DNA from: Veillonella sp. KGMB01456
GTDB lineage: Bacteria > Bacillota > Negativicutes > Veillonellales > Veillonellaceae
Assembly (NCBI RefSeq): GCF_023051165.1
Contig: NZ_JALKIG010000009.1
Span: 1-64,000 of the forward strand
Direction of reading: 5' to 3'
Length of the DNA stretch: 64,000 bases
In this document: positions 1-64,000 of the stretch, piece by piece
How positions within the stretch are numbered: position 1 is the stretch's first letter
Layout of the letters: every line of letters begins with the position of its first letter
Position numbers and translations under genes: made by a program
The notes under the pieces: generated by a model
The model's input: only the letters and a program-made list of their open reading frames with translations
Told to the model about the DNA's origin: nothing
Databases searched by the model: none

Positions 1-88
1 TATCTATCTAGGTTTACAGCACTTTTTACACACACTTTTTGTCCTATAACTCAAATCATGCAGAAAGCAGGAATACCCCATTAACACA

Positions 89-132
89 AAATCCCTTATA
101 GAACTACTATTTAGCTCTATAAGGGATTTATA
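89..132 (-). terminator. Terminator after tRNA-Ser
   Basis: Inverted repeat with about 13-nt arms (AATCCCTTATAGA and its complement) lying directly downstream of the tRNA on the minus strand and followed by a short T-rich run. It reads as a rho-independent terminator. Confidence 0.6.
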
Positions 133-140
133 TTTTCTTA

Positions 141-230
141 TGGCGGAGAGGGTGGGATTCGAACCCACGGCCCCTTGCGGAGTCACTGGTTTTCAAGACC
201 AGCTCCTTAAACCACTCGGACACCTCTCCA
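141..230 (-). tRNA. tRNA-Ser (anticodon UGA)
   Basis: On the minus strand the sequence folds as a class II tRNA. The 7-bp acceptor pairs GGAGAGG with CCTCTCC, the discriminator is G and CCA is encoded. The anticodon loop CTTGAAAA carries TGA, the variable arm is long (about 90 nt in total), and the T-loop GGTTCGAATCC is standard. TGA with a long variable arm identifies serine, reading UCA-type codons. Short open frames that overlap it are not genes. Confidence 0.97.
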
Positions 231-460
231 AATTAAACTATTACCTTAATATATTACCGTGTTTTGTCCAACAAATCAAGCCCTTACCGCAACTTTCCGC
301 TGAAACGTACCGTAAATCCTGTAATCCTCCTATTTACTTCATCAAAGTTTTCTTTGTACTCTCAGCTAAAACAGGCTATAATTAACATATCGAAATTTAT
401 AATTATTATGTGAAATTTACTCGAGTTTAATAAACGAATTAAACACATCTGAGGAGCTCC

Positions 461-1924
461 ATGAAATACACAAATAAAAATCAAACAAATACAAACTCAT
501 CAAATACCGCCAATACTTCCGGCACTGCCCGTAAAAATCATAAACGCAAAGCTATTGCCGCTATAATGACGATTGCCTTAGCCATGTCCGCATCAGCCTA
601 TCCGCTCAATTCCGTACATGCAGTAGATCCGGTTAACGCCTATATCGCCGCCAAAATCATCCCCTCTTTCTCGTTACCGTCACTTAATCCGATTAAAGCG
701 GCCGGCAAATTACTGGGTCTCGTAAGCGATTCCGATGATGCCGTGAAAAAAGGCAAAAAAGTGGACAACAACTACAAGTTTAAAGCCACTAAAGTAGCGA
801 ACGGCTCAAAGACTTTTAAAAATTCTCTCAACAATAACCAGAATAATCAAAATGTAATTTTAGTACAGAAAACCGGCAAGGCGAAAGTGAAAAAAGCGGA
901 ACTCATTAAAACCGGTCATAGCGACAGCGAAGGTCTCAGCCTGTGGCGCGGTCAAAACGCCGCTCTTCTAGTTGCGCCATATAGTCAGGCCACGATTGAA
1001 AACAGCACTATCACTACCAACGGCGACGGCGCTTCCGGCATCGTTGGTAGCGGTAAGAAAGTAAAAATTACCGCTAAGGATTTAACGATTCGCACGAATA
1101 ACCGCGTATCCCAAGGCATCGGTGCTGCCTATGGTGCCGAAATTTCCTTAAAGCAGAGTAATATCAGCACCTACGGTTCTCAAAGTCCGGCCCTCGCCAC
1201 CGCAACGAAAGTCGACAGTAGCCTCACTGCTGATGGCGTCACCCTTCGTACTTACGGCCAAAACAGCCCCCTCATCAGCTCAACCGGCACGATGAAGTTG
1301 AATGCTATTAACGGTGAAGCATCGAATGGCACATTCGGACTTTTGGAAGGCAATACGGACGTGACATTTACCAATTCACAGCTAAAAGGAGCCAATGGTT
1401 TTTACCTATATCAAACCGATTTAGGCACCGCTGAAAAAGGGACGACCAAGCTCACCATTAACCAAAGCCGACTCACCGAAACGGGCTCTACGCCGCTTTT
1501 TACCATTCTCGGTGCTAAAGCCCAAATAAAACTCCAAGGCAATACTATCAGCCAACCGAGCCGTGCTCCATTCTTGCAGGTACTATCCGGCACGGGCGAT
1601 ACATCCGACCTAAATCGTGCAGCGGCGGCTATCAACAGCACCGGCAACACTAACAGCCAAGTACGTTTACAAGCCAATCAACAGGCCATTAACGGCGATA
1701 TACTAGCCGACCGCGGTAGCAAGCTGGACATTAAGCTTTCGCAAAACTCCACATTTACCGGTGCCATCAATCCGAACAACAGCGCTAAACAGGCTTCTTT
1801 AAGCCTTAGCAAGGATTCTGTGTGGAATGTAACCGGTGATTCCTATCTGACGGAACTTAACAACGACGATTCAACCAACAGCAATATCCATACTAACGGT
1901 CATACGGTAAAAATTGTAAAATAA
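461..1924 (+). CDS. Secreted beta-helix (pectate-lyase-fold-like) surface protein
   Basis: 487 residues, function unknown. The N-terminus has an unusually long polar Asn/Thr stretch (residues 1-27), then KRK and a hydrophobic core ending near SVHA, which looks like an extended Sec signal peptide. From about residue 110 the chain is made of short Ser/Thr/Asn/Gly-rich repeats of the type 'ATIENSTITTNGDGASGI' about 20-25 residues apart, as expected for a right-handed parallel beta-helix found in autotransporter passengers and adhesins. No outer-membrane beta-barrel, LPXTG or SLH anchor is visible. The RBS GAGGAG precedes the ATG. Only 21 bp separate it from the ABC exporter pair downstream, so they are probably one operon; the exporter might handle this protein or a product linked to it. 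Surface location is inferred. Confidence 0.75.
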   Translation: MKYTNKNQTNTNSSNTANTSGTARKNHKRKAIAAIMTIALAMSASAYPLNSVHAVDPVNAYIAAKIIPSFSLPSLNPIKAAGKLLGLVSDSDDAVKKGKKVDNNYKFKATKVANGSKTFKNSLNNNQNNQNVILVQKTGKAKVKKAELIKTGHSDSEGLSLWRGQNAALLVAPYSQATIENSTITTNGDGASGIVGSGKKVKITAKDLTIRTNNRVSQGIGAAYGAEISLKQSNISTYGSQSPALATATKVDSSLTADGVTLRTYGQNSPLISSTGTMKLNAINGEASNGTFGLLEGNTDVTFTNSQLKGANGFYLYQTDLGTAEKGTTKLTINQSRLTETGSTPLFTILGAKAQIKLQGNTISQPSRAPFLQVLSGTGDTSDLNRAAAAINSTGNTNSQVRLQANQQAINGDILADRGSKLDIKLSQNSTFTGAINPNNSAKQASLSLSKDSVWNVTGDSYLTELNNDDSTNSNIHTNGHTVKIVK

Positions 1925-1945
1925 TTACCCAAAGGAACGATTTAT

Positions 1946-3754
1946 ATGAAATTTATCACAACTTATTTAAGCCCCGTAAAATGGGCTTTTTTAAGCGCCT
2001 GCCTGCTCTCCTTAATTCATGTAGTCAGTGCGCTTACTGTGCCGACTTTAACGGCCAGCATCATTAATGAAGGCGTTTTGCAAGGCGACTTGGACGCCAT
2101 CAGTCGCCTCAGCGTTGCCATGCTCGCCGCCTCTTTGGTAACCGTCATCGGCTCACTCAGCGCCGTATACTTGGCCGCCCATATTGCGTCACGCGTCAGC
2201 CTCAACCTGCGGCAGCAACTCGTGCAGGCGTTGCAGGACTTCTCTTTGTCGGATTTTTCAAAATACGGCACCGGCACCTTGCTCATGCGTGCCACCCGTG
2301 ATGTGGAAAAAATCCAGTCCGTCCTCGCCAAAGGCATCAATATGATTCTCCCCATGCCGCTCATGATTATAGTCGGTTTAGGACTCACTTTTTACAAAAG
2401 CTTCGAAATGGGGCTCATCATTTTAAGCCTCATGGTCATCATGGTAGTGCTCATGATAAGCATTCAAAAACGGGCCCTCCCTATCGTCATGGCCGTTCAG
2501 CAGCAATTAGATAAACTGACCGACCTCGTGCGCGACCATATTATCGGCATGTCCGTGATTCGAGCTTTTAATCGCACGGACGATGAAAAAGCTGCTGAAA
2601 TTGGCATGTTCACGGAATTATCCAACAAGGAAACTCGTCTGGCCCGCACCTACGCCATCGGACTGCCCAGTATCCTCATTATTTTCAACATGAGCACCGT
2701 GGTTATCCTCTGGCTTGGCGGCTATCAGATTGACTCCGGTGTGCTCCAAATCGGTGATATTATGGCCATCATCGAGTACGCCACCCTCATTTTGATGAAC
2801 CTCATTATGGCTGTATTCGTGCTTCTCGACGTGCCGGAAGCCATTATTTGCTATCGACGTATTAGAGAGTTATTAGTTCATTCTGAAAACCCGACAGTTA
2901 GTTCTAAGCAAAATACAGTAACTGATAACGTTTATTTACATGCAACGGAAAGTATCTCCGGCCAAGTACCACTGTTAGAATTTCGCAATGTTACCTTCCG
3001 CTATGACGATGCGGAAGAAGCGGCCTTAAAAGATATTTCCTTCACCCTCAACGCCGGCGAAACGCTGGCTATCATGGGTGACATCGGTTCCGGCAAAAGT
3101 ACCTTGGCCAAGCTCATTTTAGGCCTGTATCCTATCGAGTGTGGCGACATTCTCTTTAACGGTCAGTCAATTTTTAGCCAACCCATTGAAGATGTGCGCT
3201 CACAAATCGGCTATGTGCCGCAAAAAGCCTATCTTTTCACCGGTACCATTGCCATGAATTTAGAATTTGGCAAAAGCCAAGCCTCGAATGCACCGCTGAC
3301 ACGTGAAGATATTGAAGAAGCGGCAAAATTAGCGGGCGCCCATGAATTTATCAGCCGTTTCGAAGACGGTTATGAGCACGAACTTGCTCAAGGCGGTACC
3401 AACCTATCCGGCGGTCAGCGCCAACGCCTCGCCATGGCTCGTGCCTTAGTTCGTAAACCTCGTCTTTTAATTTTTGACGACAGTTTCTCTGCCTTGGACG
3501 GCATCACCGAACAGCAAGTGCGTAAAGCCGTAGCCGAGGAGATTAGCAATAGCAACGGCAATAGAAACAGCGATGGCATTACCTCCGGCAGGGCATTCAT
3601 ATCTATTGAACAGAAGGTCAGCGCCGCCCGAAAAGCCGATAAAATCCTGGTCATCAACCAGGGTGAATCGATGGGCGTAGGCACGCACGAAGAACTCTTG
3701 GCTCATTGCCCAATCTATCAGCAGATTGTAACATCACAGGAGGTGGCACTATGA
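1946..3754 (+). CDS. Heterodimeric ABC exporter, degenerate-site subunit
   Basis: 602-residue half-transporter: six-helix membrane domain (about 1-310), a longer than usual linker, and a nucleotide-binding domain. Walker A GDIGSGKST lies near 378, the signature LSGGQRQR near 486, and Walker B LLIFDDSFSALD near 507. Two catalytic positions are changed. The residue after Walker B is Asp instead of Glu, and the H-loop reads SIEQKVSAA with Gln where His is normal (about 556). These are hallmarks of the non-hydrolysing half of TM287/288- or BmrC/D-type multidrug or lipid exporters. An insert rich in Asn/Gly/Ser precedes the H-loop. Its last 4 bases overlap the partner gene (ATGA), which indicates coupled translation. 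Substrate unknown. Confidence 0.9.
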   Translation: MKFITTYLSPVKWAFLSACLLSLIHVVSALTVPTLTASIINEGVLQGDLDAISRLSVAMLAASLVTVIGSLSAVYLAAHIASRVSLNLRQQLVQALQDFSLSDFSKYGTGTLLMRATRDVEKIQSVLAKGINMILPMPLMIIVGLGLTFYKSFEMGLIILSLMVIMVVLMISIQKRALPIVMAVQQQLDKLTDLVRDHIIGMSVIRAFNRTDDEKAAEIGMFTELSNKETRLARTYAIGLPSILIIFNMSTVVILWLGGYQIDSGVLQIGDIMAIIEYATLILMNLIMAVFVLLDVPEAIICYRRIRELLVHSENPTVSSKQNTVTDNVYLHATESISGQVPLLEFRNVTFRYDDAEEAALKDISFTLNAGETLAIMGDIGSGKSTLAKLILGLYPIECGDILFNGQSIFSQPIEDVRSQIGYVPQKAYLFTGTIAMNLEFGKSQASNAPLTREDIEEAAKLAGAHEFISRFEDGYEHELAQGGTNLSGGQRQRLAMARALVRKPRLLIFDDSFSALDGITEQQVRKAVAEEISNSNGNRNSDGITSGRAFISIEQKVSAARKADKILVINQGESMGVGTHEELLAHCPIYQQIVTSQEVAL

Positions 3755-5523
3755 AACTGGTCAAACGATTCCTCCTGGACTCACGCAGTCAGTGGTGGCG
3801 CCTCGGTTTTCTAACCATAGCCTTAATCTTGGCCGCGAGCTTTGAAATTATCGCCCCGCGCCTCTTAGGTGACATTGTCGATGCCATCGTTCAGGGCCTC
3901 GAACAGCACCGTGAAATCAACGCCATTTTAGACGGTACAATCGATACAGTCCTTCTACTCATCATTTTTTACAGCTGCCACGCCGTATTCACATACGTTA
4001 GTGAATTTATCATCGCCGGCAGTGCACAACGCATGGTATTAGCTTTGCGCAGCCGCGTAAGCCATCAGATTCATCATTTACCGATGTCCTATTTCAATCA
4101 ACACAACCGTGGCGATATGTTAAGTCGCCTTACGAGTGACTTAGACTCCGTCGGCGAAACGCTCCGTGAAGGCATTCCGGGCCTCATCTCATCGTTTATC
4201 GGCATCGTCGGTGCCGTCGCCATGATGATTTGGATTAGTCCGCTCCTGGCTGCGATTATTCTCGGCGTTATCATCGTCGGCGTTCTCGGCTTAACCTTTA
4301 CGTCTAAAAAAGCGCGCACTATCTACCTGCGCAATCAAGAGGCTTTAGGTGCTGTGAACGGCGGCATTGAAGAATTAATTTCAGGCAAGCAAATCATACA
4401 GTCTTTTGGTCTTGAAAAAGTCTCCACCGACCACATGACGGATTTAAATACACGTCTCTTTACGCGTGAACGACAATCCGGTTTTATGGGGCAGCTCATC
4501 ATGCCGTTGGTTAACTTCATCAACCAAATAGGCTACGTCCTCGTTGCCATCCAAGGCGGTCTCTTCGTGTTGCGCGGCTATATCACCCTTGGTGACATCC
4601 AAGCCTTTTTCCTCTACGTAACACAAGTATCCGACCCGATTTCGCGCAGTTCCTACATCTTAACCCGATTTCAAGAAACACACGCCGCCTTAGGTCGTAT
4701 TTACGAGATTCTGGACGCTCCGATGGAGGATGACTCAGGAACCTTACAAGACGTGCCTAACTCTGTTGCGGGCGCCGCATCAAGTACTAATGCCATTGAA
4801 TTTAGTCATGTGAACTTCGGTTACAGCGACGATAAACCGCTTATGACGGATGTAAACTTTGAAATCCCCAGCGGCCACGTCGTAGCTATTGTAGGCCCTA
4901 CGGGGGCCGGCAAAACCACAATCATTAACCTGCTCATGCGTTTTTATGAAATATCCGGCGGTACCATTACTATTCACGGTACGGACATTCGCAAATTAAG
5001 CCGCGAAGCCTTGCATCGTCAAATCGGCATGGTATTGCAAGACACGTGGATTTTTACAGGCACCATTGCTGAAAACATCGCTTACGGTAAGCCGGATGCA
5101 ACGCGGGAAGAAATTATCCATGTTGCGAAACTGGCCATGGCGGATCATTTTATCCGCACCTTGCCACAAGGCTATGATACGATCTTAAAAAATGGTGCCG
5201 ATGACCTCTCGCAAGGGCAGCGCCAATTACTGACGATCGCTCGTGCCTTTTTGGTTAACCCAAGCATTCTCGTACTTGACGAAGCCACCGCCAACGTTGA
5301 TACGCGTACAGAAGTGGAAGTGCAAAAAGCGATGAATCAACTCTTAAAAGGCCGTACCGGTATCGTCATCGCCCATCGATTATCCACCATTCGTGACGCC
5401 GATTTATTGCTCGTTGTGAATAACGGTCAAATCGTTGAGCAGGGTACTCACCAAGAACTCTTGGCTAAGGGTGGTTATTATACGGAATTGTATGAAAACT
5501 ACGCCAAGGGGATGACGGTGTAA
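3751..5523 (+). CDS. Heterodimeric ABC exporter, catalytic subunit
   Basis: 590 residues from the ATG at 3751, chosen because AGGAGGT lies just upstream and the ATGA overlaps the previous stop; a longer frame opens at 3706 but has no RBS. Membrane domain to about residue 320, then Walker A GPTGAGKTT (about 381), Walker B ILVLDEATANVD with the catalytic Glu (about 505), and a normal H-loop IAHRLST. Its signature is LSQGQ instead of LSGGQ. That complements the partner: the degenerate signature faces the partner's degenerate Walker site, so the pair has one working ATP site. This is the asymmetric arrangement known for TM287/288 and MdlAB-like exporters. Substrate unknown. Confidence 0.92.
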   Translation: MKLVKRFLLDSRSQWWRLGFLTIALILAASFEIIAPRLLGDIVDAIVQGLEQHREINAILDGTIDTVLLLIIFYSCHAVFTYVSEFIIAGSAQRMVLALRSRVSHQIHHLPMSYFNQHNRGDMLSRLTSDLDSVGETLREGIPGLISSFIGIVGAVAMMIWISPLLAAIILGVIIVGVLGLTFTSKKARTIYLRNQEALGAVNGGIEELISGKQIIQSFGLEKVSTDHMTDLNTRLFTRERQSGFMGQLIMPLVNFINQIGYVLVAIQGGLFVLRGYITLGDIQAFFLYVTQVSDPISRSSYILTRFQETHAALGRIYEILDAPMEDDSGTLQDVPNSVAGAASSTNAIEFSHVNFGYSDDKPLMTDVNFEIPSGHVVAIVGPTGAGKTTIINLLMRFYEISGGTITIHGTDIRKLSREALHRQIGMVLQDTWIFTGTIAENIAYGKPDATREEIIHVAKLAMADHFIRTLPQGYDTILKNGADDLSQGQRQLLTIARAFLVNPSILVLDEATANVDTRTEVEVQKAMNQLLKGRTGIVIAHRLSTIRDADLLLVVNNGQIVEQGTHQELLAKGGYYTELYENYAKGMTV

Positions 5524-5610
5524 ACATGCATTCTAAATGCAATTGAATAAAAGATTCTATATACGGACAAGGCCTTATCGGCGGTAGGACGTATAGACTT
5601 ATAAAGTAAA

Positions 5611-5657
5611 ACGGGATTGTTCCAAGGTTATTACCTCGGAACAATCCCGTTTTTATT
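5611..5657 (+). terminator. Bidirectional terminator between convergent genes
   Basis: ACGGGATTGTTCC and its complement form a 13-bp stem followed by TTTTTATTT on the plus strand and by TTTTAC on the minus strand. It lies between the exporter and the convergent adhesin gene and can serve both. Confidence 0.85.
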
Positions 5658-5731
5658 TAATTAAAGAGAAGCCAATTTAACTATCTCACACAGCTACCAT
5701 ATTAGAAATTGATAGCAGCGGTTTAGTTCAA

Positions 5732-8700
5732 CTATTTATTAGCCAACTGGCGCATAATTTCCTGAACTTGCGTACGTAATTCCGCATTTTCCTGAGCCTG
5801 CTGTTGAACCTGAGCCCGTAATTCTTCAATCGTAGAATTCTGGTTTGCTAATTGCTTAGACTGTTCAGATACAACTTCGGCTAAGGCAGATTTCGAGTAA
5901 TTCGAATACTCGTTACTGCTACCGAACTTAACACTTACGCCGGCATTAAACATGTTTTCACCGCCGCCCATGCTGGTGCCGATGGAGAATAACAAGTCAT
6001 TCGTCGGACGATAGAACGCACCAATTGCTACAGCATTAGCCGATTTGTAGTTACCGTAACCGGCGGCAAAATCCCATTTAGCAGTCGGATCGTAATCTTG
6101 CGGATGCAATGCTGCTAAAGCGGCCGCACCGGCACCGACACGATTAATACGATTGTCCAGTTTGTTAACCTGACTGTTCAAGCTGGTTACGTTATTGGTA
6201 ATATTGCTTACTTCGTTGGAAATGGAAGTAATATTATTGGTGTTCTGCGTAATCTGAGTCGTATTAGCAGCTACTTGGCTATCTAAAGCACTCAGGTTTT
6301 GGCCGGCTGACTTAGATTTTTTCACGTAAGTACCGTCTTCAGCAACGCGTGTTTCATTATAAACAGTACCGCCGGTAACAATTCCTTTATTGTCTGCAAC
6401 TACCTTGCCATCGGTGTTCACTTTGATTTTGTAATTAGTTCCGCCGATACTATTCTTTTCTGTGCTGTCGATAGTAATTGTGCTATCACCATCAGCATTG
6501 GCAATGGTATTTCTCGTATCAACGGCAGCTGCAATTGTAGACAAGTTAACGCTTCCGGAAATGATTTCTTTTCCATCGGAATTCTTAATAGATAGACCTA
6601 ATTTATTATCTTTAAAGCTCAAAGCATCCGTACTTTCCTGTAGCCCTGTACCCGCAGCATCCAAAGCCGCTTTAAGCTGCGCCACGTTGACCGCATCGGT
6701 ATCATTGGTACCGGCTGCAACATTGGTAATTTGACGAGTTAAACCTGTTTCACTATCACCAACGGAAACAGCCGCCGCACCGGATTGCCAAGCGGATGTA
6801 ATCTGAGTTTTTTCCGATACAGCTGCCGTATAGGCTTTATTGGCATCATTCACGGCTGTTTCTGCCGTATCCATAGCGGCTCTTGCTTCATCATTGGCAG
6901 TCTTAGCAGCATCCATCCGTTCTTTAATTTTTTTACCTTGATTCGAATCATGGTCAATACTGTTATAAGCATTTACAGCCTGAACATAATCGGCATTTTT
7001 GGCCAGATAATCAGAAACCTTGGTTTCATAATCAGCTTTAGCTGTCGAAAGAGCGGATTCCAAATCAGGGATACTGCTATTTAATTCGGCAAATCGATCT
7101 TCTTTGCCGGCATAAGCAACAATAGCCACTTCATTTTCAAAATCTTTACCTGTAATCGGATTATAGCCAAATAACCCTTTGTCAACAGCCGATACAGAAT
7201 TACTGCCGATAGCCACGCCACCATCATGTTGTACGTCCGTATTATAGCCGAGCATAACAGCGTTGCTGATATTTTCCGTATGTTCACGTAACGGTTTTTG
7301 CACCTTCACCGCATAGTGCAGCGTATCTCCTGTCCACTGTAAATTTCCGGTCACATGTTCAAAACTCTTAGGCGTATGAGATTGTTCTTCATAGCCTACT
7401 TTCGTTCCCATAGTTCCAAGAATTACGTTATTTTTGCTACCCGATAAGGTATGGTAATCACCGATGACAACATCCGTAGTTGCGTCGCTAAGCGTATTGC
7501 CGCTCCCCATGACAGAGACATGATTCACATTAGTGGCTTTATTTTGATAACCGGTAACCATATTATAATCACTGACTGCAGCTTCGGTGCCGCTTAAAGT
7601 ATTGCCCGTTCCAAAGATGGAAGATCGTCTTGCATAATCCGACACATTGCCGTTCCCAAGTGCAAATACGGAACCCCCATTTAAAGTTGCAAACTCACCC
7701 ATCACCTCGGAAGAACGATCTGTATAACCAAAATCGTCCCCTGCATGATAATAGAGCTCGCCCCAACGGCCCGTCATAAAACCGCCTTCAATACCTTCAG
7801 TCATATTACCGGCTGCATTGGTCACACGGTTACCGGTACCGAAAACCATGGAACTCAAAGACGAATCAACTTTATTCAAAGTCCCAAAAGTTCCGGTTGC
7901 AATCGAAACACCCATTCCATTCTCGGAACTAAGCTTATTATCCACGCCATAAAGAGAGGAATAAACAGTCATTCCCTCAATGGTTGAACGAGTGCCAACA
8001 GCTGTACTGAGAGGCCCTAAGCTCTGAACTCTATGCCCGATTGCTGTAGTGCCATCGGCTCCCAATGCATGGTAACCAATAACAACCATTTTCCGATTAC
8101 CAACTCCGATAGTCTTCTTTTCTTCAGGTGATAAAGAGCCTATGATAATAGAATCCAGAATATTACTGCCTTTTTGATTATCACCGATAATAATACCTGC
8201 TGCCGCACCGTCAATATCATTATTATTACCGATAACCGTTAAGGAGTCCCATTCATTGCGATACGTATGATTACCGGTAAGGACATTACCGCGACCAATG
8301 GTTAAGTCGGAAATATTAGGTTCACGGCCTTCCGGATGACCATAGTCAGTAACGGTACCAACATCTCGACCGATTATTTTATTATTATCACCGATAACGT
8401 TTTGTTTACGACTCCCCCGTACTTCGTTGTTATTACCTAGAACACGAGTATCAACGCTGGCTTCATATCTTGTTCCACCCTGCCATGGGTAGCTCTTTGT
8501 TACCTTATTATCATTACCTACAATATTAACGCCATTGGTGTCTTCAACGGTATTGGTATCCCCAATAACATTGGCATCTTCACTGCCGGTCACTGAATTT
8601 TCCGTCCCCACGACACGAGCCGTTTTGTCATCAGTTACGGTATTCGTTGTCCCCGTAGCGGTACCACTGTCTACAACGATGTTTTCTGCTGCTAACACTT

Positions 8701-8785
8701 GCCCGCCTAATAACAGACTCAATAATACGGCACTGCTCAAAGAAGCTTTGACTATGCGACGACGATTTTGATGCTTTGTTTCCAT
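5732..8785 (-). CDS. YadA-like trimeric autotransporter adhesin with C-terminal coiled-coil tail
   Basis: 1017 residues from the ATG at 8785 (RBS GAGAGGAG); an upstream ATG at 8830 lacks an RBS. Signal peptide about residues 1-33, ending QVLAA. The head (about 35-560) has many GNxNxV repeats typical of the YadA left-handed beta-roll. A charged Ala-rich coiled coil of about 90 residues follows (RFAELNSSIPD to SEKTQITSA), then a neck, ITNVAAGTNDTDAVNVAQL (about 680-700). A stalk rich in NxxNIT heptads leads to the membrane anchor (about 880-955, ending VSVKFG). The protein does not end at the barrel: about 60 further residues form a Gln/Glu-rich coiled coil that would face the periplasm. The family trimerises, self-inserts in the outer membrane and mediates adhesion or aggregation. 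Ligand unknown. Confidence 0.93.
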   Translation of the reverse strand: METKHQNRRRIVKASLSSAVLLSLLLGGQVLAAENIVVDSGTATGTTNTVTDDKTARVVGTENSVTGSEDANVIGDTNTVEDTNGVNIVGNDNKVTKSYPWQGGTRYEASVDTRVLGNNNEVRGSRKQNVIGDNNKIIGRDVGTVTDYGHPEGREPNISDLTIGRGNVLTGNHTYRNEWDSLTVIGNNNDIDGAAAGIIIGDNQKGSNILDSIIIGSLSPEEKKTIGVGNRKMVVIGYHALGADGTTAIGHRVQSLGPLSTAVGTRSTIEGMTVYSSLYGVDNKLSSENGMGVSIATGTFGTLNKVDSSLSSMVFGTGNRVTNAAGNMTEGIEGGFMTGRWGELYYHAGDDFGYTDRSSEVMGEFATLNGGSVFALGNGNVSDYARRSSIFGTGNTLSGTEAAVSDYNMVTGYQNKATNVNHVSVMGSGNTLSDATTDVVIGDYHTLSGSKNNVILGTMGTKVGYEEQSHTPKSFEHVTGNLQWTGDTLHYAVKVQKPLREHTENISNAVMLGYNTDVQHDGGVAIGSNSVSAVDKGLFGYNPITGKDFENEVAIVAYAGKEDRFAELNSSIPDLESALSTAKADYETKVSDYLAKNADYVQAVNAYNSIDHDSNQGKKIKERMDAAKTANDEARAAMDTAETAVNDANKAYTAAVSEKTQITSAWQSGAAAVSVGDSETGLTRQITNVAAGTNDTDAVNVAQLKAALDAAGTGLQESTDALSFKDNKLGLSIKNSDGKEIISGSVNLSTIAAAVDTRNTIANADGDSTITIDSTEKNSIGGTNYKIKVNTDGKVVADNKGIVTGGTVYNETRVAEDGTYVKKSKSAGQNLSALDSQVAANTTQITQNTNNITSISNEVSNITNNVTSLNSQVNKLDNRINRVGAGAAALAALHPQDYDPTAKWDFAAGYGNYKSANAVAIGAFYRPTNDLLFSIGTSMGGGENMFNAGVSVKFGSSNEYSNYSKSALAEVVSEQSKQLANQNSTIEELRAQVQQQAQENAELRTQVQEIMRQLANK

Positions 8786-9111
8786 CCTAAAACTCCTCTC
8801 ATACCCTATACCATATAACACTTTTACCATGCGATGAACTCAAATTATACCCCTTATAAATTCATCAAATATTCACTATAATTAAATGCTAGCACTTTTA
8901 TCATGTAGGGTCAATGAGAGTATTAGTTCATATTTATCACATTTGCCCAAAATACAATCAATATAGCATAATTTTCTTTGATAAAACAATCTATATCACT
9001 TCATCTAACCTTTACAAGCTTAACAAATTCACACTATAACCATCCCATTACAATCATCAATATTTTGCGATAATTCATTGATAAAATTTTAGTAAGTATC
9101 TTGTTTTCCAA
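8786..9111. other. AT-rich upstream region of the adhesin gene
   Basis: About 320 bp, very AT-rich, between the adhesin start and the terminator of the TauE gene. No ORF with an RBS is seen. It must hold the adhesin promoter (minus strand), but several TATAAT-like hexamers occur and none stands out. Confidence 0.4.
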
Positions 9112-9164
9112 CAAAAAAAGAACCGCCAAAACAATTTATCTTGCCTTGTAACGGTTCCTATCAT
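9112..9164 (-). terminator. Terminator of the TauE-family gene
   Basis: On the minus strand AGGAACCG pairs with CGGTTCT across a loop of about 28 nt and is followed by seven T. It lies just downstream of the permease stop. Confidence 0.6.
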
Positions 9165-9209
9165 AGATGTCATCAATATTCAATTATAATTCACTAATAG
9201 CCGAGCATC

Positions 9210-10025
9210 TTACCACAACATTCCCGACGTCCAAATCAATCGCAATGCTAAAATCCCTACTCCTAAAGAGAACACCATAAGAATACTGGTAGCTTTAAGA
9301 CGTTTAGCAATAGCCGCACCAAGTTGGGCCCCAATGACGGCCCCAATGCCGCAGGCAATGGCGATATTCCATTGAATATGACCCAAGGAATAATGTGTGA
9401 CTACACCTGTAATCGTGGATAAGAATAATATAAACTGGCTCGTAGCCGTTGCCACATGTGTGGGGAAGCCCAAAATATACACGAGCGCCGCCACGTGAAT
9501 GAGCCCGCCGCCGATGCCGAAAACGCTGGAAATAAAGCCGACTACCACACTGATTAAACAACCGATAGTTTTACTATAGGTCAACTCATGAAGTTGCAAA
9601 GATTCTTCCTTGCGTTGTCCTTTCGTCCAGTTTTTATAACCGATAAACGTCGACATGCAGAGTAGGAATAAACCGAACCAGAATTTCAACATGGATATGT
9701 CGAAGCCTTCCGACGCGACAGCGCCAAGATAGGATCCGGGAATCGTAGCCAGCGTAAACCAGATTGCCGCACTGTAGAGTATTTTTTTCTGCTTAATAAA
9801 CGCTGTCGAAGCGGACATGGCATTGAACATAACAATAGTGAGCGAGGTACCGACTACCATGGCCGGCGACCAGTCGGTAAATAAATATAAGAATACCGGC
9901 ACGAAAATTAAGCCTCCGCCGGCGCCTATGAGTGTCCCGAAGGCTCCTACACCAATACCCAGCACAATAAATCCCAAAAGCACGCCCCACGACATGCCCA
10001 AAATCAATCCTGTTGCCCCATCCAT
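9210..10025 (-). CDS. TauE/SafE-family (TSUP) membrane permease
   Basis: 271 residues with about eight hydrophobic segments and the two-fold internal repeat of this family. Gly-rich motifs GTLIGAGGGLIFVPVFLYL near residue 30 and VFGIGGGLIHVAALVYILG near residue 165 are the paired signature loops. The family exports or imports sulfur-containing organic anions such as sulfite, sulfoacetate or thiosulfate. No sulfur genes flank it, so the substrate cannot be called. It stands alone between the terminators of its neighbours; RBS GAGGTTG precedes the ATG. Confidence 0.85.
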   Translation of the reverse strand: MDGATGLILGMSWGVLLGFIVLGIGVGAFGTLIGAGGGLIFVPVFLYLFTDWSPAMVVGTSLTIVMFNAMSASTAFIKQKKILYSAAIWFTLATIPGSYLGAVASEGFDISMLKFWFGLFLLCMSTFIGYKNWTKGQRKEESLQLHELTYSKTIGCLISVVVGFISSVFGIGGGLIHVAALVYILGFPTHVATATSQFILFLSTITGVVTHYSLGHIQWNIAIACGIGAVIGAQLGAAIAKRLKATSILMVFSLGVGILALRLIWTSGMLW

Positions 10026-10155
10026 AGCCGACTCAACCTCATTTCTCTTTTTTCAAAACACCGACTTAAAATAGCGTAACTACTCTTAATACTGCAAATA
10101 CACCACGTATTTGATTATATCCATATTTTTATTCAGTATATCGCAAAATAAACAG

Positions 10156-10227
10156 AAACGCCATCACTTCCTGGTTATAGCTGTTCGTGATTCAGCTACA
10201 ATCCCGCAAATGATGGCGTTTTTGTTT
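10156..10227 (-). terminator. Long hairpin between lrgB and the TauE gene
   Basis: Outer arms AACGCCATCA and TGATGGCGTT enclose an inner stem TAGCTG/CAGCTA, a two-tier structure. T-rich runs occur on both sides (TTTTTGTTT on plus, weaker on minus). Position suggests it ends lrgAB transcription. About 80 bp on its lrgB side (10228-10327) and 130 bp on the TauE side hold no recognised gene. Confidence 0.55.
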
Positions 10228-10327
10228 ACGTAAGTTTGTGTAAGTGTGTGTAAATACGTATATAGTTAACTGATTGTTCGTGTCAATCAAGGAACTACCT
10301 TAAATCGGTATATTTGGTTGTTTTTGC

Positions 10328-11047
10328 CTATAAAACGGCGGATACGGCTGTTACGATTGGCGCAATGACCGTTGTCATGATGCCCATGAAAATCATGGCC
10401 AAAGAGGCAATAGCACCGGTTTTAGGGCCGTCTTCATAGGCTTTAGCAGTACCGGTCCCATGAGCCGAAATACCGTAAAGCATGCCTTTTAACAAGCGGT
10501 TATGAATATGAGCCCGTTTAATCATCATGGTGGTCATAATCATACCGATAAGGCCGGTTGCAATTACGAGGATGGCCGTAATCGTAGGGTCGCCGCCCAT
10601 TGTATCAGACGCAGCTAAGGCTAGCGGCGTCGTTACGGAACGCGGAGCAATACTGTGAACGAGTTCAGGGCTAAGTCCGATAAGTTCGGCGAGTCCCATA
10701 GAACCCAAGAACGCCACCGAACAACCCATGCCGATAACAACCAAGAGCGGAATAAAATATTCTTTTACTACGCCACGGAATTTATACAAAGGCACCGCAA
10801 AGGCCACGGTGGCCGGTTGCAACATCATCGTGATGTACTGGCTGCCTTCCTGATATACATCGTACGGAATATTCATAGTTACGAGGAATAAACCGATAAC
10901 TACCGGCACGCCCAACAACGGGGTAAAATAGAGTTTTTTGCCGGAACGTTCATACAATTTTTTAAAAAGAAAATACAAAACTACAGTGCCCACTAACGAT
11001 TCGATGATATGAATACTAATCATCTGAAACGGTGAATAATTTACCAT
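10328..11047 (-). CDS. lrgB: LrgB/CidB-family membrane protein
   Basis: 239 residues, multi-spanning. The family signature APRSVTTPLALAAS (about residue 132) and the C-terminal SAHGTGTAKAYEDG are both present. LrgB/CidB works with the holin-like LrgA/CidA; the pair is linked in other bacteria to murein hydrolase activity, cell lysis and, more recently, pyruvate or overflow-metabolite transport. Its start overlaps the end of lrgA by 7 bases, so translation is coupled. The divergent LysR gene is its likely regulator. Confidence 0.9.
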   Translation of the reverse strand: MVNYSPFQMISIHIIESLVGTVVLYFLFKKLYERSGKKLYFTPLLGVPVVIGLFLVTMNIPYDVYQEGSQYITMMLQPATVAFAVPLYKFRGVVKEYFIPLLVVIGMGCSVAFLGSMGLAELIGLSPELVHSIAPRSVTTPLALAASDTMGGDPTITAILVIATGLIGMIMTTMMIKRAHIHNRLLKGMLYGISAHGTGTAKAYEDGPKTGAIASLAMIFMGIMTTVIAPIVTAVSAVL

Positions 11048-11418
11048 AATTTGTACCCCTTTCTACGTAATTTCATAACACTCAAGGTAATAACCGTAAC
11101 GGAAATCAAGAGTGTTACAATACTCGTTACGATAACGCCCAAGAGCATAGCCCCCGTACTGCCAAATAATTGTGTATATTGAATAACCCCTATAGCGGAC
11201 GGAATGAAGAACAACAAAAGTTCCCCGATTAAAACGGCCGCTCCCTGTTCCACCCAGTTAAGCTTGATGATACCTGAGCAGAGCAACAAAAATAACAAAA
11301 TCATGCCCACCAAAGTCCCCGGTAATGGCAGGTTCAACCACTCTTTCAAGTAGCCTCCCAACACTCCAATCAAGGCGAGCAATAGAATCTGACCTACTAC
11401 AATCGCCACACGTTTCAT
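11041..11418 (-). CDS. lrgA: LrgA/CidA-family holin-like protein
   Basis: 125 residues from the ATG at 11418; TAGGAGG lies at a proper distance, while the TTG two codons upstream would be too close to it. Four hydrophobic segments and the motif LNLPLPGTLVGMILLFLLL near residues 28-48 are characteristic of the CidA/LrgA family. Forms an operon with lrgB. Whether it belongs to the Cid or the Lrg branch cannot be decided from sequence alone; the divergent LysR gene resembles the cid arrangement. Confidence 0.9.
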   Translation of the reverse strand: MKRVAIVVGQILLLALIGVLGGYLKEWLNLPLPGTLVGMILLFLLLCSGIIKLNWVEQGAAVLIGELLLFFIPSAIGVIQYTQLFGSTGAMLLGVIVTSIVTLLISVTVITLSVMKLRRKGYKLW

Positions 11419-11477
11419 CCTCAAACGCCTCCTACATATCGACTAATTTTTATTCTGCAATATACTGTGTCTTCATT

Positions 11478-11502
11478 CAATAAACGAATGTTGTATTTAT
11501 TG
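11478..11502. promoter_or_regulatory. Candidate LysR operator between lrgA and cidR-like gene
   Basis: CAATAAA and TTTATTG, perfect 7-bp arms separated by 11 bp, lie in the divergent intergenic region about 60 bp upstream of lrgA. The T-N11-A geometry is that of LysR-type regulator boxes. A second palindrome ATACGGCCGTAT lies at 11589-11600, nearer the regulator's TATAAT (about 11620). Confidence 0.5.
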
Positions 11503-11645
11503 TGTACTCGTATAGGGATTTTTCGATATTCCCTTTGTCATGACTTATTGTATCTCATTTTTTCTTAAAAAAATAATATTTTTTCCCTATACGGCCGTAT
11601 TCTTTTTAGCTATAATAGATGTAGATTATATTGCAGGAGGATTAT

Positions 11646-12596
11646 ATGGATATTACCCATTTAAAATATTTTGTCGAAGTGGCTCGCCAGAAGAGTTTCA
11701 CCAAAGCGGCCCAAACTTTACACGTAAGTCAGCCGTCACTAAGTAAAGCGGTACGCCTGTTGGAAGGGGAATGGAACAAGCAATTATTCCGCCGTCGCGG
11801 GCATCGCATCGAGCTTACCAATGAAGCGTGCGCCGTATTGCCGCAGATTGAAGCCTTAGTGAGGCAATTTGAAGTGCTTGAACACCAGATGCATCACACG
11901 AATGATACGGAATCGGGTGAATTGAGCCTCGGCATCCCGCCGATGATCGGTTCTTCCTTCTTATCGCCGATTATTCGCGACTTCATGGCCGCCTACCCGC
12001 AAATTTCGTTAAAGGTAAGTGAACACGGTTCACCGCAAATCGCCCAGCTTGTACAGGACAATCAATTGCAGGTTGGATTCGTTACCTTGCCGGTGTCTGA
12101 CTTTACCAACCCGGATACACAAACCTATATCTTTAACCACCAGCCTTTATACTATGTGATGCAACCAGATTCACCATTCGCCCATTACGAGTCCGTTACT
12201 CTTCACGAAATTCGCAAAGAACCGCTTGTGTTCTTTCATCCGTCCTTTTCGTTATACGATATCATCTTAGGTCGTTTTCAAGAAATCGGCGTAGTACCGC
12301 AAATCGTAGCGCAAAGCAACAACTGGGACTTCATCACGGAGCTTGTAAAAAGTGGTCTCGGCACGGCTATTTTGCCACAGACAATCTGCGAACGTCTTAA
12401 TAAGGAGCAGTTGGTTTCAATTCCTATCGAGCCCCGCATCAACTGGGTGCTCGGCATGATTTGGAACGAACAGTCCATGATTGTACCGGCAATTCGCCTG
12501 TGGGTTAACTATTTCCGCTCTCATGTGGTGGAAGAACGCCTGGTTCACGGCGAAGATCCGGGGCCTGCCCCTTCTATTTTATGTGATTCTAAATAA
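11646..12596 (+). CDS. LysR-family regulator, CidR-like
   Basis: 316 residues from the ATG at 11646, set by AGGAGG at 11635. N-terminal winged helix (about 1-60, LKYFVEVARQKSFTKAAQTL...SQPSLSKAVRLLE) and a C-terminal LysR substrate-binding domain (about 90-295). Divergent from lrgAB, the usual layout for a LysR regulator and its target. CidR in other Firmicutes activates cidAB in response to acetate or overflow metabolism; the same role here is inference from context. Confidence 0.85.
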   Translation: MDITHLKYFVEVARQKSFTKAAQTLHVSQPSLSKAVRLLEGEWNKQLFRRRGHRIELTNEACAVLPQIEALVRQFEVLEHQMHHTNDTESGELSLGIPPMIGSSFLSPIIRDFMAAYPQISLKVSEHGSPQIAQLVQDNQLQVGFVTLPVSDFTNPDTQTYIFNHQPLYYVMQPDSPFAHYESVTLHEIRKEPLVFFHPSFSLYDIILGRFQEIGVVPQIVAQSNNWDFITELVKSGLGTAILPQTICERLNKEQLVSIPIEPRINWVLGMIWNEQSMIVPAIRLWVNYFRSHVVEERLVHGEDPGPAPSILCDSK

Positions 12597-12608
12597 TCAC
12601 ATAAAACA

Positions 12609-12645
12609 AGCCCCTTACAGCCAATCGCTGTAAGGGGCTATTTTC
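12609..12645 (+). terminator. Bidirectional terminator after the LysR gene
   Basis: AGCCCCTTACAGC pairs perfectly with GCTGTAAGGGGCT around a 5-nt loop, followed by ATTTTC on plus and TTGTTTT on minus. It can also terminate the convergent repetitive gene, and it lies beyond the -1 frame tail of that gene. Confidence 0.85.
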
Positions 12646-12676
12646 ATTCACTATGCGAAACTATGCAGGTAATTAA

Positions 12677-12847
12677 TTACTTTAATAGTTTCTCCAATGC
12701 ACGTTGTCGTTTTTTGCATTTTTCTTTCACCGGTCGGCAATGGTTGCCGCACACTTGACAACGACCTTTACTGTCGGTCAGCAAGGCTTTCTTTTCCGCC
12801 TTGGTCGTCTCGTGTAGGTCCGGTAATTTCTTACCAAGGCGTTTTAT
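12677..12847 (-). other. Possible -1 frameshift extension with Cys-rich tail
   Basis: Directly after the slippery run A-AAA-AAA (12847-12853) at the end of the repetitive protein gene, the -1 frame is open for 56 codons to a TAA at 12677. It encodes a Lys-rich segment and CQVCGNHCRPVKEKC, a C-x2-C-x3-C-x6-C pattern like a small zinc site, then a basic helix ending EKLLK. This frame has a stop just upstream of the run and no ATG or RBS, so it is best explained as a C-terminal extension reached by -1 ribosomal or transcriptional slippage, by a real one-base deletion, or by a sequencing error in the A-run. The next terminator lies after its stop. Confidence 0.55.
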
Positions 12848-14694
12848 TTTTTTGGATTTTTGTCATCCGAATTGCTATGTAATTTTTGCAGGGCATCATC
12901 GATGAAGTCCAATACGCCCAAAGCCGCACCGCGAGCGCTTTCTTTCATATTGTCCGCTACTTCGGAAATATGATCGGCTACTTTGTCAGCTACTTCTTGA
13001 GCTCGTTCAGATAATTCATCGGCTTTATCGGCAGCCTGGTCTTTCAAATCAGCCGCTTTATCGGCTAATTCATCTACTTTGTCCGATGCCTGTTCCTTTA
13101 AGTCTTGCGCTTTATCAATTGCTTGATCTTTCAAATCAGCCGCTTTGTCGGCTAATTCATCTACTTTGTCGGATGCCTGTTCTTTAAGCTCTTCCGCTTT
13201 ATCGGATGCTTGGTCTTTCAAATCAGCCGCTTTGTCGGATAGTTCATCAACTTTATCGGCTGCTTGGTCTTTCAAATCAGTTGCTTTGTCGGCTAGTTCA
13301 TCAACTTTGTCCGACGCTTTATCTTTTAACTCTTCTGCTTTATCAGTTGCTTGATCTTTTAATTCTTCAGCTTTATCAACAGCTTGGTCTTTCAAGTCTT
13401 CAGCTTTACCGGCCAATTCTTCAGCTTTATCGGAAACTTTTTCAACAACTTCTTCTGCTTTGCCATCAGTGGCTTGATTCAAATTCTTGGCTAATTCTTC
13501 TTTAGTGGACATTTCGTCTACCACCTTTCCTTTGACATCATTCACTTTTGACTGCACTGCTGTTGCTACACTGCCAGCTGTTTTGGAAATCTCTTTTGTT
13601 TTGTCAGCCGCGGTGTTAGCTACATCATCAGTCAACTCTTCCAAATTTTGATACCATTCTTCGCTGCGCTCTTGCACGCCTTTTTTGGCGTGTTTCGCTT
13701 TTTTCAATGCTTTTTTTGTTTCTTTTTCAGCCGCTTTAGCTGCTTTTTCAGCTTCTTTCGCGACTTTCTTAGCTTCTTTTTTCGCTGCTTTATGGGCTTT
13801 TTTAATAGATTTTTTTGCCTGTTTAGCGAGTTTTTTAAATTCTTTCCACTCCGTATGGAGCATCAAATCTTCAAGCGTCATTGTCCCCTCTTTGCCATCC
13901 GGCAAGTTTTGGCTCAACATGTCCAAAATATCTTGCAAAAAGATTTCCGATGTTGGGAATACGTTATGATCGTCATCCTCGTCATCATCCACCTCAGCTG
14001 CAAACGCCGCCGAATCGGCCGTTCTCACCCCCGCATTCAATACAGCATTCGTTCCTGCCAATAAATTGTCATCCGCATCGGCTTTTACACTATGAGTTAA
14101 AGATGATTGCGGAATATCTCTATCAGTAATGGCATCAGCTGCCACTGCCTGTGTTTTAGCTGCCGTCGGTTCAGCCACAAGGGTACCATCTTGACGTGGT
14201 ACTACCGAGCCGTCACGGCGATTTACAACGGAACCATCCTGACGAGTCACTACTGTGCCATCTTGACGCGTAGCTACAGCACCTTCACGACGTGCCGCTA
14301 CCGTACCGGCTTGGCGTAATGCAACCGGTCTTTCCGAAACATCTACATCCGCCAAATCCACTTGATCTATGTTTAATTCTTCACTGGTTAGTTCATCCCC
14401 TTGGGCCTGAAATTCATCTTCCAAGGAATCATATATATGAAGCTGCTCTAACAAGTCTTGCGTTTCATCGATTTCCTGCCACAAACTGTCCAATAACGCC
14501 GTATAAAATAAGCGTGCTTTCACTTCTTCATACGCCTGACGCGTAATATGAAGTTCTTCATATGTCAGGTCTTCAGTACTATCCAGCTCTTCTATTAACT
14601 GCTGAATATGACGATCCTCAGCATACTTATTCTGTAACGAACGACGAACCGATTCAATAACAGACTTACCAATGATGCCATGACGATTATGCAT
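12844..14694 (-). CDS. Repetitive LEA-like helical protein of unknown function
   Basis: 616 residues from the ATG at 14694 (GGAG 8 bases upstream; the ATG at 14709 has its RBS too close). No recognised family and no signal peptide or membrane helix, so probably cytoplasmic. In order: a helical charged N-domain (1-120); six exact tandem octapeptides with consensus xTRQDGTV (125-172); an acidic stretch EVDDDEDDD; a very Lys/Ala-rich segment (about 285-345); and 15 tandem modules of 11 or 7 residues, such as DKVDELADKAA and DLKDQAA. The 11-mers resemble group 3 LEA or apolipoprotein-type amphipathic helix repeats. It ends DDKNPKK on a slippery A-run with an open -1 frame behind it. A stress or scaffold role is only a guess. 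Confidence 0.75.
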   Translation of the reverse strand: MHNRHGIIGKSVIESVRRSLQNKYAEDRHIQQLIEELDSTEDLTYEELHITRQAYEEVKARLFYTALLDSLWQEIDETQDLLEQLHIYDSLEDEFQAQGDELTSEELNIDQVDLADVDVSERPVALRQAGTVAARREGAVATRQDGTVVTRQDGSVVNRRDGSVVPRQDGTLVAEPTAAKTQAVAADAITDRDIPQSSLTHSVKADADDNLLAGTNAVLNAGVRTADSAAFAAEVDDDEDDDHNVFPTSEIFLQDILDMLSQNLPDGKEGTMTLEDLMLHTEWKEFKKLAKQAKKSIKKAHKAAKKEAKKVAKEAEKAAKAAEKETKKALKKAKHAKKGVQERSEEWYQNLEELTDDVANTAADKTKEISKTAGSVATAVQSKVNDVKGKVVDEMSTKEELAKNLNQATDGKAEEVVEKVSDKAEELAGKAEDLKDQAVDKAEELKDQATDKAEELKDKASDKVDELADKATDLKDQAADKVDELSDKAADLKDQASDKAEELKEQASDKVDELADKAADLKDQAIDKAQDLKEQASDKVDELADKAADLKDQAADKADELSERAQEVADKVADHISEVADNMKESARGAALGVLDFIDDALQKLHSNSDDKNPKK

Positions 14695-14825
14695 ACTTCC
14701 AGCTCCCATCTTCCTATACCTTCGGTAATAAACATTAAGCTAAAAACAGTAAAAAGCAAATCTATATCATCGAGTGCTGGCTTTTTAGCCATCCCTACAC
14801 ACCCGGATTCGGTGAATCTATCTCT

Positions 14826-14855
14826 ATCTTAAAACAAATTTCTTAAAAATACCAA
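14826..14855 (-). promoter_or_regulatory. Candidate sigma-70 promoter of the LEA-like gene
   Basis: On the minus strand TTGGTA and TAAGAT are 18 bp apart, about 130 bp upstream of the start at 14694. The leader contains two small hairpins (CACC/GGGTG and TGGCTAAAAAGCCA). Confidence 0.4.
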
Positions 14856-14909
14856 TCTAAACAGTTAAGCCATAACCTAATTCGCTATTAAAGTAATCCT
14901 TTGCAGGAA

Positions 14910-16205
14910 TTATTTATTCAATAAAGGCACCGTGTTGCTGGCGAGTGGCATAACCGTTACGGTGTAATCATCGCGACCGATTAATTTGTTCGCAAGCTCA
15001 ATGGCTTCATCGATGGATGTTACTACATCGATGCCCACGCGGTCACAAATTGCTTTATTTTCCGGTTTCGTCACCAAGATATGGCGATATTTCTGAAAAT
15101 CTTCGCCTAAATGGAACGCAATAAAGCCCGGTACGGTAAAGCCATTACGCAATTTAATTTCACGTTCTTTCAAATCGCGGGTATCAAACCAACCGAGGAA
15201 TTCTTCCGGTTCGTGAATATCCGGCAATTCCATAAGCAAAATAACCACGCCACCCGGCTTACATGCAAGCACTGCATTAACCTGGGTTTTAACACCTTGA
15301 TACAAGTTAATATCTTTCGGATAACCGCCCGCCGAAGCGATAACGCAGTCAGCCAATTCATTAACCGGTACCCCGTAAATCTGTTTAACTAATTTCGTGC
15401 CTTCCAGCCATGCATCTTCCCAATGACCGGCCACGAATTTCGCTAATTTACCTTCCGTATTCGCTACGGAATTAATGAGGAAATCCGCTTCTACGGCACG
15501 ACCATGTTGCATCTGATCGTCATGCATAATATTATTCGTAATATTACCGCTTACGATTTCAGGTTTCGTACCGCCACCAATCTCTTCCGACAAGCAAAGA
15601 TTGTGGTTTTTTTGAATCGTCTGATAGGATGAAATACCCGGTAAAATGGCCTTACGACCGCCGCCAAAACCGGCAATCAAGTGGTATACGATACCGCCCG
15701 TCAAAATGAGACGATCCGCATCTAAAGCGAGTTCATTCACTTCAATCGGTACACCATGAGATGTTTCGCCGATATGACGGAAATGACTGTCCGGATTGAT
15801 ACCGCTACTGTGTTCAATACGAACGCGATTAACGACTTCGTCACCAAACTCGGAACGAGATTCCGCTTCCGATTGAAGACGATGAGCACCATAAGCGATT
15901 AAAAGGAAAATCTTTTCATCCGGCACACCTGCTTCGTTCAAATAATTAAGCAAAGTAGGTAAGTAAGCATCATAGCGAATCCAGGCGCGTGTAATGTCGG
16001 ATACAACGATACATACCGTTTCATCATGCTGCACAATATCTTTTAGCGGCGCCGTGCCGATTGGATTATCCAAAGCTTCAAGAAGCGCTGCCGGAATATC
16101 TTCAATAGCGGGATAGTCCGCCCCTTCCACAACATCTACTACTTCTTGAGTGGGTAAATCAAATTCAACCTCGCCGTTGCCATACTTCAATTTAAAGTGT
16201 TTCAT
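14910..16205 (-). CDS. larA: LarA-family nickel-pincer racemase homologue (lactate racemase-like)
   Basis: 431 residues, the usual LarA length. Recognisable motifs: IAYGAHR (His of the active site, about 105), GGIVYHLIAGFGGGRKAILPGIS (about 170-190; contains the His and the Lys that tethers the nickel-pincer cofactor in LarA), and SAGGYPKDINLYQGVK (about 290). LarA interconverts L- and D-lactate; homologues act on other 2-hydroxy acids, so the substrate is not certain. No larB, larC or larE genes for cofactor synthesis are present in the window. Its start overlaps the end of dinB by 14 bases, so it is co-transcribed with an unrelated repair gene. RBS GAGGAAG. Confidence 0.85.
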   Translation of the reverse strand: MKHFKLKYGNGEVEFDLPTQEVVDVVEGADYPAIEDIPAALLEALDNPIGTAPLKDIVQHDETVCIVVSDITRAWIRYDAYLPTLLNYLNEAGVPDEKIFLLIAYGAHRLQSEAESRSEFGDEVVNRVRIEHSSGINPDSHFRHIGETSHGVPIEVNELALDADRLILTGGIVYHLIAGFGGGRKAILPGISSYQTIQKNHNLCLSEEIGGGTKPEIVSGNITNNIMHDDQMQHGRAVEADFLINSVANTEGKLAKFVAGHWEDAWLEGTKLVKQIYGVPVNELADCVIASAGGYPKDINLYQGVKTQVNAVLACKPGGVVILLMELPDIHEPEEFLGWFDTRDLKEREIKLRNGFTVPGFIAFHLGEDFQKYRHILVTKPENKAICDRVGIDVVTSIDEAIELANKLIGRDDYTVTVMPLASNTVPLLNK

Positions 16206-17388
16206 CGTTATTCTCTTCCTCTCTCTTTTGGTGGGCCAAGCGTTCCCAAAGGGCCCCTTTCATAACAATACCTTCACCGAATTTTTCTTCGAGGTCATCT
16301 ACAGTCTTTGCCAATTCATCCTGTGACACTTCACTCTCAAATAAAGATGTCTGCCCCCATTCATCGGCAAAATCGCTGACCGTAAGCCCTAAAAGGCGAA
16401 TCGGTTTATCAATGTTTAGTTTATTATACAACATCAATCCTATACGGTATAGTGTTTCTTCATTGTCAGTAGGCATATCTATGCGTTTTTGACGACTTAT
16501 AGTCTTAAAATCGTTAAAACGGACCTTAATGGAAACGGTATGTCCTTTCAAACCTTGCTGCCGCAAACGTTTCGCCACTTTATGGGCAAAATAGTGCCAT
16601 TCGCGGTCAATGACAGCTTCATCGGTCAAATCTGTTTCATACGTCAATTCATTGCCGATGGAATGAATCATGCGATCATATTCTATCGGCCGGTCATCAA
16701 TGCCTCGGGACAAATCGTAGAGCCGTTTAGCCTGATTGCCCGCTACGGGGCGCAATTTCGACTCATCCCCTAGCGCCGCAATTTGACCGATTTTATAAAA
16801 ACCCGCTTCATGTAGACGTTTTTCCGTTTGTTTGCCTACGCCCCACAAGCGTTTAACCGGCAGATTGGCAATAAATTTAGCTTCCTGTCCATAAGGTATT
16901 ACCACCAAGCCATCGGGCTTTCTAATATCCGAAGCCAGTTTTGCCAAATACTTATTCGGTGCGAGACCAACCGAAGCTATAAGGCCGGTCGCATCTAATA
17001 TATCCTTTTTAATAGCCTTACCGACCGCATAAGGGCCGTCAAAACGATTATGGAGGCCCGTTATATCCAAAAAAGCTTCATCTAGCGATAACGGCTCAAT
17101 ATAGGGTGAATAGCGTTCCATAATAGCATGGACCTGCTCTGAAACAGCATGGTACACTTCGAACCGGGGCCATAAATAAATACCGTCCGGACAAAGCTCA
17201 CGGGCCTTGGCCATACTCATGGCCGAATGAACACCTAATTTACGAGCTTCGTACGACGCGGTAGATACCACACCACGCGAAGAAAGGCCGCCAACGATAA
17301 CCGGGCGGCCTCTATACTCGGGATTATCGCGTTGTTCAACTGATGCATAAAAAGCATCCATATCCACGTGCATAATCCAGCGTCTCAT
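16192..17388 (-). CDS. dinB: DNA polymerase IV (Y-family)
   Basis: 398 residues. The palm motif MHVDMDAFYASVEQ (residues 6-19) carries the first catalytic Asp, and PLSLDEAFLDITG (about 100-112) the second acidic pair. The HhH thumb segment VKRLWGVGKQTEKRLHEAG and the little-finger domain follow. It performs error-prone translesion synthesis. RBS AGGAG before the ATG. It lies 18 bp downstream of the ArsR gene and overlaps larA. Confidence 0.95.
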   Translation of the reverse strand: MRRWIMHVDMDAFYASVEQRDNPEYRGRPVIVGGLSSRGVVSTASYEARKLGVHSAMSMAKARELCPDGIYLWPRFEVYHAVSEQVHAIMERYSPYIEPLSLDEAFLDITGLHNRFDGPYAVGKAIKKDILDATGLIASVGLAPNKYLAKLASDIRKPDGLVVIPYGQEAKFIANLPVKRLWGVGKQTEKRLHEAGFYKIGQIAALGDESKLRPVAGNQAKRLYDLSRGIDDRPIEYDRMIHSIGNELTYETDLTDEAVIDREWHYFAHKVAKRLRQQGLKGHTVSIKVRFNDFKTISRQKRIDMPTDNEETLYRIGLMLYNKLNIDKPIRLLGLTVSDFADEWGQTSLFESEVSQDELAKTVDDLEEKFGEGIVMKGALWERLAHQKREEENNDETL

Positions 17389-17406
17389 ATTAACTCCTGT
17401 TGTTTC

Positions 17407-17742
17407 TTATTCAGGTTTATCTTCTAAGCGACAATATTTAATCTGAGCGCAAATACATTCATCTTTGGTTTTGTACAAATCAGGTAAGATCTTAACTAAC
17501 TCATCAAAAGTTTCTTCGTTGATTGAATAGCGTGTCCATAACCCGTTACGCTGCGAGTTAACAACACCTGCATCAATCAAAATTTTCATGTGATAGCTCA
17601 ACGTAGACTGCGACAAATTGAAGCTTGCCAAAATGTCACAAGCACATAACTCATTACATGACAACATGTCAATGATATGCAATCTAGTTTCATCACTCAA
17701 TGCTTTAAAAATCGTTGCCAATCTTTCGTATGATACTTCCAT
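17407..17742 (-). CDS. ArsR/SmtB-family metal-sensing repressor
   Basis: 111 residues from the ATG at 17742 (GGAG 8 bases upstream; the TTG two codons earlier is too close). Winged helix with ELCACDILASFNLSQSTLSYHMKIL: the CxC pair at the start of the recognition helix matches the metal site of arsenic sensors (ELCVCDL in ArsR). A second cluster, CICAQIKYC, lies at the C-terminus and could add metal ligands. No arsenic or metal efflux gene is adjacent, so the target is unknown; it may control the dinB-larA transcript it heads. Confidence 0.88.
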   Translation of the reverse strand: MEVSYERLATIFKALSDETRLHIIDMLSCNELCACDILASFNLSQSTLSYHMKILIDAGVVNSQRNGLWTRYSINEETFDELVKILPDLYKTKDECICAQIKYCRLEDKPE

Positions 17743-18237
17743 GCCCAATACTCCTTTTTTTAACCTTAGCCATTACCCTTTCGCCTTATTCTATGTAATA
17801 TATTATATACTAAAACGCAAGATAAATCTAATAATTTCAATGTTTCAAGTTTTCGATAAATATATGAAAAAAAAGCACTAACTTACAAACACTTATTCGA
17901 CAAAGGTTTTCACGGTTTGTTAATTCATAATTATTAATTATTTTGAATAAGTTAGCATATGAAAGTCAATCAATTTTACTGCATTTTTATGAGGTTTTAC
18001 TGCTCTTAGCCTTGACAAAAACGACTTTGCAACAATATACAAAAGTAGTCTTTCATTATACATTCGCCACAATTATCTTGAATTCTGCTTTTCCGAACAC
18101 AATTTCGGTAAAACTCATTGACTAAAGTTGAATATAGCCACAAAAAAATGAATAAATACCCAAATTTTTTCAAAACAAATCAGATTCGAATCATCATTTT
18201 TTCATTCAACATTCACATAAAATCAAATGTGTTCAAA
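17743..18237. other. AT-rich intergenic region without a gene
   Basis: About 500 bp, strongly AT-rich. Two small frames (about 17943-18125 and 18118-18324) have neither RBS nor family likeness. It must hold the promoter of the ArsR gene; nothing else is recognised. Confidence 0.5.
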
Positions 18238-18280
18238 CAAAAAAATCAGCGGCCGAGACAAGCTCGCGCCGCTGATTTTA
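18238..18280 (-). terminator. Terminator downstream of ahpC
   Basis: AATCAGCGGC pairs with GCCGCTGATT, followed on the minus strand by seven T. It lies about 100 bp past the ahpC stop. A smaller TTAACC inverted repeat lies between. Confidence 0.75.
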
Positions 18281-18383
18281 GGAAAAGGGATCTCCTAAAT
18301 ATGTCAATGAACAACCTTCTGTAGGGAGGGACTTGCTGTTCATTTATTAACCGGTTAAAAAGGGTTAACCGAATAGTTGAATC

Positions 18384-18947
18384 TTATAATTTACCTACAA
18401 GGTCAAGACCCGGTTTTAAAGTATCTGCACCCGGTTTCCATTTAGCCGGACAAACCTGGTCACCATGTTTAGCTACGAATTGAGCTGCCTGCACTTTACG
18501 AACCAATTCATCGGCAGAACGACCGATACCCATGTTGTGGATTTCAGCAGTTTCTACTTTGCCTTCCGGATTTACTACGAAAGAACCGCGGTATGCACGA
18601 CCTTCTTCTTCGGAGAAAGTTTCGAAGAAGTCAGCCAGTTCATGTTTCTGATCAGCTAACATAGTGTACTGAATTTTTGCGATGTTTGGAGACGCATCAG
18701 CCCATGCTTTATGTACGAATTCGGAGTCAACGGATACGGAGAATACTTCTACGCCCATTTCCTGCAATTCTGCATAATGGGACTGTAAATCTTCCAATTC
18801 GGTAGGGCAAACAAATGTGAAATCGGCCGGATAGAATACGAATACGCTCCATTTGCCAACTACATCTGCTTTAGTTACTGTTACTACGTCCGGATTGCGG
18901 AAACCCTGTAAGGAAAAATCAGGTAATTCTTTGCCGATAATTGCCAT
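18384..18947 (-). CDS. ahpC: Peroxiredoxin AhpC (typical 2-Cys)
   Basis: 187 residues. The peroxidatic Cys sits in FYPADFTFVCPTELEDL (about 38-54) and the resolving Cys in GDQVCPAKWKPGADTLKPG (about 165) near the C-terminus. It reduces hydrogen peroxide and organic peroxides in the cytoplasm. No ahpF is adjacent, so its reductant must come from elsewhere. Monocistronic by context: strong RBS AAGGAGTG, own terminator. Confidence 0.96.
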   Translation of the reverse strand: MAIIGKELPDFSLQGFRNPDVVTVTKADVVGKWSVFVFYPADFTFVCPTELEDLQSHYAELQEMGVEVFSVSVDSEFVHKAWADASPNIAKIQYTMLADQKHELADFFETFSEEEGRAYRGSFVVNPEGKVETAEIHNMGIGRSADELVRKVQAAQFVAKHGDQVCPAKWKPGADTLKPGLDLVGKL

Positions 18948-19230
18948 TTGTGAGTCACTCCTTGTGTTTAATAAACTTACTATACTTTAAAAACTATCAT
19001 GAGCTGCATTATTACCAAACAGTAAAAAGCAACCTAACTTGCTATTAGAACAAATATACAGTGCTCTCTATTTTGAATATACAATGTCGCTAATTGATAG
19101 TTATTAATAACGGATAATCTATATCGATTACATAATTATCATACACCACGCAACGAAAAAAATCAATACGAAATCGAGTTTCAGTTATGCAATTTATGAA
19201 AAAAGGCGATACATTTTTGCAATCTAAAAA
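18948..19230. other. ahpC upstream region
   Basis: About 280 bp of AT-rich sequence with no ORF; expected to hold the ahpC promoter on the minus strand. A TATAGT hexamer lies about 35 bp upstream of the start, but no good -35 partner was found. No clear PerR box was recognised. Confidence 0.35.
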
Positions 19231-19264
19231 TAAAGCGATATAGTAATACCACTATACCGCTTTA
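19231..19264 (-). terminator. Terminator of the osmolyte-type ABC operon
   Basis: TAAAGCG-ATATAGT pairs with ACTATA-CCGCTTTA, followed by TTTATTTTT on the minus strand, about 80 bp past the operon's last stop. Confidence 0.75.
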
Positions 19265-19344
19265 CCTCTTACATTATTCAGTTTTATACACCTTATGTCC
19301 CCGCAATCATTAAATCGGTTTATAAAGCCTCATATATCAGTTAT

Positions 19345-20919
19345 TTATTTTACTAAGCCCTTAGCTACCAAAAAGTCATGAGCTACTTCTTTAGGACTCT
19401 TATGCTCCACGTCTACTTGATAATTTAACTCACGCATTGTGTCCGTGTCTAAGGTTGCCATCATACGATTAATAACATCTTGTAATTCAGGATGTTCTTC
19501 TATGGTTTCTTGGCGAACCAACGGTACACCGTAATACGGCGGAAAGAATCCTTTATCATCAGCCAAAACAGTCAGATTATATTTCTTTAATAACCCATCT
19601 GTAGAAAAGGCATCCACTACCTGTACATCACCGCTTGACAACGCCACATAGCGCGTGGCCCCGTCAATGCCTTTAGCATCTTTAAAAGTAAAACCATACT
19701 CATTTTGAACGCCGCGTAAACCATCCTGACGATTCAAAAACTCAAGGGTAGTACCGGCCTTCAAAGAGGAGGCAACCTGACTTAAATCACTCATGGTATG
19801 CAAATTATACGCCTGTGCCACAGCAGGATCTACCGCCAAGGTATAGGTATTGCTGAAAGGAGCCGCCGCCAACAAGGCAACATCATACTTCTTCGCCAAT
19901 TCCTCTTTCGTTGTATCGTATACTTCCTGCTCATCGCTTATGGGATCATGTTTTAAAATATCCACATAGGCCGTACCGGTATAATCAATATACGCATCTA
20001 AATCGCCTTTTTCCATGGCACTAAACAGCACCTGGGTGCCGCCGGCACCTAAGTGACTTTCTATCTTAATATTTGTATTTTTTTCAATCATTTCACCCAG
20101 CATATTACCCAACACTAACTGTTCGGTAAACTGCTTACTCCCGATACGAATCGTATTAGGATCTTTAACTAAATTGGCATATACATTCTGCCCAAACATA
20201 AATACCAGTAAGGCTACTACGACGCCGACACTCCATTTCTGGCGACGTCGTTTAGCCGTAAGGGTCGAGCGAGTTTTCAACAACTCAGGCTGCAAACTGA
20301 CCGGTGTTACCAATGACTCCACTTGAGACAGCACCCAGTCAATGGCCAAGGCCAATATACAGGCAGGAATCGCGCCGGCCAAAATCATACCGTTATTAAC
20401 GGAACTGATGCCGCTAAAAACTAAAAAGCCCAAACCACCGGCGCCGATAAAGGCGGCAATTGTCATAAGGCCTACGGCCGTAACGGCTGAAATTCGTACA
20501 CCCGCCATTAACATAGGCAATGTTAACGGTAACTGTACCTTCCATAAAATTTGTTGACGTGTTAAGCCAATCCCGCGAGCCGCCTCAATGGTGCCCGGCG
20601 AAATCTGACTGATGCCGATATAGGTATTTTTGACAATCGGCAAGAGGGAATACAAAAACACCACAATGACCGACGGCAAGGTACCAATCCCTAAGAGTGG
20701 AATGGCAAAACCCAATAAGGCCATGCTGGGAACCGCTTGAATTAAGTTAGTAGCCCCCATGACCGGCTTATTTAAAGGCTTTACGTAGCTGATTAAAATC
20801 CCCAGCGGCAAGCCCACCAGAATAGCTAACCCCACCGCAATGGCAGTTAGCTGGATATGCTCTAACAAAAGACGCATAATCTGATCTATATTTTCAAACA
20901 TATAACTAAATATACCCAA
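19345..20919 (-). CDS. ABC importer: fused permease and substrate-binding protein (OpuC/BusAB/EgtU-like)
   Basis: 524 residues. Residues 1-215 form an OpuCB/ProW-type permease with the EAARGIGLTRQQ coupling motif. A single helix follows (about 232-250), then an OpuBC/OsmF-type binding domain (IRIGSKQFTEQLVLGNML, LGAGGTQVL, DAYIDYTGTAY). The domain would sit outside the membrane, tethered to the channel. The start is TTG, supported by GGAGG 8 bases upstream inside the previous gene's end; the first in-frame ATG would lose that RBS. The fused layout is shared by BusAB (glycine betaine) and EgtU (ergothioneine), so quaternary amines or ergothioneine are the likely substrates; neighbouring regulation favours an osmolyte. 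Confidence 0.88.
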   Translation of the reverse strand: MGIFSYMFENIDQIMRLLLEHIQLTAIAVGLAILVGLPLGILISYVKPLNKPVMGATNLIQAVPSMALLGFAIPLLGIGTLPSVIVVFLYSLLPIVKNTYIGISQISPGTIEAARGIGLTRQQILWKVQLPLTLPMLMAGVRISAVTAVGLMTIAAFIGAGGLGFLVFSGISSVNNGMILAGAIPACILALAIDWVLSQVESLVTPVSLQPELLKTRSTLTAKRRRQKWSVGVVVALLVFMFGQNVYANLVKDPNTIRIGSKQFTEQLVLGNMLGEMIEKNTNIKIESHLGAGGTQVLFSAMEKGDLDAYIDYTGTAYVDILKHDPISDEQEVYDTTKEELAKKYDVALLAAAPFSNTYTLAVDPAVAQAYNLHTMSDLSQVASSLKAGTTLEFLNRQDGLRGVQNEYGFTFKDAKGIDGATRYVALSSGDVQVVDAFSTDGLLKKYNLTVLADDKGFFPPYYGVPLVRQETIEEHPELQDVINRMMATLDTDTMRELNYQVDVEHKSPKEVAHDFLVAKGLVK

Positions 20920-22047
20920 TTATATTACCTCCGCATCATCTACATACTGACTTCCTAAGGTGGTAATTAAACTACTTTGTGTAATGACCCCCGCCAGGCG
21001 TTCAGAATCATCCAGTACAATCATATACGGACGGTGCAAGGTCTGAATTGTTTCTACCACATCTAATAAGGAATCCCCCACATGAGCCAATTTCTTCGGC
21101 TGGGCCATAATTTCACTGACAGGTCCTTGTAAACTTATTTGCTCACGAATCATACGGGCATTAACTAAGCCTCTAAAACGACGCGTGCCGCGGTCTACAA
21201 TAATAAGGAAATCTTGAGGGATATCTTTAATTTTTTTCATACAACGGAATAAACTGTCCGTCGGATAGGCGATATTGGTGGCATCAATCATGATGTCTTC
21301 CGCTTTGATGAACTCCGGCGAGTTCCAAATACGATTTTTACCAATAAAGCTTTCTACATATTCCGTAGCGGGATTCCGTAAAATTTGTTCCGGCGTATCG
21401 TATTGTTCTACATGACCTTCACGCATTAAACAAATACGATCCGAGATTTTAATGGCTTCATCCATATCATGGGTTACGAAAACAATCGTTTTCTTTAATG
21501 TTTCTTGTAAACTGCGAAGCTCATCCTGCAAGGACACACGCGTAATAGGGTCAATCGCAGAGAAAGGTTCATCCATCAAAATAACATCCGAATCGACAAT
21601 AAGCGCTCGTGCTACGCCGACACGTTGCTGCTGACCACCGGATAATTCGATGGGATAACGATTCAATAAATCACAGGATAAATCAACGAGGTCCATCATT
21701 TCATTAATCTTCTCAGCCCGACCTTCTTGCGGCATCTTATGAAGATCCATAACTAATTCTAAATTTTTACGAATTGTCATATGCGGGAATAAACCCGTTT
21801 GTTGGATAACATAACCAATCTTACGACGCAAGGTTACAGGTTCCATATCATGAATATTTTTACCATTTACATAAATATCGCCACCTGTAATAGGAATCAA
21901 GCGATTAATCATTTTAAGCAATGTGGATTTACCACAACCACTACCGCCGATGAGCGAAACAATTTCACCATCGGGAATAGTCAAACTAATATCATGTAAT
22001 ACTTCTTTTTTGCCATATCGTTTCTTTACGTTTTTAATTTCTATCAT
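20920..22047 (-). CDS. ABC importer ATPase with CBS pair (OpuCA/BusAA/EgtV-like)
   Basis: 375 residues. Walker A GGSGCGKST (about 34), signature LSGGQQQRVGVARAL (about 135), Walker B VILMDEPFSAID (about 155), H-loop VTHDMDEAIKI. The C-terminal third (about 255-370) holds two CBS motifs, which in OpuA-type systems sense ionic strength or nucleotides including c-di-AMP. Energises the fused permease/binding protein that follows with no gap. RBS GGGAGG. A 42-bp inverted repeat covers its promoter. Confidence 0.93.
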   Translation of the reverse strand: MIEIKNVKKRYGKKEVLHDISLTIPDGEIVSLIGGSGCGKSTLLKMINRLIPITGGDIYVNGKNIHDMEPVTLRRKIGYVIQQTGLFPHMTIRKNLELVMDLHKMPQEGRAEKINEMMDLVDLSCDLLNRYPIELSGGQQQRVGVARALIVDSDVILMDEPFSAIDPITRVSLQDELRSLQETLKKTIVFVTHDMDEAIKISDRICLMREGHVEQYDTPEQILRNPATEYVESFIGKNRIWNSPEFIKAEDIMIDATNIAYPTDSLFRCMKKIKDIPQDFLIIVDRGTRRFRGLVNARMIREQISLQGPVSEIMAQPKKLAHVGDSLLDVVETIQTLHRPYMIVLDDSERLAGVITQSSLITTLGSQYVDDAEVI

Positions 22048-22058
22048 TCAATACCTCC

Positions 22059-22104
22059 CTAAAGTAACAACTCAATTCTAACATCAAGTTGTTACTTTAG
22101 TCAA
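22059..22104 (-). promoter_or_regulatory. Promoter with inverted-repeat operator of the ABC importer operon
   Basis: Perfect 14-bp arms CTAAAGTAACAACT (22059-22072) and their complement (22087-22100), separated by 14 bp. On the minus strand TTGACT (22099-22104) and TAGAAT (22075-22080) are 18 bp apart. One arm fills the -35/-10 spacer and the other lies at the expected transcription start, so a protein bound to both would block RNA polymerase. The neighbouring BusR-like regulator is the obvious candidate; this is inference. Confidence 0.65.
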
Positions 22105-22169
22105 ATATCGACTTTTATAAATATAGTATAGTATATATTACTTTATGTCATAATGTCCTATATAATACA

Positions 22170-22200
22170 AAAAAGCGCCCGACTCATGTCAGGCGCTTAT
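22170..22200 (-). terminator. Terminator after the GntR-RCK_C gene
   Basis: AAGCGCC-GAC pairs with GTC-GGCGCTT around TCAT with one mismatch, followed by six T on the minus strand. It separates the pyrG operon from the importer operon. Confidence 0.85.
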
Positions 22201-22286
22201 TGCGTTATATTGTAAATAAAATTATTAAATTATATAGTCAACCTTTAGTTAACCTTAAAACGTTACCGATTATCTGCCACAGACTG

Positions 22287-22928
22287 TTAAGCCTCATTTT
22301 CATCGGTATTATACAAAAAGCGTTCCAATCGCAACCAGCTGTCAGCGGGGCCGATAAAATAGATTTCTTCGCCCGCCGTAAAGGTAGCATACGGTCCCGG
22401 CGATATAATCATAGTCTTATCTTGATTTTCAATCGCCACAATGGTAACACCGGTATGTTGCCATAATTGAATGGATCCTATGGACTGTCCTAAATAACGA
22501 CAGTCCTCCGTAATGGACATTTTCATAGGTTGCAAAGGATTTTTATATTGGTAATGCCCCACCGAATCAGTTAATTTTTGTATCGTTTCTTTTAATCCCT
22601 GCAGGGATTTTGTTTGATTCTCAATTTGCTGAGTCAGCTCGCGTCGCAAAGAGTCCACCGAATCAAAATCGCTAAATTGCATGCGGAATTGTTCGGCTTT
22701 CTCTTTAGATAAAACTGTACAGCCACTCCCTTTAGTCACTTCGACAATGCCTAAATCTGCCAGCAAAGCGATGGCACGGCGCGAAGTTTCGGGCGACACA
22801 CCGTAGTGAACCGATAGAGCGGAGCGCGCAAAAATACGCTCTCCTTCCTTATACCCGCCGGATACAATTTTACCGGCCACATCGGCTGCAATTTGTTGAT
22901 AACGAGCTGTACGTACAGTTTTACTCAC
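22287..22928 (-). CDS. GntR-family regulator with C-terminal RCK_C domain, BusR-like
   Basis: 213 residues: GntR winged helix (about 1-72), a Gln/Leu coiled coil (about 80-122), and an RCK_C (TrkA-C) domain (about 130-210; LGQSIGSIQLWQHTGVTIVAIE, then ISPGPYATFTAGEEIYFIGP). This domain order is that of BusR, the c-di-AMP-dependent repressor of the betaine importer busAB in lactococci and streptococci. It lies next to a BusA-like importer whose promoter carries an inverted repeat. The start is GTG with AAAGGA 8 bases upstream, only 2 bases after the pyrG stop, so the regulator is made from the argS-pyrG transcript. c-di-AMP binding itself is inferred. Confidence 0.85.
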   Translation of the reverse strand: MSKTVRTARYQQIAADVAGKIVSGGYKEGERIFARSALSVHYGVSPETSRRAIALLADLGIVEVTKGSGCTVLSKEKAEQFRMQFSDFDSVDSLRRELTQQIENQTKSLQGLKETIQKLTDSVGHYQYKNPLQPMKMSITEDCRYLGQSIGSIQLWQHTGVTIVAIENQDKTMIISPGPYATFTAGEEIYFIGPADSWLRLERFLYNTDENEA

Positions 22929-22930
22929 TA

Positions 22931-24577
<1,647 letters not shown>

Positions 24578-24608
24578 CTATCGCACGCTGCGACAGTTTT
24601 AAAAAATC

Positions 24609-26273
24609 TTACATTTTTTCCGGTGCGGAAATACCTAAAATACCGAGGCCGTTACGCAATACATCGGCAATCGCCGTGATAAGGCCTAAACGCGCCTGTT
24701 GTAAATCGCTGTCTACGCCCATAATACGACCTTGTTTGTAGAACGAATGGAACATGCCGGCCAATTCGTATAAGTAACGAGCAATACGATGTGGCGCACG
24801 ATGTTCGGCAGCCTCACGAATTTCTTCAGGGTAAGCGCCTAGTTTTTTAATAATATCGAGTTCCAATTCGCTCGTTAAGGTATCAAATTTTACGCCGGCC
24901 CAATCGCCGTATTTGATGCCCGCTTCATTCACCTGATTAAAAATGCTGTGAATACGTGCATGCGCATACTGGATGTAGTATACCGGGTTATCATTGCTCT
25001 TTGAGGCTGCCAAGTTGATATCAAAATCCAATTGGCTGTCCAAGGAACGCATGAGGAAGAAATAGCGCGCCGCATCTACGCCTACTTCTTCAATCAATTC
25101 ATCCAAGGTTACGGATTGGCCGGTACGTTTCGACATTTTTACAAGTTCGCCGTCACGATATAAGGCCACCATTTGTAATAACAAAATTTCCAAGCGGTCC
25201 GGATTATAGCCGAGGGCCTGCATGGACGCTTTAACGCGCGTCACATAACCGTGATGGTCGGCGCCCCAGATATTAATCATCTTTTTAAAACCGCGTTCAA
25301 ATTTATTGCGATGGTACGCAATATCCGATGCCAAGTACGTAGGTTCACCGTTTTCGCGGATAACTACGCGGTCTTTGTCGTCGCCGTAGCGCGTGGACGC
25401 AAACCACAAAGCACCGTCTTTTTCATACACATCGCCGGTGTCTTTTAAGAATTGAATAGCTTTGGTTACTTCACCGCTTCTATGCAAGGATCGTTCGCTG
25501 AACCAGTGATCAAAGTCCACATTGAAATTGCGAAGGCTTACACGCAAGGCATTAAGCTTTTCAGTCAAACCGAATTCTTTAAAGAACGGCAAACGTTCTT
25601 CTTCACTCAATACGGCAAAGAAATCGCCACCCCAGTTGATGATACTCTGTGCCGTATCAATGATATCCTGGCCATGATAGCCGTTTTCAGGGAATTCACT
25701 CTTCATATCGAGAAGTTCCATATAGCGAGCATCAATGGATTTCGCCAAGTTATCAATCTGATTACCGGCGTCATTAATGTAGTATTCCGATTCTACCTTG
25801 TAACCGGCGGCACGCAATAAGTTAACAAGCGCACTGCCGTACGCGGCACCGCGACCGTGGCCTACATGAAGTGGGCCCGTCGGATTGGCACTTACATATT
25901 CAACCTGAATCGTATCTTCATCACGAGTAGCTTGAGCACCATAGCAAACGCCTTGTTCCAACACGGATTTCAACGTATCGTAAACAGCGTCTGTTTTCAC
26001 AAAGAAATTGATAAAACCGGCACCGGCTTTTTCAGCTTTTTCAAGCCAATCATAGTCCATATTGGCAATGATGATATCCGCAATAGCTGCCGGATTCATG
26101 CGGGCTACACGGGCCGATTGCATGGCAATATTCGTAGAAAAATCGCCGAATTCTTTCTGTGGCGGTACTTCCAAAACTACTTCAGGGTACGTTCCTTCCG
26201 GTAATGCGCCGTCAGCTAATGCTTTTGCTACTGCCGCCTCAATTCCTTGCTTGAGCTTGTCCTTTAGTTCCAT
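24609..26273 (-). CDS. argS: Arginyl-tRNA synthetase
   Basis: 554 residues, class I. The N-terminal additional domain, the HIGH-type motif SANPTGPLHVGHGRGA (about 130-145), the KMSKS-type KMSKRTGQSV (about 355) and the DALR anticodon-binding domain with IARYLYELAGMFHSFY near the C-terminus are present. It charges tRNA-Arg. The first 35 bases overlap the end of the DUF1934 gene, so translation is coupled. RBS GGAGG. Confidence 0.97.
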   Translation of the reverse strand: MELKDKLKQGIEAAVAKALADGALPEGTYPEVVLEVPPQKEFGDFSTNIAMQSARVARMNPAAIADIIIANMDYDWLEKAEKAGAGFINFFVKTDAVYDTLKSVLEQGVCYGAQATRDEDTIQVEYVSANPTGPLHVGHGRGAAYGSALVNLLRAAGYKVESEYYINDAGNQIDNLAKSIDARYMELLDMKSEFPENGYHGQDIIDTAQSIINWGGDFFAVLSEEERLPFFKEFGLTEKLNALRVSLRNFNVDFDHWFSERSLHRSGEVTKAIQFLKDTGDVYEKDGALWFASTRYGDDKDRVVIRENGEPTYLASDIAYHRNKFERGFKKMINIWGADHHGYVTRVKASMQALGYNPDRLEILLLQMVALYRDGELVKMSKRTGQSVTLDELIEEVGVDAARYFFLMRSLDSQLDFDINLAASKSNDNPVYYIQYAHARIHSIFNQVNEAGIKYGDWAGVKFDTLTSELELDIIKKLGAYPEEIREAAEHRAPHRIARYLYELAGMFHSFYKQGRIMGVDSDLQQARLGLITAIADVLRNGLGILGISAPEKM

Positions 26274-26697
26274 ACTCTAAATCCTCCTGTAATACGATAT
26301 CTAATTGATTATAATATTGCCATTCGCCACTGACCGAAATGTCGTAGCCTAAGTGTATTTTACCAATGCCGTCCTCTAAGTCAGACTCCAATTCATGAGT
26401 TTTAAACGCCATGTGAAGCTCACCGAAGGGAGTTTCATACACTGATTGCCGTGTCTCGCCGAGCACATACTCATGTCGCACAGACACTTTGCCATTGCGA
26501 ATTAATACAATGGAACGAGGCTTTAACTTAATCGTTGTATGGGAGCCTTCCATTCCGGATAATTCGGTTTCATTATACATAATATATTTTGTATCATTTT
26601 TTTCGTGATATTCACCGGGAGAAACCATTTCAATGACTGTATCATGCCCGTCCGCATCCCGTTGAATACTCTTTACACCAACTAAAACGCGCTTCAT
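26239..26697 (-). CDS. DUF1934 (YwiB-family) protein
   Basis: 152 residues from the ATG at 26697, chosen for AAAGGAGG 6 bases upstream; an ATG nine codons earlier lacks an RBS. The family forms a calycin-like beta-barrel of unknown function and commonly precedes argS in Firmicutes, as it does here with an overlap. Seen here: KYIMYNETELSGMEGSHTTIKL and GELHMAFKTHELESDL, typical DUF1934 segments. A minus-strand TATAAT at 26768-26773 may be the promoter of this operon. Confidence 0.85.
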   Translation of the reverse strand: MKRVLVGVKSIQRDADGHDTVIEMVSPGEYHEKNDTKYIMYNETELSGMEGSHTTIKLKPRSIVLIRNGKVSVRHEYVLGETRQSVYETPFGELHMAFKTHELESDLEDGIGKIHLGYDISVSGEWQYYNQLDIVLQEDLEYGTKGQAQARN

Positions 26698-26809
26698 CGA
26701 AGTCCTCCTTTCCACTTTTGACACATCAGTTTGTTATCAAAAATTTTATTAAACTATACATCAGTTAATTATACCATAGAAAGAGCTTTATTTTAAGAAA
26801 ATTCTTCGC

Positions 26810-27109
26810 TTAAACGCCTTGAAGAATGTCCTCAATTACCGTAGGATTCGCCTTTTTAAAAGCCGCCACCAAGGCTCTTTTTTGGTCCCTCGGCATGCGT
26901 TTTACCTGGTATTCCATGGACTGCGCATCCTGTTTGCGCTCAAAGGCGGTAAACCACACGAGGCTCACCGGCCGGCGTGTTCTGGTATATTTGGCGCCGC
27001 CCGGAATTTCGCCGTTATGAGCCGCCACACGTTGCTTCAAATCAACCGTCCAGCCCGTATACAACGATCCGTCCGCGCATTCTACCATGTATGTGTAAAA
27101 TTGACTCAT
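26810..27109 (-). CDS. GIY-YIG nuclease-family protein (UPF0213/YhbQ-like)
   Basis: 99 residues. FYTYMVECADGSLYTGWT carries the split 'Y-x-Y ... Y-T-G' core of GIY-YIG domains; the conserved Arg (DLKQRVAAHN) and the Glu of MEYQVKRM follow. Small single-domain members of this family have been linked to DNA repair, but their role is poorly defined. RBS GGGAGG. Single gene. Confidence 0.9.
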   Translation of the reverse strand: MSQFYTYMVECADGSLYTGWTVDLKQRVAAHNGEIPGGAKYTRTRRPVSLVWFTAFERKQDAQSMEYQVKRMPRDQKRALVAAFKKANPTVIEDILQGV

Positions 27110-27159
27110 AACTGCCTCCCCTCATACAGTTTGCACTACTTTAATATCTTTATTATTGT

Positions 27160-27211
27160 TCTATTTACAGCTAATAATTGCTCTATTTACAGCTAATAAT
27201 TACTCTATTTG
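27160..27211. repeat. 22-bp tandem repeat at the 3' end of the cyclophilin gene
   Basis: Two near-identical 22-bp units beginning TCTATTTACAGC (27160-27181 and 27182-27203) and a partial third run up to and into the last codons of the cyclophilin gene. A recent local duplication; no function seen. Confidence 0.8.
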
Positions 27212-27867
27212 CTACTACCTTGAGTGTCCGTAATCGGCTCCAAAGTAATAGACTTGATCACAACCGGCGCCAACGGCTTGTCATTTTTATCGGTCTGTAC
27301 TTTGCCGATTTTAGCGACTACATCCATGCCCTGCGTAACAACGCCGAAAATGGTATGCTTATTATCGAGCCACGGCGTAGGCCCCAAGGTGATAAAGAAC
27401 TGTGCCCCACCTGTATTCGGCCCGCGGTTGGCCATGGCCAAAAGGCCCATTTTGTTAAAATGTAAATCATTTACAAATTCATCCGGAATAGTATACCCCG
27501 GACCACCTTTACCGTCATCGCCGCCTTGAATCATGAATCCGTCAATAACGCGATGGAATGTTAAATCGTTATAATAACCTTGTTTTACCAAGTAGTCGAA
27601 GTTTTTAACCGTAATCGGTGTTTTAGTGCCGTATAAACGAACTTTAAACGTGCCTTCCGTAGTGTTAAACACGGCATAATGATCTTTGACCGGCGTGTTA
27701 TCAAGCGTCGGTGCTTGCAAGGTACCGGTCTGGCTGTTCTGTGCTGTATTTTGGTCGGCCGAGCTGCCTGCAGCCGTACCGCAAGCGGCGGTTACGAGCA
27801 TGGTCATCCCCAACAAACCAACCGAGCACAAACGTCGCCAATTTGTATAAAAATACGTCAGCTTCAT
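27205..27867 (-). CDS. Cyclophilin-type peptidyl-prolyl isomerase lipoprotein
   Basis: 220 residues from the ATG at 27867 (GGAGG 5 bases upstream; a TTG four codons earlier overlaps the RBS). Signal sequence with lipobox VTAAC near residue 29, a short Ser/Gln linker, then a cyclophilin domain with FHRVIDGFMIQGGD, GGAQFFITLGPTPWLDNKHTIFG. It should be a membrane-anchored foldase acting in the periplasm or at the cell envelope. Single gene. Confidence 0.93.
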   Translation of the reverse strand: MKLTYFYTNWRRLCSVGLLGMTMLVTAACGTAAGSSADQNTAQNSQTGTLQAPTLDNTPVKDHYAVFNTTEGTFKVRLYGTKTPITVKNFDYLVKQGYYNDLTFHRVIDGFMIQGGDDGKGGPGYTIPDEFVNDLHFNKMGLLAMANRGPNTGGAQFFITLGPTPWLDNKHTIFGVVTQGMDVVAKIGKVQTDKNDKPLAPVVIKSITLEPITDTQGSSK

Positions 27868-28026
27868 CTGTACCTCCAATATATGAAAAACCGCTCACAA
27901 ACAATATGAGCGGTACTTTCGACATTTCATTATAGCACAGAGTATTAAATTAGGCTAGAGGAATTTTTAAATTCTTCGATTTTCATTTGTGAAGCGCGGC
28001 CCTATGGGCATCAACAGAGCAACAAC

Positions 28027-28800
28027 TTAAATCCAACCGAAATTTTTACAAGCTTCGTAAATGCCGTCATTATTACAATCGGCCGTAATATAATCAGCCG
28101 CCGCTTTAAGCTCTTCACGGGCATTCCCCATGGCGATGTTAAGCCATTCCGGATTAAACATGGACAAATCATTATAGCCGTCGCCGAACACTACCACATC
28201 GGCCGGTTCCATGCCGTAATGGGCAATCATGCGACGCACGCCTTCCCCTTTAACCATAGGTTCAAACAAGATACAATCATTGCCATAGCGAATGATGTCA
28301 TTCGACATATGAACGACGCCGGTGGCAGCTTCCTGTTCCGGTGTCATGTAGGCATAAATTTTGTAAAAATGTTCTACCTTACGATAGTCAAAATTCGGAT
28401 CGTATTTGGTCGTGCATACATCCCAAACCGGATGCCAGTTAAGCACTTCTTCATACGGTGTAACTCGGACCAATTCATTCACATCGGTTACGGCCCAGTG
28501 AAGCCCCAACCTGTCCAGTTGTGCCAAGTAGTTAAGGCACGCTTCTCTATCCAAGCCTTCCATAAATAATATCTCATTATTAACGGTCACACTCTTACCG
28601 CCATCAGCCACAAAGTCATGCACATTCGCCATATCGGCAAAGCGTTTCGCATCGATTTGCAAGCGCCCCGTCGCCAAGGCTACGCGATGACCGTTCGCCT
28701 TTAACGTATCGAGCGTCATTTGAGCACTTTTTGGAATAATGCCATCCGGCCAAACAGCCAGCGTGTTATCAACGTCAAAAAAGAAGAATTTCTTTTTCAT
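28027..28800 (-). CDS. Cof-type HAD-superfamily phosphatase
   Basis: 257 residues from the ATG at 28800 (GGGAGG upstream). HAD motif I FFFDVDNTLA (first Asp nucleophile), motif II ALATGR, motif IV VVFGDGYNDLSMF, and a C2-type cap between about 80 and 185. Cytoplasmic phosphatase of the Cof/YidA group, typically acting on sugar phosphates, nucleotides or flavin; the substrate cannot be told from sequence. Single gene. Confidence 0.9.
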   Translation of the reverse strand: MKKKFFFFDVDNTLAVWPDGIIPKSAQMTLDTLKANGHRVALATGRLQIDAKRFADMANVHDFVADGGKSVTVNNEILFMEGLDREACLNYLAQLDRLGLHWAVTDVNELVRVTPYEEVLNWHPVWDVCTTKYDPNFDYRKVEHFYKIYAYMTPEQEAATGVVHMSNDIIRYGNDCILFEPMVKGEGVRRMIAHYGMEPADVVVFGDGYNDLSMFNPEWLNIAMGNAREELKAAADYITADCNNDGIYEACKNFGWI

Positions 28801-28853
28801 CAATGCCTCCCATCACATTAATATTTCATATAATTATACAGTTAAATGTGTTT

Positions 28854-29096
28854 TTATGCTTTGTCACGGCCCGACATCAGTTTAAACCGTTCTTTCTGTG
28901 TTACATCAGGATATTTTTCATGGTCTACCGGACTGGCAAACATAGACAACGGACGAATGTACGTCTTACGTTCACCATATAACTGCTGATACACAACGAA
29001 AGGTTCCCCCGTTTCCGAATGAACGGCGATGTCTTTTACGTAATAATACATGCCTTTGAAGTGGCGATATAAGCCACCTACTACGATTTCGTGCAT
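28854..29096 (-). CDS. DUF1653 protein
   Basis: 80 residues from the ATG at 29096 (GGGAGG upstream; an ATG four codons earlier lies on the RBS itself). VVGGLYRHFKGMYYYVKDIA, HSETGEPFVVYQQLYG and YIRPLSMF are the DUF1653 core. Small cytoplasmic domain of unknown function. Confidence 0.85.
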   Translation of the reverse strand: MHEIVVGGLYRHFKGMYYYVKDIAVHSETGEPFVVYQQLYGERKTYIRPLSMFASPVDHEKYPDVTQKERFKLMSGRDKA

Positions 29097-29202
29097 ACGA
29101 CCTCCCATAAGTTGTGATTAAGAATAAAACTCATTGTTTCGCTTTTTTTATTGTAACATATGAGGGCGAAAATAAATACTTTTAAACTTATTTCACTACG
29201 GT

Positions 29203-30453
29203 TTATCTCTTATAACGAGTAGCTCGCCCCAATCCTATTTTAGTAATATATTGTTTTTCTATTAACGAATTAAGTAATCGAATTACTTTACCACGCTTAT
29301 ATCCTAAATGTTCAACTACTTCTGCTGTTGTTAGTTCTCTATTTTCGTTAAATGCAGATAATACAACCCTTTCATCATCAGTTAATCTTTCCCTATCAGT
29401 TACTACCGGCAACACAACCGTAATTGTGTTGTCCATAACGATAAATTGGGGTTGTATTGCTTTTCCTTTATAAGCTTCTTTAATACGACGAATACCGGTT
29501 CCCAATCTTTCAATTAAATGTAACCTATAAAATAAACTTCCCAAAATCGGGTTTCTTAAACTTGAAATATAGCCTTCTAAATATTCTTCCTTGCTCAAGC
29601 CATTAGGTAAGCCGCCCGGTGATGATATTTCAATCCGATCCTCAAACATAGCTACTCTAACATGTATATTTATATCCCAAGTACGATGTACCAATGCATT
29701 AGCCATGACCTCACGAAAAGCGGTTTCCGGAATTTTTTCTACTACTGTCCGCTCTACGCCTCTAACTTCTTCATAGCGGTAGTATAACTTATAAAACTCA
29801 ATCGCTTCTTCATATTGCTTAAAAATCGATTGTTTATCTATTGTACGGCGACTTAAAATTTGATTAATATCTACGCCAAATTTAACTATATCCGTTCCAT
29901 AAAACGGATTTTCATCAGCTACAATAGCCGCCGCATTATTGAGTTCATGTTTTTTGGTATAAAAGCCCAACGTTCTCAGTATATCCGTTGTAAACTCTTC
30001 AATATTTAATCGTTCTTTTACTAATTTTTCAAGCAAAGTAAACTTTAAGTCTTGATCCAAGGAAGGTAAATCTTCAAACTCCATGTTTTTTCCGGCTAAT
30101 ACTAATCGTTTCAATTCTACTTGATCAACTTTAACCGTAGATGTATCACTACGTCGATAGGCCGTACCATTGTATAAATATGGTTTATATTCACCTTCTT
30201 TAACTAATAATTCAATCGTTCTATTTTTTTCATTTACAATCAATTCAAAATCCGGCTTTGGTAAAATACTATCATTTATTTTGTTTTCAATAGCCAGACA
30301 ATCTCCATTTAAATCAGAGAGACCCTTAACAGTCCCATCATCGGCAATACCAAAAATAATTTTCCCATCGCCAAAATTAGCATAGGCACTAACCGTTTTC
30401 AAAAAATTATTATTAGTATTTTCTTTATATTCTAATATTTTTGACTCCTTCAT
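29203..30453 (-). CDS. AlbA_2 (Schlafen-type) DNA-binding regulator with GHKL-like and winged-helix domains
   Basis: 416 residues from the ATG at 30453 (GGGGTG upstream; the frame is open to 30507 but without RBS). N-terminal AlbA_2 domain (about 1-110; LEYKENTNNNFLKTVSAYANFGDGKIIFGIADDGTVKGL). A RecG-C/HATPase_c_4-like domain follows (about 245-370; EVMANALVHRTWDINIHVRVAMFEDRIEISSPGGLP), then a winged helix (about 360-416; TTAEVVEHLGYKRGKVIRLLNSLIEK). Such proteins are often annotated as RecG-like or putative transcriptional regulators. The gene is visibly more AT-rich than its neighbours and its promoter is covered by repeated RGAACG motifs, suggesting autoregulation and acquisition by transfer. 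Target unknown. Confidence 0.82.
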   Translation of the reverse strand: MKESKILEYKENTNNNFLKTVSAYANFGDGKIIFGIADDGTVKGLSDLNGDCLAIENKINDSILPKPDFELIVNEKNRTIELLVKEGEYKPYLYNGTAYRRSDTSTVKVDQVELKRLVLAGKNMEFEDLPSLDQDLKFTLLEKLVKERLNIEEFTTDILRTLGFYTKKHELNNAAAIVADENPFYGTDIVKFGVDINQILSRRTIDKQSIFKQYEEAIEFYKLYYRYEEVRGVERTVVEKIPETAFREVMANALVHRTWDINIHVRVAMFEDRIEISSPGGLPNGLSKEEYLEGYISSLRNPILGSLFYRLHLIERLGTGIRRIKEAYKGKAIQPQFIVMDNTITVVLPVVTDRERLTDDERVVLSAFNENRELTTAEVVEHLGYKRGKVIRLLNSLIEKQYITKIGLGRATRYKR

Positions 30454-30478
30454 ACATTCACCCCACTTTATATTCCCT

Positions 30479-30562
30479 ATTATAATGGAACGAAAAATAG
30501 AACGCAAATTTTTTCATTCCATTTTTCGTTCTATTTTAGAACGTATTTTTACATTTCGTTCC
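30479..30562 (-). promoter_or_regulatory. Promoter and repeated operator of the AlbA-type regulator
   Basis: Minus-strand TTGCGT (30502-30507) and TATAAT (30479-30484) are 17 bp apart. RGAACG in either orientation starts at 30487, 30499, 30527, 30538 and 30557, with two more in the ilvC terminator. Two 21-bp segments centred near 30494 and 30528 are inverted copies differing at few positions. This reads as an operator array for autoregulation. Confidence 0.6.
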
Positions 30563-30582
30563 ATCTTGCGTTTCATTTTTGA

Positions 30583-30631
30583 AACAAAAAAGCAATTTGC
30601 GTTCCAAACGAAATGGAACGCAAATTGCTTT
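30583..30631 (-). terminator. Terminator of the ilv operon, built from the same RGAACG motif
   Basis: A perfect 18-bp stem (30589-30606 with 30614-30631, 7-nt loop) followed by TTTTTTG on the minus strand, 45 bp past the ilvC stop. The stem contains GGAACGCAAATT, also present in variant form in the adjacent regulator promoter. Confidence 0.9.
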
Positions 30632-30675
30632 CATAGGATTTTATATGCTCTAAAGGAGTATTAAATTCTTAATTC

Positions 30676-31686
30676 TTATTTTTTAATCCAGCTCATCAAG
30701 CCGCGAAGTTCGGCGCCCACTTTTTCAGATTCATGATTAGCCGCTTTTTCACGACGAGCATACAATTTCTTGAAGCCGTCATTATAATCGGCCAAGAATT
30801 CATCGGCAAACGCACCGGATTGAATATCTTTCAAGATTTCTTCCATCTTTTTACGTGTTTCAGCGGTGATTAATTTGGTACCGGTTGCATAGTCACCGTA
30901 TTCGGCGGTGTTGGAAATGGAATTACGCATAGTATGGAAACCACCTTCGTAGATGAGGTCTACGATAAGTTTCATTTCGTGAACGCATTCAAAATAAGCG
31001 TTAACCGGATGGTAACCAGCTTTCGTCAAGGTTTCAAAACCGGCTTGCATCAATTCGCAGATACCGCCGCAAAGAACGGCTTGTTCACCGAACAAATCGG
31101 TTTCTGTTTCTTCGCGGAAGGTTGTGCCCAAGATGCCCGCACGACCGGCGCCGATACCGGCCGCCCACGCCAAAGCCAATTCTTTAGTATCACCGGACGG
31201 ATCTTTTTCTACCGCATAAAGGCTCGGTACACCGCTGCCTTCTTGGAAGGTACGACGAACGAGATGGCCCGGTCCTTTAGGGGCTACCATAAATACATTC
31301 ACATCAGCCGGTGGTACGATTTTTTTGAAATGAACGTTAAAACCGTGAGCAAAGCCGAGATAGGCACCTTTTTTAAGATTCGGTTCTACGTCTTTTTTAT
31401 AGGTTTCCGCCTGCAATTCATCAGGAATAAGCACCATAACTACGTCAGCGTCTTTTACCGCATCAGCCGTCACTTTAACCGGTAACCCGTCTTTTTCGGC
31501 TACTTGCCAAGATTTAGAGCCTTCACGAAGGCCTACGGTAACATCCATGCCGTTTTCTTTTAAATTAAGCGCATGGGCATGCCCTTGTGAACCGTAACCA
31601 AGTACGGTGATTTTTTTACCTTTTAATGCGTCCAAATTGCAATCTGCATCATAATAAACTGTTGCTCCATAGATTGTTCCTGCCAT
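30676..31686 (-). CDS. ilvC: Ketol-acid reductoisomerase
   Basis: 336 residues, class I (short) form. NAD(P)H-binding fold with [19 protein letters not shown] (about 29-47), the loop GLREGSKSW, metal and substrate residues in [24 protein letters not shown] (about 193-216) and [16 protein letters not shown]. It converts acetolactate or acetohydroxybutyrate to the dihydroxy acid in valine and isoleucine synthesis. Last gene of the ilv operon; RBS within GAGAGAGAGG, followed by a strong terminator. Confidence 0.97.
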
Positions 31687-31734
31687 AATTGTTCCTCTCT
31701 CTCTGCCAGCTTCCCGGCTAACCTAATCTATCGC

Positions 31735-32223
31735 TTATAATCGTTCGCCCCGGCTCATTGCCGTCACGCCCGTTTTAGCCATTTCAAGCACCCCGTAGGG
31801 TTTCATAATATCAATAAAGCCGCGTAGTTTTTCTTCATCCCCCGTCAGTTCAATGATGAGCGATGTTGGTGCCACATCGAGCACATTGCCGCGATAAATA
31901 TTGGCAATCTGCACGATTTGTGAGCGGGTCTGGTCGTCAGCCTTTACTTTAATCAGCATCAGCTCACGTCGTACCACATCGGTCTTGGGGAATACTTTCA
32001 CTTTAACTACGTCGATAATTTTATAAATCTGTTTTTGGATTTGATCCAGTGTATCCGAATCGGCATCCACCGTAAGGGTCATACGGGCATAGCCCGGTTG
32101 AACCGTCACGCCGGAGGTCATTTTTTTCACGGAATAGCCGCGCCGGTTAAAAAGCGCCAGCACGCGAGCGCCGATGCCGGATGTGTTTTTAGTTATCACC
32201 AGAATTTGATGCTCATTCGACAT
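31735..32223 (-). CDS. ilvN: Acetolactate synthase small (regulatory) subunit
   Basis: 162 residues with an N-terminal ACT domain (ILVITKNTSGIGARVLALFNRRGYSVKKM) and the C-terminal ALS_ss domain. It confers valine feedback on the large subunit. Its start overlaps the ilvB stop by 11 bases, so the two subunits are made together. Confidence 0.95.
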   Translation of the reverse strand: MSNEHQILVITKNTSGIGARVLALFNRRGYSVKKMTSGVTVQPGYARMTLTVDADSDTLDQIQKQIYKIIDVVKVKVFPKTDVVRRELMLIKVKADDQTRSQIVQIANIYRGNVLDVAPTSLIIELTGDEEKLRGFIDIMKPYGVLEMAKTGVTAMSRGERL

Positions 32224-33955
32224 CGTCAGCCACCCCTTCCTTACCGCGCATATCCGCTACCGTCATACCGGCCGGAATCATAGGATACACATTTTCTTCG
32301 CGCGCTACGACACATTCGATGAGCACGCCATCGTCCGCATCAAGCGCTGCTTTTAACTTTGATTTTAAATCTGTTTCCCCTTCGATTTTCACACTGCGTA
32401 CGCCATACGCCGCCGCCAATGTTTGAAAATCCGGATTACAGGATAAGTCTACATAGGAATAACGCTTATCGTTAAAAAGCTCTTGCCACTGCCGTACCAT
32501 GCCCAAGTAGGAATTATTAAGGAGTACGATTTTCACCGGCAATTTATACTGATTAATGATCATTAATTCATGAGCCGTCATCTGAAAACCACCATCGCCT
32601 GCCACAAGGACTACTTTGCTCTTTGGCATCCCCACTTGCGCCCCGATGGCGGCCGGTAAGCCAAACCCCATCGTACCGGCGCCGCCAGATGTAACGATGC
32701 TGTTCGGTTTCCGATAGGTAAAATACTGAGCTGCCCACATTTGATGTTGCCCTACATCGGTGACGATAACCGCATCACCTTGAAGCAATTCATTAAGTGT
32801 TTTTAACACTTGCTGCGGTGGCAAAGTACCGTCAGGTTGCTTGTTATAACGCAACGCATATTGTTTTTGCCAAGCCTTAATCTGTGTGAGCCAAGCCTCA
32901 TGGGCGGCCACCTTAGCCTCGTCTTCGCCGATCTTCAGCTCCTTATTCAACGCCTGTAAAACCTGCTTTACATCACCTACAATCGGCACATCCACCTTAC
33001 GGTTTTTCTCAATTTCCGCCGGATCGATGTCGATGTGAATAATGGTAGCGTTTTTACAAAACGCTTCCGGATTACCGGCGATACGGTCATCGAAGCGAAT
33101 CCCTGCGGCCAATACTACATCAGCTTCATCAGTAGCGAAGTTTGCAGCTGCCGTTCCGTGCATGCCGAGCATCCCCAAGAATAACTCATGGTTCCCCGGA
33201 AATGATCCCAAACCAAGCAATGTATTTGTCACCGGAATTTGGGCTTTTGCAGCCAGTTCAAAAAGTTCCGCCGAAGCACGGCCTTTTAAGACACCGGCGC
33301 CGGCAATAATCAACGGGCGTTTCGCATTTTTCAAGACCTTGGCCGCTTTTTTTATCTGCTTAGGATGACCTTTATAATTCGGTTCATAGCCTTCGAGAGC
33401 GAAGGGCTCTTCATAAAGCTTATCGAATTCATCCCGCGTAATCTCTTTTAGCTGAACATCTTTCGGAATATCTACGAGCACCGGCCCCGGCCGCCCCGTC
33501 GTTGCTATATAATAGGCTTCGCGCAAGATGCGAGGCAAATCGTAAATTGATTTTACGAGGTAATTATTTTTCGTAATCGGCATCGTAATCCCCACAATGT
33601 CGGACTCTTGGAACGCATCTTTACCGAGTAAAGCACAACCGACCTGGCCTGTAATAGCCAGCACCGGCACGGAATCCATATGTGCCGTCATGAGCCCGGT
33701 CACTAAATTAGTCGCCCCCGGTCCCGATGTCGCGAGGCACACACCGCATTTACCGGTAGCTCTGGCGTAACCATCGGCCTCATGTGCCGCCCCTTGTTCG
33801 TGGCGGGCAAAATAATGGTTCAGCTTCGGGTATTTATAGATCTCATCGTAAATCGGGATAACGGCACCGCCGGGATACCCGAAAAAATCGGTCACTCCCA
33901 TGCGATGAAGCGTTTCCAATACGATGCGCGCCCCGTTTATCATGGCGTCCCCCAT
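32213..33955 (-). CDS. ilvB: Acetolactate synthase large (catalytic) subunit
   Basis: 580 residues. ThDP-dependent: catalytic Glu in YFARHEQGAAHEADGYAR (about 55), and the ThDP/Mg motif GDGGFQMTAHELMIINQYKLPVKIVLLNN. Condenses pyruvate with pyruvate or 2-oxobutyrate. The start is uncertain between 33955 (GAGAGAGG about 10 bases upstream) and 33943, where the family's usual N-terminus begins (MINGARIVLETL). Its upstream leader contains several GAGA hairpin loops like those upstream of ilvA. Confidence 0.96.
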   Translation of the reverse strand: MGDAMINGARIVLETLHRMGVTDFFGYPGGAVIPIYDEIYKYPKLNHYFARHEQGAAHEADGYARATGKCGVCLATSGPGATNLVTGLMTAHMDSVPVLAITGQVGCALLGKDAFQESDIVGITMPITKNNYLVKSIYDLPRILREAYYIATTGRPGPVLVDIPKDVQLKEITRDEFDKLYEEPFALEGYEPNYKGHPKQIKKAAKVLKNAKRPLIIAGAGVLKGRASAELFELAAKAQIPVTNTLLGLGSFPGNHELFLGMLGMHGTAAANFATDEADVVLAAGIRFDDRIAGNPEAFCKNATIIHIDIDPAEIEKNRKVDVPIVGDVKQVLQALNKELKIGEDEAKVAAHEAWLTQIKAWQKQYALRYNKQPDGTLPPQQVLKTLNELLQGDAVIVTDVGQHQMWAAQYFTYRKPNSIVTSGGAGTMGFGLPAAIGAQVGMPKSKVVLVAGDGGFQMTAHELMIINQYKLPVKIVLLNNSYLGMVRQWQELFNDKRYSYVDLSCNPDFQTLAAAYGVRSVKIEGETDLKSKLKAALDADDGVLIECVVAREENVYPMIPAGMTVADMRGKEGVADDVE

Positions 33956-34187
33956 TCGCTCACATCCTCTCTCTGTTTTCTCAAAACAGTACTTTTTCTT
34001 TTAGATTTCTAAAAAATTTCTCTCAATTTTTTCTCATCGTTTGCTTGTCTTTGCAAGCCATCACTTCGAACGTTTTCTCAGATTTTATTTAATACTGTAT
34101 AATTCTTTTTTGATTTACTGCAACCTATTTTAATTGTTTCGTATAACTAATTTTTCATAACTGATTCTTTAAAAATAATTAAATCTG
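33956..34187 (-). promoter_or_regulatory. GAGA-rich leader between ilvA and ilvB
   Basis: 232 bp with no gene. On the minus strand several hairpins present GAGA or GAG in the loop: CTGTTTTGAGAAAACAG, and AAAAATTGAGAGAAATTTTT. No good T-run follows, so these are not simple terminators. Confidence 0.4.
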
Positions 34188-35411
34188 TTAACGTTCGTTT
34201 ATTTCGCTCGTATTAATACGGCGAATTGTGTAGCCCTGTTTAGCAAACTCTTCGGTAATGCGGCGAATATGTTCTTCACCGTTAGTTTCTACCGTTACTT
34301 GTAATTCTACTTCGTGGAAACGATCCAAGTTTTTGAACTGATTATGTTCCAATTTAATAACATTGGCATTTTGACCGGCCAGGATTTCCGATACCGCTAC
34401 CAGTTGGCCCGGTTTATCCGGTAAGTTTACGGAAAAGGTAAAAATACGGCCCCGCAATACCAAACCTTTATTAATCATGGAAGCGATAGTCAATACATCG
34501 ATGTTCCCGCCGCTTAATATAGATACTACCTTTTTGCCTTTTTCTTTCAGTTTCTTTAACCCCGCAACGGATAAAAGTCCTGCATTTTCACCGACAATTT
34601 TATGTTTTTCCGCAAGCAACAAGAAGGCTTCCATCAATTCGTAATCGGATACGGTGACGATTTCATCGACATACTCTTTAATATACTTCAAGGTCACATC
34701 GCCGATTTGCTTAACCGCCGCCCCATCAGCAATCGTACTGACACTGTCAAGCACCACCGCTTTATCGGCTTTTAATGCAGCTACCGCACTGGCCGCACCT
34801 TCCGGTTCGACACCGACTACTTTAATGGACGGATTTTTTAATTTGGCCGCTGCCGCTACGCCTGCAACTAAGCCGCCGCCACCGATTGGCACAAGCAAGA
34901 TATCTGCATCCGGCAATTCTTCAAGCACTTCCAAAGCAATTGTCCCCTGACCTTCGATGACGTCTTCATCATTGAAAGGATGTACAAACACATAGCCGTT
35001 TTCCTCTTGCAAGCGAACCGCTTCGGCATAGGCTTCATCATATACTTCCCCGGCCAGCACAACTTCGGCACCATATTGGCGAGTTGCTTCAATCTTGATG
35101 AGCGGGCTTGGCTTCGGCATTACGATAACTGCTTTAGTCCCCAATCGTTGAGCCCCGAGCGCCACGCCTTGTGCGTGATTGCCGGCGGAGGAAGCAATAA
35201 CGCCACGCGCTTTTTCATCCTTCGTAAGCTTAGCAATCTTGTTGTACGCCCCTCTTAATTTGAAGGAGCCGGTCCGTTGTAAATTCTCCGGTTTAATATA
35301 CACATCATTGCCCGATTCATCTGAAAATACCGTGCTGTGTATTAGCTTTGTTTTGACCGTTACCGTCTGCAAACGCTCTCTTACTTCTATAAAATCATAC
35401 AGTGTTAACAT
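34188..35411 (-). CDS. ilvA: Threonine dehydratase with ACT domain
   Basis: 407 residues from the ATG at 35411 (AAGGA 8 bases upstream); an ATG three codons earlier (35420) cannot be excluded. The PLP Lys sits in GSFKLRGAYNKIAK (about 50), and the phosphate loop is PIGGGGLVAG. One C-terminal ACT domain (about 325-405) rather than the paired regulatory domain of the large biosynthetic enzyme. It makes 2-oxobutyrate for isoleucine; membership of the ilv operon supports a biosynthetic role. Confidence 0.94.
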   Translation of the reverse strand: MLTLYDFIEVRERLQTVTVKTKLIHSTVFSDESGNDVYIKPENLQRTGSFKLRGAYNKIAKLTKDEKARGVIASSAGNHAQGVALGAQRLGTKAVIVMPKPSPLIKIEATRQYGAEVVLAGEVYDEAYAEAVRLQEENGYVFVHPFNDEDVIEGQGTIALEVLEELPDADILLVPIGGGGLVAGVAAAAKLKNPSIKVVGVEPEGAASAVAALKADKAVVLDSVSTIADGAAVKQIGDVTLKYIKEYVDEIVTVSDYELMEAFLLLAEKHKIVGENAGLLSVAGLKKLKEKGKKVVSILSGGNIDVLTIASMINKGLVLRGRIFTFSVNLPDKPGQLVAVSEILAGQNANVIKLEHNQFKNLDRFHEVELQVTVETNGEEHIRRITEEFAKQGYTIRRINTSEINER

Positions 35412-35661
35412 CCTACCCATCCTTTTTGCTCAATTCTCTCTATATTAAGGTTTCTCACGCCTCATTTAATGTTCTCTCTCGATTTTTCTCGCTATGGCTA
35501 AGGTTTCTCAGGTCTTAGTCAAAACTCTCTCAATTTCTCTATATAAAAGGTTTCTCACACCTTATAAAATGTTCTCTCTCTTCTTTTCTCTGAATCGGCC
35601 AGGTCTCTCAGGTCTTGCCGATTAACGCGCCTTTTTAGTAGCTTCCCCGGTTATTAAACGC
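35412..35661 (-). repeat. Tandem 100-bp leader repeat between ilvD and ilvA
   Basis: Two degenerate copies, starting at 35431 and 35531 (period 100 bp), align over nearly their full length. As RNA each copy contains GAGAGAGAACATT, GUGAGAAACC and CUGAGAAACC or CUGAGAGACC, with hairpins that place GAGA in the loop. GAGA occurs about a dozen times in the 250-nt gap. A shorter relative, GAGAACATTTAGCC, occurs upstream of ilvD at about 37500-37520. No coding frame. Confidence 0.75.
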
Positions 35662-37320
35662 TTAATATTTTTCAATAGCTCCTTCGGCTGCCGACGATAC
35701 GAATGTAGCATATTTTTTCAAGTAACCCGTAGCACCGGAATCATGAGGCTTTAGATTGGCTCTTCGTTTTGCCATTTCTTCTTCCGTCAAACGCACCGAC
35801 AAGCTGCGGTTTGGAATATCGATGTCAATCACATCGCCCTCCTGCACCAGTGCCAACGGCCCCCCGGCCGCCGCTTCCGGTGAAATATGACCGATGGAAG
35901 CGCCTCGGGTAGCGCCCGAGAAGCGTCCGTCCGTAATAAGTGCCACATCCTTACCAAGGCCCATGCCGGTAATCGTGGATGTTGGGGTCAACATTTCCGG
36001 CATCCCCGGTCCACCTTTCGGTCCGGCGTAGCGAATAACCACCACATCGCCTTTCTTAATTTGATTCGATGTAATGGCTTCGCAAGCCGCTTCTTCCGAA
36101 TCAAATACCCTGGCCGGACCACTGTGTACCAACATTTCCGGATCCACCGCACCGGCTTTAACGACCGAACCGTCCGGCGCCAAATTACCTTTCAGAACGG
36201 CGATACCACCGGTTTCATACACCGGATTGGACCACGGATGAACTACATCTTCATCCAGCACTTTAGCTACTTTAGCAAGTTCCCCTTGCGTAACCAAAGT
36301 TACGGATTTGGCATCTTCGTGTAACTTGCCCGCTTCCTGTAAACGATGAAGTACGGCAGGAATGCCGCCCGCTGCATACAAGTCTTCAATGAAGTACGAA
36401 CCGGATGGTGATAATTTTGCCAGCTGCGGTGTAACTTCAGCGAGTCGGTTAAAATCATCCAAGCTTAGTTTTACACCCGCCTCATGGGCTACTGCCGGTA
36501 AATGTAAGGCCGTGTTCGTCGAACCGCCAAGCACCATGTCGACGGCTACGGCGTTTTCAAAAGCATCTTTGGTAAGTACATCCCGTGGTCTTAAATCCGC
36601 TTTCAAAACCTCCATCACTTGAAGTCCTGCCCGCTTAGCCAATCTTAGTCGTTCCGAGTATACCGCCGGTATCGTACCGTTCCCCGGAAGAGCCATGCCC
36701 AAAGCTTCGGTGAGGCAGTTCATGGTGTTCGCCGTGTACATCCCGGAGCAGGAGCCGCAAGTCGGACAAGCTGTATCTTCGAGCTGTGCTAATTCCGCCT
36801 CGCTCATGAGCCCCGCTTCTACCTTGCCTACCGCTTCGAATACATCGCTGAGGCCTACCCGTTTGCCTTGATGTCGCCCGGCGAGCATCGCTCCGCCGCT
36901 GACGAAAACACTTGGCAGATTCAATCTGGCTGCCGCCATCAACATGCCCGGTACGATCTTGTCGCAGTTCGGAATGAACACGAGCCCGTCAAACGGTGTA
37001 GCCATGGCCGTCGCTTCAATCGAGTCGGCTACAATCTGCCGTGTCACCAGCGAGTACTTCATGCCGATGTGATTCATGGCCGTGCCATCGCAAATCCCGA
37101 TAGTGTTGAATTCCATGGGAATACCACCGGCTTCACGAATCCCGTCTTTCACAGCCTGCACCAAATTACGTAAGTGCATATGGCCCGGGATGATTTCATT
37201 GAACGAATTGGCGATACCGATGACCGGTTTGCCGATTTCTTCATTCACAAAACCCAACGCTTTTAGTAACGACCGATGTGGTGCTCTTGCCACCCCTTTT
37301 GAAAAATTATCACTTCGCAT
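35662..37320 (-). CDS. ilvD: Dihydroxy-acid dehydratase
   Basis: 552 residues from the ATG at 37320 (AAAGGAG 8 bases upstream; N-terminus [23 protein letters not shown] matches the family). Fe-S cluster Cys in [13 protein letters not shown] (about 118) and [22 protein letters not shown] (about 188-205), and [20 protein letters not shown] near the C-terminus. Dehydrates dihydroxy acids in valine and isoleucine synthesis. First structural gene of the operon, behind an attenuator. Confidence 0.96.
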
Positions 37321-37468
37321 GTTTCTCGCTCCTTTTCCTAATCGAATAACTTGCAAGGCCTTCGCCTGTAGTTTAAGCTCTTGGTACTTAATAAAAATTA
37401 ACGATGTCACTTCATAATTGCCATTCAATCTTTGGCATCTTCTTGAAATATCGTGTTAGTAATAAAAA

Positions 37469-37496
37469 AAGACGATTCCGAAGAATCGTCTTAAAA
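37469..37496 (-). terminator. Attenuator terminator of the ilv operon
   Basis: On the minus strand AAGACGATTC-TTCG-GAATCGTCTT: a perfect 10-bp stem closed by a C(UUCG)G tetraloop and followed by seven T, about 150 bp before ilvD and just after the leader peptide. Its 5' arm (with the preceding TTTT) is perfectly complementary over 12 nt to 37626-37637 inside the leader peptide gene. Confidence 0.88.
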
Positions 37497-37571
37497 ATAT
37501 CCGGCTAAATGTTCTCTTGTCTCTCACAAATATACGAAATACAGTATACGGTTTATGGCCCAAGCTCTTTA

Positions 37572-37724
37572 TTAGCTTGCCTTCCCTTGCATCAAGGGGA
37601 GCTCAGGGCCATGATTTGTGGAAACTTTTAAGACGATGTCTGTTAAGTTTTGTTCACGGCTAATGACGATAATAATGTCAATAATAATGAGCAAGCTAAT
37701 AATGAGCACGACTAAACCTAACAT
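37572..37724 (-). CDS. ilv operon leader peptide
   Basis: 50 residues from the ATG at 37724, with AAAGGAGG directly upstream (3-base spacing). The first 21 residues contain nine Ile, five Leu and three Val (LIISLLIIIDIIIVI), as in the ilv leader peptides of enterobacteria. The codons for residues 30-33 (Ile-Val-Leu-Lys, ATCGTCTTAAAA) can pair with the 5' arm of the downstream terminator. Together these are the elements of ribosome-mediated attenuation by branched-chain aminoacyl-tRNA. A longer in-frame opening to 37832 lacks an RBS. The alternative, a small membrane peptide, is less likely given the context. Confidence 0.82.
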   Translation of the reverse strand: MLGLVVLIISLLIIIDIIIVISREQNLTDIVLKVSTNHGPELPLMQGKAS

Positions 37725-37920
37725 AACATTGTCCTCCTTTCCACAGTATTTTATGTGCCTTGGCACGTAACTTAAATCGATATCTGAAAATCCCAACGAC
37801 CAACTGTCCACTGACCTTGTATCGTTGTTCATTATATTAGCACTTCATTTTTAAAATTGCAAGTACTAATTTTCAATTTTTTTAAAATAATAGACAAAAA
37901 TCCATATCTAATAAACAACA

Positions 37921-37960
37921 CAAAAATGCGCCACGAGCATACATACTCATGGCGCACCAT
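37921..37960 (-). terminator. Terminator of the APC permease gene
   Basis: TGCGCCA-GAG pairs with CTC-TGGCGCA (one mismatch), followed by TTTTTG on the minus strand. Confidence 0.85.
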
Positions 37961-37978
37961 AACTAAGCTTTTATTAAA

Positions 37979-39394
37979 TTATTGAGCCTCCTGAAGCGAC
38001 TCCGTAGCCTCACGGTTACCGTTAAGCAAGACGCTATGCTTGCGGCCGTAGCCCATGTAAACCAAAAAGCCTAAAACACTCCAACCCACGAAGAGCTCTA
38101 TAGTATGAGCCGATAATTGTGAGAATACAAAGAGGCAGAAAATTATAGCGAGCGGTGCTACCACATACACGGCAGGGCAACGGAAATCGCGTTTAACATC
38201 CGGATATACCCGACGTAACACCATAACCCCGAGAGCCGAACACATGAAGGCAAACAAGGTACCGGCCGAACACATCTCAGCTACGATATGAATCGGCGTG
38301 AAGCCCGCAATCAATGAAACCACCACACCTACAATCATCGTAATAATGTGGGGCGTGTGAAACTTTTTATGAATGCGGCATAAGCTGCGCGGAATCAAAC
38401 CGTCACGACTCATGGCGTAAAAAGCACGGGTCTGCGCATAGATCATAACCAAGAGCACCGTGGACAAACCACAAAGCGCACCGGTCCCGACGATAGCCGA
38501 ACCGGCTCGCATGCCTACATATTCAAGTACGTAGGACGCCGGTGCCGCCGTATCAAGCTGTTGATACGGTACCACACCGGTCATGACAATGCTGACCGCA
38601 ATATATAAAACCGTGCAGATAAGCAGTGACGCGATGATGCCCACCGGCATATCCACTTTAGGATTCTTTGTTTCTTCCGCCGCCGTCGCAATGGAGTCAA
38701 CCCCGAGATAGGCAAAGAATAAAATGCCCGTACCGGCTGCGACGCCTTGCCAACCATATGGTAAAAACGGCTCCCAATTAATTGGGTCCACATGAGGGGC
38801 CGCCAAGAAAAGGAACAAGAAAATCGTACCCACTTTGATTAAAACCAGTATGCGATTAACTCGCGCACTTTCACGAATCCCCAGAACCAAGAGCCCTGTA
38901 ACGAACAGCACCACCAACATGGCCGGCAAATTCACAATGCCCCCTTCATAGGGAACCGCCGTTAAAGCCTTCGGCAAGTCGATGCCCGCTGCATGCAAGA
39001 TGCCCACCAAGTACGCCGACCAGCCGCCGGCTACCGCACTGGCTCCGACCGAGTATTCAAGGACCAAGCCCCAGCCGACCCACCAGCCGAAGAATTCGCC
39101 CAAGGACGCATAGGTGTAGGTATAAGCACTGCCCGAAACCGGCAACATGGCCACCAGCTCCGCATAGGCCAAACATACAAAGGCACAAGTAACAGCTGCC
39201 AATACGAATGATAACATGAGGCCCGGCCCCGCATAATTAGCAGCTCCGATACCGGTAAGTACGAAAATACCCGTCCCGATAATAACGCCTAAACCTAATA
39301 GGGTAACATCCAAAGCGCTCAATGCTTTGGTTAATTTTTTCTCCGCCGCCGCTGCAGTCAAATCAGCCAACGGCTTCCTACGCAACGAAATCAC
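37979..39394 (-). CDS. APC-superfamily amino acid permease (YfnA/CAT-like)
   Basis: 471 residues with about 12-13 membrane helices. GLGVIIGTGIFVLTGIGAANYAGPG (about 35-58) is the substrate/helix 1 motif of the cationic amino acid transporter branch, and FFAYLGVDSIATAAEETKNPKVDMP (about 225) the helix 6 motif. The start is GTG with GGAGG 6 bases upstream. Substrate not assignable. It follows the ilv leader region but has its own terminator. Confidence 0.9.
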   Translation of the reverse strand: MISLRRKPLADLTAAAAEKKLTKALSALDVTLLGLGVIIGTGIFVLTGIGAANYAGPGLMLSFVLAAVTCAFVCLAYAELVAMLPVSGSAYTYTYASLGEFFGWWVGWGLVLEYSVGASAVAGGWSAYLVGILHAAGIDLPKALTAVPYEGGIVNLPAMLVVLFVTGLLVLGIRESARVNRILVLIKVGTIFLFLFLAAPHVDPINWEPFLPYGWQGVAAGTGILFFAYLGVDSIATAAEETKNPKVDMPVGIIASLLICTVLYIAVSIVMTGVVPYQQLDTAAPASYVLEYVGMRAGSAIVGTGALCGLSTVLLVMIYAQTRAFYAMSRDGLIPRSLCRIHKKFHTPHIITMIVGVVVSLIAGFTPIHIVAEMCSAGTLFAFMCSALGVMVLRRVYPDVKRDFRCPAVYVVAPLAIIFCLFVFSQLSAHTIELFVGWSVLGFLVYMGYGRKHSVLLNGNREATESLQEAQ

Positions 39395-39542
39395 AAAATT
39401 CCTCCTATACTACTTACGCTACTTGCCCGGATCCGGCCATTAACACTTTGATACTCCATATCAAACAAATTACATGACAAACTATCAAGTTTTTAACCGC
39501 ACATTACCCAGGCTTTACCTAACTATTATACACTATTTACAA

Positions 39543-39592
39543 AGATAACCAAAACGATTCCACCGGAAGATAACCAAAACGATTCCACCGGA
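39543..39592. repeat. 25-bp tandem direct repeat
   Basis: Two identical 25-bp units beginning AGATAACCAAAACGATTCC lie in tandem between the APC permease gene and the brnQ terminator. Possible duplicated regulator site upstream of the permease, or a replication slip. Confidence 0.85.
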
Positions 39593-39642
39593 AGATTCCC
39601 TACGCGACTCTGACTAATTTTCTTGCAAACGTTACCGGCACA

Positions 39643-39676
39643 CAAAAAAGGCAGCCCCCCCAAGGACTGCCTTTTG
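39643..39676 (-). terminator. Terminator of brnQ
   Basis: AAAAGGCAG pairs with CTGCCTTTT around a 12-nt C-rich loop, followed by a T-run on the minus strand, 40 bp past the brnQ stop. Confidence 0.85.
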
Positions 39677-39715
39677 TTGTTATTTCTAAACAATGACTAA
39701 TGCATTATTCAATGA

Positions 39716-41077
39716 TTATGCAGTTTTTTCTTCACCATTTACGGCCGATTTAGATACTAAAGCTTTATTGATAAAGCCTACCACAAAACCTACCACAGTA
39801 AATGGAATCCAGCCCATACCTACGTTATGGAACGGTACATAATTAGCGAACCATTCGCCGAAGGCACCAAGGCTTACACCGGCTGTTTCAGCACCGCTGA
39901 CAAAGGCCGCTACACAGGTCAAACCGATAGTCCAAACATATACACATTGACGACCTTGGAATGTGTTATTCAAGAATGCCAAAGCGATGATGGCAATAGT
40001 CAACGGATATAAGAACATCAATACCGGAATGGCAGCTACGATGATAGTTTTCAAACCATACATACCGATGAAGAACGATACAACGGTGAAAATTACGGCA
40101 TAGGATTTATAACCGATAACCGGGAATACACGTTGGAAATATTTAGCACAAGATGTGATCAAACCGATACTGGTTGTCAAACATGCCAACAATACAATAA
40201 CGGCCAAGATTAAAGCACCGATACTGCCAAAGAGGTATTTAGCACTTTCAGCCAATACAGGTGCACCTGTTTCCAAGATGCCAAGTTGCTGCACACTGGT
40301 AGCCCCCAAATTAGCTACGAAAATGTATACAAAACCAAGGCAAGCAACGGCGATGATGCCCGCTTTAAAAGTAGCACTAGTAACTTCTTCTTTCGTCTTA
40401 GCACCGGATAATTTTACAAAGTCAATTACAAGAATCGCAAATACCAAGGAAGCCAACGCATCCATTGTGTTATAACCGTCAAGGATACCTTGAACAACCG
40501 CAACACCTGCGGTAGCATAGGATTCAGTCGGATTCATATAAGAACCCATTGGTGTAACCAAAGATTTTACAATCAAAGCACAGATACTGATTAACAATAA
40601 TGGCGTTAACACTTTACCGATACGGTCTACCAATTTGGCAGGGTTAATGGATAACCAAAGAGATATTACGAAGAATACCACCAAGAAAATCGTCTGTGAC
40701 ATATCACTGCCACCGCCAGCTAAGAACGGACGAACAGCAATTTCATAAGATACGGTACCGGTACGCGGAATAGCGAAGGCAGGTCCGATAGTTAAATATA
40801 ATAATACCGTGAAAAGAAATCCGTATAACGGATGAACTCGGCCGGCCAATGCCTGTAAGTCTTTGGCCCCGGAATAACCCATAGCCATAACACCGAGGAG
40901 CGGTAAGCCTACGCCTGTCACAATGAAGCCCAGAACAGCCCACCACACATTAACCCCGGCCTGTTGTCCCAATGACGCCGGGAAAATTAAATTGCCCGCA
41001 CCAAAAAACAATGCGAACAACATCAAGCCTATAGCTATATAAGCTCGATTACTCAATTTTACATTTTCTGTATTCAT
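39716..41077 (-). CDS. brnQ: Branched-chain amino acid:cation symporter
   Basis: 453 residues, about 12 membrane helices. The N-terminal YIAIGLMLFALFFGAGNLIFPASLGQQAG is the diagnostic motif of the LIVCS (BrnQ) family. Imports Leu, Ile and Val with Na+ or H+. It lies two genes away from the ilv operon and complements it. Single gene with its own terminator; about 285 bp upstream, AT-rich, hold no other gene. Confidence 0.94.
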   Translation of the reverse strand: MNTENVKLSNRAYIAIGLMLFALFFGAGNLIFPASLGQQAGVNVWWAVLGFIVTGVGLPLLGVMAMGYSGAKDLQALAGRVHPLYGFLFTVLLYLTIGPAFAIPRTGTVSYEIAVRPFLAGGGSDMSQTIFLVVFFVISLWLSINPAKLVDRIGKVLTPLLLISICALIVKSLVTPMGSYMNPTESYATAGVAVVQGILDGYNTMDALASLVFAILVIDFVKLSGAKTKEEVTSATFKAGIIAVACLGFVYIFVANLGATSVQQLGILETGAPVLAESAKYLFGSIGALILAVIVLLACLTTSIGLITSCAKYFQRVFPVIGYKSYAVIFTVVSFFIGMYGLKTIIVAAIPVLMFLYPLTIAIIALAFLNNTFQGRQCVYVWTIGLTCVAAFVSGAETAGVSLGAFGEWFANYVPFHNVGMGWIPFTVVGFVVGFINKALVSKSAVNGEEKTA

Positions 41078-41363
41078 AAGTCCCCATCCTCTCTCAATTA
41101 AAATAGGTTTGCAATAGATTATACAACGTTTTTACATATTGTACAAATGTATTTTAAAACTTTTTACCGGTTTATTCATTACTTTTTCGCATAAATTTAT
41201 AACAAACATCATATACTTATCAAAAAAGCCGAAACATAAATTCCCCGGAACGCCCATTTTAACTGAATAATATGTGTAATCATCATTTTATCATAAAGTT
41301 GACAATTCTCATTCAACTTCTAAAAACTCATCATTTTATTTTGTAAATGGAGACAGTTTAATC

Positions 41364-43373
41364 CTATAGGGGTGTAATATCCACTTTTACGTCATAAAAA
41401 GTGCTGCCTTCCGCATAATCGGTCAGTCTTGATGAGGTTAACGCATTAATGCTGTTTCGGGGATCCGAAGAGTAGCGTTGCCACCAAACACCATAAGAAA
41501 CTACCGTTTTAGGGCTAATTCCTTCATCCAAATATACGGGCATCTGTAGGGTTCCTTGCTCATTATAAAGGCGTACCAAATCACCTTCAACAACGCCGAG
41601 TCTCTCCGCATCAATCGGATTAAGCCACGCGCCCATCATCGGTTTCGACGTATCAAAGACCCGTTCATTAAATGATGAATCAAGAATTCGCAAATCAGGT
41701 GCATTAATAAGGGCGAACTCACCTTTTGCCACCGTATCACTGTGAGACTCAACATAGCGCGGAAGCGGCTCAGCCAGTATCGGATTTAAGATTTCAATCT
41801 TATGGGACGCCGTTTTAAAAGTCATTTTGTAATTATTTGGAACCGGCATTTCCACCGGTTCGCCTTGTAGTAATTTCTCTTTCAATTCCGCCGGTACATT
41901 AACGGCCCCGTCAAGCGTATCGTGGATTAAATCTAAAGCTGTTTTATCAAAAAACGGATCCGTAATCCCCATTGCTTTAGCGATAAGACGAATCGTGTCC
42001 CAGTTCGACTTGCTTTCACCGATCGGTTCAATCGCTTTATAACCTATAGCACTGGTGTAATGACCATAGGAATTATAAATATCATCCGCTTCTACTGACG
42101 AAGTAGCAGGCAAAACAATATCCGCATATTTAGCCGTATCGGTCAAAAAGCGCTCATGCACGACGGTAAATAAATCTTCGCGAGCTAGCCCTTGGCGCAC
42201 CAAATTCTGGTCTGGTGCCGTAATCGCCGGATTGGATGAATAGATATAAAGACAGCGGATTGGCTCTTCTTCCTGGTTCAAAATTTCGCCTAGTTTAACC
42301 ATCGGTACCATCGGCACGACCTTGCCGGCATGAACATCCCAGGACATAACTTTATCATTAACGTAAAAACTGCCCTTCGCGTCGCTCAAAAGGCCACCGC
42401 CCAACGTTTCATAAGCTCCGACCACGGCCGGTAAACAGGTTATGGCACGAACGGTCATGGCTCCGTTGCCATAGCGGGACAGACCGCTGCCCAGGCGGAT
42501 AAACGGTGCTTTTGCCTGGCCGTAAGCATGCGCCAACGCTTCAATTTGTGCTGCCGGCACGCCCGTAATGGCGGATACCTTTTCAGGTGTATATTCAGGT
42601 AATGATTCTTTAACAAGTTCATCATAACCAATAACATTATTGGCTATAAACTCACGATTTACCAAGTTATCCCGTTCTAAAATATGAAGAATCCCCAACG
42701 CCAAGGCACCGTCTGTTCCCGGTTTGGTAATGATTACTTCATCGGCTTGTGCACAAGTGGTGGTTTTGTAAATATCAATGACCCATACTTTGGCGCCCCG
42801 TGCCTTCGCTGCCTTCACATCATGCATGATGTGAATTTCTGTAGCCAACGCGTTCAGACTCCAAAGAATAACAAGGTCACTGTGACTCATTTCCTGTGGT
42901 CGCGTGCCGAATGTATCACCCATAACCATATTCCACCCGTATGTTTTGGCCGGCGAGCATATCCCCCGATTATGTCGCACTGCCCCCAGACGGGCAAACA
43001 GCGGAAAAGCGGCGGCTTTTTGAATCAGCCCCATAGTTCCTGCATAGGAATAAGGCATGATACTCCGGCCACCGTATTTTTGTAGACTGTCCTTAAAACG
43101 AGCAGCAATCGTTGCCACTGCTTCTTCCCAAGTAATCGGTTCAAACTCACCGCTGCCTTTCGGACCGACACGTTTTAACGGTGTCCGCAAGCGTTCCGGC
43201 GAGTGAATTGTATCTTCATAATGCACCATTTTAGGGCATAAAGTACCGCGCGTAAACGCATGATCCGGATTGCCCTTTACGCTTAACACGGTGTTATTCT
43301 CTACCGTTAATACCAAACCACATGCATCGGGGCAGTCATAAGGGCACACAGCATTGATTTCTCGTTTACTCAT
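41364..43373 (-). CDS. Single-subunit molybdopterin oxidoreductase with Fe-S site
   Basis: 669 residues of the DMSO-reductase superfamily. The N-terminal [4Fe-4S] motif is CPYDCPDAC ... TLCPK (C-x3-C-x3-C, then a fourth Cys about 27 residues on). Molybdopterin-binding segments include YSYAGTMGLIQ, SDLVILWSLNALATEIH and a C-terminal MoCo-dinucleotide domain (about 550-665). The candidate metal ligand is the Cys in RGICSPAKT (about 142). No Tat signal, so it should be cytoplasmic. It has no adjacent Fe-S or membrane subunit, so the electron partner is unknown. Close in type to the uncharacterised YoaE/YyaE-like enzymes; physiological substrate unknown. Confidence 0.85.
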   Translation of the reverse strand: MSKREINAVCPYDCPDACGLVLTVENNTVLSVKGNPDHAFTRGTLCPKMVHYEDTIHSPERLRTPLKRVGPKGSGEFEPITWEEAVATIAARFKDSLQKYGGRSIMPYSYAGTMGLIQKAAAFPLFARLGAVRHNRGICSPAKTYGWNMVMGDTFGTRPQEMSHSDLVILWSLNALATEIHIMHDVKAAKARGAKVWVIDIYKTTTCAQADEVIITKPGTDGALALGILHILERDNLVNREFIANNVIGYDELVKESLPEYTPEKVSAITGVPAAQIEALAHAYGQAKAPFIRLGSGLSRYGNGAMTVRAITCLPAVVGAYETLGGGLLSDAKGSFYVNDKVMSWDVHAGKVVPMVPMVKLGEILNQEEEPIRCLYIYSSNPAITAPDQNLVRQGLAREDLFTVVHERFLTDTAKYADIVLPATSSVEADDIYNSYGHYTSAIGYKAIEPIGESKSNWDTIRLIAKAMGITDPFFDKTALDLIHDTLDGAVNVPAELKEKLLQGEPVEMPVPNNYKMTFKTASHKIEILNPILAEPLPRYVESHSDTVAKGEFALINAPDLRILDSSFNERVFDTSKPMMGAWLNPIDAERLGVVEGDLVRLYNEQGTLQMPVYLDEGISPKTVVSYGVWWQRYSSDPRNSINALTSSRLTDYAEGSTFYDVKVDITPL

Positions 43374-43540
43374 AAAGCTCTCTCCTTTTCAAGTTAACTC
43401 TTTTACCTCAAATTATAGTTCTCCACTATAATCTCATGCTAAGGTTTTATTTTAATGTATCTACTCAACATTGTAAACCTCTGATATTGTATCAGTTGTT
43501 GCATATATCACCGGCATGCATTCTTTTGATTCCTGATTCA

Positions 43541-43578
43541 ACAAAAAACAGCCCGCACGTTACCGTGCGAGCTGCTCT
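43541..43578 (-). terminator. Terminator of the malate/lactate dehydrogenase gene
   Basis: CAGC-GCACG pairs with CGTGC-GCTG (two-base bulges), followed by six T on the minus strand. The rest of the 335-bp gap (43374-43708) shows no gene. Confidence 0.8.
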
Positions 43579-43708
43579 TCTTCTTACTGCTTAATAGGCT
43601 CTGCCCTTCCTATTAAACTGCACAATATCATCATTGCGCTATATGTGCTAGGTGCATTATTTACTGAGAGTCAAGGGACTCCTATTAATAGGGCTCAATG
43701 GCCGTCTA

Positions 43709-44839
43709 TTAATAGTTACCGGTGAACATATCGCCGGCTACAGGTGGTTTGTAGTCGCCGAAGTATTTGCTGAAGTCAAGACCTAAGTACTGGCAAAGTT
43801 CATAAACTTCAGTCATAGTTTTGTCGATTACAGGGATACCGTTTTCTTCACGGTCTTTAACTGCTTCAACTTCTTTTTCACCATGAGTGTAAATACGTGC
43901 TTCACCTTCAGCTTTAGGAGCTTCACGAAGTTCAGTTAAGAAAGTGGAGAAATGTTTTTTGATAGCGTCAGCATCGCCGAAGAATGCAGGGTTAATAGCC
44001 ATGAAGCCGTGGCAAATATTGGATTTGCCGTCTTTCATGCAGTGGTTGGAAGTGCCGCCCATGGAAAGGATAGCTGCGAACAATTCAACAACCATACCGT
44101 TACCATAACCTTTATGGGAACCTAATTGTTCAGTGTTACCGCCAAGTGGCATGATACCGCCGCCTACGTGAGCGGAGATATTTTTCAATACATCAGCTGC
44201 GTCAGTGGATGGGTTACCATCTTTATTCAATGCCCAGCCATCAGGTAATTGTTTACCTAATTTATTGTACATTTCCAATTTACCACGAGTTACTACTGTA
44301 GTAGAAGCATCGAAGAAGAAGTTGTAAGGTTCAGCAGGAGCTGCCCAAGCTTGTGGGTTGGAACCCAACATAGCTTTACGAGCATATGTAGGAACCATGA
44401 TAGCTTCGGAGTTAGTGCAGGAGAAACCGATTAAGCCTTCTTCTACTGCCATGTTAGCGTAGTAACCGGCAATACCGTAGTGGTTGGAGTTACGTGCAGA
44501 AACGATACCTACACCGGATTCTTTAGCTTTTTTAATAGCTAATTCCATTGCATAGTGACCAATCAATTGGCCCATGCCGTCATGACCGTCGATAACTGCG
44601 GATACTGGAGTTTCGAAAACAACTTCAGGTTGAGCGTCAACTTTGATTGTACCTTTTTCGATACCTTTGTGGTAACGAACAAGACGCTGCATACCATGAC
44701 TCTGAATGCCGTACATATCGGACATCAACAATACGTCACGAATAATTTTAGAATCTTTTTCAGAGAAACCAAATTTCATGAATGCATCTAATAAAAGTTG
44801 GTCAAGTTGTTCATACTTAAATTTTACTACGTTTCCCAT
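43709..44839 (-). CDS. Malate/L-lactate dehydrogenase (Ldh2/MDH2 family)
   Basis: 376 residues from the ATG at 44839 (GAGG 9 bases upstream; a frame opening at 44866 has no RBS). Family motifs: LLMSDMYGIQSHGMQRLVRYHKGI (about 38-60), VSARNSNHYGIAGYYANMA with the catalytic His (about 120), and GSHKGYGNGMVVELFAAILSMGG (about 245-265). The family uses NAD(P) with an unusual fold and oxidises malate, lactate or related 2-hydroxy acids. The wide, well-defined promoter and T/A-ending codons suggest strong expression. In a lactate fermenter this could be the main lactate-oxidising enzyme or the lactate-oxaloacetate transhydrogenase known biochemically from Veillonella; that link is inference. Confidence 0.9.
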   Translation of the reverse strand: MGNVVKFKYEQLDQLLLDAFMKFGFSEKDSKIIRDVLLMSDMYGIQSHGMQRLVRYHKGIEKGTIKVDAQPEVVFETPVSAVIDGHDGMGQLIGHYAMELAIKKAKESGVGIVSARNSNHYGIAGYYANMAVEEGLIGFSCTNSEAIMVPTYARKAMLGSNPQAWAAPAEPYNFFFDASTTVVTRGKLEMYNKLGKQLPDGWALNKDGNPSTDAADVLKNISAHVGGGIMPLGGNTEQLGSHKGYGNGMVVELFAAILSMGGTSNHCMKDGKSNICHGFMAINPAFFGDADAIKKHFSTFLTELREAPKAEGEARIYTHGEKEVEAVKDREENGIPVIDKTMTEVYELCQYLGLDFSKYFGDYKPPVAGDMFTGNY

Positions 44840-44963
44840 TTGTCTAATCCTCTTTTCCGAAAACATATACCTGGAACAAGCTCTTCAAGAAATCCTTAAT
44901 CCTAATTACTGACGTTTTTTGGTCCCCTTCTCAAATTGCTTATTTCCTTTTAAAGACAAGTTC

Positions 44964-44992
44964 ATTATAGCACAGGGTTTTTGATTGTTGAA
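44964..44992 (-). promoter_or_regulatory. Promoter of the malate/lactate dehydrogenase gene
   Basis: Minus-strand TTCAAC (44987-44992) and a perfect TATAAT (44964-44969), 17 bp apart. The 5' leader would be about 115 nt. Overlapping palindromes GATAACTGCTAGTTATC (45081-45097) and GCTAGTTATCACTAGC (45088-45103) lie about 90 bp upstream and may be an activator site. Confidence 0.6.
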
Positions 44993-45103
44993 TACTCCGA
45001 AGCCCTAAAAACGTCCAAAAACCATTACTAAATCTGCATAGAAAAGGCATTTTTGACGAATAATTGACGGTATGAGAGTCGATAACTGCTAGTTATCACT
45101 AGC

Positions 45104-45323
45104 TTTATCCATGAATGCGTTTTGATAATAGGAACGATGAATTTTTTAAAATTTTACGCTATTTTTTCTATAAATTTTCTGTTTTATTACTATATTTGTC
45201 TACTACAAAACGTATAAATCAAACATTTTTCATGTTTTTAGTCAAAATTCAAAACCCTATTTTAAGGCGTTTCTCATGATTCACGGAAAATTTTTTAGTG
45301 TATTATTGCACTATATTGCATAA
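45104..45323. other. AT-rich gap between two terminator/promoter regions
   Basis: About 220 bp, very AT-rich, upstream of the dehydrogenase promoter. No gene or clear repeat is seen. Confidence 0.4.
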
Positions 45324-45360
45324 AAAAACGCCTGTCAAAGCATTCGCTTAACAGGCGTTC
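45324..45360 (-). terminator. Terminator of the yybS-gdpP-rplI-dnaB-M48 operon
   Basis: AACGCCTGT pairs with ACAGGCGTT around a 15-nt loop, followed by seven T on the minus strand. Confidence 0.88.
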
Positions 45361-45381
45361 CGGTTAGAAGATTAATTAATA

Positions 45382-46578
45382 CTATTCAAAGTTTGCTTTC
45401 GAAGCGGCCGTATTGTCGGTTTTTACCTTAGTATCAGCCTTAACTTTAGCTTTCTTGTCTTTCTTATCTGCTTTTGACTTATCGTCAGCTTTTACCTTTT
45501 TGCTGCTCTTAGAGTCAATAGCCGCTTTTAAATCCTGTTCCATGGTCACCGCTTTATCGGCGGAACTTAACGTTACCAAAGAAGTGCCATTCATAAGAAC
45601 TTGGTTGCCCTGAGCTACCGGGATTCCCACATTATTATCATGATAGTATCTTGCCAATTTGCCGGCCACCAAATAAGCCCGCATGGCGCCCGTATATTGC
45701 CCGCTGGCCTCACCCGTATAAACAGGCTTTTTATTGACATAGACTACATCATCCGTAACACTTACATGTTTCCCGGAGTAGTCCTCAATACGTTTCAAAT
45801 GATCGAGAATACGCTGACTCATCTTCGGATGGTTATTGGGATTGACAATTTGCCCCAAACCATCGGTGTACAAATCGCCGTATTTATCGCGCAGAACCGC
45901 CATGGCCACAGCCGCAGCGCCCACATTATAACCGGCATCGGCCAATAGTTTAAAGCCCCATTCATCAGCCGCTTTTTCTTGACTTACGCTGAATACCTGC
46001 TGGTTAACATAGTTACCCGCCACATTGCCGAGGAGCACACTAAGACCGCCCGCATTTGCCGTGGCAGCACCAACTGCCGTCTGCAAGGCTACGCTTTTGC
46101 GAATGCCCCGGATGGCATCCTTGTTTTCACCATGACCGATTTCATGACCCACAACGGACGCAATCGCCGCATCATCCATCATATCCATGAGACCTTTATT
46201 GATAGACATGACACGACCAAGGCTCATAGCCGCATTGGCATCTTCTTCCGGTGTTACATATACTACATACGTCCGCTTTACATCAGGTGTATCGGTTAGA
46301 CTTTCAAAAATCCGCTTAGCTCGATCCTGATAGGCATAATTATTATAATATCCGGTATTTTTCTGACGTTCTTCGAGCATTTGCTGCTGACCGTCATCGG
46401 TATCATCGATACGAGATAATTCCGTATTGACCGTTACCATGGCCAATGTACCGCCCAACAATACATCAAACACACCGGCTGCCTCTGCTTTAAAGCCCGC
46501 CAAACCGGTAAAACCGCTACCGCCGGCCAAAGTTAAGCCAATAGCCGCCGCCAATACAGTTCGTCCCCAGCGTTTCAT
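45382..46578 (-). CDS. Periplasmic M48-family metalloprotease
   Basis: 398 residues. Signal peptide about 1-34 (ending KAEA). Zinc motif in SVVGHEIGHGENKDAIRG (HEIGH, about 143) and third ligand Glu in SQEKAADEWGFKLL (about 200). A Lys-rich tail of about 45 residues (KKVKADDKSKADKKDKKAK) ends the protein and may bind the envelope or nucleic acid. The family includes BepA/LoiP-like envelope quality-control proteases. It starts 12 bp after dnaB, so it is in the replication/c-di-AMP operon. RBS GGGAGG. Confidence 0.88.
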   Translation of the reverse strand: MKRWGRTVLAAAIGLTLAGGSGFTGLAGFKAEAAGVFDVLLGGTLAMVTVNTELSRIDDTDDGQQQMLEERQKNTGYYNNYAYQDRAKRIFESLTDTPDVKRTYVVYVTPEEDANAAMSLGRVMSINKGLMDMMDDAAIASVVGHEIGHGENKDAIRGIRKSVALQTAVGAATANAGGLSVLLGNVAGNYVNQQVFSVSQEKAADEWGFKLLADAGYNVGAAAVAMAVLRDKYGDLYTDGLGQIVNPNNHPKMSQRILDHLKRIEDYSGKHVSVTDDVVYVNKKPVYTGEASGQYTGAMRAYLVAGKLARYYHDNNVGIPVAQGNQVLMNGTSLVTLSSADKAVTMEQDLKAAIDSKSSKKVKADDKSKADKKDKKAKVKADTKVKTDNTAASKANFE

Positions 46579-46590
46579 ACAGTGCCTCCC

Positions 46591-47937
46591 CTACATCTCA
46601 TCCGTACGCATAGTAATATCGCGGAATCTGGTGAATTCCCCTTGGAATAAGAGATTAACCGTGCCCAATGCGCCGTTACGATGTTTACGAATAATAACTT
46701 CCGTTACATCTTCCTGATTTTCATCTTTACTGTAATATTTATCACGATATAAAAAGACTACAATGTCCGCATCCTGTTCCAACGAACCCGATTCACGAAG
46801 GTCACTCAAGACCGGTCGTTTATCGGTACGCGATTCAACACCGCGGCTAAGCTGCGACAAAGCAATCAAAGGTACGTCCATTTCACGGGCAATCAATTTA
46901 AGGTTTCGGGAAATTTCCGAAATCTCCTGCTGACGGTTATCGCTATTACCGCCATTGCGCCCTGTCATGAGCTGCACATAGTCGACGATAATAAGATCCA
47001 AACCCTGTTCAACTTTCAGACGACGCAGTTTGGATCGCATCATTTGAACCGTAAGGCCCGGCGTATCATCAATATATAACTTGGATTCACCAAGTTGTTC
47101 CAATTGCCCGATAAGTTTCGGCCAATCTTCCTGTAAGAGGCGCCCCGTACGCAAACGGTCCGAAGGCACTTCCGTAGCGGATGACAAAATACGACCTACC
47201 AATTGTTCGGCAGACATTTCCAAGGAGAAAAAGGCAACGGACCCTTTACCTTTTACGGCCACATTATAGGCCAAGTTCAAAGTGAACGCTGTTTTACCCA
47301 TGGAGGGGCGAGCGGCCACAAGGATTAAGTCAGAGCGCTGCAAGCCATTAGTTATCTTGTCCAAATCTTTGAAGCCCGTGGAAATACCGGTCAAGCTGTC
47401 ACCATAGTTCTGTAATTCACCGATTCGTTTCATAACATTGGTCATTACGTCACCAAGGCTGACAAACGAAGTTTCCGCTTTTACCGCACCGGTTACATTT
47501 AAAATACTGCTTTCCGCATCATTTAAAATGTCCGGCACTGTTTTGTCCCCATTGTAGCTTTCACCGACGATGCGATTACCCGCGTCAATGAGGCGACGCA
47601 AGGTTGATTTTTCAGCCACAATACGAGCATGCTCTTCTACATTAAAGGACGACATAGCATCATTGGTGAGTTCCGCAATGTAATTAATACCGCCCACTTC
47701 GTCGAGTTTTTTCATGCGCGTCAATTCTTCTGTCAAAAGGACCATATCGACGCGACGATTACCGCGGCGCACGATATTTTCAATGGCTTCATAGATAATA
47801 CGGTGCGCATCGCGATAAAAATCACTGCGACCTACAATACTGCTGACGGAATCATAGATATCATTCTCGGTTAAAAGAGCCCCGAGAACAGCCTTCTCCG
47901 CCTCAATACTATGGGGTGGAATGCGCGCTTCCGCCAT
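46591..47937 (-). CDS. dnaB: Replicative DNA helicase
   Basis: 448 residues. N-terminal DnaB domain (PPHSIEAEKAVLGALL) and RecA-like ATPase with Walker A ARPSMGKTAF (about 212), LIIVDYVQLMTG (about 318) and the arginine-finger region near the end. Unwinds DNA at the replication fork. The RBS GGAGG lies in the end of rplI. Gene order rplI-dnaB is conserved in Firmicutes near the origin. Confidence 0.97.
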   Translation of the reverse strand: MAEARIPPHSIEAEKAVLGALLTENDIYDSVSSIVGRSDFYRDAHRIIYEAIENIVRRGNRRVDMVLLTEELTRMKKLDEVGGINYIAELTNDAMSSFNVEEHARIVAEKSTLRRLIDAGNRIVGESYNGDKTVPDILNDAESSILNVTGAVKAETSFVSLGDVMTNVMKRIGELQNYGDSLTGISTGFKDLDKITNGLQRSDLILVAARPSMGKTAFTLNLAYNVAVKGKGSVAFFSLEMSAEQLVGRILSSATEVPSDRLRTGRLLQEDWPKLIGQLEQLGESKLYIDDTPGLTVQMMRSKLRRLKVEQGLDLIIVDYVQLMTGRNGGNSDNRQQEISEISRNLKLIAREMDVPLIALSQLSRGVESRTDKRPVLSDLRESGSLEQDADIVVFLYRDKYYSKDENQEDVTEVIIRKHRNGALGTVNLLFQGEFTRFRDITMRTDEM

Positions 47938-47938
47938 A

Positions 47939-48385
47939 TTATGCCTCCACTAATTCAACTTTAATAGTAGTCGTAATTTCAGGATGTACGCGAATCAACA
48001 CATCATGAACGCCCAAAGTTTTGAGCGGTTCTTTGAGTTCAATTTTCTTTTTATCAACGGCTACATCGAATTGAGCGGCCAAAGCATCGGAAATATCTTT
48101 ACCTGTAACGGAACCGAATACACGGCCCGCATCCCCCATTTTTACAGGAATGCGTACTTCTACTTTAGCCAACTGGCTGGCCAAAATCTTCGCTTCATCA
48201 GCATTTACTTGTTTCTTGTGAGCTGCCGAAGCTTGTTGCTGCTTAGCATTATTCAAGTTAGCAGGCGTACCTTCTAAAGCCTGGCCTTTTTTAATCAACA
48301 CATTGCGGCCGTAACCTTCACTGACCTCAATGATTTCGCCTTTTTTACCTACTTTTTTTACATCTTCCAACAAAATTACTTTCAT
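47939..48385 (-). CDS. rplI: Ribosomal protein bL9
   Basis: 148 residues. The N-terminal [31 protein letters not shown] and a C-terminal domain with [12 protein letters not shown] are diagnostic. Overlaps the end of gdpP by 4 bases (ATGA). Confidence 0.98.
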
Positions 48386-50397
48386 TCTGCTTTTTCCTCC
48401 TTCTTCATAGAAGCAAGCTGGCCTTTAGCTACACTTTTTACAGCTTCCACCGCTTCTTCCATGGTCATATCATATAGCTGGGCGCCGGCTACGGTACGAT
48501 GACCGCCACCGCCCAAGGCTTCCATAACAAGCTGAATATTCATAGCCCCTTGCGAACGGGCACTTACGCCGATACCGCCATCCGACAAAGTATAGAGCAC
48601 ATAGCTGGCTTCGATACCTTCAATGGTGATAAGCTTATCTGCCGTTTGAGCCGACAGAATGGACGCGTTCTGGATACCCGCCGGACAAGTGGTAATCGCC
48701 ATGCCGTCAAAACGTTCCGCATCGGCCAACATTTTAGCCCGCAATTGGATGCTGTCAAAACTTTCCATAAACAAATGGCGCACAATGGATAAATCCGCAC
48801 CGGAACGGCGCAAGAAAGACGCCGCATCAAAAGTACGCGATCCCGTTTGTACCACAAAGTTCTTCGTATCCACTACGATACCGGCATATAACGCACTCGC
48901 TTCCACCACATTGAGTGAAATCGGGTCTACGAAATACTGAATTAATTCTGTTACCAGCTCACTGGTGGACGACGAAGCCGGTTCCAAATAAGTGAGCAAT
49001 GGTTTTTCAATAAAGTCGGAGGCACGACGGTGATGGTCAATAACAACGCGACGTTTAGACTTCTGCAAGGCTTTTGGCGCCGCTACCATATCCGGTCGAT
49101 GCACGTCCACTACAAATACGAGGGTTGTATCGGTTACAAAATCTTCAGCCGCTTGTGGCGTGATTAACAGACTTTCAAAACCCGGTTCGGTAGGGAATAA
49201 ATCTGACAATTTCTTAATAGCCACAGTTTGATCGCTTACAGCTACGTGAACGGATTTACCGGCCGCTCTAGCCATGGCGGCTACGCCGATGGCACCGCCG
49301 ATACTGTCATAATCTTCACGCTCATGGCCCATGACGATAACATTATCGGCATCATCCATGAGTTCTTTAATGGCTTGTGCTACCACGCGGGCACGGACAC
49401 GAGTATTCTTTTCGGCGCCTTGCGTTTTACCGCCGTAGAATTTCAATTCTTCGCCGATATATACGCTGGCCTGGTCACCACCGCGACCAAGGGCTAATTC
49501 GAGACCGGAACGAGCTCGTTCCGATTGTTCTTTAATCGTAGCCGCACCGGCTGCAATACCGATACTGATAGTCGCCGGAATACGACGACTGGTCGGAATA
49601 TTATGAACCTTCGCCAAAAGTGGGAAATTTTGTTCAATCATATTCATTAGCGCTTTTTTAGAAATACAGAAGATGTACGAATCATCCGCATAGTTACGGA
49701 CAAAACCGTCGTAACGGTCAATTTCTTCTACGATGGCATTATTAATTTCCGCCCAGAGGTTAGTGTATTCAACGTCACTGAGACCTTTCGTCACATCTTC
49801 GATGTTATCCATCATGAGGAACCCGAATACCGGTGCCATCGCTTCTGCTTCATGGCGCAATTGTTCCGATTCGGTTACATCGTCAAAGTAGAACGCCATA
49901 TATGATTCCACTTCGGAGTCAGGCGCCCCTTTATAATCCGTGCCATCAATGAATTTATAGATAACACGATAATATTTATTTTCAATTTTTTCATTAAAAT
50001 AGCCGGACTTGCCCCAGATTTTATCGAGGCGCAAACTCGGAATAAAACCGTTAAGGCGTTGTGTTTTATCCGGATCTTGCGGCATCCAATCACGGAACAC
50101 GCTATTATACCAGCAAACACGAGCCTTACTGTCAATAATAACTATTGCTGTCGGCAAGTTCTGCAAAGCAAAATTCGACGCTTGGGTAATCCCCTTCGCA
50201 ATCGTATTAAATTGCTCATACCGTTGCTGTCGTTGTTTACACACCGCTCGGCTGCTGTATAAATAGGCCACAACGACAAACAAAAGGCCAAATAGCGCCA
50301 TCTGCCAGTTAAGCCAGGCAATCACTAATAGTAAAACGATGATAACAACGAAGGCGGTTTTTTCAAAGGCTCCAAAAAAGCCTTCATTCCCATTCAT
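48382..50397 (-). CDS. gdpP: Membrane c-di-AMP phosphodiesterase GdpP
   Basis: 671 residues in the standard GdpP order: two N-terminal helices (about 10-60), a PAS-like domain (about 65-165), a degenerate GGDEF domain (about 170-310, ALGRGGDQA in place of GGDEF), a DHH domain (about 345-490, with [20 protein letters not shown] and VVIDHHRRA) and DHHA1 (about 560-660, [13 protein letters not shown]). Degrades c-di-AMP to pApA. Its presence implies that the cell makes c-di-AMP, which matters for the BusR-like regulator elsewhere in the window. Operon with yybS, rplI and dnaB; RBS GGGAG. Confidence 0.96.
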
Positions 50398-50421
50398 AAG
50401 ATCGCTCCCTACTTTTTCTCT

Positions 50422-51378
50422 TTACTCATCGCCGATTCGTCTCGACAGACGACGACGTAAATTTAAAATTAAATCTAAAATGCCAATCCACATCGTGGCG
50501 AACTGCATTAATAAAGTAATAAATATCAAAACTAAACGGATGCCGTTTGACAATCCATAGCTTTTAAAAATAGTCCACAAACAACCGATACCCTGCAGTA
50601 CCAACATGTACGATCCCAGCGCGTACATATTATAAGCCACAATATTAATGGCTTCCGATTGCAGTTCGTTACCCCAATACGTCAACAGCACACCGAGGGC
50701 AAACATGTATAAGGTCCACTGCGGTACACGCCACTCTTCAAGGGGCGGTAAGGTTACGCCTTCACCACCGGTGCGGCGCATGATAATATTCGCTACGGCG
50801 CAAATGAAGTAGCTAATTACTACGGACGACATAAATAGGGCGGCCAAAAGCACATAGGCCATTTGCTTAAGCATGGCCTGCACACTGGTCATCATGGCGG
50901 TCACTTGTTCATCCATGAGACCCTGTTCACGATAAGCGGTTTCCATTTCGGTCAACGCTTCCTGCTGAAAATTTTGCCACATCGTAACTATATCCATCTG
51001 CATCACATATTGCGCAATCATAAGCTGTATACCGATGGTAACCATCATTGTTACGGCCGGCAATACCAAAAGCCGACTGGTCGACCAGCGATGTATATAA
51101 CCATAGGCCAAGACAATACCGGGTATGCCCGATGTCATCACTTGCATGAGTGCCCCTAAGGGTGTCAATACAACCGACATAACCAGCCCCATCGTAACGG
51201 TCGCCAAAATACTCCAACGAACACCATGGCGAGCGCCCAACACTACAAGTACGGCGGGCATCAAGATGGAAGCAAGGAATCCCATAAACGGTACCGTAAC
51301 TCCCACAAAGGTAAATACCATAATAAGAGCCGTCAAAAATCCTGTTTCCACTACGGCTCGCGTATCTGTATATCTCAT
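50422..51378 (-). CDS. yybS: YybS-family (DUF2232) membrane protein
   Basis: 318 residues, about eight membrane helices with the N-terminal TDTRAVVETGFLTALIMVFTF segment of the family. Function unknown; conserved next to gdpP in Firmicutes. First gene of the operon, RBS AGGAG. Confidence 0.85.
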   Translation of the reverse strand: MRYTDTRAVVETGFLTALIMVFTFVGVTVPFMGFLASILMPAVLVVLGARHGVRWSILATVTMGLVMSVVLTPLGALMQVMTSGIPGIVLAYGYIHRWSTSRLLVLPAVTMMVTIGIQLMIAQYVMQMDIVTMWQNFQQEALTEMETAYREQGLMDEQVTAMMTSVQAMLKQMAYVLLAALFMSSVVISYFICAVANIIMRRTGGEGVTLPPLEEWRVPQWTLYMFALGVLLTYWGNELQSEAINIVAYNMYALGSYMLVLQGIGCLWTIFKSYGLSNGIRLVLIFITLLMQFATMWIGILDLILNLRRRLSRRIGDE

Positions 51379-51400
51379 AAATTACTCCTGACAAAATAGA

Positions 51401-51429
51401 CGTATGACCGAGGTCATACGCCTATTATA
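51401..51429 (-). promoter_or_regulatory. Promoter region and hairpin upstream of yybS
   Basis: A minus-strand TATAAT (about 51422-51429) is followed directly by CGTATGAC-CTCG-GTCATACG (51401-51420), an 8-bp inverted repeat at the expected transcription start and close to the RBS. It may be an operator or a 5'-UTR hairpin. Confidence 0.45.
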
Positions 51430-51549
51430 ACATTTTGTATTGTTTTTGAATATCATTAACCACAAAATCACAAATTACGACCTATATAGGAGGGTAAATT
51501 ACCACTTATAAACAAGCTTGAATTTACCGCATCACTCAGCCGATGCGAC

Positions 51550-53688
51550 TTATACGTCTTGGATAATCGGTAAAATCATCGGACGACGACGGGTCTTTTC
51601 ATACAAGAATTTACCCAAAGTATCGCGTACTTGAGATTTAATGGTAGCCCAATCTTTCATCTGACTGGCTTCGCATTTTTCAATCACTTGTTCAATGCGT
51701 TTTTGCGCTTCGTTCATGAGATCTTCCGCATCACGTACATATACGAAACCGCGCGATACGATATCAGGACCGGCTACAATCTGGCCGCTGGCACGGTCCA
51801 TGGCCATAACTACGATAACCATACCTTCCTGCGCCAATTGCTGACGATCGCGAATTACGATATTGCCAACATCGCCAACACCGAGACCGTCAACGAACAC
51901 CTTGCCGGCCGTAACGTGACCGCCTTTGCGGCCTGTACGACTGGTGAATTCAAAAATCTGCCCATTGTCGCCTACAAGCACGTGATTTGGTTTCACAATG
52001 CCCATGGATACAGCAAGTTCACCATGTTTCTTCAACATGCGATACTCACCGTGTACCGGAATGAAGAATTTAGGACGAACCAAGTTGAGCATGGTTTTCA
52101 AATCTTCTTGGCTGCCATGACCGGATACGTGAATGCCGCGGTCACGACCATAAATTACATCCGCACCTAAGCGCAATAGATTGTCGATGGTACGACCAAC
52201 CGCTGCTTCATTGCCCGGAATCGGCGTGGCGGAGATAATAATCGTATCATTCGGAGTAATTTCGATAGTACGATGATTATTGGTTGCCATACGGGATAAG
52301 CCTGCCATAGGTTCCCCTTGACTGCCGGTTGTCAAAATCATGATTTCGTCATCACGGTAACGACCCATTTCATCAACATCAATCAAAGTTCCTTCCGGAA
52401 TATTCAAGTAACCGCGTTCCTGCGCAATTTCCGTTACGTTAACCATACTGCGGCCCAACACGATAACTTTACGCTTGAAGGCAACCGCCGCATCAACAGC
52501 CTGCTGCAAACGAGATACGTTGGACGCAAAAGTAGCGAGTACTACACGGCCGCGAGCTTCCCCTACAGCACGAAGTAAAGCAGGTCCTACGGTGCTTTCA
52601 GATGGAGTAAATCCCGGTTTTTCCACATTCGTGGAGTCGGACATCAAGGCTAATACGCCTTTGTTGCCCAGTTCGGCAAATTTATGAACGTCCATCAATT
52701 TACCGTCTACCGGCGTCTGGTCCACTTTGAAGTCACCGGTGTGAACAACAGTACCTACCGGCGTTTCAAAATAAACGGCGCAAGCATCAGGAATAGAGTG
52801 GTTCGTCTGAATGAAACCTACTTTGAAAGACCCTACACGAATTTCATCGCCCGCTTTTACAATATTAAGTTTTACGCCGCCTACTTTATTTTCTTTCAAT
52901 TTGCCTTCGATTAAACCGCAAACAAGGTTAGTAGCATATACCGGCACATTGATTTCTTTCAAGAGATACGCCAAGGAACCGATATGGTCTTCATGACCGT
53001 GAGTGATAACTACGGCACGTACTTTATCTTGGTTTTCAATCAAATAACTCATGTCAGGGATGACAATGTCAACGCCCGGCATATCGTTTTCAGGGAACGC
53101 AAGACCTGCATCCAATACGATAATATCATCGCCATATTGGAATACGGTCATGTTCTTACCGATTTCACCGAGACCGCCCAACGGAATAATCATGAGCTTA
53201 TCTTTTTTGCTCGAATGATGTTGATGATTCGCATGTGCATCACCATTGCTGTGGGATGTGTGACGGCCATTAATATTGGCACGATCGCCGGTATTTTTTT
53301 CATTGCGATTGTTATAACGTGTAGAGTTAGTACGATTATTCGTACGGTTGTTGGTACGAGCCGGTTTAGCTGTGCCTTCCGCATTAGCCGCAGCATTGGC
53401 AGAATTTGTGTTCTTACGACGCGGTGCGGACTGTTTAGCGCCTTCGCCGGATGCATTCGTTGTACGGCGTGTGCTTGGTCGACGAGTTTCCCCGGTATTG
53501 CGATTACTATTTGTGCGACGCGTGGTGCGACGAGTGGTTTCGCCGCCCTGTTGTGCTTGATCGGCACCTGTCGTTTCAGTAGCCACAACATTTTTAGCTA
53601 CCGGTGCTTTTTTCTCAGCCGCCGGTTTAGGCTCATTAGCAGTATTATTGCTTTGGCCTGTTAATTGATTCAATAATTCTTTTAACAT
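51550..53688 (-). CDS. rnj: Ribonuclease J with long disordered N-terminus
   Basis: 712 residues. From about 165 on it is a typical RNase J: LMIIPLGGLGEIGKNMTVFQY, the metallo-beta-lactamase motif THGHEDHIGSL (about 235), GDFKVDQTPVDG, beta-CASP elements (MSDSTNVEKPG) and HVSGHGSQEDL. It degrades and matures RNA from 5' ends. The first 165 residues are an Asn/Thr/Arg/Gly-rich low-complexity region with repeats such as TTRRTTRRTNSNRN and TNNRTNNRTNSTRYNNRN, absent from the ~555-residue enzymes of Bacillus. The RBS AGGAGG lies 10-12 bases before the ATG. Confidence 0.92.
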   Translation of the reverse strand: MLKELLNQLTGQSNNTANEPKPAAEKKAPVAKNVVATETTGADQAQQGGETTRRTTRRTNSNRNTGETRRPSTRRTTNASGEGAKQSAPRRKNTNSANAAANAEGTAKPARTNNRTNNRTNSTRYNNRNEKNTGDRANINGRHTSHSNGDAHANHQHHSSKKDKLMIIPLGGLGEIGKNMTVFQYGDDIIVLDAGLAFPENDMPGVDIVIPDMSYLIENQDKVRAVVITHGHEDHIGSLAYLLKEINVPVYATNLVCGLIEGKLKENKVGGVKLNIVKAGDEIRVGSFKVGFIQTNHSIPDACAVYFETPVGTVVHTGDFKVDQTPVDGKLMDVHKFAELGNKGVLALMSDSTNVEKPGFTPSESTVGPALLRAVGEARGRVVLATFASNVSRLQQAVDAAVAFKRKVIVLGRSMVNVTEIAQERGYLNIPEGTLIDVDEMGRYRDDEIMILTTGSQGEPMAGLSRMATNNHRTIEITPNDTIIISATPIPGNEAAVGRTIDNLLRLGADVIYGRDRGIHVSGHGSQEDLKTMLNLVRPKFFIPVHGEYRMLKKHGELAVSMGIVKPNHVLVGDNGQIFEFTSRTGRKGGHVTAGKVFVDGLGVGDVGNIVIRDRQQLAQEGMVIVVMAMDRASGQIVAGPDIVSRGFVYVRDAEDLMNEAQKRIEQVIEKCEASQMKDWATIKSQVRDTLGKFLYEKTRRRPMILPIIQDV

Positions 53689-54191
53689 ATATGTATTACT
53701 CCTCCTAAATTTTATATTTCCTTAAATATATACCTTAATCATGTACGTCCGTCCGGAGTATACCTATTCTCCGCGTTCCTTTGTGGGATGTACGTAAAAA
53801 GATTCACTCGTTCATTATTAACTTGTCATCACATAAGCGTATGGATGCAACACAAAAGCAAGGACCGTTCTTTGTAAGACACGCCTCTTCGTCTGCAAAC
53901 TGCTTCTGTAAAGTTAAAGGGTAAAATGTGAAAAAACTGCACGATTACACATATTGTGTACCTGAAAAAAGAGCCGAATTATGACTCTTTGCACATTATA
54001 TTAACCCAAAGCCGAACAAATATCTTACGAATAGTATACCATAAGTCATATAAAACGAAAAGAACCCCCGACAAATTAATCGAAGATTCTCTATATATAA
54101 AACTTTTTTATTCTATGTCTTTTGCGTATACTAACCGGCGCTTACACTAATTTTATGCCAAGCAACACGTCTTCGCCCTTACATACTGTCA
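53689..54191. other. Intergenic region upstream of RNase J
   Basis: About 500 bp. It should hold the promoter and leader of the RNase J gene. A weak terminator-like hairpin (AAAGAG/CTCTTT with T6 on the minus strand) lies at 53966-53990 and may end the UDG-like gene's transcript. No ORF with RBS is seen. Confidence 0.4.
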
Positions 54192-54908
54192 TTAACGCTC
54201 AATCGCAGCCTTGAACTGCTCGCGATACTGCTTGGCGCCGCCATTGGCAGGATGCCGCAGTGCATGAGCCACAATGCCCTGCCGCGCCAAAATATCCGCC
54301 GACTTGCGCCCTACGGCACAAATAATCTGTCGGTCACCATTGTACGCTTCAATCAAGGCCATTAAGTCCTCGGTAAACTGACCGCCGATAACAATTTCTG
54401 TCTCCGTAGGCGTGCGATTCGTCAAAGGCTGATTCGCTACATGGGGATGAAAAGGAAAAATATTCCACAATATAGCATCATAGGTAGAGATATTATTCTC
54501 CAAAAGAGCTGACCATACTACCGTATCCGTCGGTTCGTTAAACCCTTCCAAGCGTTGTTTATTATTAAGCAACAATGGGCTATCGGCACGACTCGTCCGT
54601 TTGCCTATGCCGTCCGGCAAAATCATAGCGGGTTTCACATCATTATGAAAACCGAGGAGCATGCGCTCACAGGTAATGGCAATACCGGAAAAGCGCCCAC
54701 CCTGATAGCCTACGGCTTCAGCCACAATAAGATAACGGCTTTGTTTTAAGCGTGCTCTTAAATAACTCTCTAATTGCTCCCGTCGCCACTGAGGCGCCGC
54801 CTGCGATACATCGAGGGCCGGATCGTAATCACGCCACGGATTAAATACCGTATCAGAGCCTTCATAAGCTGCCAGTTTATCTATAAACCGACTAATTGAA
54901 TCTTTCAT
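54192..54908 (-). CDS. Uracil-DNA glycosylase-superfamily protein
   Basis: 238 residues from the ATG at 54908 (GAGGAGG 4 bases upstream; the opening at 54938 lacks support). Motifs resemble the UDG fold: IVAEAVGYQGGRFSGIAIT (about 82-100; water-activating loop region), WNIFPFHPH (about 150) and ALRHPANGGAKQYREQF (C-terminal HP loop). Likely removes damaged bases or is a nuclease-dead relative; the specific family is uncertain. The region before its RBS carries four 11-bp repeats. Confidence 0.72.
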   Translation of the reverse strand: MKDSISRFIDKLAAYEGSDTVFNPWRDYDPALDVSQAAPQWRREQLESYLRARLKQSRYLIVAEAVGYQGGRFSGIAITCERMLLGFHNDVKPAMILPDGIGKRTSRADSPLLLNNKQRLEGFNEPTDTVVWSALLENNISTYDAILWNIFPFHPHVANQPLTNRTPTETEIVIGGQFTEDLMALIEAYNGDRQIICAVGRKSADILARQGIVAHALRHPANGGAKQYREQFKAAIER

Positions 54909-54924
54909 AGAACCTCCTCTACGG

Positions 54925-54979
54925 CATTTAACACCCATTTAACACACATTTAACACGCATTCAACACACTTTTGACATG
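54925..54979 (-). repeat. 11-bp tandem repeats upstream of the UDG-like gene
   Basis: CATTTAACAC occurs at 54925, 54936, 54947 and, with one change, 54958, then a weaker copy at 54969. The spacing is exactly 11 bp, close to one helical turn, so the sites face the same side of the DNA. They lie just upstream of the RBS. Confidence 0.8.
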
Positions 54980-55043
54980 TATCTTTCCTGCTATAACAAT
55001 TTGATAAAAATCCGCCAATCAATATAGTTAACAAACTGATTGT

Positions 55044-56759
55044 TTATCGTGTTTCGTAAATAAATATCTTATTCTCAACGCGCAACAATTTCACCATTGG
55101 CGCTAACGAAGATTTTTCAAAATGTCCCCGATACTTTTCAGGCACAAGAATCAGCGCATGAAGCGCTACCGGATTATCGATCGGCATCGGTTCCGTCGGA
55201 TTTTTCCCCATCGGCAAGCGGGTTGCTTGTCCCTTATCATTCGTTACACTTTGTAAAACTCGTGCTTCATTATTAAGGGCCGCCTGAAAACGCTCCGTCA
55301 CTTCTTCTACCGTTTGAGCAGGCATCTTGTTTTTACCTTCCCAAGCATTACTACGTTCCTTATTTTTATTAGGTAACGCATCGTCTTCAATTTTAGTAAC
55401 TTCTTTGTCCGTATAATACACGAGCGACGCACTATAGTCACCATAATAATAGATATCGCCGTCATACTGAGCCACAACAGGTGCATAAGCTACCGATGAG
55501 CGTTGTTCTACCAGCGGTTGTATCCCTTCATGAATAACAAGCCCTGCAATGGCCATAGTCATAAAAGTAACTACTACCGGCAGCATATAGCGTTTCTGGT
55601 TCCAATACATCAGGCCGGTCAAAATAAAACCGACTACAATCAGTACATACAACAAGTACCAGAAGCCCCAAGGCACATAAAAACTGGCCACGCCCAAAAC
55701 GAGCCACAAGAAGAAGGCCGGCCCCATAATGAGCCAAGACAACTTACGCGGGCGACCGGGACGCAATATTTTTACAACCCCAAAAGCACCTAAAAAGCTA
55801 AACGGTACCAAGCTGATAAATGTATACGTCGGGTACTTAGTGGCCATTAACGTATAGAATAATAATGTCCCCCACCCCATAATCATGGAATAAATATAGA
55901 ACGGCTGTTTAAAACGCCAACCGTAATACATACCGTATAATACGGCGCCTGTCCACGGCAACGAAGCCAACGGGAACATAACTAAGTAATACCACCAATG
56001 ATTAGCTTCCGGATGCTCCGACTGGGTGGCGCGCACCACATTATGAAGGCCCAAGAAACCATCAATAAAGTCTTGCCCGTGTGTCATGTACATATAGCCG
56101 TACCAAGGCATAACGACAACTAAAAAGGCTAAAATGCCTTGCCACGAAAAGATGTAGCGAAGCATACGGCCCGAACGCATTACAGCGGCATATACCAAGA
56201 GCAAAATCCCCGGCAATACGAGTGCCACCGGTCCTTTGGTCAAAACACCGATGCCCGCAAAAAGGTATGCCCACACCATAAACAAGGTGCGGCGTTCCGT
56301 AAGCCCGCGATAAGCATAGGCCAAGGTGCCGATAGTCGCCCACAAGAGCACCATATCCGTTACGATGCCTCGCGCCAAAATCCAGAATTCAAGGGATGAA
56401 CCGAGAATCATGGCACTCCACAGCGATACCAAACGACGGCCGGAAATGCTGCGCACTACCTGGTAGAAGAACCCTACCGACAAGGCCCCGAATAAAGCGG
56501 CCGGAAAACGAGCAGCAAAATCGGAAAAGCCGAAAATTTTATAACTTAACGCAATAAGCCAATAAATCATTATCGGCTTATCATACCAATATTCATGATA
56601 AATCTGTGGCGATAACCAATCGCCGGACATGACCATTTCTTTAGCTGTCAATGCATAGTTCGACTCAACCGGATCGGTAATCGGCAAACTGCCATTGCCG
56701 ATAGCAAACATGGCGAAGGCGATTAAGAAGCAAATGACGCTCAAGCGATGAAGTCGCAT
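55044..56759 (-). CDS. ArnT-like (GT83/PMT) lipid-linked glycosyltransferase
   Basis: 571 residues, about 12 membrane helices and a periplasmic C-terminal domain (about 420-571). ITDPVESNYALTAKEMVMSGDWLSPQIYHEYWYDKPIMIYWLIAL near residues 26-70 carries the Asp/Glu residues and layout of ArnT, which moves 4-amino-4-deoxyarabinose from undecaprenyl phosphate to lipid A. GVLTKGPVALVLPG (about 170) is also typical. No other arn genes lie in the window, so the sugar may differ. Followed after 12 bp of intergenic sequence upstream by dedA in the same operon. RBS GGAGGG. Confidence 0.87.
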   Translation of the reverse strand: MRLHRLSVICFLIAFAMFAIGNGSLPITDPVESNYALTAKEMVMSGDWLSPQIYHEYWYDKPIMIYWLIALSYKIFGFSDFAARFPAALFGALSVGFFYQVVRSISGRRLVSLWSAMILGSSLEFWILARGIVTDMVLLWATIGTLAYAYRGLTERRTLFMVWAYLFAGIGVLTKGPVALVLPGILLLVYAAVMRSGRMLRYIFSWQGILAFLVVVMPWYGYMYMTHGQDFIDGFLGLHNVVRATQSEHPEANHWWYYLVMFPLASLPWTGAVLYGMYYGWRFKQPFYIYSMIMGWGTLLFYTLMATKYPTYTFISLVPFSFLGAFGVVKILRPGRPRKLSWLIMGPAFFLWLVLGVASFYVPWGFWYLLYVLIVVGFILTGLMYWNQKRYMLPVVVTFMTMAIAGLVIHEGIQPLVEQRSSVAYAPVVAQYDGDIYYYGDYSASLVYYTDKEVTKIEDDALPNKNKERSNAWEGKNKMPAQTVEEVTERFQAALNNEARVLQSVTNDKGQATRLPMGKNPTEPMPIDNPVALHALILVPEKYRGHFEKSSLAPMVKLLRVENKIFIYETR

Positions 56760-56770
56760 CTAATCCCTCC

Positions 56771-57493
56771 TTAGCGCTGTGTTGTATTATCCTGCACAGC
56801 ATTGTCTTTCATTTCGGTTGTTGCCTCATCCGTAAGGTCTGCCTCTTCTTTGGTTTCAATCTTCGAGTCATGAGCAACTGAATTTACACCGTCTGTATCT
56901 TGCTTGCGCTTTTTGTTGCGATAGTAACGAATGCCGAAGAAGACCGCAATGATAGCAAAAACAACTATCATAATAACTAAGAATTCATGATTGTACTCAA
57001 TCAAATCCTGCCAATGTTCACCCAATTTTACGCCGAGCCATACGAGCAAAATCGTCCAAGGAATTGTGCCGAGTAAAGTCCAAATGATAAAACGCCCCAT
57101 CGGATAACGGGCGATACCGGCCGGGAAAGAAATAAAGGTACGAATCCCCGGCAACAAACGGCCAAAGAACACCGCAGCACCGCCGTATTTATTAAACATT
57201 TTCTCAGCCATTTCAAATTTATGTTCATTGAAGAAAATATAGCGACCATATTTTCTAAGCAACGGACGGCCCCCATGTTCCCCCATCCAATAGGATAAAA
57301 TAGAGCCAACCACACCGGCAGCCGTAGCTACAATCATGGTCATATTCATCTCGAATACGCCTTGCGCAATCAAATACCCCGAGAAGCCCAACACAATCTC
57401 ACTGGGAATCGGAACATTGGCATTTTCCAATACCATCGTAATAAACATGGCCGCATAGCCGTATGTCTCCAAAAATGAAATCAGGTAATCCAC
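56771..57493 (-). CDS. DedA-family membrane protein
   Basis: 240 residues. The DedA motif ENANVPIPSEIVLGFSGYLIA (about 23-43) and FFGRLLPGIRTFISFPAGIARYPMGRF (about 108-135) with the conserved Arg residues are present; a charged tail follows the last helix. GTG start with AAGGAGA 8 bases upstream. DedA proteins recycle polyprenyl-phosphate carriers or flip lipids, and some are needed for polymyxin resistance. Lies directly before the arnT-like gene, whose reaction releases undecaprenyl phosphate. Confidence 0.9.
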   Translation of the reverse strand: MDYLISFLETYGYAAMFITMVLENANVPIPSEIVLGFSGYLIAQGVFEMNMTMIVATAAGVVGSILSYWMGEHGGRPLLRKYGRYIFFNEHKFEMAEKMFNKYGGAAVFFGRLLPGIRTFISFPAGIARYPMGRFIIWTLLGTIPWTILLVWLGVKLGEHWQDLIEYNHEFLVIMIVVFAIIAVFFGIRYYRNKKRKQDTDGVNSVAHDSKIETKEEADLTDEATTEMKDNAVQDNTTQR

Positions 57494-57720
57494 TGTTAAT
57501 ATCTCCTTTTACTTGTTTACAACTTACCAAACTATATTTCTCTTACAGAGTGTGTTAATTTCTCACATTATCTTTTATTTTACCATAATTTCTGTCTTTT
57601 TAACACAAAGTTATTACCAAAACGCATAGTTTATAAAAAGTTTATAAATTGTAAAATCCGGTTTAGCAAAGGGTGAAAAAGAAACCTAATTATAAGCTAT
57701 ATCTCAGCAATACTGCGAAA
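57494..57720. other. dedA upstream region
   Basis: About 225 bp, AT-rich, no gene. It should hold the dedA-arnT promoter on the minus strand. Confidence 0.35.
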
Positions 57721-57756
57721 AAAGCCACCGAGTCAACGAATTAACTCAGTGGCTAA
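57721..57756 (-). terminator. Terminator of purA
   Basis: AGCCAC-GAGT pairs with ACTC-GTGGCT (one mismatch), followed by six T on the minus strand, 52 bp past the purA stop. Confidence 0.85.
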
Positions 57757-57807
57757 ATTACTTACTGTTTCATTTTGCTATCATGCAAAAAAACTATACG
57801 AGAACTC

Positions 57808-59172
<1,365 letters not shown>

Positions 59173-59244
59173 CTAATTCTAAAACTAAAAAATAGAGACA
59201 TTATCATACAATTTATTATAACATACCTTTGAAAAGTGTGCATC

Positions 59245-59500
59245 AAGTAAAACGGCGGAGGTATGGGAAACGGAGAGGCTCCTCGGCTAAGGCTTGGTTT
59301 TGCTTCGCAAAAAGACCCTCATCCGAGGACCTCTCCGTTTTCTCCCAAAGACCTCTCGTCGTGTTTATGATGCTAAGAGGGTGGCTTGGAGGAAGACCCT
59401 TTTACCGCAACACCTCGCCGCTTCGTTCTTAACCGCTCATACAACAGCAGATCTCTCGGCCATCGCTTAAAGCCTCTCATCGTGTTTATGATGCCGGGGA
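59245..59500. repeat. Intergenic repeat element, copy 1 (upstream of niaR)
   Basis: About 255 bp beginning AAGTAAAACGGCGGAGG. It contains a long stem-loop (GGAGAGG-CCTCGG with its complement, loop with GGCTTGG and AAGACCCT), a 26-bp segment at 59383-59408 shared with copy 2, and two 22-bp internal repeats, CCTCTCRTCGTGTTTATG (59352 and 59473), each part of a hairpin; the last is followed by seven T. No coding frame. Copy 2 lies on the other side of niaRP in the same orientation. Confidence 0.75.
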
Positions 59501-59599
59501 GGAGGTTTTTTTATGGCACTATAGTGCATGAATCTATAAAATGAGCTAAAATAATAGAAAATAGCAGTAAGTATTTGAATGTTATTCTATAAATTAGCA

Positions 59600-59629
59600 A
59601 AGGCTGTGGCCGTGCACTACCACAGCCTT
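59600..59629 (+). promoter_or_regulatory. Hairpin in the niaR leader
   Basis: AAGGCTGTGG pairs perfectly with CCACAGCCTT around a 10-nt loop, 45 bp before the niaR start, with no good T-run after it. May be an attenuator or an operator for NiaR itself; undetermined. Confidence 0.5.
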
Positions 59630-59674
59630 ATATTTCAATTCCCTATGTATTCTCATAGCAAGGTGATCCAACCC

Positions 59675-60199
59675 ATGAAGAAAAAGGAAAAACGACGCCA
59701 AGAGCTCATAACTATATTAAATAAAAGTATGACACCGCTGACGGGTGATGAATTAGCTCAGAGTTACGGGGTTACACGACAGGTAATCGTGAACGACATG
59801 GCCGCTCTCCGTGCCGCCGGTTATCCGATTCGTTCCACCGTAAAAGGATACGAAATCAGCAAAGGGCCAACGCAGGGCGTTTTACGCACCATAACCTGCC
59901 GTCATAAGCCGGAGGATGTAGTGACGGAATTACACACAATTGTCGCCATGGGTGGCCTGGTTCACAATGTATCTGTCAACCACGACGTGTACGGGACGCT
60001 CACTGCCCCCTTGTTAATCAAAACAGACGACGATATTGAGGCCTTTTTAAACAAACAGAAAGATTCTACCAGCGGTTTGCTCTCCCGATTAAACAACGGT
60101 CTCCACACCCATCTGATTGAAGCACCCACGCCCGACATAATGGATCACATCATCAAAGCATTACAGGATTTACACATAATAGTAGCATCGGACGCATAA
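59675..60199 (+). CDS. niaR: Niacin-responsive repressor NiaR
   Basis: 174 residues from the ATG at 59675 (AAGGTGAT upstream; the open frame to 59579 runs through a hairpin). N-terminal HTH_11 domain (LTGDELAQSYGVTRQVIVNDMAALRAAGYPI) and a C-terminal 3H domain with its conserved His residues (ELHTIVAMGGLVHNVSVNHDVYG, NGLHTHLIEAP). NiaR represses niacin uptake or NAD synthesis genes when niacin is bound. The next gene is a NiaP-type niacin transporter, which supports the call. Confidence 0.92.
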   Translation: MKKKEKRRQELITILNKSMTPLTGDELAQSYGVTRQVIVNDMAALRAAGYPIRSTVKGYEISKGPTQGVLRTITCRHKPEDVVTELHTIVAMGGLVHNVSVNHDVYGTLTAPLLIKTDDDIEAFLNKQKDSTSGLLSRLNNGLHTHLIEAPTPDIMDHIIKALQDLHIIVASDA

Positions 60200-60253
60200 C
60201 TGTCCGGTGTTTTTTCATATAATCATCTTGCTTACTTTTTTCAAAAAAAGCCC

Positions 60254-60319
60254 TTGCTATCTGAAAGTTATTGCTGTATAGTTAAAAAAGTATACACATT
60301 GCTCAACTGTATACTTTTT
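60254..60319 (+). promoter_or_regulatory. niaP promoter with inverted-repeat operator
   Basis: TTGCTA (60254-60259) and TATAGT (60277-60282), 17 bp apart, are followed by a perfect 12-bp inverted repeat AAAAAGTATACA / TGTATACTTTTT (60285-60296 and 60308-60319) covering the expected transcription start. Candidate NiaR operator. The T-rich sequence after it means a terminator function cannot be ruled out. Confidence 0.6.
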
Positions 60320-60351
60320 ATTTTTAGGTATTAGAAACAGGGGATGACTCG

Positions 60352-61674
60352 ATGATTATTAATGAATTGAACACGATGAAACCTAATCGCTTTCATTACA
60401 AACTTTTACTCATTGCCGGCATCGGCTGGGCTTTTGACGCCATGGATACGGGCATTATTTCCTTCATCATGCCGTTATTAACCAAAGAATGGCATCTCAC
60501 GGGCACAGAAATCGGTATGCTCGGCAGTGTAGGTCTCTTGGGCATGGCCATCGGCGCCGTATTGGCCGGTGCTTTAGCGGATCATATAGGTCGTAAAAAA
60601 ATCATTACTTGGACCATGTTACTGTACGGTATTGCCACGGCCCTGTCAGCCATGGCGCCTAACTACGAGTTTTTGCTCGTCTGTCGTTTATTGGTAGGCC
60701 TTGGCCTCGGTGGTGAACTCCCTGTAGTAGCCACCTTGATTACCGAATATTCACCGCAAGATTCCCGCGGCCGTTTCATCGTCATGCTGGAAAGCTTCTG
60801 GGCTATCGGTTGGCTTTTAGCGGCCCTCATCGCCTATCTCATCATTCCGATTTACGGTTGGCGTATCGGCCTTGCCATCGGGGCCTTACCGGCCCTCTAT
60901 ACCGGGGTCATTCGCTCCCACATGCCGGAATCCTTACGTTATCTGATTAAACAGCAAAAACTTGACCAACTGAACGCAACCATCGCTCAAGTAGAGGCAG
61001 CTACCAAGGTTCCTCTCACGCGTTGCACCAAAGACGATTTAACTATGTTAACCGCCAACGACTCTCGACCTACCCTTGGCACTCTTTGGAACAAACAATA
61101 TGCCTTGCGTACCTGCATGTTATGGATTACCTGGTTTGGCATTGTTTTCAGCTACTACGGCATTTTCATGTGGCTCCCTTCGTTAATCTATCAACAAGGT
61201 TTTACCATTATAAAATCATTCGAATACCTCTTAATCATGACCATAGCACAATTCCCGGGCTACATTTCAGCAGCCTATTTAGTTGATAAAATCGGACGTC
61301 GCTATACCTTATCGCTCTATTTATTATGTAGCGGCATCAGCAGCTATTTCTTTGGTCATGCCACCTCGGAAGCCATGTTATTGACCTCCGGTATTTGCAT
61401 GTCATTCTTCAACTTAGGTGCCTGGGGTGTTATTTACACTTACACACCGGAATTATATCCTACCGAAATCCGTGGCCTCGGCTCCGGTTGGGCCGCCGGC
61501 ATCGGTCGTATCGGTGGCATCATCGCCCCGTTTTTAGTCGGTTTCCTCCTCTCCCATGAAATGCATATGGACGCTATTTTTTACCTCTTTGCCTCTGTCT
61601 TCGTCATCATTGCACTCGTAGTGTTGAGTTTTGGTAAAGAAAGTAAAAAACAAGCATTAGAAGGAATTAAGTAA
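60352..61674 (+). CDS. niaP: Niacin transporter NiaP (MFS)
   Basis: 440 residues, 12 membrane helices. The start FHYKLLLIAGIGWAFDAMDTGIISFIMPLL is diagnostic for NiaP. MFS motif GALADHIGRKKII (about 80), RLLVGLGLGGELPVVATLITEYSP and YTPELYPTEIRGLGSG are sugar-porter-type signatures. Imports nicotinate or nicotinamide. RBS AGGGGA 7 bases upstream. Its stop codon lies inside the 17-bp repeat that opens element copy 2. Confidence 0.93.
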   Translation: MIINELNTMKPNRFHYKLLLIAGIGWAFDAMDTGIISFIMPLLTKEWHLTGTEIGMLGSVGLLGMAIGAVLAGALADHIGRKKIITWTMLLYGIATALSAMAPNYEFLLVCRLLVGLGLGGELPVVATLITEYSPQDSRGRFIVMLESFWAIGWLLAALIAYLIIPIYGWRIGLAIGALPALYTGVIRSHMPESLRYLIKQQKLDQLNATIAQVEAATKVPLTRCTKDDLTMLTANDSRPTLGTLWNKQYALRTCMLWITWFGIVFSYYGIFMWLPSLIYQQGFTIIKSFEYLLIMTIAQFPGYISAAYLVDKIGRRYTLSLYLLCSGISSYFFGHATSEAMLLTSGICMSFFNLGAWGVIYTYTPELYPTEIRGLGSGWAAGIGRIGGIIAPFLVGFLLSHEMHMDAIFYLFASVFVIIALVVLSFGKESKKQALEGIK

Positions 61675-61880
61675 AACGGCGGAGGAATGAAGAAGTCCTG
61701 AGAAGCTCCTCAACTGAATAAAAATAGAAGTGGCGAGGTATCACGTCCAAAGGCTTGAAGGAAGACCCTTTTACCGCGATACCACCTCGCCACTTTTTTC
61801 TATCATCTCATATCAGCCGCGGATCTCTCAGGGCTTCGCTCAGCACCTCGCACCGTTCACTATGACGGAGAGAAGAGAAA
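61669..61880. repeat. Intergenic repeat element, copy 2 (downstream of niaP)
   Basis: Starts with the same 17 bp as copy 1 (AAGTAAAACGGCGGAGG), has the 26-bp shared segment at 61752-61777 (25 of 26 identical to copy 1), and a similar 3' part (GATCTCTC, TATGAC). Within it GTGGCGAGGT pairs with ACCTCGCCAC (61729-61793), followed by TTTTTT on the plus strand, so it also serves as the niaP terminator. Confidence 0.75.
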
Positions 61881-62235
61881 TGAAACAGCGCAAGGTTATA
61901 TAGAAAAACCCGAGAAGTCCTTATCTAAGGGGCTTTTCTACTTGCAAACCCAATCTCCCCCTCCCCCTTTAATAAAACAGCGCGAGGTTATATGGAAAAA
62001 CCCCGAGAAGTCCTTATCTAAAGGTCTTTTCTGCTTGCAGAAACCACTCTCTCCCTCTCCCCCATAATAAAACAGCGCGACGCTCTAGGAAAAAAAGGAC
62101 CCCTACCCCTAATGAAACAGCGCGAGGTTATATGGAAAAACCCCGAGAAGTCCTTATCTAAGGGTCTTTTCTGCTTGCAGAAACCAAGCCTTAGATGAGG
62201 AGCTTCTCGGGGTTTATATATCTCGCGCTATTTTA
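61880..62235. repeat. Tandem stem-loop repeats downstream of purB
   Basis: Four tandem units (about 61880, 61972, 62067 and 62111) each start GAAACAGCGCGAGG or AAAACAGCGCGAGG. Three continue with TTATATGGAAAAACC, CGAGAAGTCCTTATCTAA and TCTTTTCTGCTTGCAG; the third unit is cut short. The last unit is completed by an inverted copy (GAGGAGCTTCTCGGGG...CTCGCGCTATTTTAT), giving a hairpin with about 50-bp imperfect arms that ends at the purB stop. The loop, GGGTCTT-TTCTGCTTGCAGAAA-CCAAGCC, is the complement of the loop in niaR-side copy 1, so the elements are one family. Confidence 0.8.
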
Positions 62236-63528
62236 TTATAATCCGAATCTTGCCATAATCGTATCCACATGTCTCAACATGCGATGTGGGTCGAAGAGGT
62301 GATCGATTTCTTCATCGGTAAGATATTTTTTAATATCCGCATCACCTTTAAGGCCGGCTTTGAAGTCTTTGCCTTCCAACCAACGAGCCATAGCATGACG
62401 TTGTACCCAACGGTAAGCTTCGTCACGAACAGCACCTTTATCTACAAGGGCTGTTAAGATTTGCTGGCTGAAGATCAAGCCGCCGGTTAATTCCAAGTTT
62501 TTCATCATGTTTTCCGGATATACCAACAATTTGTCGATAACTTTAATAGCCAAGGACAGCATATAGTCAACAGTAATCGTGCTATCCGGTAAAATTACAC
62601 GTTCAACAGAGCTATGGGAAATATCGCGTTCATGCCATAAAGCCACGTCTTCCAAAGCAGCCTGCGCATTGCCGCGTACCACACGAGCTAAGCCGCAGAT
62701 ACGTTCACAAGTAATTGGGTTACGTTTGTGAGGCATAGCGGAGGAGCCTTTTTGTTTAGGGCTGAAGTATTCTTCCGCTTCACGCACTTCCGTACGTTGT
62801 AAGTGACGGATTTCAAGAGCAATTTTATCCAAAGTGCTGGCGATGATGGCCAAGGTGCTGCAAAGTTCAGCATGACGGTCACGTTGAATAACCTGAGTGG
62901 CAATTTTTACCGGTTCCAAACCGAGTTTTTCACACACATATTTTTCAATGAACGGATCGTTAACGGAGTAAGTACCAACGGCGCCGGACATTTTACCAAC
63001 GGCTACATTTTTCTTTGCATGTTCCAAACGTTCAATATCACGTTCAATTTCAGCCATCCAGAGGCAAAGTTTCAAACCGAAAGTGGTAGGTTCACCATGA
63101 ATACCATGGGTACGACCAACCATTGGGGTGTATTTAAATTCAGCGGCACGACGGCGAAGTACATCGCGGAATTGATGTAAATCTTCCAAAATGATGTCAC
63201 AAGCCTGTTTCATCATAGCACCGAGTGCTGTGTCTTTTACGTCCGTAGATGTAAGGCCGAGGTGAATGTATTTAGCTTCTTCGCCAACGTATTCACCGAC
63301 AGCGGTTACGAAAGAAATAATATCGTGGTTCGTTTCTTTTTCAATTTCATGAATTCGTTCTACATCAAAGTTCGCTTTTTCACGGATAACCTTAGCCGCT
63401 TCTTTAGGGATAATTCCCAATTCTGCCTGTGCTTCACAAGCTAAGATTTCCACTTCCAACATCTGGTCAAATTCGTTGCGTTCGCTCCAAATATGGCCCA
63501 TTTTTTCTCTTGTATACCGTTGAATCAT
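62236..63528 (-). CDS. purB: Adenylosuccinate lyase
   Basis: 430 residues. The fumarase-superfamily signature GSSAMPHKRNPITCERI (about 260) contains the flexible catalytic loop; VGRTHGIHGEPTTFG (about 137) and HERDISHSSVERVILPD (about 300) are conserved. Acts twice in purine synthesis (SAICAR and adenylosuccinate). RBS GGAGG. Its transcript ends in the hairpin of the adjacent repeat. Confidence 0.97.
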   Translation of the reverse strand: MIQRYTREKMGHIWSERNEFDQMLEVEILACEAQAELGIIPKEAAKVIREKANFDVERIHEIEKETNHDIISFVTAVGEYVGEEAKYIHLGLTSTDVKDTALGAMMKQACDIILEDLHQFRDVLRRRAAEFKYTPMVGRTHGIHGEPTTFGLKLCLWMAEIERDIERLEHAKKNVAVGKMSGAVGTYSVNDPFIEKYVCEKLGLEPVKIATQVIQRDRHAELCSTLAIIASTLDKIALEIRHLQRTEVREAEEYFSPKQKGSSAMPHKRNPITCERICGLARVVRGNAQAALEDVALWHERDISHSSVERVILPDSTITVDYMLSLAIKVIDKLLVYPENMMKNLELTGGLIFSQQILTALVDKGAVRDEAYRWVQRHAMARWLEGKDFKAGLKGDADIKKYLTDEEIDHLFDPHRMLRHVDTIMARFGL

Positions 63529-63781
63529 GTGTCTTTAACCTCCATCGAAATGACTGAATATTACTCTTTCATTTTAACATAGTAAAAAATAAGGGTCAAT
63601 AAACTTTACCGAACGTTAATGTGTATTTCACGCAAAACATTCGGATTTATATCTGCTAATATATAATACTTCTCATCAGCATCTTGTCACTGACTAAACA
63701 CTAACCTGCTGCGGAACAACCACTACTTAACCGGGCCTCACTACTACTCATCAATAGCAACTTCCCAACTAATCACAGCCA

Positions 63782-64000
63782 CTACTGCTGTTTGTAAAAA
63801 TAAACAATCTCCGTACCCGCTTTATTCACGGCCGCACCGGTTACATATGCATGATTAAATGTCGTCCCTACGCTAAAAATATAGTAGGTGTATGAATCAT
63901 CCAAATTCACCATATTGTAATTATACGAATAATAGCCTAACAGTTGCTGCTGAGCTTTTTTATTCGTGTCATTATCGAATAACTGATCCGTTACATAATT
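63782..64000 (-). CDS. C-terminal part of an unrecognised protein (cut by the window edge)
   Basis: The last 72 codons of a minus-strand frame, ending TAG at 63782. The product is rich in Tyr, Asn and Gln (LLGYYSYNYNMVNLDD, YTYYIFSVGTTFNHAYVTG, ending EIVYFYKQQ), suggesting an extracellular or beta-structured protein. No family recognised. The 250 bp between it and purB show no gene. Confidence 0.55.
   Translation of the reverse strand, partial: NYVTDQLFDNDTNKKAQQQLLGYYSYNYNMVNLDDSYTYYIFSVGTTFNHAYVTGAAVNKAGTEIVYFYKQQ

Follow-up and report, generated by a model that had tools for sequence, protein, structure and literature searches.

A very likely -1 programmed ribosomal frameshift that would append a four-cysteine tail to a lysine-rich protein in two genera of one bacterial family

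The 64,000-nt stretch of Veillonella sp. KGMB01456 DNA analyzed here, hereafter the window, raises the question of how a cysteine-bearing open frame that overlaps the end of a lysine-rich gene in the -1 frame comes to be translated. The gene (12844..14694, minus strand) encodes 616 residues from an ATG at 14694 with GGAG upstream, or 621 if the ATG at 14709 is used, and its zero frame ends in CCA AAA AAA TAA, with the protein terminating in NPKK. The zero-frame stop codon (TAA, 12844..12846, minus strand) directly adjoins a slippery heptamer, A_AAA_AAA (12847..12853, minus strand), in the X_XXY_YYZ phase, and the -1 frame, bounded upstream by a TGA at 12865-12863, stays open from 12862 until it meets a stop at 12679-12677. 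The extension (12677..12847, minus strand) comprises 56 codons plus the stop, and its product, IKRLGKKLPDLHETTKAEKKALLTDSKGRCQVCGNHCRPVKEKCKKRQRALEKLLK, is a basic segment bearing a C-x2-C-x3-C-x6-C module; a 13-bp terminator-like hairpin (12609..12639, no strand assigned) lies past its stop, between convergent genes. A first-pass annotation, made from sequence alone, had reported the gene end with its in-phase heptamer, the 56-codon open frame with its four cysteines, the stop upstream of the run and the terminator beyond the -1 stop, all of which held, and its proposal that slippage is the simplest route into the -1 frame is strongly supported by the comparisons reported below.

These comparisons make it very likely, in the absence of expression data, that the gene uses -1 programmed ribosomal frameshifting, because an in-phase heptamer coincides with a conserved overlapping frame, a hairpin spaced as a stimulator, a frequently adjoining stop codon and, often, the lack of start codons in the -1 frame. 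The test of chance occurrence was confined to the window, which holds 89 stop-to-stop ORFs of 100 codons or more; among these, A_AAA_AAR falls in a zone where both frames are open only in the frameshift gene and in one shadow ORF over the RNase J gene. An Rfam scan of positions 12550-13000 yielded no frameshift element at or above the gathering score. The dnaX gene of the same genome was considered as a parallel case and rejected, as it lacks an in-phase A_AAA_AAG and any programmed-looking slip site.

Nineteen genomes from two genera of a single family carry an orthologue with a -1 tail, and all of these orthologues (19/19) present an in-phase heptamer within the doubly open zone, A_AAA_AAG in 16 and A_AAA_AAA in three. 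A search of 41 genomes for the four-Cys module recovered it in six of the seven genomes of the window's genus, always as a -1-frame continuation of the same gene. The modules of V. ratti ATCC 17746 and V. seminalis ADV4313-2 are, respectively, 100% and 95% identical to that of the window, which lies in the genome of a Veillonella near V. ratti. The slip site reads A_AAA_AAA TAA in three of these six genomes and CA[A_AAA_AAG]CC[A_AAA_AAG], a tandem arrangement followed by TAG or TAA, in the other three. In loci L019, L017 and L018 (genomes G001, G005 and G003), two tandem A_AAA_AAG heptamers lie at a distance of nine bases, each in phase and each within the doubly open zone. In 13 genomes of the second, sister genus, which is probably Veillonella sensu stricto, a Lys-rich stretch carrying an in-phase A_AAA_AAG again closes the orthologue; the module encoded by the -1 frame has diverged (...DRGCGKCKRCKGPKCKKY) and was not detected by similarity to the module sequence of the window. 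The first-pass annotation would have been refuted by homologues conserving neither the run nor the cysteines; both are kept, and in the -1 frame.

Among 301 genomes of the class, the N-terminal domain of the protein is essentially confined to the family, where 22 genomes have it. In a tree built on this domain, the 13 sister-genus and six own-genus sequences form two separate clades, a topology compatible both with a single origin followed by losses and with two origins. Four-Cys ends are encoded in the zero frame in two relatives, L040 (G004, own genus; PCKGCKTKCNPCKKDKK) and L041 (G043; MKRCVCKKKKDRCTC), and in a further genome (G009) the Lys tail carries no cysteines. In G003 (L018 / L006), the -1 tail harbors some 65 extra residues after the slip site and ahead of the Cys module, with the frame kept, and part of this insert is hydrophobic and rich in Gly (GGFIGELIHGVLAGIFARP).

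In a homopolymer run of a draft assembly, one might suspect an error of sequencing, or a gene in decay that has recently acquired a frameshift mutation, and a one-base deletion or a misread base had been named from the outset as the rival account. This explanation is excluded, because the same break recurs across the 19 genomes in separately assembled species that differ in their heptamers (AAAAAAA or AAAAAAG) and stop codons; purifying selection on the -1 frame, described next, also speaks against it. The finding of eight A's had been proposed as decisive in favor of an error, but it has no diagnostic value here: in V. ratti (G006) the run reaches eight A's by exchange of a C for an A (CCA to CAA), without any inserted base and with the frame left as it was.

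The -1 frame is under purifying selection at the protein level and behaves as coding sequence. Each tail contains exactly four cysteines (19/19), pairwise dN/dS values for the tail (NG86) lie mostly between 0.1 and 0.45, and pooled pN/pS values are 0.43 and 0.45. Differences are concentrated in third positions of the -1 frame, both in the window's own genus (0.517 vs 0.301 and 0.244 at the other positions) and in the close sister set (0.148 vs 0.068 and 0.068). Within the doubly open zone, moreover, Lys-Lys is spelled A_AAA_AAR in 23 of 33 instances, whereas the rest of these genes gives 17 of 298; the genomes are related and not independent, and the contrast carries no formal probability.

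Another alternative is that the -1 frame is a separate small gene with a start of its own, or is reached by termination and reinitiation at the zero-frame stop. In favor of such a start, the window offers a TTG at 12784, preceded by AAGGCGG, and an ATG occurs shortly past the zero-frame stop in G023 and G042. The first-pass annotation had stated that the frame has neither ATG nor ribosome-binding site; the absence of ATG held, and the remainder must be refined by this TTG, a start that is not conserved. Independent initiation was rejected on the grounds that seven genomes have no ATG, GTG or TTG anywhere in the -1 ORF, and the sole candidate in G005 is a GTG at tail codon 2. Since own initiation and reinitiation alike leave the in-phase heptamer and the hairpin unexplained, we consider this alternative very unlikely.

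The hairpin in question follows the slip site closely. Its 5' arm, CGCCUUGGU (12833..12841, minus strand), begins 5 nt past the heptamer and pairs with a 3' arm, ACCAAGGCG (12797..12805, minus strand), in a 9-bp stem with a fold z of -3.6 and a shuffle p of about 0.015. The usual distance from a slip site to the beginning of its stimulatory structure is 5-8 nt (PMC4066793), and in the clearest cases here the hairpin begins 3-7 nt after it, with a spacer of 3 nt in G014. Stem p-values for individual genomes range from 0.005 to 0.16, the hairpin being weak or not found in G003 and G007. The arm sequence CCUUGGU is invariant in the six own-genus genomes, and the stem of the sister genus differs in sequence (CGAUAGUUUC/GGAACUAUCG, and UUAUCGUAGCAU/GUGCUACGAUAG in G014). 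When the arms of eight sister-genus sequences are aligned by codon, all 80 of 80 pair cells form and four pairs show double changes, whereas controls slid along the sequence are 26-44% paired. It is likely, therefore, that the sister-genus stem has been kept by compensatory change, but the evidence only leans toward structure, because the codon-aligned arms were picked with structure in mind and an automatic MAFFT alignment of the hairpin region did not show the double changes. A loop-to-downstream pseudoknot was spotted by eye in some genomes and is not claimed here. Visual inspection also picked out AAGGA-like stretches upstream of the slip site in many sister-genus genomes, which are also common Lys/Asp codons, and no consistent Shine-Dalgarno-like stimulator was seen upstream in the window's genus. 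The hairpin, the sister-genus orthologues with their diverged module and the two relatives with in-frame cysteines had all been missed by the first-pass annotation.

The same hairpin bears on programmed transcriptional slippage, in which RNA polymerase would add an A within the run and the longer mRNA would be translated normally. Runs of more than seven A's support such slippage (PMC3711429), and here the window carries A7, V. ratti A8 and G014 up to A9. Against this explanation, five genomes (G018, G012, G020, G041 and G044) have only six A's before a G, the constant X_XXY_YYZ phase is not needed by a slipping polymerase, and a hairpin 3-7 nt downstream with compensatory change is a feature of ribosomal stimulators. 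Transcriptional slippage is the main remaining rival and is regarded as unlikely.

Under -1 programmed ribosomal frameshifting, the tRNA-Lys molecules paired in the P and A sites would slip back by one base while the hairpin holds the ribosome, with the adjoining stop codon helping in many genomes. The majority of ribosomes would terminate at the zero-frame stop and release the short Lys-rich protein, and a minority would read on, adding 32-123 residues that end in the basic four-Cys module, so that the predicted outcome is a ratio of uncapped to capped protein. In E. coli, A_AAA_AAG ranks with the most efficient of all heptamers (PMC4066793), and A_AAA_AAA is the weaker one (PMC5009743). E. 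coli has one tRNA-Lys. A tRNA-Lys(CUU), on the other hand, was confirmed by ARAGORN in nine genomes of the family, most of the others having a close match, and the slipperiness of A_AAA_AAG in E. coli may therefore not carry over. The best match to a tRNA-Lys(CUU) gene in V. ratti (L114, G006) has the anticodon TTT, which may mean that tRNA-Lys(CUU) is missing from the species or only from the assembly. The idea that A_AAA_AAA co-evolved with the presence of tRNA-Lys(CUU) was also considered and found unsupported, the CUU tRNA occurring in lineages with either heptamer.

The zero-frame protein consists of a helical N-terminal domain followed by Lys-rich sequence and 11-mer amphipathic repeats, and has zero to two cysteines in the orthologues with a -1 tail. 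Its central 11-mer repeats match the YtxH family of Pfam (48.9 bits vs a cut-off of 37.5), which we interpret as a low-complexity resemblance limited to the repeats; the protein shares such repeats with YtxH-like and apolipoprotein-like proteins and departs from them in its N-terminal domain and -1 tail, neither of which matched any Pfam family. An AlphaFold model of the N-terminal domain, computed for one sequence, predicts a helical structure, at a low confidence (pLDDT 67) that does not warrant a fold search, and neither the PDB profile search nor the PHROGs search returned anything meaningful. Pfam and NCBIfam scans of the gene revealed no transposase domain and, given also its orthologues across two genera, the gene is taken to be chromosomal and not a mobile element. 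Viral contigs searched with the central gene segment gave no match, and the many matches to the slip-plus-stem pattern in such contigs were taken as chance.

As for the tail, every copy meets the zinc-knuckle criterion of four conserved cysteines, the spacing of which differs between lineages, and no known zinc-binding family was matched in Pfam by the tail of the window or by two sister-genus tails. The most plausible inference is a small metal-binding (zinc-knuckle-like) or redox cap carried by a fraction of the molecules, a reading for which there are no metal-binding data and which we put forward tentatively, as it could well prove wrong.

The mechanism itself is of a known kind, best compared with dnaX and IS3 elements, and the gene family with its extension has, as far as could be established, not been described before. 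Like this locus, E. coli dnaX is a non-mobile gene in which a hairpin follows an in-phase A_AAA_AAG, and it gives two proteins with a common N-terminus (PMC3711429, PMC5009743); unlike it, dnaX yields a shorter shifted product, where that of Veillonella is longer, and relies on an established Shine-Dalgarno-like upstream stimulator, none being conserved in the window's genus. Cassettes of the IS3/IS911 type share the slippery A-rich heptamer, the downstream hairpin or pseudoknot and a product extended past the zero-frame stop (PMC4066793), and are set apart by the lack of a transposase domain in the Veillonella gene, its chromosomal nature and its orthologues in two genera. In E. coli copA, a -1 frameshift likewise alters the C-terminus encoded by a cellular gene (PMC5009743), but the outcome is a short product of 70 aa and the protein is unrelated.

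Well-supported -1 programmed frameshifting is rare in non-mobile bacterial genes, with dnaX and copA as the clearest instances in the reviews consulted. The present case is comparatively strong in that both genera have kept the slip site, the reading frame and an RNA structure, with compensatory change in the structure and two relatives bearing a zero-frame four-Cys end. Here the shift lengthens the protein by a Cys module, rather than resulting in truncation. No paper combining Veillonella with programmed, ribosomal or slippery-site frameshifting was found in the literature searched, and the text of PMC3711429 and PMC5009743, examined for it, does not mention Veillonella. Standard gene callers are expected to overlook the tail and, for this reason, the full-length protein may be missing from databases. 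As a bolder possibility, a frameshift kept across two genera might set how much of a Lys-rich helical protein carries the four-Cys cap and how much lacks it, and this ratio may respond to metal or redox state, or to the charging of Lys-tRNA through two Lys tRNAs competing at A_AAA_AAG; if true, this human-associated anaerobe would possess a bacterial recoding switch that is regulated and not mobile. Veillonella are culturable commensals, and the frameshift is therefore testable.

The surroundings of the gene deserve brief mention. A 65-codon ORF with hydrophobic stretches and no Pfam match (14595-14792) lies on the strand of the frameshift gene and overlaps the start of that gene. On the other side, positions 9213-12593 of the window hold a TauE/SafE-like gene, LrgA-like and LrgB genes and a LysR regulator, the gene for which converges on the frameshift gene, with the terminator-like hairpin, apparently bidirectional, common to both.

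Follow-up and report, generated by a model that had tools for sequence, protein, structure and literature searches.

Does a Firmicute with two membranes control the uptake of osmolytes through BusR, the c-di-AMP-responsive switch known from lactic acid bacteria? This question is raised by a locus of the Veillonella ratti group (class Negativicutes), a two-membraned gut bacterium, in which a putative busR gene stands beside the genes of an ABC importer. Here we analyzed this locus within a window of 64 kb (the whole stretch of DNA examined) and compared it with its counterparts in other Firmicutes. Altogether, the results indicate that it is very likely a BusR-controlled quaternary-amine ABC importer operon, most likely of the glycine-betaine type, with c-di-AMP as the predicted co-repressor. 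The kind of system is thus already known and the Veillonella locus, judged by sequence, adds a well-supported member to it, the operator being backed by unusually strong comparisons between genomes; a search of the available literature turned up no paper describing how c-di-AMP might govern the uptake of betaine in diderm Firmicutes, for which the locus offers a concrete, predicted c-di-AMP target.

The regulator and the c-di-AMP machinery

All genes of the locus lie on the minus strand, in the transcriptional order pyrG (22931-24556), busR (22287-22928), an intrinsic terminator (22173-22198; an 11-pair stem followed by a T-rich tail), the importer promoter with its inverted repeat, the ATPase gene (20920-22047) and the gene of a permease/binding protein (19345-20919); the last two genes and busR were found exactly where the original prediction had placed them. 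The busR open reading frame (213 aa, GTG start) begins 2 bp past the end of pyrG, and since the terminator sits between busR and the importer, the latter has a promoter of its own. Domains were assigned to the gene calls with Pfam and NCBIfam.

The regulator is 100% identical to its counterpart in V. ratti ATCC 17746 and contains a GntR domain at residues 9-71 and a TrkA_C (RCK_C) domain at 137-203. Its best structure matches were S. agalactiae BusR (7b5t, E 7.7e-41) and a second BusR-type structure (7wjg, 2.8e-36). Homology to S. agalactiae BusR is full-length, with 36% identity across 199 aligned positions and, as this protein has been solved in full length, the fold of the regulator is by homology that of BusR. 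The stretch between the wing and RCK_C measured 66 residues in all 69 aligned BusR proteins, so that the coiled-coil "ruler" is equally long in each of them. The domain order claimed at the outset (winged helix, coiled coil, RCK_C), which is that of BusR of S. agalactiae and L. lactis (PMC8517857, PMC5919688, PMC6108528), is therefore borne out by the Pfam domains and the 7b5t match; by sequence and coiled-coil length the regulator is of the BusR type, and it keeps most residues of the c-di-AMP pocket.

The roles of these pocket residues and of the autoinhibitory Y13 were taken from PMC8517857 (S. agalactiae numbering). The regulator keeps Y13 and, in the pocket, I153, G154, W159, T165, I166, P179, G180 and P181; the alignment shows the differences N157Q, V158L, H160Q, A164V and F182Y. 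Other BusRs also show N157Q and H160Q, whereas V or I at position 164, where the alanine of S. agalactiae BusR has been described as bounding the adenine (PMC8517857), is nearly confined to this genus among the BusR proteins compared. Both enzymes of c-di-AMP turnover are encoded in the genome, as in S. agalactiae and L. lactis: a diadenylate cyclase, the single DAC protein CdaA, followed on contig 12 by its YbbR-domain partner CdaR, and the phosphodiesterase GdpP, found in the window as anticipated (48382-50397, minus strand; GGDEF_GdpP, DHH and DHHA1 domains). No c-di-AMP riboswitch was detected in the window, nor a ydaO riboswitch in the genome.

These residues suggest that the regulator likely senses c-di-AMP. 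The changes of A164 to V/I and of H160 to Q in this genus could also point towards a BusR-like repressor of the importer that has lost this ability and responds to a different ligand or to ionic strength; binding of L. lactis BusR in vitro is also ionic-strength-responsive (cited in PMC10243994). However, most pocket residues are retained, numerous BusRs from Bacilli and lactic acid bacteria have glutamine at position 160, and CdaA and GdpP are both encoded, which makes such a loss of c-di-AMP sensing unlikely.

The importer and its predicted substrate

The ATPase (375 aa) belongs to the ProV/OpuCA family and carries a C-terminal CBS domain (Pfam ABC_tran and CBS; TIGR01186 above cut-off). Its partner (524 aa; Pfam BPD_transp_1 and OpuAC) is a fusion of a permease (about residues 1-215) with a quaternary-amine binding domain of the ProX/OpuBC type (about 255-524). 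The importer had been described as having the BusA layout, which holds for the gene order and for the permease/binding-protein fusion but not for the subfamily of the binding domain, which matches ProX, OpuBC and EgtUC rather than OpuA. In a structure-chain search this domain aligned best with OpuBC-derived sensor scaffolds, followed by EgtUC and AfProX, and L. lactis OpuA (7ahc) aligned to the fused protein only across the permease (18-208). Orthology to BusA/OpuA was consequently rejected, an OpuA-type binding domain being absent. OpuF of Bacillus and C. difficile is a ProX-type betaine transporter in which the permease is fused to a binding domain of the cluster F-III type. By its description, OpuF (mentioned in PMC9732360) shares with the Veillonella protein the fusion of a permease to a ProX-type binding domain and, judged by these features, the importer is OpuF/ProX-like.

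The binding pocket was compared with that of AfProX, with the residue correspondence taken from PMC9732360. K13, F15, Y63, T66, F107, Y111, R149 and Y214 were matched, and Y190 is replaced by F, as in most relatives, a replacement that limits how far the substrate can be deduced from the sequence. The ergothioneine transporter EgtU belongs to the same overall family and shows the same fusion, and positions G244, F293 and Y337 of SpEgtUC separate ergothioneine from betaine binders (PMC9732360). The importer carries F, Y and F at these positions, i.e. it is of the betaine type, and the same applies to nearly all of its busR-linked relatives. The substrate class suggested by these residues is that of the quaternary amines, and the substrate is probably glycine betaine or a close relative.

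We also considered that the same regulator and operator might govern an EgtU-type importer taking up ergothioneine for redox defence. EgtU was previously annotated as an osmoprotectant transporter (PMC9732360), EgtUC chains are among the structure matches of the importer, and a gene for an AhpC/Prx-type peroxiredoxin adjoins the importer downstream (18384-18947). Against this stand the three specificity positions (F instead of G244, Y instead of F293, F instead of Y337), the OpuBC-derived sensor scaffolds as top matches, and a second fused quaternary-amine importer in the same genome (contig 35, G000:C35; L102:2075-3616) that shows the G, F, Y signature for ergothioneine of S. pneumoniae EgtU, with no good BusR operator at its locus. 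A redox role of the locus is accordingly very improbable, and ergothioneine was rejected as a substrate of the window importer on its pocket residues.

A 22-bp-spaced operator over the importer promoter

For the importer, a promoter scan returned a -35 box TTGACT (22099-22104) and a -10 box TAGAAT (22075-22080), both on the minus strand and separated by a spacer of 18; this pair ranks within the top two promoter-like matches of the region. Overlying it is a perfect inverted repeat with 14-bp arms, CTAAAGTAACAACT (22059-22072) and AGTTGTTACTTTAG (22087-22100), complementary at 14 of 14 positions around a 14-nt loop that contains the -10 box. Arm 1 (22087-22100) fills the -35/-10 spacer and overlaps the final two bases of the -35 box; arm 2 (22059-22072) spans the expected start site and reaches the Shine-Dalgarno sequence at its end. 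The sequence thus confirms both the promoter and the repeat of the original prediction, with a correction of the extent given there (22059-22104): the start at 22059 stands, and the repeat ends at 22100, since 22104 takes in the -35 box. With the -10 box in the loop and the -35 box partly overlapped, an occupied operator is expected to shut off the promoter. Likewise, one of the pair of BusR sites in S. agalactiae overlaps the -35, the -10 and +1 (PMC5919688).

Within the arms, AAC (22066-22068) and GTT (22091-22093) form AAC-N22-GTT. The BusR operator of S. agalactiae is 5'-GAC-N22-GTC-3', the coiled coil serving as a ruler, and insertion of 5 bp or removal of 10 bp abolishes binding (PMC8517857). 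The Veillonella site obeys the same spacing with AAC in place of GAC, a triplet that is the common form in the named loci of Clostridia and Bacilli. The likeness to S. agalactiae and L. lactis therefore extends to a bipartite, 22-bp-spaced operator over the promoter and to the predicted control of a betaine-type importer, whereas the half-site reads GTAAC and not GTGAC and, when compared with S. agalactiae, there is one site instead of two, the importer is of another subfamily and the host is diderm. When up to 2 mismatches are allowed, the core GTAACAAC-N16-GTTGTTAC is met a single time in the 64-kb window, against 0.02 expected.

Conservation of the site was examined at increasing distances. 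(i) A strong site precedes this importer in all seven genomes of the genus, and in these seven sequences the arms are conserved and the loop varies. Other matches in the seven genomes were similar in number to those of the reversed pattern, which served as a control, so that the search for a wider BusR regulon in the bacterium's own genome gave one strong site, with the remaining matches at the level of this control. (ii) In Negativicutes, 23 promoters of importers or of dapB near busR were compared, and 20 of them carry an operator with at most 2 of 14 mismatches; the set includes one importer of the G072 locus that is distant and probably no target. Where the genome or locus lacks busR, none of the 10 importers had such a site, all showing at least 4 mismatches, and randomised promoters reached 2 mismatches in 4 of 510 cases; one additional importer (G093), tallied as lacking busR by gene distance, has busR five genes off and a 3-mismatch site. 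(iii) Across 80 named Firmicutes loci, scanned with any spacing between 18 and 26 allowed, the best spacing was N22 in 47 promoters, N23 in 2 and N25 in 1, and a minority yielded no good site; L122-L127 come from strains already present as G006, G005, G003, G002, G004 and G045 and thus do not count as independent cases.

The N22 operator predominates at busR-adjacent importers of Clostridia and Bacilli. Sites in Lactococcus and Enterococcus are GTGAC forms, i.e. the published motif, and those of Clostridium, Lysinibacillus and Ureibacillus (AAGTAACAAC-N16-GTTGTTACTT) have the same letters as the window. The busR-ATPase-fused-protein loci of Clostridium and Lachnospiraceae share with Veillonella the gene order, the fused QAT-type importer and the operator AAAGTAACAAC-N16-GTTGTTACTTT, although their hosts are monoderm and their regulators 40-45% identical. 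The original prediction thus passed this check: the repeat expected before orthologous importers adjoining the regulator was kept in all members of the genus and, in the named genomes, before most importers next to this regulator lineage, usually at a spacing of exactly N22. Comparison of these sequences indicates that a single BusR operator with 22-bp spacing is conserved across the range from Lactococcus via Clostridium to Veillonella. The possibility that the repeat is a terminator or an RNA hairpin and no operator is negligible: its perfect 14-bp arms could form a stem, but it spans a promoter rather than a gene end, has a separate terminator nearby (22173-22198), holds the -10 box in its 14-nt loop, is absent where busR is absent, and conserves from Veillonella to Clostridium and Lysinibacillus the letters of the half-sites beyond mere pairing.

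Some promoters showed variant arrangements. Tandem operators about 43-45 bp apart precede the importer at L104 (4154/4199), L105 (3897/3942) and L080 (5083/5126), as in S. agalactiae busA. Operators were also seen before importers with more distant ATPase/permease proteins, possibly OpuA/ProU-type operons, at L243 (2834-2866, G079) and L109 (5082, G052), one of them with N24.

Given the elements observed directly, namely the genes, the promoter, the conserved and busR-linked operator, and the c-di-AMP enzymes, we infer by analogy that a BusR tetramer represses the importer with c-di-AMP as co-repressor. The rigid coiled coil would fix the distance between the two DNA-binding pairs of the tetramer. 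High c-di-AMP, made by CdaA and degraded by GdpP, would signal that turgor and K+ are sufficient; its binding to the RCK_C domains would free the winged helices, and the tetramer could then grip the half-sites AGTAACAAC and GTTGTTACT flanking the -10 box, rendering the promoter unusable by RNA polymerase. Upon hyperosmotic stress, c-di-AMP would drop, BusR would release the operator and the importer would be made.

BusR in other Negativicutes and a second dapB

The extension of BusR/c-di-AMP control to a diderm Firmicute, as originally predicted, proved broader than claimed, since many further Negativicutes families have a BusR-lineage regulator together with such operators. In the BusR tree (midpoint-rooted, with long branches, its named set gathered by similarity), a separate clade (100/100) unites 20 BusR proteins of other Negativicutes, whereas the window's BusR and that of Megasphaera cerevisiae belong to a clade placed (100/99) with Clostridia, Bacilli and lactic acid bacteria. 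By this tree, other Negativicutes have a BusR lineage of their own, and acquisition of the Veillonella BusR by transfer is a reasonable reading. In the same family, three further genera that lack busR retain the argS-pyrG synteny, and busR of M. cerevisiae does not adjoin pyrG; both observations are compatible with the block having been gained or lost. The copy of G063, the third Negativicute placement in the tree, nests inside Clostridium; its busR-importer locus (L073) has two tandem operators, N22 and N23, and looks like a recent transfer.

In the other Negativicutes, the operator CTAACAAC-N22..24-GTTGTTAG precedes quaternary-amine importers or a second, divergent dapB. This dapB2 matches the dapB model at about 1e-50, the housekeeping copy at about 1e-85; the window's genome has a single dapB. 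The dapB2 operators, seen in several families of Negativicutes, lie about 20-140 bp upstream of the gene, at loci adjoining busR as well as at loci unlinked to it. Five or six cases adjoin busR, and in the unlinked ones, where busR lies by an importer or elsewhere, the sites had 0 mismatches (L241:2689-2720, L244:2962 and L245:3006), 1 (L249:2206) or 2 (L247:2192 and L248:2137); additional dapB2 operators were found at L076:3599, L082:3433, L085:6296, L110:6208 and L074:3861. Tandem riboswitches for c-di-AMP and Na+ have been described before dapB in other bacteria (PMC9337991), so that a connection between BusR and dapB has a precedent through another mechanism. We consider it somewhat probable that the BusR/c-di-AMP regulon of Negativicutes exceeds osmolyte import and is tied to diaminopimelate/lysine metabolism, as a source of a cell-wall precursor or of an osmolyte precursor. 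If true, osmotic signalling would be linked to the supply of cell-wall precursors, and this operator before dapB2, outside the window, is the most novel lead of the present work. The BusR operator has so far been mapped in a few lactic acid bacteria, and BusR has no entry in a comparative-genomics paper on this group; the conserved site makes prediction of the regulon straightforward.

Finally, two further minus-strand genes of the window encode large repetitive proteins. The first (5732-8830; 1032 aa) has repeated head motifs of the GNxNxV type and a C-terminal coiled coil plus anchor, and looks like a trimeric autotransporter adhesin, which fits an outer membrane. The second (12844-14709; 621 aa) has long lysine/alanine-rich, KADELKDQA-like repeats and is probably an extended coiled coil.
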